From Arthrobacter sp. JZ12 (lineage in GTDB: Bacteria > Actinomycetota > Actinomycetes > Actinomycetales > Micrococcaceae), in assembly GCF_035189165.1 (NCBI RefSeq), contig NZ_CP045246.1, positions 2,790,001 through 2,854,000 on the forward strand: a stretch of 64,000 bases of DNA, written 5' to 3'. The translations under genes and the position numbers were made by a program. The notes under the pieces are model-generated. The model searched no databases. It was not told the DNA's origin and saw only the letters and a list, made by a program, of their open reading frames with translations. Within the stretch, counting starts at the first letter, position 1. Every line of letters starts with the position of its first letter. Of the stretch, positions 1 through 64,000 are shown piece after piece.

Positions 1-14
1 CACGGACAGGACCG

Positions 15-1301
15 ATGCAGGTGAGTGAGTCCACGCCGTCGTCGTTTGCGCCTGCCGGCAGCCGCGAACCGGTCGCCGGAAACGGCGGCTACCCCCGAAT
101 CCAGGGGCACGACGACGCCGGCTGGGGCGCCGACACGCTCGCCGTGCGCGGCGGGTTGGCGCGATCGAACTTCGAGGAGACCTCGGAGGCTTTGTTCCTC
201 AACTCCGGTTTCGTGTACTCGTCAGCCGCGGCAGCCGAAGCGGCGTTCACCGGCGACGTGGACCGGTTTGTCTACTCCCGGTACGGCAACCCCACGGTCG
301 CCATGTTTCAGGAGCGGCTCCGCCTGCTCGAGGGAGCCGAGGCGTGCTTCGCGACCGCGAGTGGAATGTCGGCGGTATTCACTGCGCTGGGCGCACTGCT
401 TGCCGCCGGCGACCGGGTGGTCGCATCCCGCAGCCTGTTCGGCTCGTGCTTCGTCATCCTGAACGAAATCCTGCCCCGCTGGGGCGTCGAAACGGTGTTC
501 GTGGACGGATGGGACCTTGCGCAGTGGGAGGAAGCCCTCCGGGTTCCCGCGACGGCCGTGTTCTTCGAATCCCCATCCAACCCGATGCAGGAGATCGTGG
601 ATATCCGCGCCGTGGTCAAGCTGGCCCACGCGGCCGGAGCACAGGTGGTAGTGGACAATGTCTTCGCTACCCCGCTGCTGCAGCGGTGCACCGAACTGGG
701 TGCCGACGTCGTCGTCTATTCCGGAACCAAACACATGGACGGGCAGGGCCGTGTCCTTGGCGGCGCGATCCTGGGCCGCAAGGAATTCATCGAGGGTCCG
801 GTGAAGACGCTGATGCGGCACACCGGCCCGGCGCTGTCCTCCTTCAACGCCTGGACGCTGCTGAAGGGACTCGAAACCCTGTCGCTGCGCGTCAACCACG
901 CCTCAGCCTCGGCACTGACGCTGGCGCGCTGGCTCGAAGCGCAGCCCGGCGTGAACTGGGTGCGGTACCCCCTGCTCGAATCCCATCCGCAGTTTGATCT
1001 GGCGTCCGCGCAGATGTCCGCCGGCGGCACGGTAGTCACGTTCGAACTGGATGCTCCCGAAGGCGGGGCAAAGGACCGTGCGTTCCGGCTGCTCGACTCG
1101 CTGGCCATTATCGACATCTCCAACAACCTCGGCGACTCGAAGACTCTGATCACACACCCCGCCACCACCACGCACCGGGCAATGGGTCCGGAAGGCCGCG
1201 CGGCCATCGGGTTGTCCGACGGAGTGGTCCGGTTGTCAGTGGGACTCGAAGACGTCCAGGATCTCCAGACCGACCTCGGCAAGGCGCTCGCGGCGTCCTG
1301 A
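15..1301 (+). CDS. metZ: O-succinylhomoserine sulfhydrylase (MetZ), PLP-dependent
   Basis: Cytosolic PLP enzyme of the Cys/Met metabolism (MetB/MetC/MetZ) family; MetZ makes homocysteine from O-succinylhomoserine and sulfide in methionine synthesis. The 428-residue product has the family block YSRYGNPT near residue 85, the EGAEACFATASGMSA segment, and the PLP lysine in YSGTKHMDGQG (about K239). It is somewhat longer than usual because of a roughly 35-residue polar N-terminus. The ATG at 15 has a GGACAGG ribosome site a few bases upstream, so it is probably the true start; anything further upstream lies outside the window. MetZ is preferred over cystathionine gamma-synthase on overall resemblance, but substrate specificity is inferred. 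No clear terminator follows. Confidence 0.9.
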   Translation: MQVSESTPSSFAPAGSREPVAGNGGYPRIQGHDDAGWGADTLAVRGGLARSNFEETSEALFLNSGFVYSSAAAAEAAFTGDVDRFVYSRYGNPTVAMFQERLRLLEGAEACFATASGMSAVFTALGALLAAGDRVVASRSLFGSCFVILNEILPRWGVETVFVDGWDLAQWEEALRVPATAVFFESPSNPMQEIVDIRAVVKLAHAAGAQVVVDNVFATPLLQRCTELGADVVVYSGTKHMDGQGRVLGGAILGRKEFIEGPVKTLMRHTGPALSSFNAWTLLKGLETLSLRVNHASASALTLARWLEAQPGVNWVRYPLLESHPQFDLASAQMSAGGTVVTFELDAPEGGAKDRAFRLLDSLAIIDISNNLGDSKTLITHPATTTHRAMGPEGRAAIGLSDGVVRLSVGLEDVQDLQTDLGKALAAS

Positions 1302-1394
1302 TCTGCCCTTCCCACGGCCCCTGAAACGGCCGCCCGATTACCGGCTTCATGACGACCGTTTGTCCAAGGTTTTCCCAAGAGCGCAGGCGCACTC

Positions 1395-1424
1395 TTGGCA
1401 CCGAGACACACATCGAGTTATAGA
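1395..1424 (+). promoter_or_regulatory. Probable sigma70-type promoter of the multicopper oxidase gene
   Basis: TTGGCA (1395-1400) and TATAGA (1419-1424) are separated by 18 bases, about 70 bases ahead of the oxidase ATG. The -10 sits in a short dyad (CGAG...CTCG). Inferred by eye only. Confidence 0.45.
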
Positions 1425-1496
1425 TCTCGGCAGTCTGGAAACAGCCCGATGCGCGTCCCCCACCCAAAACTGCACCACTTGGAAGGGCGACTCGCC

Positions 1497-3101
1497 ATGT
1501 CGATCACCAGACGTCAGCTTCTCTCCATGGGCGGATTCGGCGCGCTTGCCGCAGCCACCCTCACAGTTCCGGTCTCCACCATCAGCGCACAGGACGTGCC
1601 GGTCCTGGACGGTTCCAAACTCAAGCCCTACACCCAGGGCTTCAAGCGGCCGCCGTTCCTCGCGCCGTACAAGACCGATGTGAGCCCTGTGAATGGGCAA
1701 CCGCGGAACTTTTACACGGTGACCCAGCAGTCCTCCACGGCCGAGATCGTTCCGGGGATGAAGACCCGCATCCTGGGCTACAACGGGATCTTCCCCGGCC
1801 CCACGATCAGCCTGGATAAGGGCACCGAGGCGGTGGTGACCATGCGTAATCAGCTGCCGGGAAAGCATCCAGACTTCGGGACCCCGTTGGCGACGTCAAC
1901 GCATTTGCATGGTTCGGCGTCGTTGCCCCAGTACGACGGTTACGCATCGGACGTCACACTGCCCGGGTTCAAGAAGGACTACATCTACCCGAACATCCAG
2001 CCGGCCCGCACCCTCTGGTACCACGACCACGGCGTGCACTACACGGCGCAGAACGCCTACTCCGGGCTGGTGGCGATGTATCAGATTCACGACGCCGTGG
2101 AGAAGGCGCTCCTGCCGCAGGGCGAGTTTGATGTCCCGCTGATGGTCAGCGACATCCAGTTACGGGCCGACGGCAACGCCAACTACGACGACCACAGCCA
2201 CAGCGGCCTGTGGGGCGACATCAACCTGGTCAACGGCGTGCCGTGGCCGGTGATGAAGGTCAAGCGGCGCATCTACCGGTTCCGTGTGCTGGTGTGCAGC
2301 ATCTCCCGGTCCTACCGCCTCAAGCTCAGCACCGGTGACCCGATGACCATCGTTGCCACCGACGGCGGACTGATGCCCAAAGCGGTACCGGTAACCTCCT
2401 ACCGGCACGCGAACGCGGAGCGTTACGAGATCCTGATCGACTTCTCCAAGTACCGGGCGGGGCAGCGGGTTGAGCTGCAGAACCTGTCGAACAAGAACAA
2501 CATCGACTACGCCCACACCGGGCGCGTCATGGCTTTTGACGTGATCGATGAGGCGTTCGACCGCAACGATCCGACGGCGCTCACGATGCCAACCGTCCTC
2601 GCCGACAGCGTGCCGATGCAGTTGACTCCCAGCCAATCCAAAGCCACCAGGCGCATGCGGGTGGAACGCTCGAATGGTGAATGGAAGATCAACGATCGGA
2701 GCTGGGCGGACGTCATCGCCAGCAACTTCCAGCAGGTCTTCGCTAACCCCGGCCTGAACGATGTCGAGATCTGGGAGATTGAGAACAAGTCGGGCGGCTG
2801 GTTCCACCCCCTGCACATCCACCTGGTTGACTTCCGCATCCTCAGCCGAAACGGCCGGGCACCCTTCGCCTACGAGCAGGGCCCCAAGGACGTCATATAC
2901 GTCGGAGAGAACGAGACCGTCCGTGCGATCATGAAGTTCGAACACCACAAGGGCCGCTACATGGTCCACTGCCACAACCTCCCGCACGAGGACCACGACA
3001 TGATGGTCCAGTTCCGGGTGGGGCTCAAGGCCGGCGAAGCAGACCCCAACGACCCGATCAACGCCGCCCGTCCGGTTTGGGACACCCCGGCTCCGCAGTA
3101 G
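1497..3101 (+). CDS. Tat-exported multicopper oxidase (CotA/CueO-like)
   Basis: Periplasmic-side or exported copper oxidase that couples substrate oxidation (Cu(I), metals, phenolics or bilirubin-type compounds) to reduction of O2 to water. The 534-residue product starts MSITRRQLLSMGG, a twin-arginine signal followed by an Ala-rich hydrophobic stretch. All four copper motifs are visible: THLHGS near residue 138, WYHDHGVH near 180, HPLHIHLVDF near 438 and HCHNLPHEDHDM near 492, the last giving the type-1 Cys and axial Met. The ATG at 1497 is preferred over an in-frame ATG at 1395 because it follows GGAAGGGCG and places the Tat signal at the N-terminus. A role in copper tolerance fits other copper genes in the window but is inferred. 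Confidence 0.9.
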   Translation: MSITRRQLLSMGGFGALAAATLTVPVSTISAQDVPVLDGSKLKPYTQGFKRPPFLAPYKTDVSPVNGQPRNFYTVTQQSSTAEIVPGMKTRILGYNGIFPGPTISLDKGTEAVVTMRNQLPGKHPDFGTPLATSTHLHGSASLPQYDGYASDVTLPGFKKDYIYPNIQPARTLWYHDHGVHYTAQNAYSGLVAMYQIHDAVEKALLPQGEFDVPLMVSDIQLRADGNANYDDHSHSGLWGDINLVNGVPWPVMKVKRRIYRFRVLVCSISRSYRLKLSTGDPMTIVATDGGLMPKAVPVTSYRHANAERYEILIDFSKYRAGQRVELQNLSNKNNIDYAHTGRVMAFDVIDEAFDRNDPTALTMPTVLADSVPMQLTPSQSKATRRMRVERSNGEWKINDRSWADVIASNFQQVFANPGLNDVEIWEIENKSGGWFHPLHIHLVDFRILSRNGRAPFAYEQGPKDVIYVGENETVRAIMKFEHHKGRYMVHCHNLPHEDHDMMVQFRVGLKAGEADPNDPINAARPVWDTPAPQ

Positions 3102-3120
3102 GTTTCGTCTCGCGTTCATC

Positions 3121-3168
3121 CGGCAGGACACACCCCTTTCGGCGCGCTATAAGGGGTGTGTCCTGCCG
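3121..3168 (+). terminator. Hairpin downstream of the multicopper oxidase
   Basis: A perfect 18-bp inverted repeat (3121-3138 with 3151-3168) around a 12-base loop lies 20 bases after the stop codon. It has no clear T-tract, so a terminator is the likely but not the only role. Confidence 0.65.
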
Positions 3169-3213
3169 ACTCAACGTTGAAGCTGGGATATCCCTGTGAG
3201 TTACCCGCGCCAT

Positions 3214-3240
3214 TGAACCTTTCGCTGGTGTCTCTCCGTC
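3214..3240 (+). promoter_or_regulatory. ECF-type promoter of the lipoprotein gene
   Basis: TGAACC (3214-3219), a 17-base spacer and CGTC (3237-3240) match the usual ECF sigma promoter layout (GGAAC/TGAAC, 16-17 bases, CGTC). It lies about 75 bases ahead of the lipoprotein ATG. The ECF sigma gene converging on this lipoprotein is the obvious candidate to read it. Confidence 0.55.
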
Positions 3241-3314
3241 TTCTCAGCAGAGGGGCCGAGCGGCCACTTCCATCCCCCGGGCGTCCAGGGGGTGATCACG
3301 GGAGGTAACACAAT

Positions 3315-3914
3315 ATGAGTAAAGCAATGCGCGTTCTATTCGCTGTCGTCGCCGCCTGTCTCCTGGCGCTGACCGGCTGTGGCGGTTCAGATACCCAGTC
3401 CGAGGACATCCCGGCAGGCCAGGAAACCGCGGCAGAAGCACCGCCCACGACTGGGGAAGCAACTGAAGGAGAGACTGGGGAAGCGACCGAGGGAACGACC
3501 GAGGAACCATCCGACGAGCCGACGGACGGTGAGACTGAGGCGGCCGGGAGCGGCGGCAAGGTCGGAACTCCGCTCGGTGTTGCCGAGACCGACCTCGGCG
3601 AAGTAGTAGTTGACGCTGAAGGCATGGTTCTCTATTACTTCACCCAGGACGAAGCCAACTCCGGCGTCAGCGCCTGCGAGGGCGGGTGCCTCGAAGCCTG
3701 GCCACCGGTCTTGACCGAGACCGAAGAGGTAGAGGCTGAAGGCGTCACCGGGGAGCTCGGAACAATTGAAACCCCCGACGGCCAACTTCAGGTCACCATC
3801 AACGGCATGCCCATCTACTACTACGCAGAAGATGAGGCACCGGGTGACACCAACGGCCAGGGTGTCAATGACGTCTGGTACGTCATCGGGCCGGACGGGA
3901 CCATGATCCAGTAA
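3315..3914 (+). CDS. Secreted-repeat lipoprotein (COG4315 type)
   Basis: The 199-residue product has a lipoprotein signal with lipobox LTGC near residue 22, then an acidic Thr/Glu-rich linker to about residue 75. Two copies of the repeat known as 'secreted repeat of unknown function' follow: VVVDAEGMVLYYFTQDE with a CEGGCLEAWPP block, then a second copy ending YYYAEDEAPGDTNGQG. The function of this family is not established. The start has GGGAGGTAACACAAT just upstream. An ECF-type promoter precedes it and a convergent ECF sigma gene follows. Its stop codon is the first of five in-frame stops in an 18-bp tandem repeat. Confidence 0.85.
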   Translation: MSKAMRVLFAVVAACLLALTGCGGSDTQSEDIPAGQETAAEAPPTTGEATEGETGEATEGTTEEPSDEPTDGETEAAGSGGKVGTPLGVAETDLGEVVVDAEGMVLYYFTQDEANSGVSACEGGCLEAWPPVLTETEEVEAEGVTGELGTIETPDGQLQVTINGMPIYYYAEDEAPGDTNGQGVNDVWYVIGPDGTMIQ

Positions 3915-3988
3915 GGCCTACCGATTCAGTAGGGCCTACCGATTCAGTAGCGCCTACCGATCCAGTAGGGCCGACAGATCCAGTAGCG
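3906..3988 (+). repeat. 18-bp tandem repeat anchored on the lipoprotein stop codon
   Basis: Four full units (3906-3923, 3924-3941, 3942-3959, 3960-3977) and an 11-base partial unit (3978-3988). The first is atccagtaaggcctaccg and spans the last two codons (Ile-Gln) and the stop. Every unit carries TAA or TAG in the gene's own frame, giving stops at 3912, 3930, 3948, 3966 and 3984. Confidence 0.9.
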
Positions 3989-3993
3989 ATTGC

Positions 3994-4031
3994 CTCGGGC
4001 AGCCGGGCGGGGAACCGCCTAGCTGCCCGAG
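3994..4031. terminator. Terminator hairpin between convergent lipoprotein and sigma genes
   Basis: A 10-bp stem (3994-4003 with 4022-4031) encloses a second GC stem (GGCGG/CCGCC). It overlaps the stop codon of the minus-strand sigma gene. Symmetry suggests it could serve both strands. Confidence 0.6.
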
Positions 4032-4531
4032 ACTACATCCCGGGCGAGCAAGGCAGCCTTCAGCGAGCGCAGCGCATAGTGCAGGCGGGATTTGACCGTC
4101 CCTTCCGGGATGCCGAGGGCCCGGGAAATCTCCGCCGTCGTCTCGCCCTGGAAGTAGAAGTGCTGTAGCACGTCGCGGTGCTCCTGGGACAGGTCGTTGA
4201 GCGCATCGGAAACCAGCCAGGACGTCAGCAGTTGCTCCAGCTCGTCGGTAGAGGGAGTTTCGGGCAGCTCATCCATATCGAACTCATGGCGATGAAATGC
4301 GCTGCGAAACGAGTCCACGAGGGCATTCTTGGCAACTACGAACAGCCAGGCGCGGATCTCCAGATCACTGCGGACACGGATGTCCGGGTGTTCCCAGGCC
4401 CGCATCAGGGTCAATTGGACAACCTCGTCGACAAGGAAAGCATCCGAGGTAAGCCGGCGGACAAAACGCTGCAGGGCACGCAGATGCTTCTCGCTGATAC
4501 TGCTGAGCCAGTCAGCCTGTCCGTCGCCCAT
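4019..4531 (-). CDS. ECF-family RNA polymerase sigma factor
   Basis: The 170-residue product has sigma region 2 in its first half (LVDEVVQLTLMRAWEHP, then LEIRAWLFVVAKNALVDSFR) and region 4 at the end (LSQEHRDVLQHFYFQG, then the helix-turn-helix EGTVKSRLHYALRSLK). Length and layout are those of a minimal ECF sigma factor. The ATG at 4531 is chosen because GGGGGACGAGG lies directly ahead; a longer frame extends to 4651 without extra domain sequence. No anti-sigma gene is adjacent. It converges on the lipoprotein whose upstream region holds an ECF-type promoter, so that gene is a candidate target. Confidence 0.85.
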   Translation of the reverse strand: MGDGQADWLSSISEKHLRALQRFVRRLTSDAFLVDEVVQLTLMRAWEHPDIRVRSDLEIRAWLFVVAKNALVDSFRSAFHRHEFDMDELPETPSTDELEQLLTSWLVSDALNDLSQEHRDVLQHFYFQGETTAEISRALGIPEGTVKSRLHYALRSLKAALLARDVVSGS

Positions 4532-4698
4532 CCTCGTCCCCCGCATTCGGCATCGCCAGAGACTATTGACGCGCCACGGGGTTGGAAAAAGGCTGTCCCC
4601 AGGCGCCATGTCTTCCCATGATGCACCTCCCTGGAGGAATTGGAAGGTCAAGAGTCCACAACGGTAGGGGCTGGAAATCCAGATCGGAACAGCGACGG

Positions 4699-5496
4699 CT
4701 AGCCCAACACGAAGTTCCAGGTTCCCGCCAGCACGGCCAGGGTCACGGCGAGCGCGGCGATCACCACTCCTCCCAGCGCAACGCCGATGTCAACGCGACT
4801 GAACGTGCTTTCCCGCGCCCAGGTCCGCTTGCCGGCCCCGAAACCGCGGGCCTCCATAGCGACCGCCAGGCGGGTGGCCCTGCGGATCGCCTGCACCATC
4901 AGCCCGAATGCCTGGCCGAGGAAGTTTCCGAGACGGGCTGCGGGATTACCTTCATGGCCAACGCCGCGGGCATGCCGTGCGAGTCCGAGGGTTCGCCATT
5001 CCTCGAAGAGCAGACCCACCAGCCGCATCCCCGCAAGGGCTCCCAACACAAACCGGTGAGGCGCGCGCAGCCGTTGCGCCAGCGCGTCCGCAAGGTCGGT
5101 GGGGTCGGTACTCGAAAGGAGAAACAGTCCGGGGAGCGCAATCGCCAGGGCGCGCAGCCCAATGGCAAGACCGGCGTTCACCGAATCCTCCGTGAAGAGA
5201 ACCGGACCTGCCTCAAGCACCACGCGACCGGTCTTCTCTGCAAGCAGTGCCGTTCCATACGCACCGACCACCGCTGCAAGGACAAACGGCCAAGTCCGCA
5301 CTAGCAGGCGCCGCACGCTGATGCCCAGCAGTGGCAGGAGCAGCAGCTCACAGACCAGCACGACGCCGGCGCTCACCCAGTCCACGCTGAGCATGACCAC
5401 GATGGTGACCAGCGTCGCGGCGAACAGCTTGGAGAGCGGGTTGGCCCGTGGCAGCAGCCGCCCGGTGATTTCCGGATTCAGCACATCGACGCTCAT
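4699..5496 (-). CDS. ykoC: ECF transporter T component for thiamine precursor (YkoC/CbiQ-like)
   Basis: Transmembrane coupling protein of a group I energy-coupling-factor importer. The 265-residue product has several hydrophobic segments in the first half, the CbiQ/EcfT-type motif ARGVGHEGNPAAR and the coupling helix region MEARGFGAGKRTW. Its ATG at 5496 overlaps the stop of the ATPase gene (ATGA), so the two are translationally coupled. It is the last gene of a three-gene operon controlled by the TPP riboswitch upstream of ykoE. Substrate (thiamine or hydroxymethylpyrimidine) is inferred from the riboswitch and the YkoE partner. Confidence 0.85.
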   Translation of the reverse strand: MSVDVLNPEITGRLLPRANPLSKLFAATLVTIVVMLSVDWVSAGVVLVCELLLLPLLGISVRRLLVRTWPFVLAAVVGAYGTALLAEKTGRVVLEAGPVLFTEDSVNAGLAIGLRALAIALPGLFLLSSTDPTDLADALAQRLRAPHRFVLGALAGMRLVGLLFEEWRTLGLARHARGVGHEGNPAARLGNFLGQAFGLMVQAIRRATRLAVAMEARGFGAGKRTWARESTFSRVDIGVALGGVVIAALAVTLAVLAGTWNFVLG

Positions 5497-6983
5497 GCCG
5501 CCGCTCCCACTCGGGCACCCGTGCCGTTGACGGCCAGGATCCTGCTTCCAAGAGCGGAGGTGAAGTCGCGATCATGTGTCACGGAAACCACGCAAGTGCC
5601 CGAGCTGATAAGTTCGGCGAGCAACCCGACCAGTTCCGCCCAGGTGTTGGCGTCCTGACCGAACGTGGGCTCGTCCAGAATCAGGAGGTCGGGTTGGGTC
5701 GCGAGCATCGTGGCAACGGACAGCCGCCGTTTCTCGCCTCCGGAGAGTGTGAAGGGGTTCGCTTTCAGCAGCCCGGTCAGTCGCAGCCGCTCCACGAGGG
5801 GGTCCACGCGCCGTCGTACCTCTTCCTCAGGCAGGCGGGCCACCCGGCGGGGGCCGAACTCAAGCTCCTCGACCACCGACGGCGTGAGGAATTGGTGCTC
5901 CGGCTCCTGGAAGACAGTGCCAATCCGGTCCACCAGATCGGCCGACTTCCACCGGTGCGGCCTGTTTCCGGCGCCGCGCGCCAGCGGCTCGAGCGCGCTC
6001 AGCTCGCCGCCGCGGGGCTGCAGCAGTCCTGCCAGGGTAAGTGCGAGCGTGGACTTCCCCGCTCCGTTGGGACCGAGCACGCTGAGGGACTCACCCCGGC
6101 GCAGGGTGAGGTCGACGCCGTCGAGCACTGCTGCCCCTCGCCGTCTACGCGCCACGGACAGGCCCGACGCCTGCAACAGGTCCTCGCTGTCGCCGGCGAG
6201 CCCGGACTGCGCGGCCGGGCCTGCCGTGGAGAGCGGGGAGTGCCCCGGGACCCAGACACCCGCCTCAATGAGGCGGGCCCGCGTTGCTTCCTGGTGCAGT
6301 ACCACGCCCGGCTTTCCGTCGGCGAGGATGCCGCCGTCGGAATCAAGGACCACCACGCGGTCCACAACACCCGCCCACACGTCGACGCGGTGCTCCACCA
6401 CCACCAGGGTGGCGGAAGTGCGGTCCAGCACGCGCACGACGGCGTCCCTCACCTCGAGGACGCCGGCCGGGTCGAGGTTCGCGGTTGGTTCGTCGAGGAG
6501 CAGCAAACCCGGCTGCATGGCCAGCACGGCTGCCAGCGCCAGCCGCTGCTTCTGCCCCCCGGAGAGGGCCGTGGTCGGATGGTTGAGGGGCACTTCGAGG
6601 CCGACGTCGCCAAGCGCCCGGTGGACCCGCGGCCAGATCTCATCCCGCGGCACCGCCAGGTTCTCGGCGCCGAACGCGACCTCGTCCCCCACGCGGGCCA
6701 GAACCAGCTGGGTGTCGGGATCCTGCAGGACAAGCCCGGAACGGCCGCGCGCGGCTGCCGGCCGCGCGCCGTCGACAGCCAGTTCGCCGGCCTGCTCACC
6801 CTCTTCCTGCTCGCCCAAGACGCCCGCCAGGCCATGCAGCAGTGTGGACTTGCCGGCACCGGAGGCACCCAGCAGCAGTACGCGCTCGCCCTCACCAATG
6901 GACAGGTCGACGTCGCGGACCGCCCAGCGCGAGCGCCCGGAGTGCCGCCAGCCCCAGCCCCGGGCGGTGACTGACACTCCCAT
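5493..6983 (-). CDS. ykoD: Fused double ATPase of the thiamine-type ECF transporter (YkoD)
   Basis: Two ABC ATPase domains in one 496-residue chain. The first has Walker A GASGAGKST, signature LSGGQKQR and Walker B LLLDEPTANLD; the second has GPNGAGKST, LSGGEKRR and LILDEPTFGQD. This matches the fused EcfA-EcfA' of YkoEDC systems, which powers uptake through YkoE and YkoC. The ATG at 6983 starts one base after the ykoE stop; an apparent extension to 7175 lies inside ykoE and is not real. Complete active-site motifs in both halves suggest two working ATP sites. Confidence 0.9.
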   Translation of the reverse strand: MGVSVTARGWGWRHSGRSRWAVRDVDLSIGEGERVLLLGASGAGKSTLLHGLAGVLGEQEEGEQAGELAVDGARPAAARGRSGLVLQDPDTQLVLARVGDEVAFGAENLAVPRDEIWPRVHRALGDVGLEVPLNHPTTALSGGQKQRLALAAVLAMQPGLLLLDEPTANLDPAGVLEVRDAVVRVLDRTSATLVVVEHRVDVWAGVVDRVVVLDSDGGILADGKPGVVLHQEATRARLIEAGVWVPGHSPLSTAGPAAQSGLAGDSEDLLQASGLSVARRRRGAAVLDGVDLTLRRGESLSVLGPNGAGKSTLALTLAGLLQPRGGELSALEPLARGAGNRPHRWKSADLVDRIGTVFQEPEHQFLTPSVVEELEFGPRRVARLPEEEVRRRVDPLVERLRLTGLLKANPFTLSGGEKRRLSVATMLATQPDLLILDEPTFGQDANTWAELVGLLAELISSGTCVVSVTHDRDFTSALGSRILAVNGTGARVGAAA

Positions 6984-6984
6984 G

Positions 6985-7593
6985 TCAGACGTCGGCGGTG
7001 CGGCCCGAAGCAAACGATGACAACGCGCCCGTCTTCGCCAGCCCGCGGGTGGCAAGCCAGGACAGCAGGCCTGCCAGCACGACGCCGGAAATTGCGGCGA
7101 AAACCCCGTACACCAGCTTGTAGTCGAGCGCCCAGGCGGCGTTGTACATGATGTTTTCGCTGATCGCGAGGGCAAGTCCGGCGCTCAGTCCCGCGAGGAG
7201 CGCAACGCCCAGGTTCCAGCGACGGTAGAGGAACAGGGCGAATACCAGTTCAGCACCGATCCCCTGGATGAGGCCGGAGAGGAGGACAGCGACGCCGAAC
7301 TGGGTGCCGATCAGTGCGGATACGGCTGCCGCGACAACCTCGCAGTAGATGGCCGCGCCGGGCTTGCGGATGATGAGTCCGCCCAGCACGCCGGCGATGA
7401 GCCAACCGCCGGTGTAGAGCCCGGCCAGCGGCGGGTAGGCAGCGGTCACCGCGGCGATGCCGCTGTAACCAGCCGACCACGCGAAGAAGATGACGCCCAC
7501 GGCGACGGAGATGACGGATGCGACGACGATATCGACGACGCGCCATTCGTACCGGCGCCGGCTTGTGGGCTGCGAAGACTGAGTTGCAGTCAT
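6985..7593 (-). CDS. ykoE: Substrate-binding S component of thiamine/HMP ECF transporter (YkoE family)
   Basis: Small membrane protein of 202 residues with five or six hydrophobic segments, carrying YkoE-type sequence such as YTGGWLIAGVLGG, FGVAVLLSGLIQGIGAE and SENIMYNAAW. YkoE proteins bind thiamine or its hydroxymethylpyrimidine precursor. The ATG at 7593 has a strong AGGAGG nine bases upstream; an in-frame ATG at 7629 is poorer. First gene of the riboswitch-controlled operon. The Shine-Dalgarno sequence lies inside a hairpin (7603-7620), which suggests translational control. Confidence 0.9.
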   Translation of the reverse strand: MTATQSSQPTSRRRYEWRVVDIVVASVISVAVGVIFFAWSAGYSGIAAVTAAYPPLAGLYTGGWLIAGVLGGLIIRKPGAAIYCEVVAAAVSALIGTQFGVAVLLSGLIQGIGAELVFALFLYRRWNLGVALLAGLSAGLALAISENIMYNAAWALDYKLVYGVFAAISGVVLAGLLSWLATRGLAKTGALSSFASGRTADV

Positions 7594-7602
7594 GGGTGGG
7601 AT

Positions 7603-7620
7603 CCTCCTGGATACAGGAGG
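7603..7620 (-). promoter_or_regulatory. Hairpin sequestering the ykoE ribosome-binding site
   Basis: On the minus strand CCTCCTG and CAGGAGG form a perfect 7-bp stem with a 4-base loop. The 3' arm is the Shine-Dalgarno sequence of ykoE. It is the likely expression platform of the upstream TPP riboswitch. Confidence 0.65.
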
Positions 7621-7659
7621 GGAGGGCATACCGGCACGCCGCCGGCCGCCCTGAGAACT

Positions 7660-7756
7660 CGACTCCCTTCGCCGGTACTAGCCGGATCAGGTTCGAGGGT
7701 CTGCGGTGGTCCGCACTCTCAGCGCCCTCCACCAATGTGGATGCGCTCCCCTGTCG
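7660..7756 (-). ncRNA. TPP (thiamine pyrophosphate) riboswitch
   Basis: The minus strand carries the THI-box core: GGAGGGCGCTGAGAGTGCGG, then ACCCTCGAACCTGATCCGG, then GTACCGGCGAAGGGAGTCG. CTGAGA and CCTGATC match the conserved pyrimidine- and pyrophosphate-sensing regions. A CGAC/GTCG pairing closes P1 (7753-7756 with 7660-7663). It precedes the ykoEDC operon and should repress it when TPP is plentiful. Confidence 0.95.
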
Positions 7757-7876
7757 TTGTTTTGAGCGAAGTCCACTTTACACCCGGAAAGGGGGTAACC
7801 GGGACCTCGAGGTCGTTCCTTACGCGCTCGGTAACGCTAGGCTGGAAGCAAAGCTAAGCCGACTGAAGGAGGCGCC

Positions 7877-8137
7877 ATGAATCTGATTTTCAAGCTGATG
7901 GGTGTGGGACTGGGCATCGGTGCGGGCCTCGTGAGCACGCAGCTGGTGGACTTCCTCTGGAAGCGCGTGACCGGCAACGAGCCCCCGAAGGACAAGGAGG
8001 GTCTGGAGAACAGCCTCCGTTCTGCACTGGCCTTCGCGATCATCTCCGGAAGCGTGAGCACCACCATCCGCGTTCTCACCAACCGCACCACGCAGCGGGC
8101 CATCCAGCGCTACGAGAACACCCGCCACCTCACCTAG
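7877..8137 (+). CDS. Small membrane protein, DUF4235 family
   Basis: 86-residue protein with two hydrophobic segments (about residues 2-23 and 52-66) separated by a charged loop, KRVTGNEPPKDKEG. The arrangement and the WKRVTG and ALAFAI sequences are typical of the actinobacterial DUF4235 family, whose role is unknown. GAAGGAGG seven bases ahead of the ATG supports the start. It converges on mrpG with only two bases between stop codons. Confidence 0.85.
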   Translation: MNLIFKLMGVGLGIGAGLVSTQLVDFLWKRVTGNEPPKDKEGLENSLRSALAFAIISGSVSTTIRVLTNRTTQRAIQRYENTRHLT

Positions 8138-8139
8138 GC

Positions 8140-8523
8140 TCAGCTATCGGATGCGCGGTCACCCTTCTCACGATGGCGGGTGGCCGCGTGTTCCACGACC
8201 TCGTTCAGGTCGTCCCTGCTGAGCAGGTCCTTGCGCAGGTGCTTGGTCCGGTAGCCTGCCCGGCCAACCATGTGGGCCGAGACCGGTGCCGTGAGGAGCT
8301 GAAAGATCCAGCAGACAATGAGAACCGGCACCAGCGCCCAGCTACGTAGCTCCACGGCGATCGCCAGCAGGAAAAGCAGCAGCCCCAGCACCTGCGGCTT
8401 GGTTGCCGCGTGCATCCGGCTCAGCAGGTCCGGAAAGCGCAAAAGCCCGACGGCGGCCGCGAGGGACATCAGCGCACCGCCCAGCAGCAGGGCGGCTGTC
8501 AGTCCGTTCAACAGAGCTTCCAT
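8140..8523 (-). CDS. mrpG: Mrp/Mnh Na+/H+ antiporter subunit G
   Basis: Last gene of the Mrp operon; 127 residues with three hydrophobic segments and the MrpG pattern GLLRFPDLLSRMHAATKPQ. The complex exchanges cytoplasmic Na+ for protons at the membrane. The ATG at 8523 follows GTGAGGT and lies seven bases after the mrpF stop; a longer frame to 8562 overlaps mrpF. The C-terminal third is polar and charged. Confidence 0.93.
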   Translation of the reverse strand: MEALLNGLTAALLLGGALMSLAAAVGLLRFPDLLSRMHAATKPQVLGLLLFLLAIAVELRSWALVPVLIVCWIFQLLTAPVSAHMVGRAGYRTKHLRKDLLSRDDLNEVVEHAATRHREKGDRASDS

Positions 8524-8530
8524 GGCGACC

Positions 8531-8803
8531 TCACTTCTTGGCGTCCGTGACGAAGCGGGCAACTGTCACCGAAGCAATGAACCCGATCACCGAGATGGCC
8601 ACCAGTATGGCCAGGTGGTTGGTGTGCCGATTCACCACCATGTCGACGGCGAGGGAGCCGCCCACGATGGCCAGCAGCACGTCCACTGCGAGAACGCGGT
8701 CAAGGATCGACGGCCCCTTCGCCACGCGGTAGATGGTGCAGAGGGCAGCGATCCCGAGGATCACCGCGATGATGCCCGCCGTGACTCCTGTTAGTACGCT
8801 CAT
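8531..8803 (-). CDS. mrpF: Mrp/Mnh Na+/H+ antiporter subunit F
   Basis: 90 residues, three hydrophobic segments, with the MrpF-typical YRVAKGPSILDRVLAVD. Its ATG at 8803 overlaps the mrpE stop (ATGA), showing translational coupling; the longer frame to 8923 is an artefact inside mrpE. Part of the hetero-oligomeric Mrp membrane complex. Confidence 0.93.
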   Translation of the reverse strand: MSVLTGVTAGIIAVILGIAALCTIYRVAKGPSILDRVLAVDVLLAIVGGSLAVDMVVNRHTNHLAILVAISVIGFIASVTVARFVTDAKK

Positions 8804-9402
8804 TCCGCCTCCCTTCCGTTGCTGCTTTCGACTCCGCTGCCCTGGGCGCCCGCGGGGATGCCTTCCCGCTCCGCCTTGAGGAGTGCGAGGTCCTCGCGGG
8901 TGCCCATGATCCGGATGAGCCACTCCTCGGTGCGGAGGACCCCGCGCCGAATATTCGTGGCGTCGTCATCCGTTGCCACATTCAGGCAGTGGAGGTAGAG
9001 CGTGGAGGTGGAACGGTCCACTTCCACCACCAGGGATCCCGGGATGAGGGAGATCGCGTGGCCGGTGGCAGTGACCAGCAGGTCGGACGGGCTGCGGAGC
9101 TTCACCGCGACCACTGCATTCTTGAGCCGGGGCCCGCGGGTGAGCGCCAACCAGAAGACCTGGAGGCTTGCCAACACCAGTTCGTAGAGGAAGCGGCCTG
9201 CGAAGCCCGCCGCGTAGAGGACGTTGAACCGCCCGCTCAGTTCCACGGGCGGGAGGTACAGCAGGTTCGCCACCACAAACGCGATGAGAGCTCCGAAGAG
9301 CAGGTTGCCCGGGCTGAAGTCCTGCCACAGGGCTCCCCAGACCAGCACCAGCCAGATCAGCAGCGGCAGTTCCACCCGGAGTGGGATACGTTGTCTTGTC
9401 AC
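8800..9402 (-). CDS. mrpE: Mrp/Mnh Na+/H+ antiporter subunit E
   Basis: 200 residues starting with GTG at 9402, with GGAGTAG upstream. Two or three membrane segments, then a cytoplasmic domain containing ATGHAISLIPGSLVVEVD, a signature of MrpE. The GTG overlaps the mrpD stop. The C-terminal tail is Glu-rich. It lies in a run of overlapping genes, so expression is probably as one operon. Confidence 0.93.
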   Translation of the reverse strand: MTRQRIPLRVELPLLIWLVLVWGALWQDFSPGNLLFGALIAFVVANLLYLPPVELSGRFNVLYAAGFAGRFLYELVLASLQVFWLALTRGPRLKNAVVAVKLRSPSDLLVTATGHAISLIPGSLVVEVDRSTSTLYLHCLNVATDDDATNIRRGVLRTEEWLIRIMGTREDLALLKAEREGIPAGAQGSGVESSNGREAE

Positions 9403-11042
9403 GGCGCTACTCCTGCCGAAGTAGTTTGGGCCGCCGCCGTCGCGCCCTCGCCGAGGACGGCGTCGATGTAGGGGGTGCGCTCCAGCATCTGCTCGGCTGC
9501 CTGATCACTGAGGGAGAACAGCGGTCCCGCGAAGACGGTGAGCGAAACGCCCAGTGCCACCAGCCCCACCGTTGCCCCCACCATGGTGCGCGGAAGCAGG
9601 TTGACGGGCTTCCGGCCGGCGAAGCGCCCCTCGGTGTGCCCCACAACGCGTCCGGAGGTGCGGATGGCGGAGCCGTCCTCGCGCTGTGCGAGCAGGATGG
9701 GGTCCGGGTGGGTTGCGTCCTCCGGCCTGCGCCAGAAGGCGCGGTTCCAGACCCTCGCTATGACCAGCAGGGTGATCAGGCTGGTCAGCACGCCTCCACC
9801 TACCAGGACGTAGGCCACCGGCGTTGCCAGTTCCACGCCTGCCTGCAGCAGTCCGAGCTTTCCGAGGAAGCCCGAGAACGGCGGTATACCCGCCAGATTC
9901 ATGCCCGGGACGAAGAACAGCATTGCCAGCAGGGGCGAGATCTTCGCCAGTCCGCCGAGCCGGTCCATGTTTGCGGTGCCTCCCCGCCGCTCGATGAGCC
10001 CGGTGACCAGGAACAGGCTGGTCTGCACGATGATGTGGTGGGCAACGTAATAGACGGCGGCAGCCAGGCCGACGACGGTGGACACCGCCAGCCCGAAGAC
10101 CATGTAGCCGATGTGGCTGACAAGGGTGAAGGAGAGCATACGTTTGATGTCCGACTGGGCCAGGGCGCCCAGGATTCCGACGATCATGGTCAGCAGCGCC
10201 ACCACCATCAGCAGCGTGTTGATGCGGTCGCCCGGGAAAAGCAGCGTCTCCACCCGCACCATCGCGTAGACGCCCACCTTGGTGAGCAGGCCCGCGAACA
10301 CCGCGGTGACGGGGGCTGGAGCGGTCGGGTAGGAGTCGGGCAGCCAGAACGACAGCGGGAACACCGCAGCCTTGATCCCGAACGCAACCAGCAGCATCAG
10401 GTGCAGCATCATTTGTGTGGCGTGGTCGATGTCCGCCAGCTTCAGCGACAGGTCAGCCATGTTGATGGTGCCCGTGGCGGCGTAGATCATGCCGATGCTG
10501 ATCAGGAACAGCATCGATGAGACCACGCTTACGACGACGTAGGTCACGCCTGCACGGATTCGCGGCGTGGTGCCGCCAAGGGTCATCAGCACGTAGCTCG
10601 CCGTCAGCAGGATCTCGAAGCCGACGTAGAGGTTGAACAGGTCGCCGGCCAGGAATGCGTTGGAAACCCCGGCCACCAGGATCAGGTAGGTGGGATGGAA
10701 GATGGAGATGGGCCCGTCTTCGTCTCCGTCCGTCATGCCCTGCCCCGTGGCGTAGATGAGCACGGCAAGGCTGACGGCGGAAGACACCACCAGCATCAGC
10801 GCGGAGAACTCGTCCACCACCATGGTGATGCCGAAGGGTGCGGCCCAGTTTCCGACAAACACGGCCGAGGCACCCTCGGTGCTTGCCTCCATCAGCAGCA
10901 GGACTTCGATCAGCAGGGTCACGCTCAACGTGGTGATGCTGACTGCCCGCTGTGACCGGGAATGGCGAATCAGGACGAAGGCCATGGCTGCGCCGAAGAT
11001 CGGCAGCAGGACCGCCAGAGGCGCAAGATGTGCAACGTTCAT
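9399..11042 (-). CDS. mrpD: Mrp/Mnh Na+/H+ antiporter subunit D
   Basis: 547-residue membrane protein related to the NuoL/M/N subunits of complex I, with about fourteen hydrophobic segments. Core motifs include GFEILLTASYVLM, AVFPLSFWLPDSYPTAPAPVTAVFAGLLTKVGVYA and SDIKRMLSFTLVSHIGYM (each within residues about 120-330). The ATG at 11042 overlaps the mrpC stop. A much longer open frame reaching 11531 runs through mrpC in the wrong frame and is ignored. Confidence 0.95.
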   Translation of the reverse strand: MNVAHLAPLAVLLPIFGAAMAFVLIRHSRSQRAVSITTLSVTLLIEVLLLMEASTEGASAVFVGNWAAPFGITMVVDEFSALMLVVSSAVSLAVLIYATGQGMTDGDEDGPISIFHPTYLILVAGVSNAFLAGDLFNLYVGFEILLTASYVLMTLGGTTPRIRAGVTYVVVSVVSSMLFLISIGMIYAATGTINMADLSLKLADIDHATQMMLHLMLLVAFGIKAAVFPLSFWLPDSYPTAPAPVTAVFAGLLTKVGVYAMVRVETLLFPGDRINTLLMVVALLTMIVGILGALAQSDIKRMLSFTLVSHIGYMVFGLAVSTVVGLAAAVYYVAHHIIVQTSLFLVTGLIERRGGTANMDRLGGLAKISPLLAMLFFVPGMNLAGIPPFSGFLGKLGLLQAGVELATPVAYVLVGGGVLTSLITLLVIARVWNRAFWRRPEDATHPDPILLAQREDGSAIRTSGRVVGHTEGRFAGRKPVNLLPRTMVGATVGLVALGVSLTVFAGPLFSLSDQAAEQMLERTPYIDAVLGEGATAAAQTTSAGVAP

Positions 11043-11524
11043 CAGTCCCGACCTCCCTTCGACGTGATGCCCAGGCCCTGCGAACCGGGAGCTTCCTCTG
11101 CTTCTTCCTGTGGTGTGAATTCGGTGGTCTCGATAGGAATCTCTGCGTCGTCCTCTGCATCGAAGCTGCTCTGCGACGCCACCCGCCGGTCTTCGATGTC
11201 GTCCTGCACCTCGTCCTGGCGGCCGAGGACCCAGGAGCGATAGATGATGCCGAGCATGAAGGCGGTAACGGCGAATGAGATCACGATCGACGTCAGGATC
11301 AGGGCTTGCGGCAGCGGATCGTTGTATTCCTCGGCAGGAATAACCGACGCGTAGAGCGGAGCCCTTCCGGCAAAACCACCCGATGCCAGCAGCAGCATGT
11401 TGGCTCCGTTGGCCAACAGGATCAGGCCCAGCAGAACTCGGGTCAGGCTGCGTTCCAGCAGCAGGTAGATGCCGGCCGCGAAGAGTGCGCCCATGATGAC
11501 GATCAGCGTGATGTTGACGCTCAT
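11042..11524 (-). CDS. mrpC: Mrp/Mnh Na+/H+ antiporter subunit C, with acidic tail
   Basis: NuoK-like subunit of 160 residues with three hydrophobic segments and the motif LGLILLANGANMLLL. The segment after about residue 105 is a long acidic tail rich in Glu, Asp and Gln that is not part of the conserved core, making the protein longer than a typical MrpC of about 110-125 residues. It overlaps mrpA upstream and mrpD downstream by ATGA junctions. Confidence 0.93.
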   Translation of the reverse strand: MSVNITLIVIMGALFAAGIYLLLERSLTRVLLGLILLANGANMLLLASGGFAGRAPLYASVIPAEEYNDPLPQALILTSIVISFAVTAFMLGIIYRSWVLGRQDEVQDDIEDRRVASQSSFDAEDDAEIPIETTEFTPQEEAEEAPGSQGLGITSKGGRD

Positions 11525-14517
11525 CGGACAACCTCTTCTTCCGGTTCCGGGGCTTCGTCGATCATCGGGATGTTTGCGGCGGCGGAACCGTCCGTGCCAT
11601 TGCCCGCACTGCGTTCATCGATCTCGGAGCCGAGGCTGCGGAGCACATCGAGCACCAGGCCCACGACCACCAGGTACACGCCGATGTCGAACATGGTGGA
11701 GGTTACGAACTTGATGTCGCCGAACACCGGCCAGGTGAACTCGATGATGGCGCTCTGGAACACCTCGCCGCCGAGGAAGACCGGGACGATCGCAGTCAGG
11801 GACGCCAGGGCGAGCCCCCCGCCCAGCAGGAGCCCGGCGCTGATCGGCGTGGCTTCGGCTAGCTCGAAACGTCCGCCCGCAAGATAGCGGATGGTGAGTG
11901 CCAGGCCTGCCAGCAGCCCTCCCGCGAAACCGCCGCCGGGCAGGTTGTGTCCCGCGAGAAGGAGGTAGATGGAGAAGACGATGATCGAGTGGAACAGCAG
12001 CCTGGTGACAACCTCGAAGATGATGGAACGCCGTTCGGGCGCCAGTGTGCGGCCCGCTACCAGCCACGCGTCCCGCGCGGAGGTGGCGAACTTCTTCGCC
12101 AGGGCAAGGGCCGCTGCCTCGCGGCCGTACTCGTTCATCGGTTCCCGGTAGCGGTCCACGCTGCCGCTCTTGACGCCGTCGGCACGTACGCGGGCATCGC
12201 CGCGTCCACGGATGAAGATCAGGCTGGCCACGCCGGTGGCGGCGATGGCGAGGACGCTGATCTCACCGAAGGTGTCCCACGCGCGGATGTCCACAAGGGT
12301 GACGTTGACAATGTTCGCCCCGCCGCCGTCGTTGTAGGCGAGCTCCGGGAAGCCCAGCGAAATGGGTTCCGCGACGCGGGAGGCCATCGCCGACATCGCG
12401 ATCGCCGCCATCACCGCGCCGAAGGACAGGCCCAGCACCGCGCGCAGCAGCCGGTACTTCCGCCCGGGCTCGCGTTGCCAGAGGCGCGCGGGCAGCGAGC
12501 GCAGCGCCAGCACGAACGCGACCATCACGATCGTCTCGACGAGCAGTTGTGTCAGCGCCAGGTCGGGCGCGCCCTGCAGCGCGAAGATCAGCGCGATTCC
12601 GTATCCGGTAAGCCCCACCATGATGACGGCCATGAAGCGCTTGTTGGCGCGCAGCGCGCTGATGGCGGCCAGGATGATCACGACGCCGGCAATGAGCTGG
12701 GCGGGAGAGTCGGCCAGGTGCCACCTGTCAGGGGTGGGCGCGTCAAAGAGGACCAGCGCCGTCAGCGGCGTGATGATCGCCATGGACAGAATGACGAACA
12801 GGTAGAACACCAGCGAGCCTCGCTGGGTTCGTCCGGTGAGCCAGACGGCGACGTCGTCAAGCACGCCGATGGTCTTCCGGTAGGTCTGCTCCGCTTCAAG
12901 GCCGGAGTCGAGGCGGGTCTGCAGCTGTTCGAACCGCTCCCGCAGGAGGAAGAGCGCGACACCGCCGGCGATGGACAGCAGGGACAGGAACAGCGCGGGC
13001 GTGACGCCGTGCCAGAGCAGCAGGTGGGGAGCTTTCTCCTCCTGCGGGAACAGTGCAAGGTGCGGCTGGATCACGGCGTCCAGCGGCCCCGGCAGCAGGC
13101 CGAAGACCACGGATGCGACGGCCAGGAGGGCCGGCGCCAGCAGGAAGGTTGGCGCCTCCCGCTCGAACGGAGTGGGCTGTCCTGACTTGCGGGCGAAGCC
13201 GCCCCAGATGAAGCGGGCGCTGTAGGCGAAGGTCAGCATGGAGCCGAGCACGATGCCCACCAGTACGACGACGCCAAGCACGCCTTCTTCGGCATGGTGG
13301 ACGAAGGCTTCGAGAACGGATTCCTTGGCCAGGAACCCGAACAGCGGCGGGACGCCGGCCATCGAAGCGGCAGCGAGCACGGCAACTGTTGCCAGCGCAG
13401 GCGCGGACCGTCCCACCCCGGACAGTTTCCGGATGTCACGGGTACCAGACTGGTGATCGATGATGCCAATCACCAGGAAGAGAGTGGCTTTGAAGAACCC
13501 GTGGGCCATCAGCAGGCCCAGTCCGGCGAGCGCAGCCTCCTGCCCGCCGAGTCCAACCACCATGGTGAGGAACCCGAGCTGGCTGACCGTTCCATAGGCG
13601 AGCAGCAGCTTCAGGTCGTGCTCCCTCAGCGCGTTCCAGCCGCCAAGGAGCATGGTGGCCAGACCGAAGCCAAGAACGATCGGCGCCCACAGCGGATGCT
13701 CGTAGAATCCGGGGGCGAAACGCGCCACAAGGTAGATGCCTGCCTTCACCATGGCTGCGGCGTGCAGGTAGGCGCTCACCGGCGTCGGCGCAGCCATGGC
13801 GCCGGGCAGCCAGAAGTGGAAGGGAACCAGTGCGGATTTGGAAAGGGCGCCGATCAGGATCAGCACCAGCGCGGTGCCGACCACCGGGCCGGTAAGCGTG
13901 CCTGCCTGCGCGAGGATTTCCGAGAGCCGGTAGGTCCCGGCAGTCTGCCCGAGGAGGATCAGTCCCACCAGCATCGCCAGGCCGCCGAGGGTTGTGATGA
14001 TGAGCGCCTGCAGGGCGGCGCGCCGTGCGGAAAGACGGTGGCGGGAGTACCCGATCAAGAGGTAGGAAAGAACCGTTGTCAGTTCCCAGAAGATGAAGAG
14101 CAGAATCAGGTCATCAGCGATGACGAGGCCGAACATAGCACCGGCGAAGGCCAGAAGCTGGGCGCCGAAGGGGCCGATGTTCGGATCGTCCTGCTTGAAG
14201 TAGCGCGCGCAGTAGAAGAGCACGAGCGATCCCACGCCCAGGACGAGGATGCTGAGCACAGCGGAAAGCGCGTCCATTCGGAAGGCGAGCTCCAGCTGCA
14301 GCTCGGGAATCCAGGGAACAACGACGGACGGCGGCGCATTCGGTTCGCCCACGGCTGTTTGGTCGGCATCCAGGTAGCCGCGGAACGTGAGGAGGAGCCA
14401 GACGAACCCGGCGGCCGGAACAGCGGCCAGCAGATAGAAGACCGATCGGCCGAACCTGCGGAACATCGGTGGCGCTATTGTGGCCACCGCGAAAAGGGCG
14501 ATGAGCACAATTAGCAC
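11521..14517 (-). CDS. mrpA: Mrp/Mnh Na+/H+ antiporter subunit A fused to subunit B
   Basis: 998-residue membrane protein. The N-terminal two-thirds is NuoL-like MrpA (FIFWELTTVLSYLLIGYSRHR; SALVPFHFWLPGAMAAPTPVSAYLHAAAMVKAG). The last 200 residues hold the MrpB part (RLLFHSIIVFSIYLLLAGHNLPGGGFAGGLLAG region). Fusion of A and B explains the absence of a separate mrpB. The GTG at 14517 has AGGAGAT just ahead. First gene of the A/B-C-D-E-F-G operon; the complex exports Na+ in exchange for H+ and supports pH and salt tolerance. A polar C-terminal tail ends with PEPEEEVVR. Confidence 0.95.
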   Translation of the reverse strand: MLIVLIALFAVATIAPPMFRRFGRSVFYLLAAVPAAGFVWLLLTFRGYLDADQTAVGEPNAPPSVVVPWIPELQLELAFRMDALSAVLSILVLGVGSLVLFYCARYFKQDDPNIGPFGAQLLAFAGAMFGLVIADDLILLFIFWELTTVLSYLLIGYSRHRLSARRAALQALIITTLGGLAMLVGLILLGQTAGTYRLSEILAQAGTLTGPVVGTALVLILIGALSKSALVPFHFWLPGAMAAPTPVSAYLHAAAMVKAGIYLVARFAPGFYEHPLWAPIVLGFGLATMLLGGWNALREHDLKLLLAYGTVSQLGFLTMVVGLGGQEAALAGLGLLMAHGFFKATLFLVIGIIDHQSGTRDIRKLSGVGRSAPALATVAVLAAASMAGVPPLFGFLAKESVLEAFVHHAEEGVLGVVVLVGIVLGSMLTFAYSARFIWGGFARKSGQPTPFEREAPTFLLAPALLAVASVVFGLLPGPLDAVIQPHLALFPQEEKAPHLLLWHGVTPALFLSLLSIAGGVALFLLRERFEQLQTRLDSGLEAEQTYRKTIGVLDDVAVWLTGRTQRGSLVFYLFVILSMAIITPLTALVLFDAPTPDRWHLADSPAQLIAGVVIILAAISALRANKRFMAVIMVGLTGYGIALIFALQGAPDLALTQLLVETIVMVAFVLALRSLPARLWQREPGRKYRLLRAVLGLSFGAVMAAIAMSAMASRVAEPISLGFPELAYNDGGGANIVNVTLVDIRAWDTFGEISVLAIAATGVASLIFIRGRGDARVRADGVKSGSVDRYREPMNEYGREAAALALAKKFATSARDAWLVAGRTLAPERRSIIFEVVTRLLFHSIIVFSIYLLLAGHNLPGGGFAGGLLAGLALTIRYLAGGRFELAEATPISAGLLLGGGLALASLTAIVPVFLGGEVFQSAIIEFTWPVFGDIKFVTSTMFDIGVYLVVVGLVLDVLRSLGSEIDERSAGNGTDGSAAANIPMIDEAPEPEEEVVR

Positions 14518-14694
14518 GATGATCTCCTGATCTCTCTAGGCGAGACGGTCAGCTGACGGTCAAGGGCGTAAGTACATTCTATCGGAGGCATACTCGGGCC
14601 CTCCCGTATTCAGCGACGGGCCTAATGCCGGCCGACGCGGAATAAACCGTTGTCCTGAACTTGTTGTTATTCGGCACCGGATAGCATGCACCCT

Positions 14695-16044
14695 ATGAGC
14701 ACCCAATCCCCCGCTGCCTCCGGGCGCCTTCTGTCCCGCCCAGTGCTCGCCTGGGCTTCCTGGGACTGGGGTTCCGCAGCATTCAACGCCGTGATGACCA
14801 CCTTTGTGTTCACGGTCTACCTCACCTCTGAGACCTTCGGCGGAGAAGCCTACGCGTCAGAGGTGCTCGGTTGGGGGCTGGCGGCCGCCGGGCTGCTCAT
14901 CGCCGTCCTGGCGCCGGTGACGGGGCAGCGCTCGGATGTCGGAGGCCGCCGGAAGCTCTGGCTCGGCATCAACAGCCTTGCCGTTGCGGTGCTCACAGCG
15001 CTCTGCTTCTTCGTCTTCCCCCGTCCCGAGCTGCTCATCCTTGGCGTAGCCCTGATCGCTGCCGCCAACATCTTCTTCGAGTTCGCCGGTGTGAACTACA
15101 ACGCGATGCTTGCGCAGATTTCGACGCCGGCCAGCATCGGCCGGATCAGCGGCTTCGGCTGGGCGATGGGATACGTGGGCGGTATCGTGGCGCTCGTCAT
15201 TGTGCTGGTGGCCTTCGTCCAGCCCGTGGCCGAGTGGTTCGGATCGAGCACCGAAGACGCGTTGAACATCCGGCTGGTCGCCGTGTTCTCCGCACTATGG
15301 TTCCTGGCCTTCGCGCTTCCGGTGATGTTCGCGGTGCCCGAGGTGCCCCGGCAGCGAAACGCCGACCGGCTGGGTTTCCTCGCGTCCTACGCCCTGCTGT
15401 TCCGGCGGATCAAGGCGATCTACCGCACCAGTCCGCACACCATCTTCTTCCTGCTGGCCAGCGCCATCTTCCGCGACGGGCTGGCCGCGGTCTTCACGTT
15501 CGGCGGCGTGATCGCCGCCGGTACCTTCGGCTTCGAGCTCAGCGAGGTGATCCTGTTCGCGATCGTCGGCAATGTGGTCGCCGCAATCGGCGCAGTGATC
15601 GGCGGCTTCTTCGACGACCGGGTGGGGCCCAAGCGCGTGATCATCGTGTCCCTTATCGGACTGCTTGTGGCAGGCACCATGGTGCTGGTGCTGGGGTCGT
15701 CCACGTACCGGTTCTTCGGCACTACCTGGACCGGTGACACCACGTTCTGGGTGTTCGGCCTCCTCCTGACGCTGTTCGTGGGGCCGGCACAGGCATCGTC
15801 CCGCGCCTACCTGGCCCGCCTCGCCCCAGAGGGTGAGGAAGGAGAGATGTTCGGGCTGTACGCGACAACCGGACGCGCAGTCAGTTTCCTTGCACCGGCG
15901 CTGTTCTCGCTCTTCATCGGCGTCTTCGGCGAACAGCGGTTCGGCATTCTCGGGATCCTCGCTGTACTGCTGGCCGGCCTGCTGGTGCTGCTGCCGGTCC
16001 GGCCGCCCGCAAAGGTGGCTCCCGCCGTCGTACCCGCGCCGTAG
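14695..16044 (+). CDS. MFS transporter, UMF1/Atg22-like
   Basis: 449-residue membrane protein with about twelve hydrophobic segments. The start ASWDWGSAAFNAVMTTFVFT and later FGWAMGYVGG resemble the UMF1 (BtlA/Atg22-like) branch of the major facilitator superfamily; substrate unknown. The ATG at 14695 has no Shine-Dalgarno but follows a TAGCAT hexamer by seven bases, suggesting a leaderless transcript; an ATG at 14686 overlaps that hexamer. Diverges from the Mrp operon. Confidence 0.8.
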   Translation: MSTQSPAASGRLLSRPVLAWASWDWGSAAFNAVMTTFVFTVYLTSETFGGEAYASEVLGWGLAAAGLLIAVLAPVTGQRSDVGGRRKLWLGINSLAVAVLTALCFFVFPRPELLILGVALIAAANIFFEFAGVNYNAMLAQISTPASIGRISGFGWAMGYVGGIVALVIVLVAFVQPVAEWFGSSTEDALNIRLVAVFSALWFLAFALPVMFAVPEVPRQRNADRLGFLASYALLFRRIKAIYRTSPHTIFFLLASAIFRDGLAAVFTFGGVIAAGTFGFELSEVILFAIVGNVVAAIGAVIGGFFDDRVGPKRVIIVSLIGLLVAGTMVLVLGSSTYRFFGTTWTGDTTFWVFGLLLTLFVGPAQASSRAYLARLAPEGEEGEMFGLYATTGRAVSFLAPALFSLFIGVFGEQRFGILGILAVLLAGLLVLLPVRPPAKVAPAVVPAP

Positions 16045-16081
16045 GCGTCGCGTGACGTACTGAACCAGGCGCACTCACACA

Positions 16082-16098
16082 GCGCGGACAGTCCGCGC
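16082..16098. terminator. Short perfect GC hairpin between MFS gene and dcd
   Basis: The palindrome gcgcggacagtccgcgc has 8-bp arms around one base and sits just past the dcd stop codon on the minus strand, and 37 bases after the MFS stop on the plus strand. No T-tract, so terminator function is tentative. Confidence 0.4.
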
Positions 16099-16101
16099 AG
16101 G

Positions 16102-16695
16102 CTATCCCGCGGAGCCCTCGCTGATCCGTGTGCGGTGGAAATTGAGGTGGCTGCGCGACGCCGTCGGGCCGCGCTGGCCCTGGTAGCGGTTGCCGTACCG
16201 GCCCGAGCCGTAGGAGTGCTCAGCCGGGGACGTGAGCTTGAAGAAGCAGAGCTGGCCGATCTTGGAGCCCGGCCACAGCTTGATCGGCAGCGTGGCCATG
16301 TTGGACAGCTCCAGCGTCACGTGGCCGGAGAAACCCGGATCAATAAAGCCGGCGGTCGAGTGCGTGAGCAGGCCCAGACGCCCAAGCGAAGACTTGCCTT
16401 CGAGCCGGGCGGCGATGTCGTCCGGCAGCGTGACCATTTCGTAGGTGGAGCCGAGTACGAACTCCCCGGGGTGGAGGATGAACGGCTCCTCCGGTGCCAC
16501 TTCCACCAGCCGCGTCAGGTCCGGCTGGTTTTCGGCCGGGTCAATGTGGGCGTACTTGTGGTTGTCGAACAGGCGGAAGAAGCGGTCGATGCGCACATCC
16601 ACGCTCGAGGGCTGAACCATCCCGGGATCGTAGGGGTCCAGGGTGATGCGCTCAGCGTCGATTTCGGCTCGGATGTCGCGGTCGGAGATCAGCAC
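16102..16695 (-). CDS. dcd: dCTP deaminase
   Basis: 197-residue cytosolic enzyme that deaminates dCTP to dUTP (or, in bifunctional forms, on to dUMP) for dTTP synthesis. Family blocks are clear: [12 protein letters not shown] at the start, [43 protein letters not shown] with the catalytic Glu region, and the C-terminal [16 protein letters not shown]. Starts with GTG at 16695; no Shine-Dalgarno, but TATTTT lies six bases upstream, compatible with leaderless translation. Lies downstream of tryptophan dioxygenase on the same strand. Confidence 0.95.
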
Positions 16696-16738
16696 CGTCT
16701 AAAAATACCGTACGGGCAGTGGCGCTTCCCTATTGATT

Positions 16739-16782
16739 GCTCATCGACCGATCATCGGCCGCTCATCGGCCGCTCATCGACC
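16739..16782 (-). repeat. 11-bp tandem repeat anchored on the tryptophan dioxygenase stop codon
   Basis: Four contiguous 11-base units on the minus strand: GGTCGATGAGC, GGCCGATGAGC, GGCCGATGATC, GGTCGATGAGC. The first contains the gene's own TGA (16776-16774). Each unit carries a TGA, and because 11 is not a multiple of three the four stops fall in all three frames. Confidence 0.9.
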
Positions 16783-17628
16783 AATCTCAGTCCGCACCGC
16801 GAAGAGCTCCGGGAAGAAGGTCAGCTCGAGGGCCTTCTGAAGGAACCCCACACCACTTGAGCCGCCTGTCCCCGTCTTCTGCCCGATGGTGCGTTCAACG
16901 GTCTTCAGGTGCCGGAAGCGCCACAGCTGGAAATTGTCCTCCAGGTCCACCAGTTCCTCGCAGGCCTCATACACGTCCCAGTGCTGCGCGGCGTGCTCGT
17001 AGACCTCCTTGTAGACAAGGACCAGTTCGGGGCTGAACTCGTGAGCGTGCGTCACGTCACGGTTCAGCAGCGCCTCCGGAATGCGGTAGCCGCGGCGGGA
17101 GAGGAACCGGATGAACTCGTCGTAGATGCTGGTTTCCGCGAGCAGTCCGGCGAGGAGCCCGTGCGCGTACGGGTCGCTTTCGAACACCTGCAGCATCCCG
17201 GCGTTCTTGTTGCCAAGCAGGAACTCCACGGCGCGGTACTGGTAGGACTGGAAACCGCTGGCCGCCTGCAGCGCGCCGCGGAACTCGGCATATTCCGACG
17301 GCGTCAGCGTGGCGAGCACCGACCACTGCTCCGTCAGCGAACGCTGGATGTGCTTGATCCGTGCGATCCCCTTCATCGCCGCGCGAAGGTCATCGTCGCG
17401 GAGGTGACGCCGCACCGCGCGCAGTTCGTGCAGGACCAGCTTGAGCCAGAGTTCGGAGGTCTGGTGCTGAATGATGAAGAGCATCTCGTCGTGGTGCTCC
17501 GGCCTGCTGACCGGGTGCTGGGCGGAGAGGAGTTCATCCAGCGCAAGGTACGAGCCGTACGTCATCTTCCCCGAGAAGTCCCGCTGGATGCCGTCCTCCA
17601 GCCGGCGGGTGTTCCGCTCAACGCTCAT
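16774..17628 (-). CDS. kynA: Tryptophan 2,3-dioxygenase
   Basis: Heme enzyme opening the indole ring of tryptophan to N-formylkynurenine, first step of the kynurenine pathway. The 284-residue product carries family blocks MTYGSYLALDELLSAQHP, FIIQHQTSELWLKLVLHEL (haem and substrate pocket region near residue 55), ASGFQSYQYRAVEFLLGNKN and GTGGSSGVGFL near the C-terminus. The ATG at 17628 is chosen because it starts just ahead of conserved sequence; TACGCT six bases upstream suggests a leaderless transcript. No other kynurenine gene is in the window. Its stop codon begins an 11-bp tandem repeat. Confidence 0.93.
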   Translation of the reverse strand: MSVERNTRRLEDGIQRDFSGKMTYGSYLALDELLSAQHPVSRPEHHDEMLFIIQHQTSELWLKLVLHELRAVRRHLRDDDLRAAMKGIARIKHIQRSLTEQWSVLATLTPSEYAEFRGALQAASGFQSYQYRAVEFLLGNKNAGMLQVFESDPYAHGLLAGLLAETSIYDEFIRFLSRRGYRIPEALLNRDVTHAHEFSPELVLVYKEVYEHAAQHWDVYEACEELVDLEDNFQLWRFRHLKTVERTIGQKTGTGGSSGVGFLQKALELTFFPELFAVRTEIGR

Positions 17629-17724
17629 AGCTTCAGCGTAGCCAGCAGGACCGCGCCTGTCCGTCGATTCCATTGAGAACTGTCAGAGGGGCGCACTACG
17701 TTGGAAGCAACCTCAGGAGGCCAT

Positions 17725-18816
17725 ATGAGCACTTTCCCCCAGTACGGAGCCCAGTACGCAGCCCAGCGCGGAGCTGTCCACTGCACCATCGTTCCGCCGT
17801 ACCTGCTGGCGAGGCTCGCCGAACTGCAGGACCCGGCCCACCAGGTTGCCGCTGCTGCCGCACGTCGGGCGCTCGTCCAACTGGATCCAATTCATTCCGC
17901 CCGTGCCGAGGCGCCGTCCGATTCCCCGCGCAGGCCGGGCACCGCCGTCGTTCTCGCCCTTCGGCGAACCATAGCGGATGCCGGCGGCAGCGAATCCCTG
18001 CCCGGCAAGACGGTGCGCCGCGAGGGAGACACTCCTACCGGTGACGCCGCGGTGGATGAAGCCTACGACGGCCTCGGTGCCACCTACGCGCTCTTCGATG
18101 AGGAGTACGGCAGGTCCTCGATGGACGACGCCGGTCTTCCGCTCGATGCCACCGTGCACTACGGCGACCGTTACGACAACGCGTTCTGGGACGGCACCCG
18201 CATGGTGTTCGGCGACGGCGACGGCGAGATTTTCGGCCGCTTCACCGCCTCCCTGACCGTTATCGGGCACGAGCTCGCGCACGGCTTCACCCAGTACACT
18301 TCCAACCTGCGCTACCAGGGCCAGTCCGGGGCGCTGAACGAGTCCATCTCGGACGTGTTCGGCGTGCTTGTGGAACAGCGGTTGCTGGGTCAGTCCGCCG
18401 ATGAGGCATCCTGGCTGGTGGGCGAAGGAATCTTCACGGGCCAGGTGGAGGGGCGCGCCCTGCGCTCCCTGAAGGCGCCGGGAACCGCGTACGACGACGA
18501 CGTGCTGGGTAAGGACCCGCAGCCCGCCACCATGGCGGACTATGTTGAGACCACCTCGGACAACGGTGGTGTCCACATCAACTCGGGCATCCCCAACCAT
18601 GCCTTCTACATTGCTGCCACCCGTCTGGGCGGCAATGCCTGGGAGGCGGCCGGCCAGATCTGGTACGACACTGCAACCGGCGGTCAGGTGCCCGTCGACT
18701 GCGACTTCGCGCAGTTTGCGCAGGTCACGGTCGACGCCGCCCGGCGGCGCTTCGGTGACGGGTCAGCAGAGGTCGAAGCGGTGCGTTATGCGTGGAAGGA
18801 GGTTGGTGTGCTGTGA
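17725..18816 (+). CDS. Protealysin-like M4 metalloprotease
   Basis: Zinc endopeptidase of 363 residues, shorter than secreted thermolysins and without a signal peptide. The catalytic HELAHG is at about residues 182-187 and the third zinc ligand lies in GALNESISDVFG near 206. The N-terminus carries CTIVPPYLLARLAE (about residues 20-33), the short propeptide with PPYLL that marks protealysin-like enzymes rather than the long thermolysin propeptide. The ATG at 17725 follows CTCAGGAGG. The next gene overlaps its stop codon and encodes an emfourin-like inhibitor. Export route is unclear, as in other protealysins. Confidence 0.9.
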   Translation: MSTFPQYGAQYAAQRGAVHCTIVPPYLLARLAELQDPAHQVAAAAARRALVQLDPIHSARAEAPSDSPRRPGTAVVLALRRTIADAGGSESLPGKTVRREGDTPTGDAAVDEAYDGLGATYALFDEEYGRSSMDDAGLPLDATVHYGDRYDNAFWDGTRMVFGDGDGEIFGRFTASLTVIGHELAHGFTQYTSNLRYQGQSGALNESISDVFGVLVEQRLLGQSADEASWLVGEGIFTGQVEGRALRSLKAPGTAYDDDVLGKDPQPATMADYVETTSDNGGVHINSGIPNHAFYIAATRLGGNAWEAAGQIWYDTATGGQVPVDCDFAQFAQVTVDAARRRFGDGSAEVEAVRYAWKEVGVL

Positions 18817-19109
18817 TGCGGATTGTCGTGTCGCGGTCCGGTGGTTTCGCCGGACTGACCCGCACCTGGAGTGCCGAGATCAGCACGTCCGAGGCGGAGG
18901 AACGGTGGTTGCCCTTGCTGGAGCACGCACCGCAGGAGGGCTCCGAAGACGTACAGCGGGACCGTTTTGTCTACCACTTCGCGGTTGGATATCGCGAGGT
19001 CACAGTCACCGAGAGCGCGGTGCAGGGGCCCTGGAAGGAGTTACTGGACAGGGTGAGGGATGCTGCTTCCGAGCGACATGATGAAGGGCCAGGGAGCGAG
19101 ACCTGCTGA
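18816..19109 (+). CDS. Emfourin-like inhibitor of the M4 protease
   Basis: 97-residue protein beginning MRIVVSRSGGFAGLTRTW, which fits the N-terminal pattern of emfourins, small inhibitors encoded beside protealysin-like M4 proteases. The ATG shares a base with the protease stop codon (TGATG), giving translational coupling; AAGGAGG lies about 13 bases upstream inside the protease gene. Family assignment rests on sequence resemblance and the diagnostic gene pairing. It ends with two adjacent in-frame stops (TGA TAG). Confidence 0.8.
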   Translation: MRIVVSRSGGFAGLTRTWSAEISTSEAEERWLPLLEHAPQEGSEDVQRDRFVYHFAVGYREVTVTESAVQGPWKELLDRVRDAASERHDEGPGSETC

Positions 19110-19196
19110 TAGCCTCCACTGGTTCCACACACCCCGGCGTGCTGCACAGAGCTGCTCCTCCATGCGGTAGTGTTGATCAAGCGGCCCAGGCCGCAT

Positions 19197-19267
19197 GCGG
19201 GCGTAGCTCAATGGTAGAGCGCTAGCTTCCCAAGCTCGATACGCGGGTTCGATTCCCGTCGCCCGCT
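19197..19267 (+). tRNA. tRNA-Gly (anticodon CCC)
   Basis: A full cloverleaf can be folded: acceptor GCGGGCG (19197-19203) with CGCCCGC (19260-19266), D arm GCTC/GAGC, anticodon loop TTCCCAA with CCC at 19229-19231, and T arm GCGGG/CCCGT around TTCGATT. No CCA is encoded. The anticodon stem CTAGC/GCTCG has one U-C mismatch (positions 28:42). Confidence 0.93.
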
Positions 19268-19277
19268 CTCCTCCACA

Positions 19278-20564
19278 TCAAACGGACTTTTTTCCCCTGC
19301 GGGCCAGAAGCAGCGCGATGGCTCCCGCAGCCAGCACCGGCACACCTCCGGCAATCACCATTGCCAACTGCGCGCCGAGGTACTCGGCGAACCATCCGAT
19401 CATGGGACCTCCCAACGCCTGCCCGCCGATGAGCACCATCATGTACAGGCTCATGACCCTGCCACGAATCGCCAGGTTGGTGGACACCTGAACCAACTGG
19501 TTGGCTCCGGTGATAAACCAGAGACTGCCGATCCCTGCACAGAACATCAGGACGCTGAAGAGGAACTGGTCCGGAACATAGGCCGCAATAACCATGAAAC
19601 CTCCGAAGGCGCTCATGCCGCCGAGCACTCCCCGCAGCCGGAGAGCGCCCCGTCGTGTGGAGGCAAGCGCGCCCACCAGGGAGCCCGCCGCCAGCGATGT
19701 GTTGAGCAGGCCGTACCCGCCCGGACCGGACTCGAAGACGTCGTCGGCGTATGCAGCCATCAGCACCGGCGTGCTCAGGGCAAACACCGCGACGAAGCCC
19801 GCTGACACGGTGCTCCACAGGATGGTCGGCTTACGGATGAGGTACCGGGCGCCCTCCCGCAATTGCCCGCGGGCGCGTGGCGCTGGGGCAACGCTGTTCA
19901 GCTGGTCGGTCCGCAGTCTGCACAGCGTCAATACTGTGTAGGAGCAGGCAACCGCGTTCATGGCGAACGCCCATCCGCCTCCCACAGCGACGATCAGCGC
20001 TCCGCTGACCGCAGGTCCAACCATCGCTCCGAACTGGAAGATCGAGGAGTTGAGGCTGATCGCGTTGCGCAGGTATGTCCCTCCCACGAGGTCATTGACG
20101 AACACCTGCCGCGCCGGCGCGTCCACCACCGTGGCAAGTCCGAGCACGAACGCAATCACATAAACGTGCCACACCTGTACCAGCCCGGTCAGCACGAGCA
20201 CCGCCATGGATGCCGCCATTGCGCCGGCGACACTCTGAGTGATGATCAGGAGCGTGCGCTTGGAGTAGCGGTCGGTCACCACTCCGCCCCACGGACCGAG
20301 AAGAAGCATTGGAGCGAACTGCAGCGCCACCGTTACTCCGACGGCGGTCACTGAGCCGGAAAGCTCAAGCACCATCCAGTCCTGGGCGATGCGCTGCATC
20401 CACATCGCGACAACGGCGATCAGGTGGGAGACGGCAAAGCGGCGGAAGTTGGGGATCCGGAGCGAGATGAAGGTGTCGCGCCAGGCCGGGCGCTGGGCGA
20501 TGACAGGAATGGGTGCGGTCAGCGTGGGATCTCCGGCCGGCGCGGAGGGCGGTGGGGGTGCCAA
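19278..20564 (-). CDS. MFS transporter (enterobactin-exporter/multidrug-like)
   Basis: 428-residue major facilitator protein with about twelve hydrophobic segments. It contains the motif-A-like loop PWGGVVTDRYSKRTLL and VVDAPARQVFVNDLVG, as in the DHA3-type family of drug and siderophore exporters. Starts with TTG at 20564, preceded by AGGAAG. Diverges from a LysR gene, whose likely operator lies between them, so it may be regulated by it. Substrate unknown. Confidence 0.85.
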   Translation of the reverse strand: MAPPPPSAPAGDPTLTAPIPVIAQRPAWRDTFISLRIPNFRRFAVSHLIAVVAMWMQRIAQDWMVLELSGSVTAVGVTVALQFAPMLLLGPWGGVVTDRYSKRTLLIITQSVAGAMAASMAVLVLTGLVQVWHVYVIAFVLGLATVVDAPARQVFVNDLVGGTYLRNAISLNSSIFQFGAMVGPAVSGALIVAVGGGWAFAMNAVACSYTVLTLCRLRTDQLNSVAPAPRARGQLREGARYLIRKPTILWSTVSAGFVAVFALSTPVLMAAYADDVFESGPGGYGLLNTSLAAGSLVGALASTRRGALRLRGVLGGMSAFGGFMVIAAYVPDQFLFSVLMFCAGIGSLWFITGANQLVQVSTNLAIRGRVMSLYMMVLIGGQALGGPMIGWFAEYLGAQLAMVIAGGVPVLAAGAIALLLARRGKKSV

Positions 20565-20654
20565 AGGAAGCTTCCTGAGTAAGGGGATCGGGGTTGCTTT
20601 CCACGCTAGTCAGCAGGGAATTCATTAGGAACAGCGATCGAGCCTATAAGTACT

Positions 20655-20669
20655 ATTGAGAAGCGCAAT
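20655..20669. promoter_or_regulatory. Candidate LysR-type operator (T-N11-A dyad)
   Basis: ATTGAGAAGCGCAAT has ATTG/CAAT arms and fits the T-N11-A rule of LysR regulators. It sits in the 151-base divergent region between the MFS and lysR genes. Confidence 0.45.
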
Positions 20670-20715
20670 AATGTTTGGTGGGGAAGGGGCGGCGGCTTTC
20701 CCCGTAGGAGGAGGA

Positions 20716-21579
20716 ATGATGTTCGATTCGCTTCAACTGAAATCCTTCCTGGCGGTTGCGGAAACCCGCAGCTTCACCGGAGCTGCTGCCCGCCTTGGCC
20801 TGAGCCAGCCGACGGTCAGCCAGCACGTGAGGAAACTGGAGAAGGCCGCCGGGCGAACGCTCATCGCCCGGGATACCCGGGAGGTGCGGCTCACGGACAA
20901 CGGTGATGCCATGGCAGGATTCGCGCGGACCATCCTCGCAGCCCAGGAGCAGGCGATGAGCTACTTCTCGGGGTCAGCGATGCGGGGCCGGCTTCGTTTC
21001 GGCGTCGCCGACGACCTGGCCATCACCCAGCTGCCCCGCATCCTCAGGCACTTTCGCCAGCTCTATCCGCAGATCAACCTCGAATTGACGGTGACCCAGA
21101 GCCCGCCGCTGCTGCGCCGGCTGCGTGCCGGGCAGCTGGACCTGATCCTTATCAAGTACATGGCCGGCACGGGCGAGGGCACCCTGGTGCAGCGCGACCG
21201 CCTGGTCTGGGCGGGCCACAGCAAGACAACGCTCGACGACGGCGCACCCGTACCCCTTATCGCTTACCAGGCCCCCAGCCTCAGCCGGCAGATGGCGATC
21301 GAGGCGCTGGAGAAGGCGGGCCGGACCTGGCGGATCACCTGCAACACGCGCGAGATCAACGGGGTTCTTGCAGCCGCCCGGGCTGGAATTGGCTTGGCGG
21401 TCTTCCCCCAGTCCCTGATTCCGGAGGACTTGGTTCAGGTCTCCAACCGGTTCAACCTACCCGAACTGGGCGATGTGGACTTCACCCTGCAGAGCAATCC
21501 CCTCGCCAACCAGGAGCTTGTCGAAACACTGACCTCGGCCATTCTTGGCCGTGCCCTCCGAAAGTCCGCGGACGCGTAA
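20716..21579 (+). CDS. LysR-family transcriptional regulator
   Basis: 287-residue DNA-binding regulator. The N-terminal winged helix contains [35 protein letters not shown]; the rest is a LysR substrate-binding domain ([21 protein letters not shown] onwards). The ATG at 20716 follows a strong AGGAGGAGG; a frame beginning at 20656 overlaps the presumed operator and is not used. Divergent from an MFS transporter gene, a usual target arrangement. A 12-bp repeat begins on its stop codon. Confidence 0.9.
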
Positions 21580-21601
21580 GCGGAAGTACAAGCGGAAGTA
21601 C
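21578..21601 (+). repeat. 12-bp direct repeat beginning in the lysR stop codon
   Basis: Two identical units of aagcggaagtac (21578-21589 and 21590-21601), the first starting at the second base of the TAA stop. The second unit is preceded by C, so it does not recreate the stop codon. Confidence 0.8.
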
Positions 21602-21682
21602 AAAGAAGAAAGAAACGTCTGCTCAGCTGCGTGCCTGAGCACACATAGCACGCCGGGGTGTGCCCGCGTAGAATTGACGCTG

Positions 21683-22111
21683 ATGAATCGCACAATGTTC
21701 AAGTCCAAGATCCACCGCGCCACGGTCACCCACGCAGACCTTCACTACGTGGGTTCAGTGACAGTCGACCTCGATCTCCTCGAGGCAGCGGACATCCTGC
21801 CCGGTGAGATGGTCTCGATTGTGGACGTCACCAACGGCGCCCGCCTTGAGACATATACGATCGCCGGCGAGCGGGGCTCCGGCGTCCTTGGTATCAACGG
21901 ACCCGCGGCCCATCTCGTCCATGAGGGCGACACCGTCATCCTTATCACCTATGCAGCAATGACCACCGAAGAGGCGCGTTCCTACGTGCCCACGGTCGTT
22001 CACGTGAACGCTGACAACCGCATCATTGAACTGGGCAATGACCCGGCCGAAGGCCTGACCGAGGGTTTGCAGCGTCCGCCTTTCGCCCTGAACAACGCAG
22101 CCGTCCTCTAA
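21683..22111 (+). CDS. panD: Aspartate 1-decarboxylase
   Basis: Pyruvoyl enzyme making beta-alanine for pantothenate and coenzyme A. The 142-residue proenzyme has the self-cleavage site YVGS with cleavage expected between G24 and S25, and the [11 protein letters not shown] and [18 protein letters not shown] blocks. The ATG at 21683 gives the same spacing to the cleavage site as in E. coli PanD. There is no Shine-Dalgarno; TAGAAT eight bases upstream suggests a leaderless transcript. Stand-alone gene followed by a strong terminator. Confidence 0.95.
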
Positions 22112-22130
22112 CGGGCAGCAGCAGCATCGG

Positions 22131-22172
22131 AAATGGCTCCGCGGGATTTCCCGCGGAGCCATTTCTTTTCCC
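22131..22172 (+). terminator. Rho-independent terminator after panD
   Basis: Nearly continuous 16-bp stem (22131-22146 with 22149-22164) followed by CTTTTCC, 20 bases after the panD stop. Confidence 0.85.
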
Positions 22173-22349
22173 GAATTCGTATCTTTCGGCATTTACGCCA
22201 TTCGGAGAAGAAAGCGAGCATCAAACGTCCATCGTTCCTAGCGAATTTCTCCGTCAGGCCTTAGGGTCAAAAAGATAAGGTTGCTTAGGTCCTCCCATAA
22301 ATGGTCGGAGGGCCGAATCGTGCAGGCTCGATGTGGAGGCGAGGTACGT

Positions 22350-23675
22350 ATGCCGGGAGATCGCAGGATCAAACAGCAAGAAGGGCGGATCCGGAAGCGT
22401 CCCGGGCCTGCGCTTGCAGCTTCAATGGGATTGGCGTCAGTTCTGCTCACGGGATGTGGGCCAGGCGACTCGGGTACGCCAACACTGACGTGGTACATCA
22501 ACCCGGACGCCGGCGGCCAGGCGGAAATTGCCCAGCGCTGCACCGAGGAAGCAAACGGCGAGTATGCCATCGAGACCTCATTGCTTCCGAACGACGCGGC
22601 GGCTCAGCGGGAGCAGTTGGCGCGGCGCCTCGCAGCCGGGGACGACTCCCTCGACATCATGAGCATCGACCCGCCGTTCGTTCCGGAACTGGCCACCTTC
22701 CTGGCTCCGGTCCCGGAGGACGTCGCAACAAGCACCACCGAGAACACTCTCGAAGGTGCACTGGCCGGCGCAACCTACGAGGACGAGCTGGTCACCGTAC
22801 CGTTCTGGGCCAACACGCAGATTCTCTGGTATCGCAAATCCGTTGCGGAGGCAGCAGGTCTGGACATGTCCCAACCCGTCACCTGGGACCAACTCATCGA
22901 GGTCGCCTCAACCCAGGAACTGGACCTTGGCGTCCAGGGATCGCAGGCCGAGTCCATGACGGTGTGGATCAACTCGCTTGTCGAGTCGGCCGGCGGGACG
23001 ATCCTGGAGAACCCCGAAGCTCCCGCGGACGAGATTGAACTGGGAATCGAGAGCGAAGCCGGGCGTGAAGCTGCGCGCATCATCGGCACGATCGGTGATC
23101 AGGGACTGGGAGGCCCAGGCCTGGCAACCTCAACGGAAAACACGTCGCTGACGCTGTTCCAGGGCGAGACCGGTTCCTTCATGGTCAACTACCCGTTCGT
23201 CTGGCCTGCAACGCAGGGCGCGGTGGAGGACGGCACCCTCGACCAGTCCGTCCTCGACGACATTGGCTGGGCCCTCTACCCGCGGGTAGCAGAAGGCCAG
23301 GAGACCGCTCCCCCGCTGGGCGGTATCAACCTCGGCGTGGGGGCCGCCAGCGATGCACCCGACTTGGCGTACCAAGCGATCGAGTGCATTGTGCAGCCGG
23401 AGAACCAAACCGAGTACTTCCTGACCAACGGCAATCCGCCGTCGAATTCGGAAGCCTATGAGGATCCGCAGATCGAAGAGCTGTTCCCGATGGCGGAAAC
23501 CATCCGTGAATCCCTGGAACTTGCGGCGCCCCGCCCGCAAACCCGGTTCTACAACGAGATTTCGAGCGGCCTGCAGCAGACCTGGACGCCCCCGGAACAG
23601 GTTGAGCCGGAAACCACACCGGAGCAATCGGCGGACTTCATCACCGCCGTGCTGAGAGGGGAGAGACTGCTGTGA
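22350..23675 (+). CDS. lpqY: Sugar-binding lipoprotein of an ABC importer (LpqY-like)
   Basis: 441-residue solute-binding lipoprotein with lipobox LLTGC near residue 36. Segments such as AQREQLARRLAAGDDSLDIM, NTQILWYRKS, MVNYPFVWPA and PPLGGINLGVGA match the LpqY trehalose-binding protein of mycobacteria. It should capture trehalose or a related disaccharide outside the membrane. The ATG at 22350 follows GGAGGCGAGG; the frame opens earlier at 22281 without signal-peptide features. First gene of a four-gene importer operon. The exact sugar is inferred. Confidence 0.85.
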   Translation: MPGDRRIKQQEGRIRKRPGPALAASMGLASVLLTGCGPGDSGTPTLTWYINPDAGGQAEIAQRCTEEANGEYAIETSLLPNDAAAQREQLARRLAAGDDSLDIMSIDPPFVPELATFLAPVPEDVATSTTENTLEGALAGATYEDELVTVPFWANTQILWYRKSVAEAAGLDMSQPVTWDQLIEVASTQELDLGVQGSQAESMTVWINSLVESAGGTILENPEAPADEIELGIESEAGREAARIIGTIGDQGLGGPGLATSTENTSLTLFQGETGSFMVNYPFVWPATQGAVEDGTLDQSVLDDIGWALYPRVAEGQETAPPLGGINLGVGAASDAPDLAYQAIECIVQPENQTEYFLTNGNPPSNSEAYEDPQIEELFPMAETIRESLELAAPRPQTRFYNEISSGLQQTWTPPEQVEPETTPEQSADFITAVLRGERLL

Positions 23676-24634
23676 CCAGCACGATCACCAAAAACCCGGA
23701 GGCAATGAAGGCCAACGGCAAGAACACCGACTACAGCGACCGCGCCAAGGCCGAGCGGCGCCTGGGCTGGATCCTCGCGGGGCCGGCTTTTGTCATCATG
23801 CTGGCCGTCACCCTCTACCCCATCCTCCAGGCATTCTTCGACTCCCTGTACGCATTCAGGCTGACAGCCCCGGACGAACGAGAGTTCGTCCTGTTCCAGA
23901 ACTACGTCACGATCCTCAGCGACCCGGTGTGGTGGCGGGACCTCGCGGTTACGGTGCTGATCACCTTGGTGACCGTCGCCGTCGAACTGGTGCTTGGCTT
24001 CGCGCTGGCGCTGGTCATGCATCGGGCGCTGAAGGCAGTGCGGGGCTGGCTCCGCACAGCCATCCTCGTGCCCTACGGCATCATCACGGTGGTTTCCGCG
24101 TACGCATGGTTCTACGCCTTCGACATCAGCTCCGGCTATGTGAACAGCTGGTTCGACTGGGTGCCCGGGATCGATCCGGACCTCAACTGGTTCGCACAGG
24201 CCAGCACGGCGCTGCCGGTGATCATGGCCTCCGAGATCTGGAAGACCACCCCGTTCATTTCGCTCCTCCTCCTTGCCGGACTGGCACAGGTACCCGATGA
24301 GCTGACCGAGGCCGCGAAGGTGGACGGCGCAACCTGGTGGGAGCAGATGCGCAAGGTCATCATCCCGAACATGAAGGCGGCCATCATGGTGGCGGTCCTG
24401 TTCCGTGCACTGGATGCCTTCCGAATATTCGACAACGTGTTCATCATGACCGGCGGCCAGTACGGCACGGAAGTGCTCTCGCTCCTGGCCTACCGAACGT
24501 CCATTACCCGACTGGAGTTGGGACTCGGCTCAGCAGTATCTGTGCTGCTCTTCGCCTGTGTCCTCCTGATCAGCTTCATAGCAATCAAGGTGTTCAAGGT
24601 GGACCTCTCCGGATCAACAGGAGGTAAGCGATGA
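23672..24634 (+). CDS. sugA: Disaccharide ABC permease (SugA-like)
   Basis: 320-residue inner-membrane permease with six hydrophobic segments and the ABC coupling (EAA) motif LTEAAKVDGATWWEQMRKVIIPNM near residue 225. Starts with GTG at 23672, overlapping the binding-protein stop (GTGA), with GAGAGGGGAG upstream. Pairs with the next gene to form the channel. Confidence 0.92.
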   Translation: MTSTITKNPEAMKANGKNTDYSDRAKAERRLGWILAGPAFVIMLAVTLYPILQAFFDSLYAFRLTAPDEREFVLFQNYVTILSDPVWWRDLAVTVLITLVTVAVELVLGFALALVMHRALKAVRGWLRTAILVPYGIITVVSAYAWFYAFDISSGYVNSWFDWVPGIDPDLNWFAQASTALPVIMASEIWKTTPFISLLLLAGLAQVPDELTEAAKVDGATWWEQMRKVIIPNMKAAIMVAVLFRALDAFRIFDNVFIMTGGQYGTEVLSLLAYRTSITRLELGLGSAVSVLLFACVLLISFIAIKVFKVDLSGSTGGKR

Positions 24635-25482
24635 AGGAGAAATCGACCGGTAAGCAAAAGGTGATCTGGGCGATCATCTCCATCCTTGTCCTCATCTACG
24701 CACTGTTCCCGGTGGCCTCGATCCTTGCCACCTCCTTCAAGTCGGCCGGTGACCTGACCAACGGCAGCTTCCTCCCCTCCCCGGGTGCGGCGACGCTGGC
24801 CAACTACGAACAGATCCTGGTCGGCGACGCCCAGGAACTGTTCCTTACCGCGCTTTGGAACTCGATCGGCATTTCGCTTATCGCGACGGCCATCGCCGTT
24901 GTGCTGGCGACACTGTGCGCCTACGCCATCGCCCGGCTGGATTTCCCGGGTAAGCGGCTCATCCTGACCACGGCGCTGGCCGTGTCGATCTTCCCGGTCA
25001 TCTCGATCGTGACGCCGCTGTTCAACCTGTGGCGGAACATCGGGCTGTACGACACCTGGTTGGGCCTGATCATTCCCTACCTGTCGCTGACCCTTCCCAT
25101 TTCCATCTGGACCCTGGCGGCATTCTTCCGCCAGATTCCGTGGGAACTTGAGCAGGCAGCGCAGGTGGACGGCGCCACCACGTGGCAGGCATTCCGCAAG
25201 GCCATCGTTCCGCTGGCCACTCCGGGCGTCTTTACGACGGCGATCATCGCCTTCTTCATCGCGTGGAACGACTTCGTGTACGGCATCTCACTGACGTCGA
25301 CCGAGGCCGCCCGACCTGTGCCGGCGGCCCTCGCCTTCTTCACGGGCGCTTCGCAGTTCGAGTCCCCGACCGGCGCCATCTCGGCGGCGGCAATCATAGT
25401 GACCATCCCGGTTGTGCTGCTGGTCCTGCTGTTCCAGCGGCAGATCGTTTCAGGCCTGACCCAGGGCGCAGTCAAGGGTTAA
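24631..25482 (+). CDS. sugB: Disaccharide ABC permease (SugB-like)
   Basis: 283-residue permease with six hydrophobic segments; the EAA-type loop is LEQAAQVDGATTWQAFRKAIVPLA near residue 190. The ATG at 24631 overlaps the sugA stop (ATGA) and has AGGAGG eight bases ahead. Domain layout is that of MalG/SugB permeases. The ATPase gene follows after 36 bases. Confidence 0.92.
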   Translation: MKEKSTGKQKVIWAIISILVLIYALFPVASILATSFKSAGDLTNGSFLPSPGAATLANYEQILVGDAQELFLTALWNSIGISLIATAIAVVLATLCAYAIARLDFPGKRLILTTALAVSIFPVISIVTPLFNLWRNIGLYDTWLGLIIPYLSLTLPISIWTLAAFFRQIPWELEQAAQVDGATTWQAFRKAIVPLATPGVFTTAIIAFFIAWNDFVYGISLTSTEAARPVPAALAFFTGASQFESPTGAISAAAIIVTIPVVLLVLLFQRQIVSGLTQGAVKG

Positions 25483-25518
25483 GAACCGAAGAGACTGAGG
25501 AAAGAGGATCAGAAGAAC

Positions 25519-26820
25519 ATGGCTTCCATAACGCTGAAGAACATCGTCAAGCAGTACGGCGACGGTTTTCCCGCCGTCAATGATGTCAGCATCGACATCG
25601 AGGACGGCGAGTTCATCATCCTGGTGGGCCCGTCCGGCTGCGGAAAGTCCACCCTGCTGCGCATGATTGTTGGCCTGGAGGACATCACCTCCGGAGACCT
25701 TTACATCAACGGTGAGCGGGTCAACTCCAAAGCCCCGCGTGACCGCAACCTGGCCATGGTGTTCCAGAACTATGCGCTCTACCCGCACCTGACGGTCTTC
25801 GAGAACATTGCCTTCCCGTTGCGTCTGGCAAAGGGCAAGCATAGCGAGGATGAGGTGCAGCGGCTGGTGACGGAGGCGGCGGCCACCCTTGAGCTGACCG
25901 ACCATCTGCAGCGCAAGCCCGCGAACCTCTCCGGCGGCCAGCGGCAGCGCGTGGCCATGGGGCGGGCCATCGTCCGCCACGCGGATGCGTTCCTGTTCGA
26001 TGAGCCGCTGTCCAACCTCGACGCTAAGTTGCGTGGACAGATGCGCTCTGAGATCTCTCAGATGCAGAGGCGCCTTGGCACCACCTCCATCTACGTCACC
26101 CACGACCAGACGGAGGCTATGACCCTCGGAGACCGGGTAGCCGTCCTCAAGAAGGGCGTGCTGCAGCAGATAGCCTCACCGCGCGAGCTCTACGAGCAGC
26201 CGGTCAACCTCTTCGTTGCGGGTTTCATCGGCTCCCCCTCGATGAACTTCCTGCCTGCCACCATTGAGAACGGCAAGCTGCGGACCTCCCTCGGCGATCT
26301 TGAGATCCCCGAGGACCGGATCGCGAAGGCCTCCGGGCACAAGGTGGTTTTGGTGGGCGTCCGCCCTGAGTTCTTCGAGGACGCCAAGCTGGTCGACGAA
26401 GCCAAGCGGCCGTACGGCTCGACATTCAGGGCAACCCTGACGCACACCGAGTGGCTGGGCAACGAGCAATACGGCTACATCAATTTCGATCCCTCACCCG
26501 AGGTTCGGGAGCTGCTGAACAACCTTGCGCGCGACATGGACGCCGATGAGCTGCGGCCCCAGGTGGTCGTAACCCTCGATGCTGCCAGCCGCATTCGCGG
26601 GGGCCGGGAGGCGGAGATCTGGGTGGACACCCGCAAGCTCCACCTGTTCGACGCCGAAACCGGTGAAAACCTTACGCGTGACGCCGAAGCAGGAGCAGCC
26701 CTCACTGCCGAGGCGAGCGAGCAGCGAGCTGAAGAGATCGCGACAGCCCGCAACAGCGATGACGCGCGTTCGGCACAGCCCGCCGGCAGCAGCGGAGGCA
26801 GCCACGCCGCGGCAAGCTGA
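25519..26820 (+). CDS. sugC: ATPase of the disaccharide ABC importer (SugC/MsmK-like)
   Basis: 433 residues. Walker A GPSGCGKST (about residues 36-44), signature LSGGQRQR, Walker B FLFDEPLSNLD, and a C-terminal regulatory (TOBE/MalK-like) domain starting near LYEQPVNLFVAGFIGSPSMNF. It hydrolyses ATP to drive uptake. The last 50 residues form an Ala/Glu-rich tail (ending GGSHAAAS) not found in the core family. Weak Shine-Dalgarno (GAGGAAAGAGGATC) lies ahead. The stop codon begins a 13-bp tandem repeat. Confidence 0.93.
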   Translation: MASITLKNIVKQYGDGFPAVNDVSIDIEDGEFIILVGPSGCGKSTLLRMIVGLEDITSGDLYINGERVNSKAPRDRNLAMVFQNYALYPHLTVFENIAFPLRLAKGKHSEDEVQRLVTEAAATLELTDHLQRKPANLSGGQRQRVAMGRAIVRHADAFLFDEPLSNLDAKLRGQMRSEISQMQRRLGTTSIYVTHDQTEAMTLGDRVAVLKKGVLQQIASPRELYEQPVNLFVAGFIGSPSMNFLPATIENGKLRTSLGDLEIPEDRIAKASGHKVVLVGVRPEFFEDAKLVDEAKRPYGSTFRATLTHTEWLGNEQYGYINFDPSPEVRELLNNLARDMDADELRPQVVVTLDAASRIRGGREAEIWVDTRKLHLFDAETGENLTRDAEAGAALTAEASEQRAEEIATARNSDDARSAQPAGSSGGSHAAAS

Positions 26821-26849
26821 CAGGGCAGGTTGAGAGGGCAAGCTGACAG
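26811..26849 (+). repeat. 13-bp tandem repeat anchored on the sugC stop codon
   Basis: Three units, ggcaagctgacag, ggcaggttgagag and ggcaagctgacag, followed by a partial GCAAGCCC. The first spans the last two codons and TGA of sugC. Each unit carries TGA (26818, 26831, 26844), one in each reading frame. Confidence 0.88.
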
Positions 26850-26882
26850 GCAAGCCCACACTGCCATTCCCAGCACCCAGGA

Positions 26883-26916
26883 ACGACGCCGGCACTTGCG
26901 TAAGTGCCGGCGTCGT
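26883..26916 (+). terminator. Terminator hairpin after the sugar ABC operon
   Basis: Perfect 15-bp stem (26883-26897 with 26902-26916) with a 4-base loop GCGT, followed by CATCATTT. Confidence 0.75.
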
Positions 26917-26960
26917 CATCATTTGGCAGGGCTTTCAGCCCCATTCGGTAACGTAGGACC

Positions 26961-27944
26961 GTGCAATCGTCCCGAGTCATACGAGTCCTGGCCGCCTGGC
27001 TGCTTGGGCTGATGCTCGCGATCGCAGCAGCCATCACCACCGTCACACTGGTCAACACGCAGGTCTTCGGGCCCCACCAGCAAGTGGAGAGCTACCTCGA
27101 GGCGCTGCGGCAGGGCGAGGGCGAACGGGCGCTGGGGCTGCTGAACGCCACGGTCCCGGACGCCAACGCGGCTCTTCTGGACGGCCCTGCCCTGCAGCGC
27201 GCAGCGGCCGGGATGGAGGATGTTACGGTCGCGCAGCCCGTCTCCACCGGTGGGAACCGAGCCCAGGTGGACGTCACCTACACCATCGACGGCGCCGAAC
27301 ACACAACACCCATGCTTCTGGAAAAGACCGGGACCGAATGGTTGTTCTTCAGCCGCTGGGAGTTTGTGCCGGCCACGCTGCCCACGGTCGAGGTCTCCGT
27401 CATCAACCAGAACGAGGCAACACTCAACGGCACCCGTGTGCTGATGCCCGAGGGACGGAACCGCTTCGCCGTCTTTTATCCCGCAGAAATCGAAGCGCAC
27501 TACACGAGTGAATTCTTCGCCGCCCCTGCGCAGACCGTGGCTGTGACTGACCGGCAACGGGGTCCGGGCAACGTGAATCTGGAAACCGCTGCCACTCCCG
27601 CGCTCAGGGAAGCCGTCAACGCGCAGCTCAAGACTTTCCTGGACGGCTGCGCCAAGCAGGCAGTCTTCCAACCCACCAATTGCCCGTTCGGCTTCGAGAC
27701 AGAGCGCCGGGTGGCAGGGCCAATCACCTGGAGCATCACGCAGTATCCCGACGCGAAGATCGAACCGTTCAACGGCGGCTGGGTGATCTCCCCGCTGACA
27801 GGCACGGTCCAGCTCAAGACGAGCCTGCAGGACCTTTTCACCGGCGTCATTGAACCCGTGGACCTCCCGCAGGAGTTCGGGTTCACGGCTCGCCTGGCCG
27901 TGACCGACGAAGAGATCACCGTAACGCCGGTCGTCGAGTACTAG
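26961..27944 (+). CDS. Exported or membrane-anchored protein of unknown function
   Basis: 327 residues with one N-terminal hydrophobic segment (about residues 8-30, AAWLLGLMLAIAAAITTVTL), then a soluble extracellular part that looks like two or three beta-rich NTF2/DUF4878-like modules (for example VESYLEALRQGEGERALGLL and QVDVTYTIDGAEHTTPMLLEKTG). Contains a Cys pair (DGCAKQAVFQPTNC). I do not recognise a specific function. Starts with GTG at 26961 directly after a TAACGT hexamer, so possibly leaderless. Converges on the NHL gene. Confidence 0.8.
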   Translation: MQSSRVIRVLAAWLLGLMLAIAAAITTVTLVNTQVFGPHQQVESYLEALRQGEGERALGLLNATVPDANAALLDGPALQRAAAGMEDVTVAQPVSTGGNRAQVDVTYTIDGAEHTTPMLLEKTGTEWLFFSRWEFVPATLPTVEVSVINQNEATLNGTRVLMPEGRNRFAVFYPAEIEAHYTSEFFAAPAQTVAVTDRQRGPGNVNLETAATPALREAVNAQLKTFLDGCAKQAVFQPTNCPFGFETERRVAGPITWSITQYPDAKIEPFNGGWVISPLTGTVQLKTSLQDLFTGVIEPVDLPQEFGFTARLAVTDEEITVTPVVEY

Positions 27945-27970
27945 GCGTCAGGCAGTACGGGGCGTCAGTC
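27937..27970. repeat. 17-bp direct repeat spanning both stop codons of a convergent pair
   Basis: Units agtactaggcgtcaggc (27937-27953) and agtacggggcgtcagtc (27954-27970) match at 14 of 17 positions. The first holds the plus-strand TAG; the second holds the complement of the minus-strand TGA. Confidence 0.6.
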
Positions 27971-29974
27971 CAGCCCGCGCAGGTCCAGCGTCAGCCCGGT
28001 TTCCCCGTCCGCGCTGAGGTTGACCGGAATGCCCCAGTCCTGCTGGTACAGGTGGCACGCCGCGTGGTCCGGAATCTCGCCGCCCGGCTCACCGTCGCAC
28101 GCCGCCGCCCGGGCGGTGATATGAAGGACGCCCTCGGGAACCTCGTCGGACAGTACAAGCTCCCGCTGCAGACCTATCCCGGTGCCTCCGCCGGACACCA
28201 GCAGTGACTCCGGCGAAGATGAGATCTTCAACTGCGTCGGGTCGCCCCACCGGTCATCGAGCTTCTGGCCCTTCGGTGCGCTGAAACGCACCGTGATGCC
28301 GAAGGCACCGGGAACCACGGCGGTCTTGGGACGCTGCGTCTGGGACGCACCTTCATCGACCGCGAGCGCTTCCTTCGGAATCGGAACGCGAATGAGCTGG
28401 TGCCTGTTCGCCTCCACGACGATCAGCAGCGGTTCGCCGCCGTCCTCGACCGGCGCCTGGTCAACCAGGACGTCGGAAGGTTCGGCCAGACCGCGCATGA
28501 GGGTTGAGACCTGGCGGGTGGCCGGGTCGTACCGGCGCACGGCACCGTTGTAGGTGTCGGCGATCGCGATGGATCCGTCCGGCAATGCCGTGACGCCCAG
28601 CGGGTGCTGTAGCCGCGCCTGCGCCGCGTCGCCGTCCCGGAAGCCGAAGTCAAACAGTCCGGTGCCGATGGCCGACTGCACCTGGATCCGGCTCCTGCCG
28701 TTGACGGTGAGGAAGCTCAGCACGCGCAGGGCGGACGTCTCCGAGTCCGCAACCCAGATGTTCCCATGCGCATCCTCGGCCAGCCCGGATGACTGCGCGA
28801 ACCACGCGGCGGTGGCATCGCCGTCGAGCAGGCCCTCCAGGCCGGTACCGGCCAGGATGTCCACCGCACCCGTCAGCGGGTCCACGGTGAAGATCTGGTG
28901 CGTGCCTGCCATCGCCACCACGATCCGCTCCAGCGTGGTCGACCAGATGACGTCCCAGGGAGAGGAGAGCGAGATGTTCAGGGCATCCGTACCGAGGAAG
29001 GTGTCTTCGAGCCGCGGTGCGGCATCCTCCGGAATGTCCTCTGCGTCGCCGCCCAAGTCGTGTGAGGCCTCCTGCAACTCGACCGGGCGCGCCTTGACCT
29101 GGTTGCCCGCGTCGAGCAACCTCTGGATCCCGTTGCCGGCGATGGTGGCCACCGCGCCGGTTTCCAGTGACACCGCGCGCAGGCGGTGGTTCACAGTGTC
29201 GGCCACGACGACGTCGTACCCTGCCCTGCGCGCAATGTGCGCCGGCAGGAGGGCCAGGCCCTGGGGCTCATTGAACTGGGCGTCCTCGGGCCCGCCGTCG
29301 GCGAAACCGCGCGTGCCGGACCCGATGGTGCGCCGCACCGTGGTGAGGTCGGCCTCCAGCTCCACCAGCCGATGGTGTCCGCTGTCGCCGACCAGGAATG
29401 TGCCGGATGCGGGCAGGGCGACCACCTTGCCCGGGAAGCGAAGGTCCCCGGCCGTGGGCTCGGCGGGAACGTACGGCCCGTCCCCGCGGTGCAGCGTACC
29501 CTTTGCCTCATGTTCGGCAACGAGTTCCTCAACGAGTGACTCCAGGCCCGCGGCGTGGCCCTCACCCGAGAGGTGAGCCACGATGTAGCCCTCGGGATCG
29601 ATGACCACCAGGGTGGGCCAGGCGCGGGCGGTGTACGCCTGCCAGGTCTCCAGCTCGGGGTCGTCCAGTACCGGGTGGTGGATCTCGTACCGCTCGACGG
29701 CGGCAGCGAGCGCCACTGGGTCGGCCTCGTGCTCGAACTTCGGCGAGTGCACGCCGACCGTCACCAGGACGTCCGAATACTTGGCCTCCAGCGGCCTCAG
29801 CTCGTCCAGCACGTGCAGGCAGTTGATGCAGCAGAAGGTCCAGAAGTCCAGCAGGACAATCTTCCCGCGGAGGTCCTCGAGGGCCAGTTGCCGGCCGCCC
29901 GTGTTGAGCCAGTTGCGTCCGACGAGCTCGGAAGCGCGGACGCGGTAGCCGACGCGAAGCGGGGTTTCGGTCAT
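27965..29974 (-). CDS. Thioredoxin-fold/NHL-repeat protein (NHLRC2-like)
   Basis: 669 residues. The N-terminal TlpA/thioredoxin-like domain has the distinctive FWTFCCINCLHVLDEL redox motif near residue 45; the remainder is a chain of NHL beta-propeller repeats (for example VALPASGTFLVGDSGHHRLVELE, YDVVVADTVNHRLRAVSLETG, GSIAIADTYNGAVRRYDP). This domain order is that of NHLRC2-type proteins; the biochemical role in bacteria is unclear. No signal peptide. The ATG at 29974 follows AGGAGAATCTGA and overlaps the stop of the CopD-CtaG gene, so the two are coupled. Confidence 0.88.
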   Translation of the reverse strand: MTETPLRVGYRVRASELVGRNWLNTGGRQLALEDLRGKIVLLDFWTFCCINCLHVLDELRPLEAKYSDVLVTVGVHSPKFEHEADPVALAAAVERYEIHHPVLDDPELETWQAYTARAWPTLVVIDPEGYIVAHLSGEGHAAGLESLVEELVAEHEAKGTLHRGDGPYVPAEPTAGDLRFPGKVVALPASGTFLVGDSGHHRLVELEADLTTVRRTIGSGTRGFADGGPEDAQFNEPQGLALLPAHIARRAGYDVVVADTVNHRLRAVSLETGAVATIAGNGIQRLLDAGNQVKARPVELQEASHDLGGDAEDIPEDAAPRLEDTFLGTDALNISLSSPWDVIWSTTLERIVVAMAGTHQIFTVDPLTGAVDILAGTGLEGLLDGDATAAWFAQSSGLAEDAHGNIWVADSETSALRVLSFLTVNGRSRIQVQSAIGTGLFDFGFRDGDAAQARLQHPLGVTALPDGSIAIADTYNGAVRRYDPATRQVSTLMRGLAEPSDVLVDQAPVEDGGEPLLIVVEANRHQLIRVPIPKEALAVDEGASQTQRPKTAVVPGAFGITVRFSAPKGQKLDDRWGDPTQLKISSSPESLLVSGGGTGIGLQRELVLSDEVPEGVLHITARAAACDGEPGGEIPDHAACHLYQQDWGIPVNLSADGETGLTLDLRGLD

Positions 29975-32112
29975 TCAGATTCTCCTGGTGGGGTTGAACG
30001 CGGTGCTGCAGCAGGCGGGCGTGACGGGCCGGCGGCGCGGGAACGGTCCCGCTCCGCCAGCGAGGCGAACATCTTGTTATAAGCCGCGAGGTCGGCGTCG
30101 TTATTCCGCTCTGCGGCACGGTCCTTGCGCCGTGACTCCCGTGCATCGCTCCGTGACCACATGATTGCGACGCCGATGGCCAGCAGCAGCGTGGGCACCT
30201 CACCGATGCCCCACGTGACTGCACCGCCGATCTGCTGGTCCTCAAGGGCAGAGGGGCCCCACTCGCGACCCATGTTCCCGAAGAAGGAGGCCTGCAGCAG
30301 CGACGTGCTGCCCGTCAGCGCCACCCCGAAGAAGGCGTGGAACGCCATGGTGGCGAAGAGGAGCAGAAGGCGGAGCGGGTAGGGCGCGCGCCGGGGCACA
30401 GGATCGGTGCCGATCATGCTCAGCACGAAGATGTATCCGGTCAGGAGGAAATGCAGGATCATCAACTCGTGGCCCACGTGCTCCCGTAGGGCAAAGCCGA
30501 ACAGCGGCGAGTAGTAGAACACAACGATCGATCCCGCGAAGTTCGCCGCGGCGAAGATCGGATGCGTCACGACCGCCGAGAAGCGGGAGTGGACGATCAC
30601 GAGGATCCATTCCCGGATTCCGCGGCTTCCGTCGCGGCGCGGCGAGAGCGCCTTCAGCGCAAGCGTCACCGGCGCGCCGAGCACCAGGAACAGCGGAACC
30701 ACCATGGTCAGGGCCATGTGGTCCACCATGTGCGCACTGAACAGGACCATGCCGTAGATGGCCGGCGCTCCGGACGTGAAGTAGGTGAGGGCGATCAGGC
30801 CCACGAGCCAGCAGATGAGGCGCAGGACCGGCCAGGAGTCCCCCCGTCGGCGCAGCTTCAGCATGCCGAGGATGTAGGCAACTCCCACCGTCACCGCAAA
30901 GGTGATCCAGAGCCAGTCCGGGCGCCACTCGGTGAGCCAGCGCATCGCCGTCGGCTCCGGCGGCAGTTCGTAGCCGGTGAGGATACGCGCGGGGCTGGCG
31001 TCTGACGCCAGTTCCTCCGAGCGTGGCGGAGCCGTACGCGCCAGCGCCACTGCTACACCGGACACGGCGGCCATGATCGCAAGCTCGACGGCGATGAGCT
31101 GCCACAGCACCCGCCGGGCCGACATGTTGGTGTCCAGCTGCGGGATGATCCACTGGCGGTGCATCAGGCCGATGCCGCCGAGCAGGATGGTGGCGATCGC
31201 CTTGAAGGTCACCAGCAGCCCCCACTCGGAGCCGAGCTGGGCGAGGCTGCCGATACGGAGGCTGGCGTTGATGAGGCCGGAGAAGAAGACCAGTGCGAAC
31301 GCGAAGACGGCAAGAGCCGAGTAGCGGTGCAGCACCGACGTAGTCTGCTTGCCTAGCTTCCCGCCGATCGCGGCGAGGACAATCAACCCACCTACCCAGA
31401 GGCAGACGCCCACCAGGTGCAGGGCGATCGAGTTCACGGCCGCGTTGTGATCGTCGCCGCTGGCCGAGTGGCCGATCAGCGCCATCGGGATCAGGCCGCC
31501 GAGGGCCAGCAGGAGGGTGAGTCCGAGCCACAGGCTGGACCTTGCCCCGAAGGTCATGGTTGCGACTACCGCCGCAATCATGGTGGTGGACAGCCAGGCG
31601 CGTCCGGTGTCGAAGTCGGTGAGGTAGGAGGCCAGGCCCTGCGTGTAGCTGGGATCGCTGCTCAGGGGAAGTCCGGCGGCGTCGGAGTAGGTGAGCACCA
31701 GGACGGCCAGTGCAGCGAGCGTCCAGACCACTGCGGCCGTGGACGCCATCGCCATGACCCGCGCGAAGGCCGGATCCTCGTCTGCGCCATTAGCGGCGTC
31801 GTCGCGCGCATTTTCTCTCCGCGAGCGGACGCGGCGGGGCAGGATGACCACCGCAAAGACCAGCGAGCCGATCACCACGGCGACGGCGATGTTGTGCACC
31901 GCTTTGGAAATCGGGAGCCCCCAGCGGGTGAGCGCCCCAGGGTCGCTCAACTGCCGCGGGGCAGCCGCGCCTGAGAAGGCGAGGGCAAGCACCACCGCAA
32001 CAAGCACGACGGCGGCCGCAGCTACCAGCCAGGCTGTCCTGACCTCGGGCTTGGCCGTAGCGCCGGCAGAGCCGGGCCTGGACTTGTTCGTTGTTGTGGC
32101 CACGCCTTCCAT
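29971..32112 (-). CDS. CopD-CtaG fusion membrane protein, copper/cytochrome oxidase assembly
   Basis: 713-residue integral membrane protein. The N-terminal half is CopD-like (copper transport; conserved HSASGDDHNAAVNSIALHLVGVCLWVGGL near residue 220). The C-terminal half is a CtaG-type cytochrome c oxidase assembly domain (YGMVLFSAHMVDHMALTMVVPLFLVLGAPVTLALKAL near residue 460; FFGVALTGS). Such fusions occur widely in actinobacteria and probably deliver copper to the respiratory oxidase. A polar, Arg/Ala/Pro-rich tail follows. ATG at 32112 used; a GTG at 32103 is a possible alternative. Confidence 0.88.
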   Translation of the reverse strand: MEGVATTTNKSRPGSAGATAKPEVRTAWLVAAAAVVLVAVVLALAFSGAAAPRQLSDPGALTRWGLPISKAVHNIAVAVVIGSLVFAVVILPRRVRSRRENARDDAANGADEDPAFARVMAMASTAAVVWTLAALAVLVLTYSDAAGLPLSSDPSYTQGLASYLTDFDTGRAWLSTTMIAAVVATMTFGARSSLWLGLTLLLALGGLIPMALIGHSASGDDHNAAVNSIALHLVGVCLWVGGLIVLAAIGGKLGKQTTSVLHRYSALAVFAFALVFFSGLINASLRIGSLAQLGSEWGLLVTFKAIATILLGGIGLMHRQWIIPQLDTNMSARRVLWQLIAVELAIMAAVSGVAVALARTAPPRSEELASDASPARILTGYELPPEPTAMRWLTEWRPDWLWITFAVTVGVAYILGMLKLRRRGDSWPVLRLICWLVGLIALTYFTSGAPAIYGMVLFSAHMVDHMALTMVVPLFLVLGAPVTLALKALSPRRDGSRGIREWILVIVHSRFSAVVTHPIFAAANFAGSIVVFYYSPLFGFALREHVGHELMILHFLLTGYIFVLSMIGTDPVPRRAPYPLRLLLLFATMAFHAFFGVALTGSTSLLQASFFGNMGREWGPSALEDQQIGGAVTWGIGEVPTLLLAIGVAIMWSRSDARESRRKDRAAERNNDADLAAYNKMFASLAERDRSRAAGPSRPPAAAPRSTPPGESE

Positions 32113-32195
32113 TGTCTACCCGCAGTAGAACTACGGCCAACTAAGGTGGCGGGACACACGGCTGCAACATGCGCCGGGTGCACGTTAAGCAGATT

Positions 32196-32225
32196 GAGGG
32201 CCGCCACCGACCGGTGACAGCCCTC
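32196..32225 (-). terminator. Terminator hairpin after hup
   Basis: Stem of GAGGGC/GCCCTC plus an inner GTCACCG/CGGTGGC pairing, 13 bases beyond the HU stop codon on the minus strand. Confidence 0.6.
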
Positions 32226-32237
32226 GAATCCGAAGAC

Positions 32238-32528
32238 TTACTTGACGGCAGCCTTGAGCTTGGAGCCTGCGGTCAGCTTGACGCTGCTGCCGGCTGCGAT
32301 CTCGATGGTTTCGCCGGTCTGCGGGTTGCGGCCGGTGCGGGCTGCGCGCTCCGTGCGCTCCACTGCCAGCCAGCCCGGGATGCTGACCTTGACGTCATCC
32401 TTGGCGGAGGAAGCGAGAACTTCGAACAGGGCATCGAGCACGTTGTTCACGGCAGTCTGGCTGGTGTCAGCCTTCGCTGCTACCTCGGCAACCAGTTCAC
32501 TGCGGTTCTTGGTCTCTTTCTTAGCCAA
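32238..32528 (-). CDS. hup: HU-family nucleoid protein
   Basis: 96-residue DNA-bending protein. The arm region VSIPGWLAVERTERAARTGRNPQTGE matches HU proteins, in which this beta-arm inserts into the DNA minor groove. It lacks the Lys/Ala-rich C-terminal tail of mycobacterial HupB. Starts with TTG at 32528, preceded by AGGAGGACAAACA. Own terminator follows; expected to be constitutive and abundant. Confidence 0.95.
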   Translation of the reverse strand: MAKKETKNRSELVAEVAAKADTSQTAVNNVLDALFEVLASSAKDDVKVSIPGWLAVERTERAARTGRNPQTGETIEIAAGSSVKLTAGSKLKAAVK

Positions 32529-32739
32529 TGTTTGTCCTCCTGGACTCGTACGGATTGATCAGAACCTCACCGTTCTGGCGAAGCTTCTGGAGGAAAACCT
32601 ACCAGCTTCAACCGCATAACCCCGCAGATTCAGGGGGGTTCCGCCCGATATTTAGCGGAATCGGGGCGATCCAGCTGCATCGGTCCCGCCGCATCGGCAG
32701 GTCCGGCGTTCCCGGAACATGGACAGGAGAGCTTAAAGC

Positions 32740-32775
32740 AATCGGGACGACAACCTTTCGGTTGCCGTCCCGATT
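32740..32775 (-). terminator. Terminator of the rpmB-rpmG-rpsN operon
   Basis: 16-bp stem (32740-32755 with 32760-32775) with one mismatch and a TTTC loop, 33 bases past the S14 stop on the minus strand. Confidence 0.75.
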
Positions 32776-32807
32776 CTCAGGATGCTGCGCTCAGCAGTCC
32801 CGGATGC

Positions 32808-33113
32808 TTACCAGCTCGACTTGGAGACACCGGGCAGCTCGCCACGGTGTGCCATCTCGCGGAAGCGAACGCGCGAGATGCCGAACTTCTGGATGGTGCC
32901 GCGGGGGCGTCCATCGATCTGGTCGCGGTTGCGCAGGCGGACCGGCGAAGCGTTGCGGGGAAGCTTCTGCAGGCCCAGACGTGCGGCCTCGCGAGCCTCG
33001 TCGGTTGCGTTTTCGTCCACAAGGGTCTTCTTGAGCTCGAGGCGCTTGGCCGCGTAGCGCTCAACAATGACCTTGCGCTGCTCGTTGCGAGCAATCTTTG
33101 ACTTCTTAGCCAT
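32808..33113 (-). CDS. rpsN: 30S ribosomal protein S14, zinc-free long form
   Basis: 101-residue S14 without any cysteine, hence the type that does not bind zinc. Typical sequence: [17 protein letters not shown] at the start and [39 protein letters not shown] at the end. Starts four bases after the L33 stop, with GAGAGGAGC inside the L33 gene as ribosome site. Third gene of a cysteine-poor ribosomal operon. Confidence 0.95.
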
Positions 33114-33117
33114 GTGT

Positions 33118-33285
33118 TTAGCGCTCCTCTCGGAATTCGACGTGCTTGCGGATCTTGGGGTCGTACTTCTTCAAAACCATGCGGTCCGGGTCGTTGCGGC
33201 GGTTCTTGCGGGTCACGTAGGTGTACCCGGTGCCGGCGGTGGACTTCAGCTTGATGATCGGACGTACGTCTTTGTCCTTGGCCAT
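33118..33285 (-). CDS. rpmG: 50S ribosomal protein L33, zinc-free form
   Basis: 55 residues, [20 protein letters not shown] at the start, then [24 protein letters not shown]. It has no Cys-X-X-Cys pairs, so it is the zinc-independent paralogue type. The ATG at 33285 shares a base with the L28 stop codon (TAATG). Second gene of the operon. Confidence 0.95.
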
Positions 33286-33521
33286 TAGAGCTTCACTCCC
33301 CGCGCCTGGATTTCGGCGACGACGGCGTCAATTCCGCGGACGTCGATGGTCTTGATGCCGCGGGCGGAAACCTGCAGCGTTACGTTGCGGCGCAGGGACG
33401 GAACCCAGTAGCGCTTCTTCTGAATGTTCGGGTCGAACCGACGCTTGGTGCGGCGGTGCGAGTGCGAAATGCTGTGCCCGAAGCCCGGCTCGGCCCCAGT
33501 CACCTGGCAGTGAGCTGCCAT
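33285..33521 (-). CDS. rpmB: 50S ribosomal protein L28, single-cysteine form
   Basis: 78 residues beginning [20 protein letters not shown], then [20 protein letters not shown]. It has only one cysteine and so cannot form the zinc site of the other L28 type. It leads the rpmB-rpmG-rpsN operon, an order that in other actinobacteria is Zur-controlled and induced on zinc shortage. No convincing Zur box was found here. TGGAGGATCGTC precedes the ATG. Confidence 0.95.
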
Positions 33522-33725
33522 GACGATCCTCCAATGATTGAATAAAACAGGAAACAGCCAGTGCTACCTGCCATGGAAAGCAATCAGCGGCGCCCGTATG
33601 TGGCGGCTGAAGCCGCTTGGGACGCGCTATCCTGCGCAACCTGAGCCCCTAACTACCGGCCCTCGGGAAGGAAAAATCCCGCAAACCGGAGCGATTGCGC
33701 ACGCTTCGCCAACTGATGCCCCTCT

Positions 33726-33755
33726 ATTCTAGGAGCTGGCACGGTTTAAGACCAA
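33726..33755 (-). promoter_or_regulatory. Probable sigma70-type promoter of rpmB-rpmG-rpsN
   Basis: Minus strand TTGGTC (33755-33750), 18-base spacer, TAGAAT (33731-33726). It would leave a 5' leader of roughly 200 bases before L28. Eye inspection only. Confidence 0.4.
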
Positions 33756-33779
33756 TTGCCCATGCAGCCGGATGGCCAG

Positions 33780-34910
33780 TCAGCCCTGCTGGGGGTCTTT
33801 CCGTCCGTCCCCGTTGACCACGGTGACTTCTCCGTCCTCGCCCAGCTTGCGGCCGGCGGGGACCTCGGCTTCGGAATCGACAATGGCGGTGCGTATCTCT
33901 GCCCCGGACCGGATCCGGACCCGGTCCAGTACCACTGAGTCGACGACGACGGCGCCCGCCTCGACGATCGCATCCGGTCCAATCACGCTGTGCCGGACCG
34001 TCCCCTCGACGCGCGCTCCGGGTGAGATGAGGCTGGAAGCTATATCAGCGCCGTCGCCGATGTAGGCGCCGAGCCGCCGTGGGCTTGCACTGAGGATTGG
34101 CCATTCCGGGTTGTCAAAGTCCAGGCCTTCTCCGGCCAGGAGGTCCATGTGCGCGCGGTGGTAGTTCTGGGGGGTGCCTAGATCCAGCCAATAGGACTCG
34201 AGCCGGTGCTCGGCCACCTTCGCGTTCTCAACCAGGTGCGGGATGAGCTGGTCTCCGTAATCCTCCAGTTGCCCATCCCGTTCCTTCAGCTCGGAGAGCG
34301 TATCCAGCAGGACGTCCGCGCTGTAGAGGAAGATTTCCGCAGCCACCAGGTCGGTGCGCGGCTTTTCCGGCTTGTACTCGAAACCGGTGACCAGCCCGTC
34401 CTTCGCCTCGACTACGCCGTGCTGGGAAGCGTCGCCGTCGAAGCGGGTGGTCACCATGGTGAGCGCCGCTCCGGTGCGCTGGTGGGTGCTGACGACATCG
34501 CGGTAATCGAGCCGGTAGAGATGGTCTGCGCTGAGCACCAGAACCAGGTCCGGTGCGAATTCGCGGATGAACTCCGCCTGCCGGTAGAGGCCGTCGGCGT
34601 TGCCTTCCGCGAAGCCCTCACCGTGCTCGCCCTGGAACGGCGGCAGGACCCGCAGTCCGCCGTTGGTTCGGTCCAGGTCCCACGGTCTTCCGTTAGCAAG
34701 GTGGTCGTTGATCGATTTCGGTTGGTACTGCTCCACCACCCAGACATCAGGGATGTGGCTGTGATGAAGGTTGGACAGCGGAATGTCGATGAGCCGGTAC
34801 GTGCCGCCCACCGGCACCACGGGTTTGGCCTTGCGGTCGGTGAGGGCGCCAAGGCGCCCTCCGGTGCCGCCGGCGAGGATCACGGCCAGGACTGATGGTG
34901 GAGCTGTCAT
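33780..34910 (-). CDS. glgC: Glucose-1-phosphate adenylyltransferase-like sugar nucleotidyltransferase
   Basis: 376 residues. The N-terminal nucleotidyltransferase domain starts LAVILAGGTGGRLGALTDRKAKPVVPVGG and includes VLVLSADHLYRLDYRD and ESYWLDLGTPQNYHRAHMDLL; the C-terminal part is a left-handed beta-helix with hexapeptide repeats. This is the GlgC layout (ADP-glucose for glycogen). It differs from canonical GlgC in the first loop and lacks a close glg partner, so a related NDP-sugar synthase is possible. The ATG at 34910 overlaps the marR stop (ATGA). Confidence 0.8.
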   Translation of the reverse strand: MTAPPSVLAVILAGGTGGRLGALTDRKAKPVVPVGGTYRLIDIPLSNLHHSHIPDVWVVEQYQPKSINDHLANGRPWDLDRTNGGLRVLPPFQGEHGEGFAEGNADGLYRQAEFIREFAPDLVLVLSADHLYRLDYRDVVSTHQRTGAALTMVTTRFDGDASQHGVVEAKDGLVTGFEYKPEKPRTDLVAAEIFLYSADVLLDTLSELKERDGQLEDYGDQLIPHLVENAKVAEHRLESYWLDLGTPQNYHRAHMDLLAGEGLDFDNPEWPILSASPRRLGAYIGDGADIASSLISPGARVEGTVRHSVIGPDAIVEAGAVVVDSVVLDRVRIRSGAEIRTAIVDSEAEVPAGRKLGEDGEVTVVNGDGRKDPQQG

Positions 34911-35488
34911 ACTCGGTTCACTTCCACGCTGTTCGATTCCACTGCTGAATCCACGCTGCTGGATTCCACACTGTGCACTTCCGCGTTGTTCGATACCGGC
35001 TTCGCCTCCATCGACTGGCGGAGGATCCAGTGTGAGTTGTCCAGCCGAGCAAGAATCTTCTTGCCCACCCGCTCCAGGTCCGCGACGTCCTGCTCATCCA
35101 GCCCGTCGAACACCATGGACCGGACGTACTCCACGTGTTCCTCCGCGAGCCCCTGCAGGTTCTGGAGGCCCTCGGTTGTGATGGACGCCGTGGTGACGCG
35201 AAGGTCCCGGGTGCTCTGGCTCCGCTGGACCCAGCCGCGGCCCTCGAGCTTGGTGACCACGTGGCTCAGGCGGGACAGCGAAGCGTTGGATCGCGCCGCG
35301 AGCTCGCTCATGGGCAGGGTGCTCTCCTCCGCTTCGGAAAGCATCGCGAGCACGTGGTAGTCGAAGAGGGTGATCCGGGCACGCCGGTTCAGGTGCGCGT
35401 CCAAGGTTCCCGGAAGCATGGTGGTCACGGCGTACAGTGCCAACCAGGCCTGCCGCTCCGAGGGTGTGAGCCACCGGGTGCCTGTCAT
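34907..35488 (-). CDS. MarR-family transcriptional regulator with repetitive C-terminal tail
   Basis: 193 residues. Winged-helix MarR domain in the first 150 residues: ITLFDYHVLAMLSEAEESTLPMSELAARSNASLSRLSHVVTKLEGRGWVQR, then RVTTASITTEGLQNL. The last 20 residues are an Ser/Val/Glu repeat (SVESSSVDSAVESNSVEVNRV region) running right up to the stop codon. Start at 35488 has GGAAGA nine bases ahead; the ATG at 35497 overlapping the SGNH stop is an alternative. It is coupled to glgC downstream, but the target is unknown. Confidence 0.85.
   Translation of the reverse strand: MTGTRWLTPSERQAWLALYAVTTMLPGTLDAHLNRRARITLFDYHVLAMLSEAEESTLPMSELAARSNASLSRLSHVVTKLEGRGWVQRSQSTRDLRVTTASITTEGLQNLQGLAEEHVEYVRSMVFDGLDEQDVADLERVGKKILARLDNSHWILRQSMEAKPVSNNAEVHSVESSSVDSAVESNSVEVNRV
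34913..34975 (-). repeat. In-frame repeat encoding the MarR C-terminal tail
   Basis: On the minus strand, variants of GTGGAATCnAACAGC recur with units of about 12-15 bases, encoding SVES/SVDS/AVES/SVEV. Copies are imperfect but keep the reading frame. Confidence 0.6.
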
Positions 35489-35493
35489 GGCAG

Positions 35494-36324
35494 TCATTCT
35501 TCCAGACCCGCCCGGGATACGCCTGATGTTTCCCGGCACCAGACCGGCTGGGTCAGAGTGGGATACTTCGGCTTGAGGGTGTCCCCGGAGGACTGCCTCC
35601 GCAGTCGCCTTCCCACCCAGGGGCCAAGATAATCGCGTGCCCATGCTGCGTCCTTGCGGAGCTGCGCCAGCCGGGACAGGGCGGGACGGCGTTCCAGCTC
35701 GGGCAACTCGATGGTGTGGGCGGACTTCAGCACCTCAAGGACCCGCACTGCCATCAGGGTGTGTCCCGAGGTAGCCATATGCATCCGGTCCGTGTCCCAG
35801 TAATCCCAGTTCTGGAACTCACGCAGTCGCCAGTAGTCCACAAGTTCGGTGTCGTGACGGTCGGCGATCTCCCGCACGAGTTCGTTGTAGATGGCGGTGC
35901 GGCCACGCGTCTTGCCGAAGACCGCGGACTTGGAGGAATCGAACCCGGTGAAGAGAACCACAGCCGCACCGCTGCCGCGAAGACGGGAGATACCGGCGTC
36001 GTAGTCCGCCAGAAGCGCATCAAGGTCGATGCGGGGTCGCAGGATGTCGTTACCGCCCGCGTAGATCGTGACGAGGGTGGGATTCAGGGCGAGCGCCGCG
36101 TCGACCTGCTCGTCGAGCACCTGGCGCAGCTTGCGCCCGCGGATGGCCAAATTGGCGTAGCCCCAGGACGAGTCGGCGAGAATCAGCTGCTCTGCAACGC
36201 GGTCGGCCCAGCCGCGGACACCATTGGGGCTTCGCTCATCCCAGTCCCCCACGCCCTCCGTGAAGGAATCGCCGAGTGCGACGTAGCGTTGCCCGAACTC
36301 GCCGCTTGCCGCCGAACTATCCAA
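35494..36324 (-). CDS. SGNH/GDSL-family hydrolase (lipase/esterase-like)
   Basis: 276 residues. Catalytic Ser lies in YVALGDSFTEGVGDWDE (block I, near residue 18), the oxyanion Asn in TIYAGGNDILRP (block III) and the Asp-His pair in YWDTDRMHMATSGHTLMA (block V). Likely an esterase or acyl hydrolase; substrate unknown. I place the start at TTG 36324, which follows AAGGAGG and clears the upstream gene; the open frame to 36432 encodes low-complexity Pro/Thr/Ser sequence that is really the upstream gene in another frame. Confidence 0.88.
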   Translation of the reverse strand: MDSSAASGEFGQRYVALGDSFTEGVGDWDERSPNGVRGWADRVAEQLILADSSWGYANLAIRGRKLRQVLDEQVDAALALNPTLVTIYAGGNDILRPRIDLDALLADYDAGISRLRGSGAAVVLFTGFDSSKSAVFGKTRGRTAIYNELVREIADRHDTELVDYWRLREFQNWDYWDTDRMHMATSGHTLMAVRVLEVLKSAHTIELPELERRPALSRLAQLRKDAAWARDYLGPWVGRRLRRQSSGDTLKPKYPTLTQPVWCRETSGVSRAGLEE

Positions 36325-36328
36325 CCGC

Positions 36329-36631
36329 CTAGTCCTCCTTCTGGGACTCGGGGTGCTGGTTCTCGGCGTCGTACTCGCGCTGGGTGTGGTGCTCGGTCTC
36401 CGTGTAGGAGCCGTTGAACCCGGTGGCGTCACCGGTAGGGCGGGTGCCCGCAGGGTCCGGGAAAGTGGGCGAGCCGCCGAGGGGGTTGCCCTGCTGCCCC
36501 AGGTTGTCCCGCCGCTCCCCCTCCTGCCCGCTGGCTTCCTGCGCGCTGACTTCCTGCCCGTTGGCTTCCTGCGCGATGGCTTCCTGCGCGTTGGCAGGGT
36601 TGATGCTGGACTCGTCCTGATCCTTGGTCAT
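36329..36631 (-). CDS. Small hydrophilic protein with QEA pentapeptide repeats, unknown
   Basis: 100-residue, highly polar protein with no hydrophobic segment. After MTKDQDESSINPAN comes a 15-bp (five-residue) repeat: AQEAI, AQEAN, GQEVS, AQEAS, GQEGE. The rest is Gly/Pro/Asn-rich with FNGSYTETEHHTQREYDAENQ near the end, suggesting disorder. AGAAGGAGGAGTT precedes the ATG at 36631. Four bases separate it from the hydrolase start. Function not recognised. Confidence 0.75.
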   Translation of the reverse strand: MTKDQDESSINPANAQEAIAQEANGQEVSAQEASGQEGERRDNLGQQGNPLGGSPTFPDPAGTRPTGDATGFNGSYTETEHHTQREYDAENQHPESQKED

Positions 36632-36762
36632 AACTCCTCCTTCTGCAATCCCGCGGAACGCGGTTTTGGCCCACCCAGCATATGCCCGCGTACAGACGGG
36701 CACACGCCCAGGTGTCCAGACGCTAAGCTCGGTTACGAAATCATCTCACCAGGAGAATACCC

Positions 36763-37764
36763 ATGGCTTCCTTGCCGGACACTGAGTCAGAAGCACGTAC
36801 CGAGGAACATTCGGAGCGGAGGGTGAAGCGCGCCGCAGTCATCCTGAACCCGGTCAAGCCCACGGATGTGGACATCCGCGCCATCGTCACCGAACTGAGC
36901 CTCGAGAAGGGCTGGGAGAAACCCCTCTTCCTGGAGACCACCGTCGAAGACCCGGGCCACGGCCAGGCGAGGGAGGCTCTCAAGGCAGGAGTCGACGTCG
37001 TTATTGCCGCAGGCGGTGACGGTACCGTCCGCTGCGTGGCCGAAGAGCTCGCGGGAACTGAGACCGCGCTCGGTCTCCTGCCGCTGGGTACGGGAAACCT
37101 GCTTGCACGCAACCTGGACATCGCGGTGGACGATCCCCGCGGTGCAGTGGAAGCGGCTTTGGGAGGCACCGAGCGGCTCATCGACGTGGTGTACGTGAAT
37201 ATGGACCGCGCACAGGACGCCCACGTGTTCCTGGTGATGGCCGGCCTCGGGTTCGACGCTGCGGTGATGGCCAACACCCGGGACGACCTGAAGGACCGGG
37301 TGGGCTGGCTGGCCTATGTGGACGCCGGCATCCGCAATCTGCCCGGCAAGCCTTCGAGGGTGCGCATCACGCTGGACGGCAAGCGCCGCATCAACCGCCG
37401 CCTGCGCAGCGTCATGGGTGGGAACTGCGGCAAGATCATGGGCGGCCTGGAGATCTTCCCGGGCGCCAAGCTCGACGACGGACTCCTGGACATCATGACC
37501 GTCGCCCCCAGCGGCGCTTTCGGCTGGTTTGCGGTACTAGGCAAGCTCATCGCCAGGGGCAAGGGCAAGGATCCGTCACTCGAGTACTTCCAGTGCAAGT
37601 CCGCGGAGATCGAGGTTGTGGGCAGCCCGCTCGAGATTGAGCTCGACGGCGACACCCACGGCGAGGGCACACACATGGCTCTGCGCGTGGAACCGCAGTC
37701 GCTGAAGCTGCGCATGCCTTACGGCAAGAAGGACCCGGCGATCCTTACGAACCCCACACCGTAG
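36763..37764 (+). CDS. Diacylglycerol/sphingosine kinase-like lipid kinase
   Basis: 333 residues of the DAGK catalytic family. The nucleotide-binding motif AAGGDGTVRCVAEEL lies near residue 82, preceded by ILNPVKP and followed by LPLGTGNLLARNLDIAV; C-terminal half carries the expected beta-rich domain (GGLEIFPGAKLDDGLLDI). It probably phosphorylates a lipid at the inner membrane face; substrate not determinable. CCAGGAG lies nine bases ahead of the ATG. Confidence 0.9.
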   Translation: MASLPDTESEARTEEHSERRVKRAAVILNPVKPTDVDIRAIVTELSLEKGWEKPLFLETTVEDPGHGQAREALKAGVDVVIAAGGDGTVRCVAEELAGTETALGLLPLGTGNLLARNLDIAVDDPRGAVEAALGGTERLIDVVYVNMDRAQDAHVFLVMAGLGFDAAVMANTRDDLKDRVGWLAYVDAGIRNLPGKPSRVRITLDGKRRINRRLRSVMGGNCGKIMGGLEIFPGAKLDDGLLDIMTVAPSGAFGWFAVLGKLIARGKGKDPSLEYFQCKSAEIEVVGSPLEIELDGDTHGEGTHMALRVEPQSLKLRMPYGKKDPAILTNPTP

Positions 37765-37789
37765 TCCTAAAGGGGGTAGGCCGCCTCCG

Positions 37790-37818
37790 GAAAGGTGCAT
37801 GCACTGCATGCACCTTTC
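37790..37818. terminator. Bidirectional terminator hairpin
   Basis: Perfect 14-bp stem (37790-37803 with 37805-37818) around a single base, between convergent lipid kinase and siderophore reductase genes. Confidence 0.75.
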
Positions 37819-37831
37819 GAAAAGACTCTCC

Positions 37832-38980
37832 CTAGCCCTCTGCCTTGCCCTGGCGCCAGTAGCCCATGAACGCGACCTGCTTACGGTCGATTCCGACGTC
37901 GCGCACCAGGTAGCGCCGCAGACCGCGGACGACGGCGGCCTCGCCGGCGATCCACGCGTAGAACGGCAGCGCGCCCGAGGGCTTGTCCGGGTTCAGGGAG
38001 CCGTCGAGTGCCGAGGCGTCTAGGAGCTGCGGTGTTTCCCACAGGATGGTCGTGTCGATGTCGATCTCCTCCGGCTCCGGCCCGGCGGCGCCGTTCGCAG
38101 CCGCACGAAGCGCCTGGCCGGACGGTGTGTCGGCACCGAGGCTCACCCTGAACGGAGCCGCCAATGAAACCCAGCCGGGAACCTTCACAGCCTGGCGGAC
38201 GGCGGCGTCGAGCAGTTCACCGTGCGGGCGTCCACCGCGGACCAGCCAGCTGATGCCGACGTCGGACCGGGTCTGGATGTCCTGGCAGTCCGAACCGTCC
38301 GGCACCTCAAGGAAAGCGTGCCCGCGGATGTCCTCCGGCAGCGACTCAAGAATGGCGCTGATGGCAGGAACAGCGGTCTCGTCGCCGGCTAGCAGGACGT
38401 TCTGCGCCAGCCCCGGACGCCACTCGATGCCTCCGTAGGCTCCTGCGGTTGAGCAGGTGGCGGCGTGCACGTTGGGCCCGATGACCCAGACGCGGTCCCC
38501 CGGCGCTGCTGCCGCGGCCCACTGGGAGGCGGGGCCGCCGTTGCCGTCGGCGTCGAAGTGCATCACAAAATCAACATCGAGCTCGGGCACGTCCTGGTCG
38601 CACCGTGATTCCCGGACGGTGTAGGTGCGCATGGCACCGCGCTCGGCCGCATCGATGGCGAGCCACTGCTGGTACCAGCCGCTGCCGGCTCCGTCCATGA
38701 GTGCGCCCACATCCATGCACTCCCTGCCGGCCGGAGGAATCAGAACCTTGATGCGGAGGTCCAGGGTATGCCCCTGGACGCCGAAGTCCTCAAGGCAGGC
38801 ACCCCCGAAGGTGATCCGGCGGAAGTTCGCTCCTACAGCCTCCACCCGGCGCACCTCGACGTTGAAGGCGCGGATGGCCGGCGTCGTGCTTGAGGCCGAA
38901 GCCTGCTTTCCGGCATCCCGCGCCGATGCGCCGCGTACGGCGGTTCGGCGGGTAGGACGGGTTGTGCTGACGTCGGTCAC
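37832..38980 (-). CDS. Siderophore-interacting protein (FAD ferric-siderophore reductase)
   Basis: 382-residue flavoprotein of the SIP family that reduces ferric siderophores in the cytoplasm to release iron. The FAD-binding RTYTVRESR motif lies near residue 118 and the NAD(P)H side includes LLAGDETAVPAISAILESLP. It has an N-terminal Ser/Thr/Arg-rich extension of about 35 residues. Starts with GTG at 38980, overlapping the ATPase stop (GTGA). Last gene of the siderophore permease operon, so it should act on what that system imports. Confidence 0.92.
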   Translation of the reverse strand: MTDVSTTRPTRRTAVRGASARDAGKQASASSTTPAIRAFNVEVRRVEAVGANFRRITFGGACLEDFGVQGHTLDLRIKVLIPPAGRECMDVGALMDGAGSGWYQQWLAIDAAERGAMRTYTVRESRCDQDVPELDVDFVMHFDADGNGGPASQWAAAAAPGDRVWVIGPNVHAATCSTAGAYGGIEWRPGLAQNVLLAGDETAVPAISAILESLPEDIRGHAFLEVPDGSDCQDIQTRSDVGISWLVRGGRPHGELLDAAVRQAVKVPGWVSLAAPFRVSLGADTPSGQALRAAANGAAGPEPEEIDIDTTILWETPQLLDASALDGSLNPDKPSGALPFYAWIAGEAAVVRGLRRYLVRDVGIDRKQVAFMGYWRQGKAEG

Positions 38981-39864
38981 GATGCTGCCTCCATGATGGG
39001 TGCGGATAGCCCGTCCTGCGGGTTCGGTAGAAATCCGGGGCGTTGCCGGGGGTCCTCGTTCTGCTGTTTCTGCTGCGTGCGAGAGTGGTGGCGTCCGATA
39101 GGCACCACCATGGGCGTGCCGGACACCGGGTCCTCGATCACACGGGAATCCAGTCCGAAGACCTCGGACACAGTCTTCTCAGTCACAACCTCCGACGGCA
39201 TCCCCTGCGCCACGATCCGACCGCCCTTCATCGCGATGAGGTGGTCGGCGTACCGGGCGGCGAGATTGAGGTCGTGCAGCACGATCGCCACGGTTGTTCC
39301 CGCGCGGCTGTTGAGGTCGGTGATGAGGTCGAGGACTTCGACCTGGTGCGTGACGTCGAGAAAGGTTGTGGGCTCGTCGAGCAGGAGAATGTCAGTCTGC
39401 TGCGCCAGTGCCATGGCGATCCAGACTCGCTGGCGCTGGCCGCCGGATAGCTCGTCAACGTTGCGGTCGGCCAGTTCAAGGGTGTCGGTGACGCGCATTG
39501 CGGCGGCGACGGCGTCGTCGTCGTCAGGGGTCCAGGAGCGGAACCAGCCTTGGTGGGGATAGCGGCCGCGGCCCACGAGGTCCGCAACGGCGATACCGTC
39601 CGGCGCCACCGGCGTCTGCGGAAGCAGGCCCAGCGTCTTTGCCACGGCACGGGTCGAGAGGGAGTGGATGTCCTTGCCGTCCAGCAGCACGGTTCCTGAA
39701 GCGGGTTTGAGGAGACGCGCCAGCCCGCGGAGCAGGGTCGACTTGCCGCAGGCGTTTGCGCCCACGATCACGGTCACCTTGCCCTCAGGCAGCTCGACGG
39801 TTAGACCCTCGACCACCGTCCGGTTGTCGTAGGCGAGGGTCAGGTCCTTGGCGTTCAACCTCAT
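38977..39864 (-). CDS. Siderophore ABC importer ATPase (FepC/FecE-like)
   Basis: 295 residues. Walker A GANACGKST, signature LSGGQRQR, Walker B LLLDEPTTFLD, then H-loop VLHDLNLAARYADHLIAM. It powers iron-siderophore uptake. The ATG at 39864 follows AGGGAGGCTGAC and lies one base after the permease stop. The last 45 residues (Gln/Arg/Pro-rich, HHSRTQQKQQNEDPRQRPG) are outside the conserved domain. Confidence 0.93.
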   Translation of the reverse strand: MRLNAKDLTLAYDNRTVVEGLTVELPEGKVTVIVGANACGKSTLLRGLARLLKPASGTVLLDGKDIHSLSTRAVAKTLGLLPQTPVAPDGIAVADLVGRGRYPHQGWFRSWTPDDDDAVAAAMRVTDTLELADRNVDELSGGQRQRVWIAMALAQQTDILLLDEPTTFLDVTHQVEVLDLITDLNSRAGTTVAIVLHDLNLAARYADHLIAMKGGRIVAQGMPSEVVTEKTVSEVFGLDSRVIEDPVSGTPMVVPIGRHHSRTQQKQQNEDPRQRPGFLPNPQDGLSAPIMEAAS

Positions 39865-39865
39865 G

Positions 39866-40936
39866 TCAGCCTCCCTGGCCGGATCGGTTGGATGTGGCAA
39901 GAAGCCAGAGGAGGAACGGTGCGCCGAGCACGCCCGTGATCACTCCCACCGGCAGGGAAACCCCGGGGATCAGGTTGGCTCCCACGAAATCGGCGCCGAG
40001 GACAATCACCGCGCCGACCAGCGCTGCGGTGAGCAGCGGGCGGTGACCGCCGAGGAAGCGCCGGGCGATCGGCCCGGAGAGGAAAGCGATGAAGGAGACG
40101 GGCCCGGCTGCCGCCGTCGCAACCGCCGCAAGCAGCACCCCGGTGACGACGAGCGCGAGCCGCGACCGCTCCACGCTGACTCCCAGGCCGGCTGCGGCAT
40201 CGTCACCGAGTTCCAGCCCGCGAAGGGGCCGGGAGAGCACGACGACGACGGGTACCAGGACCGCGAGCGCGAGCGCCAGGACGGTCAACCGCTCCCAGTT
40301 GCTCTGGTTCAGCGAGCCGTTGAGCCAGACGAGGGCCTCGGACGCGAGGTTGATGTCGGCGCGGGTCAGCAGGAAGCTCACGATTGACTGCAGGACGGCC
40401 GAGAACCCGATCCCCACGAGGATCAGCCGATAGCCTGCCACTCCCCCGCGCTTCGAGATGGCGTAGATGGCAAGCGCGATTACCAAAGCTCCCACCATGG
40501 CCCAGCCGGCGAGCGGCAGCCCGGAGGCCCCGAACAGGACGATGGCCAGGACGGCGGACGCGCTTGCTCCGTAGCTGATGCCGATGATGTCCGGGCTGGC
40601 TAGGGGGTTGCGGAGCATGGTCTGGAAGATGGCTCCTGCCACCCCGAAGGCCGCACCGATCATGGCGCCGATGAGGACGCGCGGGATGCGGTTTTCCATC
40701 ACGATGAAGCTGGCCCCCGGGATGTCCGCGCCGCCGATGATCCGGAAGAAGTCCGGAATAGTGACGGTGTAGCGGCCGAGCAGCAGCGTGACGGAACTGA
40801 AAAGGATCACGAGGAAGACCAGCGCACCGAGCTTGACCGCGCGCTGGGCGCGTACTTTGCGGCGCTTGGCAAAGGCCGAGCCCGGGGTAGCCGCATTTGC
40901 GGCAGCGGGAGCAGGTGTGCGGGTCGCGGCGCTCAC
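39866..40936 (-). CDS. Siderophore ABC permease (FecCD family), second subunit
   Basis: 356 residues with about nine or ten hydrophobic segments. FecCD blocks include RIPRVLIGAMIGAAFGVAGAIFQTMLRNPLASPDIIGISYGAS and the coupling loop GDDAAAGLGVSVERSR. Starts with GTG at 40936 overlapping the upstream permease stop. Pairs with the other permease as a heterodimeric channel. Confidence 0.93.
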   Translation of the reverse strand: MSAATRTPAPAAANAATPGSAFAKRRKVRAQRAVKLGALVFLVILFSSVTLLLGRYTVTIPDFFRIIGGADIPGASFIVMENRIPRVLIGAMIGAAFGVAGAIFQTMLRNPLASPDIIGISYGASASAVLAIVLFGASGLPLAGWAMVGALVIALAIYAISKRGGVAGYRLILVGIGFSAVLQSIVSFLLTRADINLASEALVWLNGSLNQSNWERLTVLALALAVLVPVVVVLSRPLRGLELGDDAAAGLGVSVERSRLALVVTGVLLAAVATAAAGPVSFIAFLSGPIARRFLGGHRPLLTAALVGAVIVLGADFVGANLIPGVSLPVGVITGVLGAPFLLWLLATSNRSGQGG

Positions 40937-41985
40937 AGTTCAGCCAGCTTCCGGCGTCGGACCAGCCAGATGAATACGGGGGCGCCGATGATCGCGGTGA
41001 CGATCCCAACCTGCACCTCGCCCGGGGGAAGGATAATCCGTCCCACGACGTCGGCCACCAACAGGAGAACCGGCGCCAGGACCATGGAGAAGGGCAGGAT
41101 CCAGTGGTAGTCGGGCCCGGTGAACGCGCGCACCACATGCGGAATTACCAGTCCGACGAAGGCGATCGGTCCCGCTGCCGCGGTGGCCGCGCCACAGAGA
41201 ATGACGACGCCCAGTGCCGTGAGCGCGCGGGCAAGCACAACGTTCTGGCCCAGTCCGCGTGCAATGTCGTCACCAAGGGACAGGCTGTTGAGCACCTTGC
41301 CGGTGAGGAGGGTCAGGATGATGCCGACGGCGAGGAACGGGATCAGTGGCCCGATGACGTCCCAGCCTCGTCCGGATACGGTGCCCACCTGCCAGAACCG
41401 GAAGGTATCGAAGGTCTGCCTGCTGGAAACCAGCACAGCGTTGGCCAGGGAAACCATCCCGGCTGAGAGCGCGGCGCCGGCGAGGGCGAGCTTGACGGGA
41501 GTGGCGCCGTCACGTCCCAGACTGGCGACGGCGTAGACCAGCAGGGCAGCCGCCGTCGCGCCCAGGAACGCAAACCAGATGTACCCGGTGAAGTTGGTGA
41601 CGCCGAAAACGAAGATACCGATCACCACGGCGAGCGCGGCGCCTGAGTTTACGCCGAGAATCCCGGGATCGGCGAGCGGGTTACGTGCCACGCCTTGCAT
41701 GGCAGCTCCGGCAAGTCCAAGAGCGGCGCCGGCAAGGAGGCCGAGTACCGTTCGCGGCAGTCGCGAAAGTACGACGGCGTGGTCGCCGTTCGACGGATCG
41801 AACTGGGTCAGTGCCTGCAGGAGGATCTCAATGCTGATTGCGCGGGCACCGATCGCCAGGGACGCGATCCCGGCGAGGAACAGTACAAGAAGGCACGCGA
41901 CGAACAGGAGAACCCTACCCCCATGCAGGGGACGCCGACGCCGATGGTTGAGGGCAGGCGAGGAGGCAGGGGCATCCAGTGCCAT
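40933..41985 (-). CDS. Siderophore ABC permease (FecCD family), first subunit
   Basis: 350 residues with multiple membrane segments and FecCD blocks: RLPRTVLGLLAGAALGLAGAAMQGVARNPLADPGILGVNSGAA and GDDIARGLGQNV. First gene of the operon (permease, permease, ATPase, SIP). No substrate-binding protein is present in the operon. An IdeR/DtxR-like box lies 40-60 bases upstream, so it should be repressed in iron-replete cells. Confidence 0.93.
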   Translation of the reverse strand: MALDAPASSPALNHRRRRPLHGGRVLLFVACLLVLFLAGIASLAIGARAISIEILLQALTQFDPSNGDHAVVLSRLPRTVLGLLAGAALGLAGAAMQGVARNPLADPGILGVNSGAALAVVIGIFVFGVTNFTGYIWFAFLGATAAALLVYAVASLGRDGATPVKLALAGAALSAGMVSLANAVLVSSRQTFDTFRFWQVGTVSGRGWDVIGPLIPFLAVGIILTLLTGKVLNSLSLGDDIARGLGQNVVLARALTALGVVILCGAATAAAGPIAFVGLVIPHVVRAFTGPDYHWILPFSMVLAPVLLLVADVVGRIILPPGEVQVGIVTAIIGAPVFIWLVRRRKLAEL

Positions 41986-42023
41986 GCGCGCCTCCTCAAG
42001 CCGGTACCGGGGTCGGTTCGAAC

Positions 42024-42042
42024 TTAAGTAAGGCTAGCCTAT
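42024..42042 (-). promoter_or_regulatory. DtxR/IdeR-type iron box upstream of the siderophore permease operon
   Basis: ttaagtaaggctagcctat resembles the actinobacterial iron-box consensus TTAGGTTAGGCTAACCTAA, best in the GGCTA core. Confidence 0.7.
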
Positions 42043-42140
42043 GGTGACAAGCATTAGGAAACGGTTCTGTTCGCTATTTCCGTGGCTTTCGCGCAGTTCG
42101 GCGACCCGGTGCTCAGCCGAGCTGCCGAAGCTGCACGAAA

Positions 42141-42165
42141 GCTCCGGAGATCAGGAGGCCGGAGC
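42141..42165 (-). terminator. Hairpin at the end of the GST-like gene
   Basis: GCTCCGG (42141-42147) and CCGGAGC (42159-42165) form a 7-bp stem that overlaps the gene's last codons and stop. Weak terminator candidate. Confidence 0.4.
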
Positions 42166-43146
42166 CGGCGGTGTGCCGCGCCCGAAGGGGCGTCCCCCGA
42201 GCCGTTCGCGCTGGTGCTCGGTGTACCAGTTCTCAAGTGACGGACCCTTTGGCACAATCCGGGTGGGATTGATGTCCTCATGGACCACGTAATAGTGCTT
42301 CTTGATCTGATCGAAGTCCACGGTGTCACCGAAGCCGGGCGTCTGGAAGAGATCGCGGGCATAGCCCCACAAAGCCGGCATCTCGGTGAGCTTGTTGCGG
42401 TTGCACTTGAAGTGACCGTGATAGACGGGATCAAAGCGCACCAGTGTGGTGAATAGCCGCACATCCGCCTCGGTGATGGTGTCTCCCACCAGGTACCGCT
42501 GTTCCGTCAGCCGCTCCTCCAGCCAGTCCAGAGCGGTGAACAGGCGATCGTAGGCTTCCTCATACGCCTCTTGGGAACCCGCGAAACCACACCGGTACAC
42601 GCCGTTGTTCACTTCCGTGAACACCCGCTTGTTGACGGCGTCGATTTCCTCCCGCAGATCTTCCGGATACAGCTCCGGCGCTCCCTCGCGGTGGTACTCG
42701 GTCCACTCGGTTGAGAAGTCCAACGTGATCTGCGGATAGTTGTTGGTTACAACGGCGCCGCTTTGCACATCGACAATGGCCGGAACCGTGATGCCCCGGG
42801 AGTACTGCGGGTCGCGCTTGAAATAGGCGTCCTGCAGCCGTTCGATCCCGAGGACAGGATCCTTGCCATCAGGGTCGAGGTCGAAGGTCCAGGACCGCTT
42901 GTCATGGGTGGGTCCAGGCGTTCCGAGGGAGATAGCGTCCTCGAGGCCCAGGAGCCTCCGCACGATGATCGAGCGGTTAGCCCAGGGACACGCGCGCGCG
43001 GCGATCAGCCGGTACCGGCCCGGTTCGACCGGGAAGCCGTCGGCACCATCCCGGGTGATACGCGTTTCGATGTAGTTGGTGTCCCGCGTGAATTCTTCAC
43101 CTTCGTTGACGTAGGCGCCCTTGGTGCTGTGTTGGGATTCGCTCAT
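42151..43146 (-). CDS. Glutathionyl-hydroquinone reductase-like (Xi-class GST)
   Basis: 331 residues. Thioredoxin-fold domain with the catalytic ARACPWANR (Cys-Pro-Trp) near residue 53, then DPQYSRGITVPAIVD, then an all-helical domain with RCGFAGSQEAYEEAYDRLF and DVRLFTTLVRFDPVYHGHFKCN. This is the YqjG/ECM4 family, which reduces glutathionyl-quinones. Actinobacteria of this kind normally use mycothiol, so the physiological thiol may differ. Last gene of a YihY-Csp-GST operon; nine bases separate it from the copper-protein stop. Confidence 0.9.
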   Translation of the reverse strand: MSESQHSTKGAYVNEGEEFTRDTNYIETRITRDGADGFPVEPGRYRLIAARACPWANRSIIVRRLLGLEDAISLGTPGPTHDKRSWTFDLDPDGKDPVLGIERLQDAYFKRDPQYSRGITVPAIVDVQSGAVVTNNYPQITLDFSTEWTEYHREGAPELYPEDLREEIDAVNKRVFTEVNNGVYRCGFAGSQEAYEEAYDRLFTALDWLEERLTEQRYLVGDTITEADVRLFTTLVRFDPVYHGHFKCNRNKLTEMPALWGYARDLFQTPGFGDTVDFDQIKKHYYVVHEDINPTRIVPKGPSLENWYTEHQRERLGGRPFGRGTPPAPAS

Positions 43147-43155
43147 GCGCTCACC

Positions 43156-43566
43156 CTAACTGCCGAGGCTCTGCAGGAGCGCCATGCAGGATGCCTCGCA
43201 CCGTCGGCAGGCTTCAGCGCAGATTCTGCAGTGGTCGTGCATCGAGGCGTGCTGTTCACACTCCTCGGCGCAGTTCCGGCACGCCTGCACACAGGCCTCC
43301 AGAAGTGGCCGCAGGACGGCCGGATGATGGCCTCCCTGCCGTTGCAGCATGCGCGCTGTGGCCAGGCAGATGTCCGCGCAGTCCTGATTGGTGCGGATGC
43401 AGTGCCGCAGGTCCTCGATACCTTCCTCACCGAGGCAGGCATCGGCGCAGCTGCCACAGGTAGCCACGCAGTCGAGGCACGCCTCGATCGCAGCTGCCAG
43501 GTCTCCGGCCTGCAGGTGCCCTGAGGGCCTGGGGTGGGCAAGAATCATGTCTGCGATGGAAGTCAT
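43156..43566 (-). CDS. Cys-rich four-helix copper-binding protein (Csp/DUF326-like)
   Basis: 136 residues with 17 cysteines spaced along four predicted helices: EACLDCVATCGSCADACLG, HCIRTNQDCADICLA, EACVQACRNCAEECEQ and DHCRICAEACRRCEASCM. The pattern is that of Csp-type copper storage proteins, which fill a helix bundle with Cu(I). No signal peptide, so a cytosolic store is expected. AAGGAGG lies ahead of the ATG. Set between YihY and GST-like genes, in the same operon. Confidence 0.92.
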   Translation of the reverse strand: MTSIADMILAHPRPSGHLQAGDLAAAIEACLDCVATCGSCADACLGEEGIEDLRHCIRTNQDCADICLATARMLQRQGGHHPAVLRPLLEACVQACRNCAEECEQHASMHDHCRICAEACRRCEASCMALLQSLGS

Positions 43567-43577
43567 TTTCCGCCTCC

Positions 43578-44669
43578 TTACCGGTTCGCCTTGTCGCGGC
43601 CGTACTCGTTGCGGAGCTCCCGACCGCGGTCGACGAGCTCAATGTGCTTGTCCCGCTTCTTGTCAGCCTGTTTGGTGTCACGCGGCGGCAACTGCACGGT
43701 TTCTTCTGCCTTGATGCCGGCCTGCAGTTCGCGCCCACGTTCCAGCTCGGCGTCGAACTCTGCACCGAAGAGGAGCGACAGGTTCGCCAGCCACAGCCAT
43801 AGGAGGAAGATGATGACGCCCGCGATTGCACCGTAGGTTCGCTCGTAGTTTCCGAAGTTGGCAACGTAGAACGAGAAGGCAGCCGTGGTCAGCGCCAGGA
43901 CCACCAGGGCGATGATGGAACCAATGCTCACCCATTTGAACTTGGGCTGCTTCAGGTTCGGAGCCGCGTAGTAGAGGACCGCGATCATCAGTACGGCGAA
44001 GAACACCATGACGGGCCACTTCGCGATGTTCCAGATTGTCACCGCGGTGGAACCGAGGCCGATGGCATTTCCCACACTCTCAGCGATCGGGCCGGACAGG
44101 ATCAGCAGGAGTGCCATCAGCACGACGAGCAGCAGCACCACAACAGTGATCAGCAGCATGGTGGGGCGGAGCTTCCAGAAGGGACGTCCCTCCTCAACCT
44201 CGTACATGCGGTTCATTGCGCGGGAGAAGGCACCAACGAATCCGGATGCGGACCAGATGGCGCCGACCAGACCGATGATGAAGGTAAAGCCCGCCGCGCT
44301 TGACGAGGTCAACTGCTGCACCGTCGGTTCAAGGGTTTGCTCAGCGTCGGGTGAGACACTCGACAGGATGTTTAGGACGGCATCCGTGGTTGCCTGGCCC
44401 TGGCCGAAGAGGCCGAGGATGGACACCAGCGCCAGCAGCGCCGGGAAGATGGCAAGGACCGCGTAATACGTCAGCGCGGCCGCGAGGTCCGTGCACTGGT
44501 CCTTGCTGAATTCGTTGATGGTCCGCTTGAAGATGTATCCCCAGGCCGGTTTTGCGATGTCAGTCGGATCGTCCGGCTTTCGGGAGTCATCGGGGTGCGG
44601 GCTTGAGGCTGCCTTCGCCTGTGTGGCTTCCTCTGCCGAATCCGCCTTCGCGGGATCTTTAGTGCTCAC
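43578..44669 (-). CDS. YihY/BrkB-family inner-membrane protein
   Basis: 363 residues with six hydrophobic segments and family blocks LAAALTYYAVLAIFPALLALVSILGLFG, SASGFVGAFSRAMNRMYEVEEGRPFWKLRP and YGAIAGVIIFLLWLWLANLSLLFGAEFDAELER. Polar N- and C-terminal tails of about 40 residues each. The function of the family is not settled; it is not RNase BN. Starts with GTG at 44669 preceded by GAGGTAG. First gene of the YihY-Csp-GST operon. Confidence 0.9.
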   Translation of the reverse strand: MSTKDPAKADSAEEATQAKAASSPHPDDSRKPDDPTDIAKPAWGYIFKRTINEFSKDQCTDLAAALTYYAVLAIFPALLALVSILGLFGQGQATTDAVLNILSSVSPDAEQTLEPTVQQLTSSSAAGFTFIIGLVGAIWSASGFVGAFSRAMNRMYEVEEGRPFWKLRPTMLLITVVVLLLVVLMALLLILSGPIAESVGNAIGLGSTAVTIWNIAKWPVMVFFAVLMIAVLYYAAPNLKQPKFKWVSIGSIIALVVLALTTAAFSFYVANFGNYERTYGAIAGVIIFLLWLWLANLSLLFGAEFDAELERGRELQAGIKAEETVQLPPRDTKQADKKRDKHIELVDRGRELRNEYGRDKANR

Positions 44670-44798
44670 GTTTCTACCTCCGGTTCAGAATCACCTTTCC
44701 CCACCGAACCATAAGGATACTTACTATTGCAATAAGGGGTCGAGGCTTTAGTGTGGATTTCAGGGTCCAGGGCTTCCAAATCGATCGAGAGGGTCCGC

Positions 44799-45833
44799 AT
44801 GCGCATCGCCGTCATAGGGGCAACAGGCAACGTGGGCACGGCGCTTCTGCGCAGGCTCCAGCAGGCCCGCGAAGAGAACCCGGGCATTGAACTGGTGGGG
44901 GTCTCCCGTCGTCAGCCCTCCCTCGAGCACCACCCCTACGCCGGGGTTGAGTGGCACACCGCCGACGTCGGCACCGACGCGGGGCGCGACAGCCTCACCT
45001 CCGCACTGAAGGGGGCCGACGCCGTCGTGCACCTTGCCTGGGCAATCCAGCCCAACCGGGACGAGGAAGCGATGCATCGCACCAACGTCAAGGGCACCGA
45101 GAACGCGCTGCAGGCCGCGGCCGACGCCGGTGTGAGGCACTTCGTCTGCGCCTCTTCGGTAGGCGCCTACAGTCCGGCGCGCAAGGATCAGCTGGTGAGC
45201 GAGGATTGGCCCACCGGCGGCATCGCAACCTCGCACTACAGCCGGCACAAGGCGGCCCAGGAGGATCTCCTCGACGCCTTCGAACGCGATTTCCCGGAAA
45301 TTCCTGTGGCGCGGGTGCGCCCGGGCCTGATCTTCCAGGCCGACGCTGGAGACGAGATCGGCCGGTACTTCCTCGGCCCGCTCGTCCCCAAGTTCATCCT
45401 CAACAAGCTGGCGCTGCCCATCCTCCCCATCCCGTCGCAACTGGTGTTCCAGGCAGTGCACGCCGCGGACATGGCGGATGCCTACTGGCGGATCATCGAC
45501 CAGCGCGCCTCTGGCGCCTTCAACATAGCCGCGGATCCTGTGCTGAACCCTCGCATACTCGGCGGCCTGCTCGGCGCCAAGCGTGTCTTCGACCTGCCGG
45601 TTCCGGTGCTTCGGGCGGTGGTGTCGGCGTCGTGGTCGCTGCACCTCCAGGCCACGGACCCGGGGTGGATCGATATGGCGGCGCAGGCACCCGTGATGAA
45701 CACTGACCGTGCGCGCACGCTGCTGGGCTGGGAACCCACCCGGTCTTCCGTCGCTGCAGTGCGCGAAGTCATTGAGGGCCTTGCCTTCAAGAACGGCGTG
45801 AACGCATCCCCCAGCCTGCGCTCCGGACGCTAG
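44799..45833 (+). CDS. NAD-dependent epimerase/dehydratase (extended SDR)
   Basis: 344 residues. Rossmann motif VIGATGNVGTALLRRL at the N-terminus, DAVVHLAWAIQPNR, VCASSVGAYSPA, and YSRHKAAQEDLLDAFE with the catalytic Tyr-X-X-X-Lys. Probably acts on a nucleotide sugar or similar substrate. The ATG at 44799 follows GAGAGGG. The debranching-type gene begins 20 bases after its stop, so the two may be co-transcribed. The divergent spacer to yihY contains the palindrome TATTGCAATA (44725-44734). Confidence 0.85.
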   Translation: MRIAVIGATGNVGTALLRRLQQAREENPGIELVGVSRRQPSLEHHPYAGVEWHTADVGTDAGRDSLTSALKGADAVVHLAWAIQPNRDEEAMHRTNVKGTENALQAAADAGVRHFVCASSVGAYSPARKDQLVSEDWPTGGIATSHYSRHKAAQEDLLDAFERDFPEIPVARVRPGLIFQADAGDEIGRYFLGPLVPKFILNKLALPILPIPSQLVFQAVHAADMADAYWRIIDQRASGAFNIAADPVLNPRILGGLLGAKRVFDLPVPVLRAVVSASWSLHLQATDPGWIDMAAQAPVMNTDRARTLLGWEPTRSSVAAVREVIEGLAFKNGVNASPSLRSGR

Positions 45834-45853
45834 CTCCTCCCCGCCCTGCCCCC

Positions 45854-47722
45854 GTGTCCTATCTCCAACCTTACCTGCACGATCTCACCGGTGTCTTCAG
45901 CGCTCCCATCCAGGCGTGGGCCGATCCCACCGGGCAAATCCGGAACGACGGCGCGCAGGGCATCTCCTGCGGTGATGACCGAGTCATCCGCTCCGCTGTC
46001 CTGACGGTCAATGGGCGGGAGCCGGACTGGGTCTCCACGCAGGTCCGTTCGACCCGGCGGATCGATTACCTTCACTTCGTCAGGGTGGAGTCGCAGGTAG
46101 CCGATCCCCTCCTGCACCTGATCCGCAGCCGGAGCGCTGATGCATCCGGCGTAGCGGAGCGGCTCCGCTTGGAATCCGCGTTCGACGTTCCCGTGCAGCA
46201 GCTGGTGAGCCTGGTATTGGAGGCCGACAACGCTCCAATGGAGAGGGTCAAGTCCGGCACCGCGGGCCAGTCGGGACTCTCACTGTCCAGTTCACGGTGG
46301 AACTGGAGGGATGAGGACACGATCGCGGCACTCGAGGCACCCGGAGCGGAAATTGAGTACGACGGCGACCGCGTCACCCTCACCTGGCAGGTGGAGGTGG
46401 CGCCGGGCGGCGCCGTCGAACTGGACTGGCGGCTCACCGTGTCGGATGCAGGCGCACCGATGGTTGCGCCGCGCGGAGCGGAACTGCAAACTCCCGCAGT
46501 CAAAAGCAATGCTCTGCAGCGGCTCCTGAACCGCTCGATCTCGGACCTGAACAGCCTCCGCATGGCCTCGGCCGACCGGCCCGACGACAGCTTCCTCGCC
46601 GCGGGTGCGCCCTGGTTCTTCACCATGTTCGGCAGGGACTCGCTCATCTCTGCGCGCCTGCTTTTGCCCATCGACCAGGCTCTGGCCGGAAGCACCCTCC
46701 GCGCACTTGCGGCCCGGCAGGGCCGGCTTACGGATCCGGACACCGCGGAACAGCCGGGGAAGATCCTGCACGAGGTCCGCCGTGGCACGCTGTCCTTCAC
46801 CGAGGGGAATTCCGGCATCTCGCTTCCCCCTGTCTACTTCGGCACCATCGACGCCACGCCGCTGTGGATTTGCCTGCTTCACGACGCCTGGCGGGCCGGC
46901 CTGCCGGAGCCGGAGGTCATAGACCTCCTGGACAACCTTGAGCGTGCGCTTGCCTGGTTGCGGGACCACGGAGATTCCGACGGCGACGGCTTCCTCGAGT
47001 ACCTCGACGAGAGCGGACACGGCCTCGCCAACCAGGGCTGGAAGGACTCCGGCGACTCAATCCGCTGGCATGACGGATCCCTGGCAGATGGTCCGATTGC
47101 ACTTGCGGAAGTCCAGGCCTATGCGTACGAGGCAGCACTTGGCGGGGCGGCGCTGCTGGATGCCCTCGGCCGGCCCGGCGGCGAGGAGTGGCGGCAGTAC
47201 GCGCACACCCTCCAGGAACGGTTCCGCGAGCAGTTCTGGTGCACCGACCGCGAGGGACCGTACCCGGCCATCGCGCTGGATGCCTCGAAGCGGCCCGTTG
47301 ACGGAGTAGCGAGCAACATGGGCCACCTGCTCGGCACCGGCATCCTGAATGCCGAGGAGTCGGCGCTGGTCGCACGCCGTCTTCTGGATCCCACCATGTT
47401 TTCCGGCTACGGAATTCGGACGGTGTCGACGACGAACGGCGGTTATTGGCCCACGCGCTACCACGCAGGCTCGGTGTGGAGCCACGACACGGGCATGATC
47501 ATCAGCGGGCTCCTCAAGGACGGCTTCGCCGAGGAAGCCGCCGCCCTAGCCGCAGGTCTCCTCAAGGCGGCCGAAGGTTTCAACTGGCGGCTGCCCGAGC
47601 TCTTCGCCGGGCACGCGGCGTCGGAAGTCTGGCCGCCGGTGCCCTATCCGGCGTCCTGCCGCCCCCAGGCGTGGGCGGCGGCGTCGTCGGTTCCTATTGC
47701 CCAGGCGCTGAAGGCGCTGTGA
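45854..47722 (+). CDS. Glycogen debranching-type enzyme (amylo-alpha-1,6-glucosidase-like)
   Basis: 622 residues. The N-terminal glycogen-debranching domain starts QPYLHDLTGVFSAPIQAWAD; the GH-type (alpha/alpha)6 catalytic domain has APWFFTMFGRDSLISARLLLP, then NQGWKDSGDSIRWHDGS, which carries the predicted catalytic acid region, and YHAGSVWSHDTGMIISGLL. Probably trims alpha-1,6 branches or related glucans. The GTG at 45854 has no Shine-Dalgarno, so the start relies on domain sequence and coupling to the upstream gene. Its stop codon begins a 9-bp tandem repeat with eight in-frame TGA codons. Confidence 0.85.
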   Translation: MSYLQPYLHDLTGVFSAPIQAWADPTGQIRNDGAQGISCGDDRVIRSAVLTVNGREPDWVSTQVRSTRRIDYLHFVRVESQVADPLLHLIRSRSADASGVAERLRLESAFDVPVQQLVSLVLEADNAPMERVKSGTAGQSGLSLSSSRWNWRDEDTIAALEAPGAEIEYDGDRVTLTWQVEVAPGGAVELDWRLTVSDAGAPMVAPRGAELQTPAVKSNALQRLLNRSISDLNSLRMASADRPDDSFLAAGAPWFFTMFGRDSLISARLLLPIDQALAGSTLRALAARQGRLTDPDTAEQPGKILHEVRRGTLSFTEGNSGISLPPVYFGTIDATPLWICLLHDAWRAGLPEPEVIDLLDNLERALAWLRDHGDSDGDGFLEYLDESGHGLANQGWKDSGDSIRWHDGSLADGPIALAEVQAYAYEAALGGAALLDALGRPGGEEWRQYAHTLQERFREQFWCTDREGPYPAIALDASKRPVDGVASNMGHLLGTGILNAEESALVARRLLDPTMFSGYGIRTVSTTNGGYWPTRYHAGSVWSHDTGMIISGLLKDGFAEEAAALAAGLLKAAEGFNWRLPELFAGHAASEVWPPVPYPASCRPQAWAAASSVPIAQALKAL

Positions 47723-47785
47723 GCGCTGTGACCGCTGTGACCGCTGTGACCGCTGTGAGCGCTGTGAGCGCTGTGAGCGAACTGA
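47714..47785 (+). repeat. 9-bp tandem repeat of the last two codons plus stop
   Basis: Seven units of SCGCTGTGA (47714-47776: gcgctgtga twice, ccgctgtga three times, gcgctgtga twice) and a degenerate eighth (gcgaactga, 47777-47785). The first unit is the Ala-Leu-stop end of the upstream gene. All eight TGA codons are in the gene's frame. Confidence 0.95.
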
Positions 47786-47801
47786 ACAGCAGCGGATGAA
47801 T

Positions 47802-48179
47802 TCAAGCGCCGGGTTCCGGCTCCGGGCCGAGGAGCCAGCTGAGGGCCTGGGCCTCGTCAGAGAAGTACCGGCTGGGCGTGGCGGCACGGTAGTTGAACGC
47901 AGTCATGACCCTGGCCACCTCATCCGAGCCCAGCACCGCGGTGCGGCTTGAGCAGGTTTCCTCGAGGAGCAGCTCCCTCGCCTCGGTGCTGATGCCGCTC
48001 ACAGCGTCGATGTGCACCAACAGTGGGCGTTTGCAGTCCAGGGAGACCGACTCAACCGCTGACACACTCGCCTGGACATCGGAGAGCTCCATCTGAACCC
48101 CTGGATGCCAGCAGAGCCGCAGGAAGTCGCCCTCGTCGGTCAGGTCGAAGCGCGGCTGCCAGCCGGATGAAGTTGTCAT
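47802..48179 (-). CDS. Small STAS-like protein (DUF7793-like), first copy
   Basis: 125 residues with a mixed alpha/beta pattern: FLRLCWHPGVQMELSDVQASVSAV, RPLLVHIDAVSGISTEARELLLEE, SRTAVLGSDEVARVMTAFNY, RYFSDEAQALSWLL. This resembles STAS/SpoIIAA-like or DUF7793 proteins seen in Arthrobacter, of unknown role. GGGGGGATTTGGAT precedes the ATG at 48179. A paralogue lies directly upstream (48203-48580), pointing to local duplication. Confidence 0.75.
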   Translation of the reverse strand: MTTSSGWQPRFDLTDEGDFLRLCWHPGVQMELSDVQASVSAVESVSLDCKRPLLVHIDAVSGISTEARELLLEETCSSRTAVLGSDEVARVMTAFNYRAATPSRYFSDEAQALSWLLGPEPEPGA

Positions 48180-48202
48180 ATCCAAATCCCCCCACTGGAT
48201 TA

Positions 48203-48580
48203 TCAGTTGGAATGCCCCGGAGTCCGAAGCCAATCGATCGCAGCGGCCGCGGCCGGAAAGTAGCGCGTGGGGAAGGCCGGCTGGTGAACCTCCCTGAAGT
48301 ACTGGGCGATTGTTCGGTCCACTGCCGTCGGTCCCACAATCGCCAGTGCCGACACGTTGAGGTCGTTTGCCAGGATGGCGAGCGCCGCGGCATCGAGCGA
48401 GACCATCGAATTCAGGATCGCCACCATCGGCTCACACACGTCAGGGTTGACTTCTTCGAGCCGCTGGACCAGCTCCCGTGCGTCCCGCTCACTTACCGTG
48501 ACGCCCCTGTTCCACTCCACCCGAACGAACCCGTCGTCACGGCGCAGGACAAACCGGTGCTCCGTCTGATCCGCGCTCAC
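48203..48580 (-). CDS. Small STAS-like protein (DUF7793-like), second copy
   Basis: 125 residues sharing the layout of the neighbouring 47802-48179 product: FVRVEWNRGVTVSERDARELVQRL, PMVAILNSMVSLDAAALAILANDL, SALAIVGPTAVDRTIAQYF, RYFPAAAAAIDWL. Sequence divergence is substantial, so the duplication is not recent. Starts with GTG at 48580 preceded by GGGAGAAGG. Function unknown. Confidence 0.75.
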   Translation of the reverse strand: MSADQTEHRFVLRRDDGFVRVEWNRGVTVSERDARELVQRLEEVNPDVCEPMVAILNSMVSLDAAALAILANDLNVSALAIVGPTAVDRTIAQYFREVHQPAFPTRYFPAAAAAIDWLRTPGHSN

Positions 48581-48613
48581 GCCTTCTCCCGTCGTTGGCT
48601 GCTGAAGGAAAAT

Positions 48614-49723
48614 CTATCGTGTGAAGAGGCGGTCGTCGTGCAGGGAGCCGCGCGAAACGTCGTCGTCGGCTTGTGAAAAAGCAGAAGCCGACGACGGCGG
48701 CACCGCCTCCCAGCGCTGCCGTGGCAGCGCCTCCGGGAAACCGGACTGGATGAACCCGACCATCTGCTCGCGAACCAGGCACTGCAGGTCCCAGAGCGCG
48801 CCGCTGTCGGCGGCGCTGATGAGGATCCGTGCGCGGACCAGGCCGTCCGTCGCCTGGGTGATCTGCAGCTTCCCGTTGCGGCCGTCCCATAGCTCCGAGC
48901 CGTCGAGGATTTCCTGCAGGCGCGTGCGCATGGCCTCGATCGGCACCCGCCAGTCAAGGTCCAGTTCCACGGTGCCGAGCAGCTCCGAGCGGCGCCGGGT
49001 CCAGTTCTCGAAGGGCGTGGAGGTGAAGTAGGTGGAGGGAAGGATGAGCCGGCGTTCGTCCCACGATTGCACCACAACATAGGTCATGGTGATTTCCTCG
49101 ATGGTTCCCATCTCGCCTTCCACTAGGACCACGTCATCGACGCGGATGGCGTCCGTGAAGGCGAGCTGGACACCGGCGAAGACATTGGTCAGCGAACTCT
49201 GCACCGCGAGTCCCGCAACGATCGAGATCAGGCCGGCCGAAGCGAGGATGCCGGCACCGAGTGCGCGTACCTCGTCAATGGTGAGCAGGATGCTGGCCAG
49301 GGCAAGGGTGATGATGACCGCAACGGCCACCCTGCGCGCGATCATGATTTGGGTTGTGAGCCTGCGCGCCAACCGGTGGTCCCGGCCTGAAGCCGCGTAG
49401 TGCCGCAGCACGACTGTCTCGATTACGGACAGCACCGCCACCAGCAGCCAGGTGAGCGTGACTATGAGCGCGAGCACGAGGACATAGTCCACGGGCGGGA
49501 ACCAACCGGCGTCGGACGCTGTTGCGCCCAGGGCAATCCGCGCACCAAGGACGGCCAGCGCCGCCTGCAGCGGACCGCGGACCTTGCCGGTTGCCTCGCG
49601 GACGGCCGGCACTTTCCGGAGTGCGCGGGCCGCCACCCGGCGGATGATCCAGGCCAGCACGACGGCGGCGAAAACGGCGCCTGCCACGGCAAGGAAGGGA
49701 GCAATCATCTCGAGAAGGTCCAT
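48614..49723 (-). CDS. MscS-family mechanosensitive channel
   Basis: 369 residues. Hydrophobic segments in the first half, then the pore-lining helix and beta-domain entry: LGAGILASAGLISIVAGLAVQSSLTNVFAGVQLAFTDAIRVDDVVLVEGEMG, followed by TYVVVQSWDERRLILPSTYFTSTPFENWTRR. The family releases solutes at the membrane on osmotic downshift. Larger than E. coli MscS because of extra N-terminal membrane segments. Confidence 0.92.
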   Translation of the reverse strand: MDLLEMIAPFLAVAGAVFAAVVLAWIIRRVAARALRKVPAVREATGKVRGPLQAALAVLGARIALGATASDAGWFPPVDYVLVLALIVTLTWLLVAVLSVIETVVLRHYAASGRDHRLARRLTTQIMIARRVAVAVIITLALASILLTIDEVRALGAGILASAGLISIVAGLAVQSSLTNVFAGVQLAFTDAIRVDDVVLVEGEMGTIEEITMTYVVVQSWDERRLILPSTYFTSTPFENWTRRRSELLGTVELDLDWRVPIEAMRTRLQEILDGSELWDGRNGKLQITQATDGLVRARILISAADSGALWDLQCLVREQMVGFIQSGFPEALPRQRWEAVPPSSASAFSQADDDVSRGSLHDDRLFTR

Positions 49724-49786
49724 GACCCTACCGTCTCAAACCTCCCCCGGGCTCCTCCAAATCGACGCTTCCGATCAGGCACCGGC

Positions 49787-50643
49787 TCAGTAGAGGAAGA
49801 ACGCGAACCACTCGCGGTTGTGTGCATGGAGCAGGACCAGGAAGAGCACGAAGTCAAACAGCAGGTGCACGCTGACGATGTAGCTGAGCGACTTGGTCCG
49901 GGAGAAGATCCACGCCTGCACAAGGGCGAACGGATAGATCAGCAGCGGACCCCAGGCGTGAAAGCCCAGCTCCCATAGGAACGACGTGAACAGCACTGCC
50001 TGCAGCACATTGGCCTGCCACTCGGGCAGGTGCCTGCGCAGCAGCGTGAAGGCGGTGCAGATGAAGAACAGTTCGTCCCAGATCCCTAGGACGTTGGTGC
50101 CCAGGAACAGTCGTGAGATCGTGCTCGGAGACGACGCCGCGGGCCAGTTCTCATAGACCCCGGTGGGGACCATGTACACAGGCAGCACCAGGTACCCGAT
50201 AACGACGACGGCAAGCAGGTACCAGCGCTCGGTGCGGTTCCATTTCTGGCCGGTGAGCACGGGGAACCGAATGGCGTGATCGCGGAAGACGAACCGCGAC
50301 AGTGTGTAGGGAACGCCCACTGCGAGGACCATCGCAGTGCCCATGATCGCCATATGGCTGAAGCTGATGTCAGTGGTGATGGGGACAGCGCTGATAATTA
50401 CCAGCCCGATGGCGAGGCAGGACAGGTCCCGGAGCAGGGAGTTGCCTACCGCCCCCGGCCACTTCCCCGATCTCCGACCCCCCGGCCGGAGAACCACGCT
50501 GCGGCGAGCGCCAGCGCCAGCACCGCGTACCCGGCGAAGCGCTGTTCAAGTGCAAAGGTGAGGAACCCGGAAACAGACACCAGCGCCGCCGGAATGACCG
50601 GCGCCAGGCGGGGTCGAGCATCGAGGCGCGCCGGAGGGGTCAT
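49787..50643 (-). pseudogene. CPBP-family intramembrane protease, apparent -1 frameshift
   Basis: Two overlapping frames make one membrane protein. The upstream frame (50643-50446) reads MTPPARLDARPRLAPVIPAA then hydrophobic sequence to AAWFSGRGVGDRG, and hits a stop. The downstream frame (from about 50497) continues with RDLSCLAIGLVIISAVPITTD to the C-terminus, including the CPBP-type GIWDELFFICTAF and HLLFDFVLFLVLLHAHN motifs. The join lies in a G-rich stretch with a run of six G (minus strand, near 50480-50485). Loss of one base there would explain it. Sequencing error, recent inactivation or slippage-dependent expression are all possible. Confidence 0.6.
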
Positions 50644-50696
50644 GGTTCGAGCTTACGCCCTGCCGCGCCTGCCGGTTACGGCCCTACACTTGCACA

Positions 50697-52046
50697 ATGG
50701 CAGACAGCGCCGTCCAGGGGAATACCCGTGAAAAACGCATGGGAAATGCCCGCGAAAAGCTCATCGCGGACACCCTCGTGGATGCCTTCAAGCCCCTCAT
50801 GGAGGCCGACCCCCGGGGCTTCCGCACCAAGTTCCGCAGGATGGCAGCCGACCCCTTCGCGTTCTACCGTGGAAGCGCCTGCCTCTTCTACTGCGACATG
50901 AAGGATCTCAACGACCGCTGGGCGGATGAACGAACCGCGCGGGTCTGGATCCATGGCGACCTGCACGCCGAGAACTTCGGTACGTACATGAGCAGTACGG
51001 GGGAACTGGCGTTCGACATCAACGACTTCGACGAGGCCTACCTTGGCCACTTCTCCTGGGACCTTCGGCGGTTCACCGCCTCGCTCGCGTTGTTGGCCTG
51101 GCAGAAGGCGCTCCCCGAGGAGGCTGTCCGTTCCCTGATCCGCACCTACCTGTCCGCCTACCTGGACCAGGTCGGCCACTACGACGACGTCGGCCATGAC
51201 GACTTCGGCCTGCACCTCTCGAGCACCGAGGGCGCTATTCACGGCGTGCTGCTGACGGCGCGAGCAGCGAGGCGCACGGACCTCCTCGATGCCATGACCC
51301 TGGTGGAGGACCACGAGCGCCATTTCCGGCGGAGCAGGAATACCCGGCATCTCGACGAGGAGGAGTACGCCAAAGTCAACGCGGCCTTTGAGGACTACCT
51401 TGGAACAATTCCGAAGGACAAGAAGTCGGCGCGGCAGGTGTTCTACTACGTGAAGGACATTGTCGGCAGTACGGGTTTCGGGATCGGCAGCGCCGGGTTG
51501 CCCGCCTACAACGTTCTGATCGAGGGCTACAACCAGGCGCTCGAGAACGACATCATCATCTCGATGAAGCAGGGAAATGTCGCTGCGCCCAGCCGCATCG
51601 TGACCGATGAACGGGTGCGCTCCTACTTCAAGCACGACGGGCACCGCACAGTAATCAGCCAGCGGGCCCTGCAGGTACACACCGATTCATTCCTCGGCTA
51701 CACCACGATCGACGGCGTGGGCTTCGTTGTGGATGAACTCTCCCCCTACAAGGCCGACCTACGGTGGGACGCACTGACGGAGCCGGACGAAATCGGTCCG
51801 GTGCTTGTCGACCTGGGTAAGGCGACGGCGAAAGTGCACTGTGCCTCCGACGAGGACAGCGACCAGGATCTTGTGAACTTCCAGACAGAACGGGCCATCC
51901 TGGATGTGACTCAAGGGCGGCGGGAGGAATTCATCGAAGACCTGCTGGAATTCTCGCTGGACTACGCGCGTAAAGTCCGCGACGATCACGCTCTGTTCGT
52001 GGACGCTTTCCGGGAGAACCGCATCCCCGGCATTCCCTCCATCTAA
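50697..52046 (+). CDS. DUF2252 family protein, kinase-fold
   Basis: 449 residues with the DUF2252 signature DPFAFYRGSACLFYCDM and a kinase-like loop VWIHGDLHAENFGTYM followed by FDINDFDEAYLGHFSWDL. These resemble the catalytic and metal-binding loops of aminoglycoside/choline-kinase-fold enzymes, but no substrate is known. No Shine-Dalgarno; TACACT lies six bases before the ATG, consistent with a leaderless transcript. It is followed by a weak hairpin and the next iron box. Confidence 0.88.
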   Translation: MADSAVQGNTREKRMGNAREKLIADTLVDAFKPLMEADPRGFRTKFRRMAADPFAFYRGSACLFYCDMKDLNDRWADERTARVWIHGDLHAENFGTYMSSTGELAFDINDFDEAYLGHFSWDLRRFTASLALLAWQKALPEEAVRSLIRTYLSAYLDQVGHYDDVGHDDFGLHLSSTEGAIHGVLLTARAARRTDLLDAMTLVEDHERHFRRSRNTRHLDEEEYAKVNAAFEDYLGTIPKDKKSARQVFYYVKDIVGSTGFGIGSAGLPAYNVLIEGYNQALENDIIISMKQGNVAAPSRIVTDERVRSYFKHDGHRTVISQRALQVHTDSFLGYTTIDGVGFVVDELSPYKADLRWDALTEPDEIGPVLVDLGKATAKVHCASDEDSDQDLVNFQTERAILDVTQGRREEFIEDLLEFSLDYARKVRDDHALFVDAFRENRIPGIPSI

Positions 52047-52049
52047 GTC

Positions 52050-52068
52050 CTCCTTGATCCTCAAGGAG
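52050..52068 (+). terminator. Short hairpin after the DUF2252 gene
   Basis: CTCCTTGA and TCAAGGAG pair across a 3-base loop, four bases after the stop codon; no T-tract. Confidence 0.45.
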
Positions 52069-52139
52069 AGTCCCTTCCCGGCGCACCATCTCTGTTACCG
52101 ATGTGACGCAGTACACGCTCGGTGGGTTTGGTTTTCGAA

Positions 52140-52158
52140 TTAGGTAAGACATACCTTA
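52140..52158 (+). promoter_or_regulatory. DtxR/IdeR-type iron box upstream of the second siderophore system
   Basis: ttaggtaagacatacctta is a near-perfect dyad related to the consensus TTAGGTTAGGCTAACCTAA, 52 bases before the lipoprotein start. Confidence 0.75.
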
Positions 52159-52210
52159 CTTAATACCGGGCCGGCCGGTTCCCCATCCGATCCATCCTTG
52201 GAGTCTCTTC

Positions 52211-53179
52211 GTGAAAAATCCCGGAAAGCTCAGCGTGCTCGCCGCGCTGGCGACGGCTGCCCTGACCCTTTCAGCGTGCGGCGGATCCGCTGACGCCGAC
52301 AGCAACTCCGGCGGCACAACGGAGGGCACCAACTCCTCTGCCACCGTTACCGTTGAGCATGCACAGGGTTCCACCGAGGTCCCGGCCAACCCCGAGAACG
52401 TCTACACGTTCGATCTCGGAGCGCTGGACACGCTGGACAGCCTCGGCGTCGACGTGACCGGCGTTCCCGAAGCGGCATTCCCCGAGTCCCTGGCGGCCTA
52501 CGCATCGGATGAATACACCAAGATCGGCTCGATGAAGGAGCCGGACTTTGAAGCAATCGCTGCCGGTGCGCCGGACCTCATCATCATCTCTGGCCGCACC
52601 GCAGATTCCTACGACAAGCTCAGCGAGATCGCCCCGACCATCGACCTCAGCGTCGACCAGGCTGCCCCGATCGAAAGCTTCAAGGAAATCAGCACCACAC
52701 TCGGCGAGATCTTCGGCCAGGAAGACGCCGTTGCCGACCGGCTCGCCGAGATCGATTCGACGATCGGTGAGGCCAACGAGAACGCGAAGAATGCAGGAAC
52801 CGGGCTGGTCATACTCACCAACGCGGGCGAAATCACTGCCTACGGCGCCGGCTCCCGCTTCGGCCTGATTCATGACGTACTCGGTGTCCAGACAGCCGCG
52901 GACGTCAAGGCCGAAGGTTCCCACGGCGAGTCCGTCTCCTTCGAGTTCATCGCCGAGGCCAACCCCGACCACCTGTTCGTCATCGACCGCGATGCAGCCC
53001 TGGGCGAGTCCGGCGAAGCCGCTGCGGCAGTCCTCGACAACGAACTTGTGAACGGCACCACCGCCGCCCAGAACGACCAGATTGTCTACCTGGATGCTGC
53101 GAGCTGGTACCTCGTGGGCTACGGCCTGGGCAACGTTGAGGCCATGGTCTCCTCGGTCAACGACGCGCTGGCCGGCTAA
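52211..53179 (+). CDS. Iron-siderophore binding lipoprotein (YclQ/FatB-like)
   Basis: 322-residue lipoprotein with lipobox LSAC near residue 23, a Ser/Gly/Thr-rich linker, and a class III siderophore-binding fold (VTVEHAQGSTEVPANPENVYTFDLGALDTLDSLGV; EPDFEAIAAGAPDLIIISGR). It should deliver ferric siderophore to the permeases that follow. Starts with GTG at 52211 after TTGGAG. An iron box lies upstream. The catecholate/petrobactin-like preference is by family resemblance only. Confidence 0.92.
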   Translation: MKNPGKLSVLAALATAALTLSACGGSADADSNSGGTTEGTNSSATVTVEHAQGSTEVPANPENVYTFDLGALDTLDSLGVDVTGVPEAAFPESLAAYASDEYTKIGSMKEPDFEAIAAGAPDLIIISGRTADSYDKLSEIAPTIDLSVDQAAPIESFKEISTTLGEIFGQEDAVADRLAEIDSTIGEANENAKNAGTGLVILTNAGEITAYGAGSRFGLIHDVLGVQTAADVKAEGSHGESVSFEFIAEANPDHLFVIDRDAALGESGEAAAAVLDNELVNGTTAAQNDQIVYLDAASWYLVGYGLGNVEAMVSSVNDALAG

Positions 53180-53199
53180 CTCACATCCATTGAGCCGCT

Positions 53200-53230
53200 G
53201 GTGCCGGCCACCCGCAGGGTGGCCGGCACC
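53200..53230 (+). terminator. Hairpin between binding protein and permease genes
   Basis: Perfect 14-bp stem (53200-53213 with 53217-53230) and a 3-base loop, 20 bases after the lipoprotein stop. No T-tract. It may stabilise the upstream mRNA or partly terminate, as often occurs in ABC operons. Confidence 0.7.
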
Positions 53231-53239
53231 GCTCCTCCC

Positions 53240-54259
53240 ATGATCACCGAACTCTCTCCAACGGATACCCAGCCGACGACGCCGCGCCGCCGCGTCCTGC
53301 TGCTGCCCGCCCTGGCGGTGCTCGCCGTCGTCGTTCTTTCCATCACCAGCCTCTTCATCGGGGTCAGTGACGTCTCGATCTCCACCCTGCTCTCGGACTC
53401 CTCCGACGGCACGGCGGGCCGCATCCTGCTCATCAGCAGGATTCCGCGTACGCTCGCCATCCTCCTGACCGGGATCGCGCTTGGCGTGGCCGGCCTCCTG
53501 ATGCAGTTGATGGCGCGCAATAAGTTTGTTGAGCCCTCCACTGTGGGAACGGTCGAGTCAGCCATGCTCGGCATCCTCGTCGTCACCATACTGGTGCCGG
53601 CGGCCCCGTTGCTCGCGAAAATGGGAGTCGCGGCCGTCTTCGGCGTCGCCGGCACCGCCCTGTTCCTGTTGATCCTGCAGCGCGTTCCGCTGCGCAACAC
53701 GCTGGTGGTTCCGCTGGTCGGCATCATGCTGGGCGGCATCGTCGGGGCCGTCACCACGTTCTTCGCCTACCGGTTCGACCTTCTGCAGAGCCTCAACAGC
53801 TGGATGGTGGGCGACTTCTCAGGTGTACTTGCCGGCCGCTACGAGTTCCTCTGGCTGGTGGGGGCCCTTGCCGTAGTGGGCTACATCGCGGCGGACCGCT
53901 TCACCGTGGCCGGGATGGGAAAGGACTTCACCACCAACCTCGGGCTCAACTACCGCGGCGTGATGGCCCTGGGTCTGGTGCTTGTCTCGCTTATCAGCGC
54001 CGTCGTCGTGGTGACGGTCGGCGCCGTCCCCTTCCTCGGCCTGGTGGTGCCCAACCTTGTGTCGATGCTGATCGGCGACAACGTGCGCCGGTCCGTACCC
54101 TGGGTTGCGCTGCTGGGAGCGGGACTCGTCCTGGTCTGCGACATCCTCGGCCGGCTCATCCGGTACCCCTATGAGATTCCCGTAGGCACCGTCCTGTCCG
54201 TGGTGGGAGCGGCCACCTTCCTGTACCTGCTGCTGAGGAGCCGCCGTAATGTCGCCTGA
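53240..54259 (+). CDS. Siderophore ABC permease (YclN-like)
   Basis: 339 residues with multiple membrane segments; FecCD-type sequence RIPRTLAILLTGIALGVAGLLMQLMARNKFVEPSTVGTVESA and AVPFLGLVVPNLVSML. The ATG at 53240 is chosen because the open frame upstream (from 53201) runs through the hairpin. Shine-Dalgarno is poor. It overlaps the next permease gene by 11 bases. Confidence 0.9.
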   Translation: MITELSPTDTQPTTPRRRVLLLPALAVLAVVVLSITSLFIGVSDVSISTLLSDSSDGTAGRILLISRIPRTLAILLTGIALGVAGLLMQLMARNKFVEPSTVGTVESAMLGILVVTILVPAAPLLAKMGVAAVFGVAGTALFLLILQRVPLRNTLVVPLVGIMLGGIVGAVTTFFAYRFDLLQSLNSWMVGDFSGVLAGRYEFLWLVGALAVVGYIAADRFTVAGMGKDFTTNLGLNYRGVMALGLVLVSLISAVVVVTVGAVPFLGLVVPNLVSMLIGDNVRRSVPWVALLGAGLVLVCDILGRLIRYPYEIPVGTVLSVVGAATFLYLLLRSRRNVA

Positions 54260-55256
54260 CACCCTGCCCGCCGCAGTAAGGGCACGACGGCGAACTCCCC
54301 TGAAAACCCTCGGCCCCGGCACCTGGATACTCATCCTTAGCGTCGCCGTCGCTGCGCTTGTGGTTACGTTCATGACCATCGACCTCAAGGGAAACCTCGG
54401 GTACGTCCTGCCGCTGCGCGCCAACAAGGTTGCTGCAATGCTGCTGGTCGCCTACGCCGTCGGCATCTCCACCGTGCTGTTCCAGACTGTCACAGGGAAC
54501 CGAATCCTGACGCCGTCGATCATGGGGTTCGACGCGCTCTACATCCTTCTGCAGACGTTCCTTGCCTTCACGATCGGCACGCAGGCGCTGATGACGATGG
54601 GAGCGGGCACGCGCTTCATTCTGGAAGTGGTGCTGATGGTCGGCTTCTCCTGGCTGCTCTACCGGTGGCTCTTCGTCGGCGGAGGGAAGTCGCTTCACCT
54701 GGTGCTTCTGGTCGGCATTGTCTTCGGCACGCTGTTCCGTGGGATCTCCTCGCTCCTGCAGCGTCTGATCGATCCCAGCGAGTTCGTTGTCCTCCAGGAC
54801 CTCTTTTTCGCGAGCTTCAACAATGTGGACTCCTCCCTGTTGGGGGTTTCCGCCCTGACCATCCTTGCGGCCAGCATCGCCGGCTGGCGCATCCGCAACC
54901 GGTTCGACGTGCTGGCCCTTGGGCGCGAAACCGCGGTCAACCTTGGGGTGAACCATCGGACGACCGTTACGCAGGTCCTCGTGATCTGCTCCGTCCTGGT
55001 TGCTGTGTCCACGGCGCTGGTGGGCCCCATCACCTTCTTCGGACTGCTCGTCGCTTCTGTCGCCTACCAACTCTGCTCGGTGTTCCGACACCGGTATGTG
55101 CTGCCCATCGCGGTGCTGCTGGGCGCCATCGCGCTTCTGGGGGGCCAGCTGACCCTTGAGCGGATTTTCGGCTTCGATACGGCGCTCAGCATCGTCATTG
55201 AATTCATCGGCGGGATCGTCTTCATCGCCCTGCTCCTGAAAGGTTCGGTCAAATGA
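54249..55256 (+). CDS. Siderophore ABC permease (YclO-like)
   Basis: 335 residues, several membrane segments, with LPLRANKVAAMLLVAYAVGISTVLFQTVTGNRILTPSIMGFDALY as the FecCD block and GPITFFGLLVASVAYQL near residue 265. The ATG lies inside the end of the preceding permease gene, so translation is coupled. Forms the second half of the channel. Confidence 0.92.
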   Translation: MSPDTLPAAVRARRRTPLKTLGPGTWILILSVAVAALVVTFMTIDLKGNLGYVLPLRANKVAAMLLVAYAVGISTVLFQTVTGNRILTPSIMGFDALYILLQTFLAFTIGTQALMTMGAGTRFILEVVLMVGFSWLLYRWLFVGGGKSLHLVLLVGIVFGTLFRGISSLLQRLIDPSEFVVLQDLFFASFNNVDSSLLGVSALTILAASIAGWRIRNRFDVLALGRETAVNLGVNHRTTVTQVLVICSVLVAVSTALVGPITFFGLLVASVAYQLCSVFRHRYVLPIAVLLGAIALLGGQLTLERIFGFDTALSIVIEFIGGIVFIALLLKGSVK

Positions 55257-56011
55257 TCCAGCTGAATGGCGTATCCAAGGCGTTCGGCGCAACCACCGTC
55301 GTCGACTCCGTCACTGCCGGCATTGCTCCGGGAGGGATCACGTCGATCATCGGCCCAAACGGCGCCGGCAAATCGACCCTGCTGTCGCTGATGAGCCGGC
55401 TGCTCCCGCTGGACAGCGGCTCTGTGGTGATCGAGGGCATGGACATCACGACGACGGCGAGCAATACCCTGGCGAAGAAGCTGGCTATCCTGCGCCAGGA
55501 GAACCAGCTCACCGTCCGCCTCACTGTCCGGGACCTCGTGGGCTTCGGCCGGTTCCCGCACAACCAGGGCCGCCCCACCCCTGACGACCGCGCCCACGTG
55601 GAACGTGCGCTGGACTACCTGGACCTCGGCCTCCTCGCGGACAGATTTGTCGATGAACTGTCCGGAGGACAGCGTCAACGTGCCTTCATTGCCATGGTCC
55701 TGGCCCAGGACACCGATTACATCCTGCTCGATGAACCCTTGAACAACCTCGACATGAAGCACGCGGTGGACCTGATGCGCATGCTGCGGCGGACGGTGGA
55801 CGAATTGGGCAAGACCGTGGTTCTTGTCATCCATGACATCAATTTCGCCTCCTGCTATTCCGACCGCATCATCGCGATGCGCGATGGAGCTGTTCTCCAC
55901 GAGGGCACTCCCGCGCAACTGATGCATACGTCCCTGCTGCGCGAGATCTACGACATCGACATTCGGATCGAGGAGATCGCGGGCAACCGTATCGGGGTCT
56001 ACTTCTCCTGA
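55253..56011 (+). CDS. Siderophore ABC importer ATPase (YclP-like)
   Basis: 252 residues. Walker A GPNGAGKST, signature LSGGQRQR, Walker B ILLDEPLNNLD and the H-loop LVIHDINFASCYSDRIIAM. Its ATG overlaps the permease stop (ATGA). Completes a binding protein-permease-permease-ATPase system like Bacillus YclQNOP. The stop codon lies in an imperfect 12-13-bp repeat. Confidence 0.93.
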   Translation: MIQLNGVSKAFGATTVVDSVTAGIAPGGITSIIGPNGAGKSTLLSLMSRLLPLDSGSVVIEGMDITTTASNTLAKKLAILRQENQLTVRLTVRDLVGFGRFPHNQGRPTPDDRAHVERALDYLDLGLLADRFVDELSGGQRQRAFIAMVLAQDTDYILLDEPLNNLDMKHAVDLMRMLRRTVDELGKTVVLVIHDINFASCYSDRIIAMRDGAVLHEGTPAQLMHTSLLREIYDIDIRIEEIAGNRIGVYFS

Positions 56012-56033
56012 CGCTTCCTCCTGAGCCTCCTGC
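56002..56033 (+). repeat. Imperfect 12-13-bp repeat spanning the YclP-like stop codon
   Basis: Units cttctcctgacg (56002-56013), cttcctcctgagc (56014-56026) and partial ctcctgc (56027-56033). The first contains the gene's TGA and the second another TGA. Short and imperfect, hence weaker than the other examples. Confidence 0.5.
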
Positions 56034-56118
56034 TAATGTGGGACCGGAATCACTACAAAGCTTGCTTATCAATGGCGCTGCAGCCCGCACGCGCCGTACT
56101 GGGCAGTGAGGAGTAGGT

Positions 56119-56376
56119 ATGGCAGATAAGAAGTTTTCCGTCACGGAGGAGTCGGACAGCAAGCACCCGCACGACTGGGGCAGGGCGATGTCAGTAGCGA
56201 TCAGCCGGCTGGTCGAGATGGCAGAAGAGGCCGGTGACGTCGTCGAGCACGAGAACCTCTACGGTGAGGATCTTCATCTCTACGTCACCGAAACAGCCGG
56301 GGGCGCGGACATCACCATGTCCTGGACCCCACGTACTTCCAACAAGTCGGATTCGTCCGGAGAGGAGCAGTCATGA
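56119..56376 (+). CDS. Small acidic protein of unknown function
   Basis: 85 residues, soluble and acidic. The central part, WGRAMSVAISRLVEMAEEAGDVVEHENLYGEDLHLYV, suggests a helix followed by a strand. The tail is Ser/Glu-rich. No family recognised. GTGAGGAGTAGGT precedes the ATG. Its last codons overlap the start of the next small gene (ATGA), so they form a coupled pair. Confidence 0.75.
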   Translation: MADKKFSVTEESDSKHPHDWGRAMSVAISRLVEMAEEAGDVVEHENLYGEDLHLYVTETAGGADITMSWTPRTSNKSDSSGEEQS

Positions 56377-56606
56377 GCAGCCAAAACCCGGATCCGGAGA
56401 AGGAACACATCACGGGCCTTGAACCGGGCGGCGGGGTGCCTCCCGGAGAGACTCCTCCCGCGGAAGGCAGCACCAACATGACGCAGGGGCACGAAGAGGA
56501 CGCACCGGGCAAGGCTGCGTCCCGGATCTGGCTGGTCCTCATCGGCATCTTTGTGCTTCTGGGCCTGCTGTACTTCGTAGGGTACATAGCAGGCCTCTTC
56601 AGCTAA
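56373..56606 (+). CDS. Small single-pass membrane protein, DUF6480-like
   Basis: 77 residues. The polar Pro/Gly-rich N-terminus (GLEPGGGVPPGETPPAEGST) followed by one C-terminal membrane helix (IWLVLIGIFVLLGLLYFVGYIAGLF) matches actinobacterial DUF6480 proteins as I know them; their role is unknown. Coupled to the preceding small gene and followed by a strong terminator. Confidence 0.8.
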   Translation: MSSQNPDPEKEHITGLEPGGGVPPGETPPAEGSTNMTQGHEEDAPGKAASRIWLVLIGIFVLLGLLYFVGYIAGLFS

Positions 56607-56615
56607 GTTGCACGG

Positions 56616-56648
56616 CAAAGGCCCGGACTGTTTCAGTCCGGGCCTTTG
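56616..56648. terminator. Strong bidirectional terminator
   Basis: Perfect 15-bp stem (56616-56630 with 56634-56648) with a TTT loop; A- and T-rich ends serve both strands between convergent genes. Confidence 0.85.
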
Positions 56649-56660
56649 ACGTTCACTGGC

Positions 56661-56966
56661 TCAGGCGCGGTAATACGTGCGCAGCTCGTCTTCCTGCTCT
56701 GCACTCAGCCCTTCGACCGACTTGAAGTCAGGCGAGTCCTTGATCTTGTCCCGTGAGACAGCCACGTACAGGTTGTCGCCGTCGAGCCGCGCTCCGGTCA
56801 GCGGCACGAAGTGCTCCCTGGAATCAAGCAATCCGAGGCCCACCGTGATCCATGCGGGCCGTCCGGAGATGCCGTCGAGGTGCACCTGCGTGACGTTGCC
56901 CAGCTTCTCCCCGTTCGCATCCCACGCGATGGCTGTCTGTAGTTCCTCCATACCGAGCGGATCCAT
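56661..56966 (-). CDS. PRC-barrel domain protein
   Basis: 101 residues with one PRC-barrel domain: IAWDANGEKLGNVTQVHLDGISGRPAWITVGLGLLDSREHFVPLTGARLDGDNLYVAVSRDKIKDSP. The final helix LSAEQEDELRTYYRA is common in stress-associated actinobacterial versions. The ATG at 56966 is preferred over 56990 because GGACAGGAGAGG lies directly upstream. Exact role unknown. Confidence 0.88.
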   Translation of the reverse strand: MDPLGMEELQTAIAWDANGEKLGNVTQVHLDGISGRPAWITVGLGLLDSREHFVPLTGARLDGDNLYVAVSRDKIKDSPDFKSVEGLSAEQEDELRTYYRA

Positions 56967-57109
56967 GATGCCTCTCCTGTCCGTCGCCATGACCAGCTAG
57001 TACCGGCCAAATAACAAGTACCCTTACCATTCCAGTGCATCAGGAGGCAGTTCGCAACGTTGATGCAAGAAGGGGCAGTCCGGAGGAGTGCCCTTCTTGT
57101 CGGTTTGGG

Positions 57110-58168
57110 TCAGGCTGCGTCAGCCGCCTCGGCAGCTTCATTGATCATTGGCAGCCACTTGTCGAGCGCCCAGGGCAGGCTGAGCGGGCTTGCAGCCGAG
57201 ATCGAAAGCGTAAGCGTGTTATCGGCGTCGGCCACCAGCGCACCGGACTTCACAGCCGGAATCTGGCCGAGCAGCGGGTCGTCGGCGATAGCCTGCTTCG
57301 TAGCGTCGTCGGGAACCCACGTGACGAACACGTCGGACTCGAGCTCATCCGCGCGCTCGGCAGACCAGGGGAAGAAGAATTCTTCACCCTTGGTGTTCTC
57401 GGAAACGACGGCGGCCAACTCCATGCCAAGCTGCGTCAGGAACCGCGGTCGGTTGTCGCCCTCGGTGTAAATGTTCACGCCTTCGGCGCTGGCCGGTTCG
57501 AGGTTGCCGAAGATGAAGGACTTGCCCTGGATGGCCGGATATTCAGCTGCGGCCTCCGCGATCCGGGCTTCCGTGTCGGCGACCAGCTTCTCGGCTTCCT
57601 CGGTAAGGCCAAGAGCCTCACCCGTCATCGTCGTGGAGTCCTGCCAGGCGGTGCCATACGCGGCGTCCGGGTAGGCCACCACCGGAGCGATCTCGCTCAG
57701 CGTGTTGTATTCCTCTTCGGTCAGGCCGGAGTAGGCCGCGAGAATGACGTCAGGGTTGGTGGCAGCTATCTCATCAAAGGCGATCCCATCCGTCTCCGAG
57801 TACTGCACGGGCGCGTTCTCGGAGCCGATAGCAGCATCGAGTTCCTCGAGCTTGGCGTCCTTCCAGGGCGTGGAGCCGTTCTCGTTTGCGCCGTAGTCAT
57901 CCAGCGGCATACCCACCGGCACCACGCCGAGTGCCAGCGCGACGTCCGCGTTCACCCACGACACGGTTGCAACGCGCTCGGGCTTCTCCTCGATAACGGT
58001 CTCCCCAAAGGCATGCTCGATGGTGACCGGGAAGGCGTCGGCAGAGCCGGCCTCATTTGCGCCGGCTGCTTCGGAGCCGCCGCCGGCGGGTCCTGTCGAG
58101 CAGGCGGAGAGGGACATTACCGCGACTGCAGCCGCAGCCAAAAGACCGCGCAGACGTGTGGGGGCCAT
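57110..58168 (-). CDS. Orphan iron-siderophore binding lipoprotein (FecB-like)
   Basis: 352 residues with lipobox LSAC near residue 23, then a siderophore-binding fold (VTIEHAFGETVIEEKPERVATVSWVNADVALALGVVPVGM; AATNPDVILAAYSGLTEEEYNTLSEIAPVVAY). No permease or ATPase gene is adjacent. It has its own iron box upstream, and may feed the permease operon at 38-42 kb that lacks a binding protein. The ATG at 58168 places the signal peptide at the N-terminus; the frame to 58240 does not add one. Confidence 0.92.
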   Translation of the reverse strand: MAPTRLRGLLAAAAVAVMSLSACSTGPAGGGSEAAGANEAGSADAFPVTIEHAFGETVIEEKPERVATVSWVNADVALALGVVPVGMPLDDYGANENGSTPWKDAKLEELDAAIGSENAPVQYSETDGIAFDEIAATNPDVILAAYSGLTEEEYNTLSEIAPVVAYPDAAYGTAWQDSTTMTGEALGLTEEAEKLVADTEARIAEAAAEYPAIQGKSFIFGNLEPASAEGVNIYTEGDNRPRFLTQLGMELAAVVSENTKGEEFFFPWSAERADELESDVFVTWVPDDATKQAIADDPLLGQIPAVKSGALVADADNTLTLSISAASPLSLPWALDKWLPMINEAAEAADAA

Positions 58169-58214
58169 GGGAATCCTTGACTTTCGTGACGGGAACGGAC
58201 CGTCGGAACGATAC

Positions 58215-58233
58215 GAAAGTAAGGCTAACCTAC
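58215..58233 (-). promoter_or_regulatory. DtxR/IdeR-type iron box upstream of the orphan binding protein
   Basis: Minus strand GTAGGTTAGCCTTACTTTC matches the iron-box consensus well in its left half and core; it lies about 47 bases before the ATG. Confidence 0.75.
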
Positions 58234-58270
58234 CCTCCAAACATTACGAAATGCTTGTGTTGCGTAATAG

Positions 58271-58690
58271 CTAGTCCCGAGCCTTGCGGGTTTCCCGATC
58301 GTTGGCTTTCTGGATTGCCTCCACGAGTTCTTCCTTGTTCATCGTGGAGCGCTTGGGAATGTCGAGGCGCTTCGCCACCTCGTACAGGTGCTCTTTGGAG
58401 GCGTTCGCGTCCACTCCCCCGGCGGTTTCCCTTCCGGTGCGTGCGCCGCCCTCGGCCTGCTTGTCGGACGGGCCGTTCTTGTCCTTCTTCTCCCAGTGGT
58501 CGCCGACCTTCTCGTGGGTGTGCTTCAGAGCGCTGTATGCGGTCCGATGCGCCCGCTCACCCTCGCCGTAGGTCTCCTCCGCTGAGTCCAGGGTCTTGGC
58601 GAAGGTTTCCTGCGCCTTCTTGTCCGACCGCTGCAGGGTGCTGGGCAGCTCCTCAGTCTTGACCTTGCCTGATTTCGTCACCTTGGGCAT
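58271..58690 (-). CDS. ChaB-family protein with C-terminal Rho-N/SAP-like motif
   Basis: 139 residues. The ChaB domain covers EELPSTLQRSDKKAQETFAKTLDSAEETYGEGERAHRTAYSALKHTHEKVGDHWEKK. A short linker leads to a C-terminal helical motif like the Rho N-terminal/SAP fold, LYEVAKRLDIPKRSTMNKEELVEAIQKAN. The family name refers to a cation-transport regulator, but the role is uncertain; the SAP-like tail suggests nucleic-acid binding. GGAGGCACAG precedes the ATG at 58690. Confidence 0.88.
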   Translation of the reverse strand: MPKVTKSGKVKTEELPSTLQRSDKKAQETFAKTLDSAEETYGEGERAHRTAYSALKHTHEKVGDHWEKKDKNGPSDKQAEGGARTGRETAGGVDANASKEHLYEVAKRLDIPKRSTMNKEELVEAIQKANDRETRKARD

Positions 58691-58742
58691 CTGTGCCTCC
58701 GTGCTGGTTCCGTACCCGTTCAGGGCTGACTTCCTTCCGAGG

Positions 58743-59714
58743 CTACACCGCGAACGACGCCGCGGGGCTGGCAATTCGCGCCAGGTACCGTGCGAGCGCC
58801 CGGGGCGCGGAACGCGGTGCTTCTGCATCAACAAGGGCGTTGTAGTTGGTGTTGGTATTCACGTCATAGGTGAGGAGTCGCCCGTCGGCTGTTTCCATGA
58901 ACTCGATTCCGCAGACCTCGATGTTGTTCCGCCGCGCGAATTCGATGTACTTGCCGATGATCGGATGGTCGAAGTCGCGGCGAAGGCTGAACAGCTGCTG
59001 GTCCGCAACAGGTTCAATCGTTGCACCCGGTGGCATGATCGGCTTGCCGGTTTCCGCATCGATGGCACAGGCGTCAGCCGGGCAGAGCTGGAACCCGCCG
59101 CGCGCAGTGTCGGCCTGGATCGCGTAGATCAATTCGCCGCCTACCAGCTCCACCCTGGTGATAACCGGTTCGGCCGCCTGGATGTACTCCTGCACGAGGG
59201 TAATTCCGTCCTGCGGTTCCTCGAACTCGTCCGAGGCCACATAGGCCGCCAGCTCCTCGTGGCTCTCGAATCCTCTGACGCCGAGCCCCTTGCCGCCCTG
59301 GTTGTGCTTGGTGATGAAGGGGGCCTCGAACCTCCGAGCCGCCTCGAGGATACGGTGGCGCCCGATCGCGGCAACAGTCCGGGGCGTATCGATCCCTGCG
59401 GCCTTGAGGGCGGTGAGCTGGTCCACCTTGCTCATCTCGAGCTCGAGGATCCGCCGCCCGTTGACGGTCCGGCGCCCGTGCGCCTCCAGCCAGGACAGCA
59501 CCGCGCGGGCATAATCCTTTGACAGGTTGTGGTTCCGGGTGTGGGCAGAAGCGCTGATCCGGGACCAGAAGATCCCTTCGGGTGGAACCGAGTCCAGCTC
59601 AAGGGCACCGTCCGTCAGCAGCATCTCCTCGAACTCGAGGCCTTCCTGCTCGAAGGCGCGGGCGAAGGGCGGAAACCATTCGGGATTTTCGTGCAGCGCG
59701 TAAATCTTGGCCAT
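58743..59714 (-). CDS. ATP-grasp ligase, RimK-like
   Basis: 323 residues. ATP-grasp features: MSKVDQLTALKAAGIDTPRTVAA (pre-A domain), ITKHNQGGKGLGVRGF (ATP-binding loop), LVQEYIQAAEPVITRVELVGGELIYAIQADTA and GIEFMETADGRLLTYDVNTNTNYN (metal-binding end). These enzymes join a carboxylate to an amine or thiol using ATP; the substrates cannot be told from sequence. Start at ATG 59714 begins a well-folded pre-ATP domain. Confidence 0.88.
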   Translation of the reverse strand: MAKIYALHENPEWFPPFARAFEQEGLEFEEMLLTDGALELDSVPPEGIFWSRISASAHTRNHNLSKDYARAVLSWLEAHGRRTVNGRRILELEMSKVDQLTALKAAGIDTPRTVAAIGRHRILEAARRFEAPFITKHNQGGKGLGVRGFESHEELAAYVASDEFEEPQDGITLVQEYIQAAEPVITRVELVGGELIYAIQADTARGGFQLCPADACAIDAETGKPIMPPGATIEPVADQQLFSLRRDFDHPIIGKYIEFARRNNIEVCGIEFMETADGRLLTYDVNTNTNYNALVDAEAPRSAPRALARYLARIASPAASFAV

Positions 59715-59854
59715 TTCCGTGTAACTAATGGGTGTCGAGCACTATTCCAGTTTCCCCGGAAGAAATAACAGCACCGAAACTCGCCCGCAATACACCGGCG
59801 GAATGCTTTAACTACCGGCGGGAAAGCCGGTTCCCTTCTCTTCAAGGAGCCGCA

Positions 59855-60136
59855 ATGCCTCTGCTTACTCCCACTGAAATTACCCGCATCCGAGACCTCG
59901 GCGTCCTGCGCCGGGGCGATGAGATCGAAGCACACCTGCGCAACGAGATCCACTACCGCGGAAAGGTCGAGGACACTGCTCCCGGCCTGGGCGTTGTCTG
60001 GATCCGTGACGAGTCTGATGGCCAACGGGCCATCCTCCACGCCGACGAGTACGCCATTTGGCAGATCCGTGCGGTTGTTCCAGTTTCCGTTCCTACTGAC
60101 TCGGCCCCTGATCCGGCCACCGGCCTCGCCGCCTAG
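59855..60136 (+). CDS. Small conserved-looking protein, unknown function
   Basis: 93 residues. After MPLLTPTEITRIRDLGVLRRGDEIEAHLRN, the sequence alternates short strands (HYRGKVEDTAPGLGVVWIRDE, RAILHADEYAIWQIRAV), suggesting a small beta-barrel or SH3-like fold. No family recognised. CAAGGAGCCGCA precedes the ATG at 59855; the open frame from 59732 has no ribosome site. Followed by a terminator and convergent with terC. Confidence 0.75.
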   Translation: MPLLTPTEITRIRDLGVLRRGDEIEAHLRNEIHYRGKVEDTAPGLGVVWIRDESDGQRAILHADEYAIWQIRAVVPVSVPTDSAPDPATGLAA

Positions 60137-60171
60137 CGGCCCATTCCCCACCACAAAGACTGGACGCTACG

Positions 60172-60208
60172 ACGACGGCGGGCCCGCAATGCGGGGACCC
60201 GCCGTCGT
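60172..60208. terminator. Terminator hairpin between convergent genes
   Basis: 11-bp outer stem (60172-60182 with 60198-60208) enclosing a CCCGC/GCGGG inner stem. Lies between a small unknown gene and terC. Confidence 0.75.
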
Positions 60209-60230
60209 TCCGTGCTCTCCGGAATGCCGG

Positions 60231-61424
60231 CTAGCGTGAAGGTTCCCGCTCCAAGGCTGCCTCGTGCTCCTCATGGGCACGCTTCAGCAAGGCCATGAAC
60301 TCGGTTTCGTTGCGGATGAACCTCTTGTACTTCTCCGGCTGCTTTCGCAGCATCTCCTCTTCGGCGCACATCCGGTTGAAGATCCTCTCCCGCTCGTTGA
60401 TATCGGTCTCGTAGTTGAGGTCCAAGTAGTAGATCGCGTGGCGGCGGGCACCGGAGATGAGGTTCTTTGCCTTCCCCTTGGGGCTCAGGAGGGACGCCAC
60501 CACCGTGACGATCAGGACGCCGAGTATCACGCTCAGGGACAGGCCAGTGGAGATCTCGACAACTTCAACGTGCTCGCCGTTGTTGATGAACGGGACATTG
60601 TTCTCGTGCAGCGCGTGCAGAATCAGCTTGATGCCGATGAAGCCCAGGATTGCAGCCAGCCCGTAGGAGAGGTAGATGAGCCGGTCCAGCAGTCCGTCGA
60701 TGAGGAAGTAAAGCTGACGCAGGCCCATCAGGGAGAAGGCCGTGGCCGTAAAGACGATGAAGACGCTCTGTGTCAGGCCGAAGATGGCGGGAATGGAATC
60801 CAGCGCGAAGAGGATGTCAGTGCCGCCGATGGCCACCATGACCAGCAGCATCGGGGTAAGGACTTTCTTGCCGTCCTCGATGGTGAAGAGCTTGTCGCCG
60901 TCGTAATGCTCTGTGGCGGGCAGGAATTTCCTTGCCGCGCGCACAAAGAAGGTTTCTTCCTCCTCGACATTCTTGGGCTTGAGGATGTTGCCGGCGGTAA
61001 TGAGGAGGATCAGCCCGAAGATATAGAAGACCCAGGCGAAGGAGTTGATGAGGGCAGCACCCAGGAAGATAAAGCCGGTGCGTGCAATCAACGAGAAGAC
61101 GATGCCGAACAACAGCACCTTCTGCTGGTCCGCCCGGGGAACCTTGAACGTTGTCATGATGATCAGGAAGACAAACAGGTTGTCCACGGAGAGCGCCTTC
61201 TCGGTGATGTACCCGGCGAAGTACTCGGCACCGAAATCCGGGCCCGCAAACACCAGCACTCCTACCCCGAAGAGCAGCGCGATCCCCACGTAGATCGCGG
61301 ACCAGACACTGGCTTCCTTGAGTGAAGGCGTGTGCGCCTTGCGAACGTGGAAAAAGAAATCGAACAGAAGCAGCCCCACGATTCCTGCGACAGTCAAAAT
61401 CCAGACAATAAAGGGCACTTCCAT
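60231..61424 (-). CDS. TerC/Alx-family membrane protein
   Basis: 397 residues with about nine hydrophobic segments and the family hallmarks GYITEKALSVDNLFVFLIIMTTF and MVAIGGTDILFALDSIPAIFGLTQSVFIVFTATAFSLMGLRQLYFL. Alx/TerC proteins export manganese or act in tellurite resistance and metal insertion; which applies here is unknown. A charged C-terminal tail of about 75 residues follows. ATG at 61424 is preceded by TAGGAGACG. No yybP-ykoY manganese riboswitch is evident in the short divergent spacer. Confidence 0.92.
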   Translation of the reverse strand: MEVPFIVWILTVAGIVGLLLFDFFFHVRKAHTPSLKEASVWSAIYVGIALLFGVGVLVFAGPDFGAEYFAGYITEKALSVDNLFVFLIIMTTFKVPRADQQKVLLFGIVFSLIARTGFIFLGAALINSFAWVFYIFGLILLITAGNILKPKNVEEEETFFVRAARKFLPATEHYDGDKLFTIEDGKKVLTPMLLVMVAIGGTDILFALDSIPAIFGLTQSVFIVFTATAFSLMGLRQLYFLIDGLLDRLIYLSYGLAAILGFIGIKLILHALHENNVPFINNGEHVEVVEISTGLSLSVILGVLIVTVVASLLSPKGKAKNLISGARRHAIYYLDLNYETDINERERIFNRMCAEEEMLRKQPEKYKRFIRNETEFMALLKRAHEEHEAALEREPSR

Positions 61425-61538
61425 GCGGCGTCTCCTAGTAAGTGTGCTTCCCATTCACCGTAGTTGGCGGTTCAGCGCACCTGCAAGCAGATCAACACTC
61501 AGTAGAATCCTTTCCGCCCCTCAGTGGAGGATGATCCT

Positions 61539-62855
61539 GTGAACCGACGAAGCAGACGTCTGAAGGAAGCTCTCCAGACTCAGCTGTGGCCGGTGCCTGC
61601 CCTGGCCGTAACCGTAGCCGTCGGTCTTGGCGTCTACCTGCCGATGATGGACACTGCGCTGTCCGGGTCTCTGCCCCCGTCCGTATCAGCCTGGCTGTTC
61701 GGCGGCGGACCTGAAGCAGCCCGGTCCATCCTCGAAGTGATCGCGGGGTCGCTCATCACGGTCACGTCCCTGACCTTCTCCCTGACAGTAGTGACCCTGC
61801 AACTGGCCAGCAGCCAGTTCTCGCCACGACTTCTGCGAACCTTTACGGCAGATCGGTTTGTCCATGGGACGTTGGCGCTGTTCCTTGCTTCCTTCGCCTA
61901 CGCCTTGACCGTTCTGCGCACCATACGCACGGCCGAGAACGATCGCGGGGAGTTTGTTCCTGAAATCTCCGTCACCCTTGCATTCGGTCTTGCCATCTCC
62001 AGCGTCATGGCGCTCGTGCTGTTCCTCGCCCATCTTGCCCGTGAACTCCGCGTGGAAACGATGCTCTCCCGCGTGCATGCCGAAACGAATGACACGATCA
62101 ACGCTGTCTTCCCCGAATCCAAGGATGAACTGCACTCAATTCCTGAACCCAGGGATTCCATCAAGCACGTCGAAGCCGAGAGGTCGGGTTTCCTCACCGG
62201 ATTGGATGAGCGGGCTTTGGTGAGGGCAGCTCACTCCGCCGACGCTGTGGTGCGGCTCGACAGGCCGCTGGGTTCTTCCCTTATTCGCGGAGTTCCGATA
62301 GCGACCGTCTGGACACAGGCAGCAGGCTCGCCGGACGCGGAGGTGCTGACAGAACTGAGCGGGAAAATCAACGCATCCATCTTCATCGAAGATGAACGCA
62401 CCAGCGCCCAGGACGTTGCGTTCGGCTTCCGCCAATTGGTCGATGTTGCCTCCCGCGCCCTCTCACCGGGAATCAACGACCCCACAACGGCCATACATGC
62501 ATTGAGTCATCTTTCGAGCCTGCTCTGCCACCTCGTTGGCCGGAACCCGGGGCCGCGGGTTCTGACGGACCAGCGGGGCGAGAGAAGGGTCATACTCCAG
62601 CTCCCCACCCTCGAGGACCTGCTCGACCTGGCACTGCGCCAGCCTCTCCTGTACGGGAGCGAGGACCCAGCCGTGATGGCCCGCATGATCGAGCTCGTCC
62701 TTGAGGTGTCCTGGCACGACCGCCACGGAAAACACGAGCCCGCCCTTTCAGCCCAGGTTGCACAGCTTACCCAGGCCCTTGCCACAGCGACCTACACGGC
62801 GGAGGAAAGACGCCATCTGGAGCAGCTGCTCTCACGCTTTCCGACGTCGCACTAA
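61539..62855 (+). CDS. DUF2254 family membrane protein
   Basis: 438 residues. N-terminal membrane region of about four hydrophobic segments with the DUF2254 signature ITVTSLTFSLTVVTLQLASSQFSPRLLRTFTADRFVHGTLALFLASFAYALTVLRTIR; soluble C-terminal half contains SRALSPGINDPTTAIHALSHLSSLL. Function unknown. Start taken at GTG 61539, which follows GGAGG by eight bases; a GTG at 61524 precedes that ribosome site. Divergent from terC. Confidence 0.85.
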   Translation: MNRRSRRLKEALQTQLWPVPALAVTVAVGLGVYLPMMDTALSGSLPPSVSAWLFGGGPEAARSILEVIAGSLITVTSLTFSLTVVTLQLASSQFSPRLLRTFTADRFVHGTLALFLASFAYALTVLRTIRTAENDRGEFVPEISVTLAFGLAISSVMALVLFLAHLARELRVETMLSRVHAETNDTINAVFPESKDELHSIPEPRDSIKHVEAERSGFLTGLDERALVRAAHSADAVVRLDRPLGSSLIRGVPIATVWTQAAGSPDAEVLTELSGKINASIFIEDERTSAQDVAFGFRQLVDVASRALSPGINDPTTAIHALSHLSSLLCHLVGRNPGPRVLTDQRGERRVILQLPTLEDLLDLALRQPLLYGSEDPAVMARMIELVLEVSWHDRHGKHEPALSAQVAQLTQALATATYTAEERRHLEQLLSRFPTSH

Positions 62856-62866
62856 GGACAGGCCCC

Positions 62867-62881
62867 GGCTGAGCTTCAGCC
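62867..62881. terminator. Small hairpin between convergent DUF2254 and epimerase genes
   Basis: GGCTGA and TCAGCC pair over a 3-base loop, overlapping the minus-strand stop codon. Only 6 bp, so a weak candidate. Confidence 0.3.
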
Positions 62882-63865
62882 ATGCGACCGTGCGGCGGCG
62901 ATCACTTTGTCGAACTGCGCGTCGAGTTCGGGATCTACCTCCTGCCGGCGCGGATCGGCGTCGTACCAGGCAAGAATCTCCCGGGCGCCGTGAACAAAAG
63001 GGGTAGTGCAGAAAAAGTCGGGCACCAACGCCTTCACCTTCGAGTTGTCGAAAATGACCGAATGGGACTTGTCGCCCAGCAGCTGCGGCCCGATGTCCGG
63101 AATTGCTGCCGCAATTGTCTCCGACGCGACGTGCACCAGTTCCGGCTCCGGAACGCCGGCCGCCTCCGCGAAGATCTGGTAGATCCGGTTCCAGGGCAGG
63201 AACTCATCGGAAGTGATCGTGAAGCTGTCACCGATCGCCTGCGGAAGACCGAGCAGCCCAACGAAAGCCTTCGCGAAATCGGTGCTGTGGGTAAGAGTCC
63301 ACAGCGAAGTACCGTCGCCGTGGACCAGCACAGGACGCCCGGCCCGCATCCTCGCGATGTCGGTCCAGCCGCCGGTGAGGGCGATCTTGGTGTGGTCGTA
63401 GGTGTGCGACGGGCGGACGATCGTGACGGGGAAGCCACGCTCCCGGTACTCGGTCACCAGCACGTCCTCAGCCGCGATCTTCTCGCGCGAATACTCCCAG
63501 TACGGGTTGCGGAGCGGCGTCGATTCCCGGATGGGGAGCGACGCCGGCGGCTTCTGGTACGCCGAAGCCGAGCTGATGAACACATACTGCCCGGTGCGCC
63601 CGCTGAAGAGCTCGATGTCGGTCGCCACATGCTCGGAGGTGAAGGCTACGAAATCCACGACGACGTCGAAGGTTCGGTCCCCAAGGGCCGCCCTCACCTC
63701 GCTGGGCCGGCGGATATCCGCCGTCACCACCTCCGCTCGGGAGGCAGGCGGCCGCTCGCTGCTGCTCCCCCTGTTCAGGATGGTCACGGAGTGACCCTGG
63801 GCAAGCGTCCGGTCCACCACCGCGGTACTGATGACGCCGGTTCCGCCGATGCAGAGGATGTTCAT
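62876..63865 (-). CDS. NAD-dependent epimerase/dehydratase (extended SDR)
   Basis: 329 residues. Rossmann motif CIGGTGVISTAVVDRTLA at the N-terminus; FVFISSASAYQKPPASLPI and YWEYSREKIAAEDVLV carry the catalytic Ser/Tyr-X-X-X-Lys region; VTIVRPSHTYDHTKI follows. Resembles the branch that acts on nucleotide sugars or as a reductase with an unknown small-molecule substrate. The ATG lies five bases after the stop of an aldo/keto reductase, so both are probably in one operon. Confidence 0.88.
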   Translation of the reverse strand: MNILCIGGTGVISTAVVDRTLAQGHSVTILNRGSSSERPPASRAEVVTADIRRPSEVRAALGDRTFDVVVDFVAFTSEHVATDIELFSGRTGQYVFISSASAYQKPPASLPIRESTPLRNPYWEYSREKIAAEDVLVTEYRERGFPVTIVRPSHTYDHTKIALTGGWTDIARMRAGRPVLVHGDGTSLWTLTHSTDFAKAFVGLLGLPQAIGDSFTITSDEFLPWNRIYQIFAEAAGVPEPELVHVASETIAAAIPDIGPQLLGDKSHSVIFDNSKVKALVPDFFCTTPFVHGAREILAWYDADPRRQEVDPELDAQFDKVIAAARSHG

Positions 63866-63870
63866 GGTGC

Positions 63871-64000
63871 CTACCAGGCGTAGTCTTCGGGGGCTGTCTT
63901 GTGCCCGGGGAAGATGTCGTCCAGCGCTGCCAGGGCGTCGTCGTCGAGCTTTATTTCAAGGGTGGCCAGGCCGGCGTCGAGCTGGTCCTGGGTGCGCGGT
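63871..64000 (-). CDS. Aldo/keto reductase, C-terminal fragment (cut by window edge)
   Basis: The last 42 codons of a minus-strand gene: RTQDQLDAGLATLEIKLDDD, then ALAALDDIFPGHKTAPEDYAW and TAG. The end of the fragment matches the C-terminus of aldo/keto reductases that include the QLDAGL and EDYAW-type tail. The rest lies beyond 64000. Confidence 0.75.
   Translation of the reverse strand, partial: PRTQDQLDAGLATLEIKLDDDALAALDDIFPGHKTAPEDYAW

What the first reader, a model, noticed from the sequence alone, without database searches (positions are those of the whole stretch)
47714..47785. Eight consecutive in-frame TGA stops in a 9-bp repeat
The last codons of the debranching-type gene (Ala-Leu-stop) are repeated seven times plus one degenerate copy, all in frame. 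Copies alternate between gcg and ccg in the first codon in blocks, suggesting stepwise expansion. It is the clearest example of the stop-anchored repeats and a likely hypervariable locus. Readthrough of one or more TGA would add whole Ala/Pro-Leu units.
Basis: seen in the sequence. Interest (0 to 1): 0.65.

Follow-up and report, generated by a model that had tools for sequence, protein, structure and literature searches.

The report
Slippage-made repeat across a stop codon
A nine-base stretch at the end of an Arthrobacter-type gene has been copied seven times across its stop codon, giving eight stops in a row; it looks like harmless DNA copying slippage of a kind common just after stop codons in this genome, not a new gene-control device.

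Summary
Positions 47714-47785 hold seven near-perfect copies of (G/C)CGCTGTGA plus GCGAACTGA, so eight TGA lie in frame after the glycogen-debranching-type gene at 45854-47722. In-frame stops follow automatically from a 9-bp unit. Congeneric orthologues stop at the same codon without a repeat, so the array arose recently in this lineage. Imperfect 9-mers flank it on both sides, as expected for a slippage seed or decayed edge copies.

In 1.26 Mb of this genome, tandem arrays lie six times more densely within 60 nt after stops than elsewhere between genes. Nineteen arrays span a stop; one spans a start. Units differ at every locus, periods at stops show no preference for multiples of three, and orthologues lack the arrays. 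Stop-spanning frequency equals that expected at mean intergenic density. In-frame extra stops are not enriched genome-wide, and array gaps fold no better than other gaps.

Best reading: neutral slippage minisatellites, tolerated because duplication across a stop leaves the protein unchanged. Readthrough, fail-safe stops and terminator function lack support. Strain-level hypervariability is plausible but untested. New member of a known kind; modest interest.

The parts
45854..47722 (+). Host gene: glycogen-debranching / amylo-alpha-1,6-glucosidase-type protein, 622 aa, ending ...QALKAL-stop
   Evidence: ORF list; Pfam GDE_N_bis 5e-22, MGH1-like_GH 2e-12, GDE_C 5e-7
47705..47713 (+). Upstream imperfect unit GCGCTGAAG (Ala-Leu-Lys codons), 6 of 9 matches to the unit: probable slippage seed
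   Evidence: read directly; seed role is inference
47714..47776 (+). Seven tandem copies of (G/C)CGCTGTGA, pattern G,G,C,C,C,G,G; the first copy holds the true stop 47720-47722
47777..47785 (+). Degenerate eighth copy GCGAACTGA with the eighth in-frame TGA
47723..47801 (.). 79-bp gap between two convergent stop codons, almost filled by the array
47802..48233 (-). Convergent neighbour, 143-aa DUF7793 protein
   Evidence: Pfam PF25056 8e-10

Best explanation
The array is a young 9-bp minisatellite. A chance 9-nt period at the gene end (GCGCTGAAG GCGCTGTGA GCGAACTGA) allowed strand slippage, or misaligned repair, during replication to duplicate units repeatedly. The duplicated DNA lies beyond the first stop codon, so the protein does not change and selection does not remove it. 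The gap between two convergent genes has no promoter or ribosome-binding site to damage, so such arrays persist there until they decay or collapse. The eight in-frame TGA are a by-product of the unit length. Shown: the array, its recency, its absence from orthologues and the genome-wide concentration of unrelated arrays just after stops. Inferred: slippage as the process, and neutrality.
For: Orthologues in about ten congeneric genomes stop at the same codon, or within a few codons of it, with no repeat. Own-genome arrays (TRF score 45 or more) number 29 in 32.5 kb within 60 nt after stops (0.89/kb), against 0.15/kb in other intergenic DNA, 0.09/kb in CDS and 0.032/kb in resampled sequence. 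Arrays spanning stops number 19, against 19.9 expected at mean intergenic density; one spans a start. Stop-spanning arrays have periods that are multiples of 3 in 13 of 34 cases, while CDS arrays have them in 223 of 250. Unit sequences differ at every locus. None of 8 orthologous ends of other array genes has an array, and the protein end is unchanged in 7 of 8. The same gene has independently acquired unrelated stop-spanning arrays in a Leifsonia (18 bp) and a Micromonospora (9 bp) among others. MutS is absent and NucS present; NucS does not correct indels (PMC8228993).
Against: The concentration within 60 nt after stops is stronger here (6-fold over other intergenic DNA) than in four relatives together (1.4-fold, not significant). 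Pure neutrality does not by itself explain why this genome differs. This array's RNA folds somewhat better than shuffles on the minus strand. Slippage was not observed directly.
Confidence: 0.82

Rival explanations
1. Fail-safe stops: selection keeps extra in-frame TGA codons to block readthrough into the convergent antisense region.
For: Eight consecutive in-frame TGA, the leakiest stop, at the locus.
Against: Genome-wide, the 24 codons after stops carry about as many in-frame stops (about 0.57 per gene) as out-of-frame ones (about 0.56; derived). Most stop-spanning arrays are not a multiple of 3. A survey of eubacteria found no evidence of selection for additional stops (PMC6764699).
Confidence: 0.05
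2. The array serves as, or replaces, a two-way transcription terminator or RNA-stability hairpin between the two convergent genes.
For: Minus-strand fold of the region z = -2.6; gap-only fold z about -2 (+) and -3.4 (-). Some orthologous gaps hold clear hairpins.
Against: Convergent gaps with arrays fold no better than gaps without (Mann-Whitney P = 0.84, 11 vs 88 gaps). No intrinsic terminator was called in the array and no Rfam family matched. Several relatives without the array keep the gene pair.
Confidence: 0.08
3. Programmed readthrough or reinitiation: ribosomes pass the TGAs adding Ala/Pro-Leu units, or restart at the GTG overlapping the first TGA (GTGA) and make a short (S/T)AV-repeat peptide.
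For: Frame +2 is open through the array to 47799, and GAAGG lies a few bases upstream of GTG 47719.
Against: Readthrough would need up to eight suppressions in a row. Orthologues have no such extension or frame. No Pfam match for the overlapping frame.
Confidence: 0.02
4. Assembly or sequencing artefact: the copy number was inflated during assembly.
For: Short tandem repeats are error-prone in assembly; no reads were available.
Against: Internal unit variants (G2 C3 G2) and a degenerate end unit. A 72-bp array is shorter than any ordinary read. Similar arrays occur at many loci and in independent assemblies.
Confidence: 0.03

Closest known systems
Bacterial VNTR / minisatellite loci, including mycobacterial MIRU-VNTR
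   Same: Head-to-tail short units in intergenic DNA at gene ends of actinobacteria, with expected copy-number change.
   Different: MIRUs are units of roughly 40-100 bp scattered over about 41 sites of one genome (PMC2734929). Here the unit is 9 bp and unique to one locus, and other loci have unrelated units.
Tandem repeats of archaeal Borg elements (PMC9879509)
   Same: Recent, independently formed arrays with flanking partial repeats. [quoted passage not shown]
   Different: Borg units are perfect and A-enriched on extrachromosomal elements. These are GC-rich, imperfect and chromosomal in a bacterium.
TAACTGA heptamer repeats of Beggiatoaceae (PMC4679880)
   Same: Tandem repeats carrying stop codons near gene ends; some overlap the upstream stop.
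   Different: One conserved heptamer genome-wide, mostly just upstream of start codons, with a proposed regulatory role. Here there is no shared motif and the arrays follow stops.

Membership tests
Slippage-type minisatellite (VNTR-like locus) | Head-to-tail short units beyond chance | tested here: met
   TRF period 9, 7.3 copies, score 111; resampled background 0.032 arrays/kb
Slippage-type minisatellite (VNTR-like locus) | Recent and lineage-specific | tested here: met
   absent from congeneric orthologues
Slippage-type minisatellite (VNTR-like locus) | Copy number varies between strains | not testable with these tools
   no second genome of the species held; closest congener about 84% protein identity
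Interspersed repeat family (MIRU-like / TAACTGA-like) | Same unit at many loci of the genome | tested here: not met
   doubled-unit pattern found only here in 3.3 Mb; other arrays have different units
Fail-safe tandem stop codons | Excess of in-frame extra stops genome-wide | tested here: not met
   in-frame about equal to out-of-frame
Intrinsic terminator | GC-rich hairpin followed by T run, or exceptional fold for such gaps | tested here: not met
   no terminator called in the array; array gaps not more structured than other gaps

The most novel reading that the evidence does not exclude
In this genome tandem duplication is actively concentrated just after stop codons, especially between closely spaced convergent genes. 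The cause would be a local mutational process, such as head-on transcription or replication-fork stalling at transcript ends in a bacterium lacking MutSL, and not merely relaxed selection. Gene ends would then be duplication hotspots that lengthen intergenic gaps and, when stops decay, seed new C-terminal tails.
Probability: 0.15. Interest if true: 0.55.

Novelty: new member of a known kind. Interest (0 to 1): 0.3.

Why it matters
The locus itself is probably neutral and at most useful as a strain-typing marker. The broader pattern is a clean example of how a stop codon protects against the cost of DNA duplication: coding arrays are almost always multiples of three, and arrays across stops are not. 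The 6-fold concentration after stops in this genome, weaker in relatives and with almost no arrays in a 300-kb E. coli sample, gives a testable question about where short duplications arise in actinobacteria that lack MutS mismatch repair.

Tried and rejected
Looked for the unit elsewhere in the genome: none. Looked for a shared motif among stop-anchored arrays: units all differ. Tested in-frame preference, fail-safe stops, and fold or terminator role: none supported. Orthologous ends of the 3905-3986 array could not be read because loci were not cut out. No second strain of the species was found, so copy-number polymorphism is untested. Literature searches found no report of this pattern for Arthrobacter, but the library lacks many subscription papers.

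Full report
OBSERVATION. TRF gives period 9, 7.3 copies, 96% match, score 111. The first TGA (47720-47722) ends a 622-aa ORF starting at 45854 whose best domains are GDE_N_bis, MGH1-like_GH and GDE_C, i.e. a glycogen-debranching / amylo-alpha-1,6-glucosidase-type enzyme. The next gene is convergent (47802-48233, minus strand, DUF7793), so the array nearly fills a 79-bp stop-to-stop gap. The doubled unit occurs nowhere else in the 3.3-Mb genome. Of 1056 gene ends examined in this genome, it is the only one with seven extra in-frame stops in the next 24 codons. Because the unit is 9 bp, in-frame stops are automatic.

WHERE IT IS. The window lies in a single-contig genome of 3,307,057 bases, about 64% GC. 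Contigs of several same-genus handles have the same lengths as records titled Arthrobacter (sp. H5, sp. Leaf234, an uncultured isolate), so this is an Arthrobacter-type actinobacterium. That taxonomic step is an inference from matching contig lengths.

RECENCY. Orthologues in the genus (71-84% protein identity) mostly end ...QALGGL or ...QALGAL at the same codon and have no repeat; the exceptions end within a few codons of it, again with no repeat. The array therefore arose after the split from those lineages and did not change the protein end. Both flanks carry imperfect units at the same 9-nt spacing, GCGCTGAAG upstream and GCGAACTGA downstream, each 6 of 9 to the unit. These look like a seed (Ala-Leu-Lys-Ala-Leu codons giving a chance 9-nt period) or decayed edge copies. 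The block order G2 C3 G2 fits stepwise, sometimes multi-unit, slippage.

THE GENERAL PATTERN. I sampled 1.26 Mb of this genome and 0.4 Mb each of four same-genus genomes, called genes with a dicodon model, and ran TRF. At TRF score 45 or more, the own genome has 29 arrays centred in intergenic DNA within 60 nt after a stop (32.5 kb; 0.89/kb) and 11 in the remaining 74.8 kb of intergenic DNA (0.15/kb; ratio 6.1, P about 5e-8). CDS has 0.09/kb and Markov-1 resampled sequence 0.032/kb. Convergent near-stop DNA is densest (1.54/kb). Four relatives together show 0.40 versus 0.28/kb (not significant), with large spread between genomes (0.11 to 0.67/kb near stops). A 300-kb sample of E. coli K-12 had a single intergenic array and none spanning a stop. 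Nineteen own arrays span a stop and one a start; at the mean intergenic density 19.9 would be expected at either. Stops therefore behave as unconstrained DNA, while starts are protected.

TESTS OF FUNCTION. (a) In-frame effect: stop-spanning arrays have a period that is a multiple of three in 13 of 34 cases (1/3 expected by chance, P = 0.59), against 223 of 250 CDS arrays. Almost only length-in-frame arrays survive inside genes, and no such filter acts across stops. (b) Fail-safe stops: in-frame stops in the 24 codons after the stop average about 0.57 per gene, out-of-frame about 0.56 (my arithmetic). A published survey likewise found no evidence for selection of additional stops in eubacteria (PMC6764699). 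(c) Terminator or RNA fold: this array folds moderately well on the minus strand, but array gaps as a class are no more structured than other convergent gaps (P = 0.84), no terminator is called in the array and no Rfam family matches. (d) Shared motif: every locus has its own unit. (e) Conservation: none of 8 readable orthologous ends of other array-bearing genes has an array, and in 7 of 8 the protein end is unchanged.

INDEPENDENT RECURRENCE. Among about 77 readable orthologues from other actinobacteria and a few other genomes, five have unrelated arrays spanning the same gene's stop and three more begin within 5 nt after it. The most striking is Leifsonia sp. CL147 (L147), an 18-bp unit with five in-frame TGA. 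Micromonospora fulviviridis (L188) has a 9-bp unit. Other Leifsonia orthologues (L145, L155, L189) lack it. Such arrays arise repeatedly and independently.

MECHANISM. The best explanation is replication slippage or misaligned repair on a chance seed, tolerated because copies lie beyond the first stop. The genome has NucS and no detectable MutS, and NucS-type repair does not correct indels (PMC8228993). This is at most permissive, since 9-nt loops are not typical MutS substrates either (background knowledge). What remains unexplained is why the near-stop excess is so much stronger here than in most of its relatives. Relaxed constraint in short convergent gaps is the simplest answer; a local duplication hotspot is the more novel one.

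CLOSEST KNOWN. Mycobacterial MIRU-VNTR (PMC2734929), Borg tandem repeats, which may also begin within ORF ends and have flanking partial repeats (PMC9879509), and the TAACTGA repeats of Beggiatoaceae (PMC4679880). It looks like a VNTR locus. Strain polymorphism, the defining VNTR property, could not be tested.

VERDICT. Observation confirmed, interpretation partly supported, new member of a known kind, interest 0.3.

Noticed in passing
window 3905-3986: 18-bp array (4.6 copies) repeating the last codons and stop of a 199-aa ORF (3315-3914): ATCCAG-TAA then four in-frame TAG copies; its gap is also strongly structured (z about -5 to -6).
   Followed up: partly
window 16741-16786: 11-bp array (4.2 copies, TGAGCGGCCGA-type) over the stop of a minus-strand gene at 16774-17673; unit not a multiple of three.
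   Followed up: partly
window 26811-26855: 13-bp array over the stop of the gene ending at 26820.
   Followed up: partly
L147 around 4470-4660: Leifsonia sp. CL147 orthologue of the debranching gene has an independent 18-bp array with five in-frame TGA across its stop.
   Followed up: yes
window 47802-48580 (minus strand): Two adjacent, slightly overlapping DUF7793 (PF25056) genes, probably a tandem paralogue pair; function unknown.
   Followed up: no
window 47719-47799, + strand: GTG overlapping the first TGA (GTGA) with GAAGG just upstream opens a short (S/T)AV-repeat frame through the array; probably accidental.
   Followed up: no
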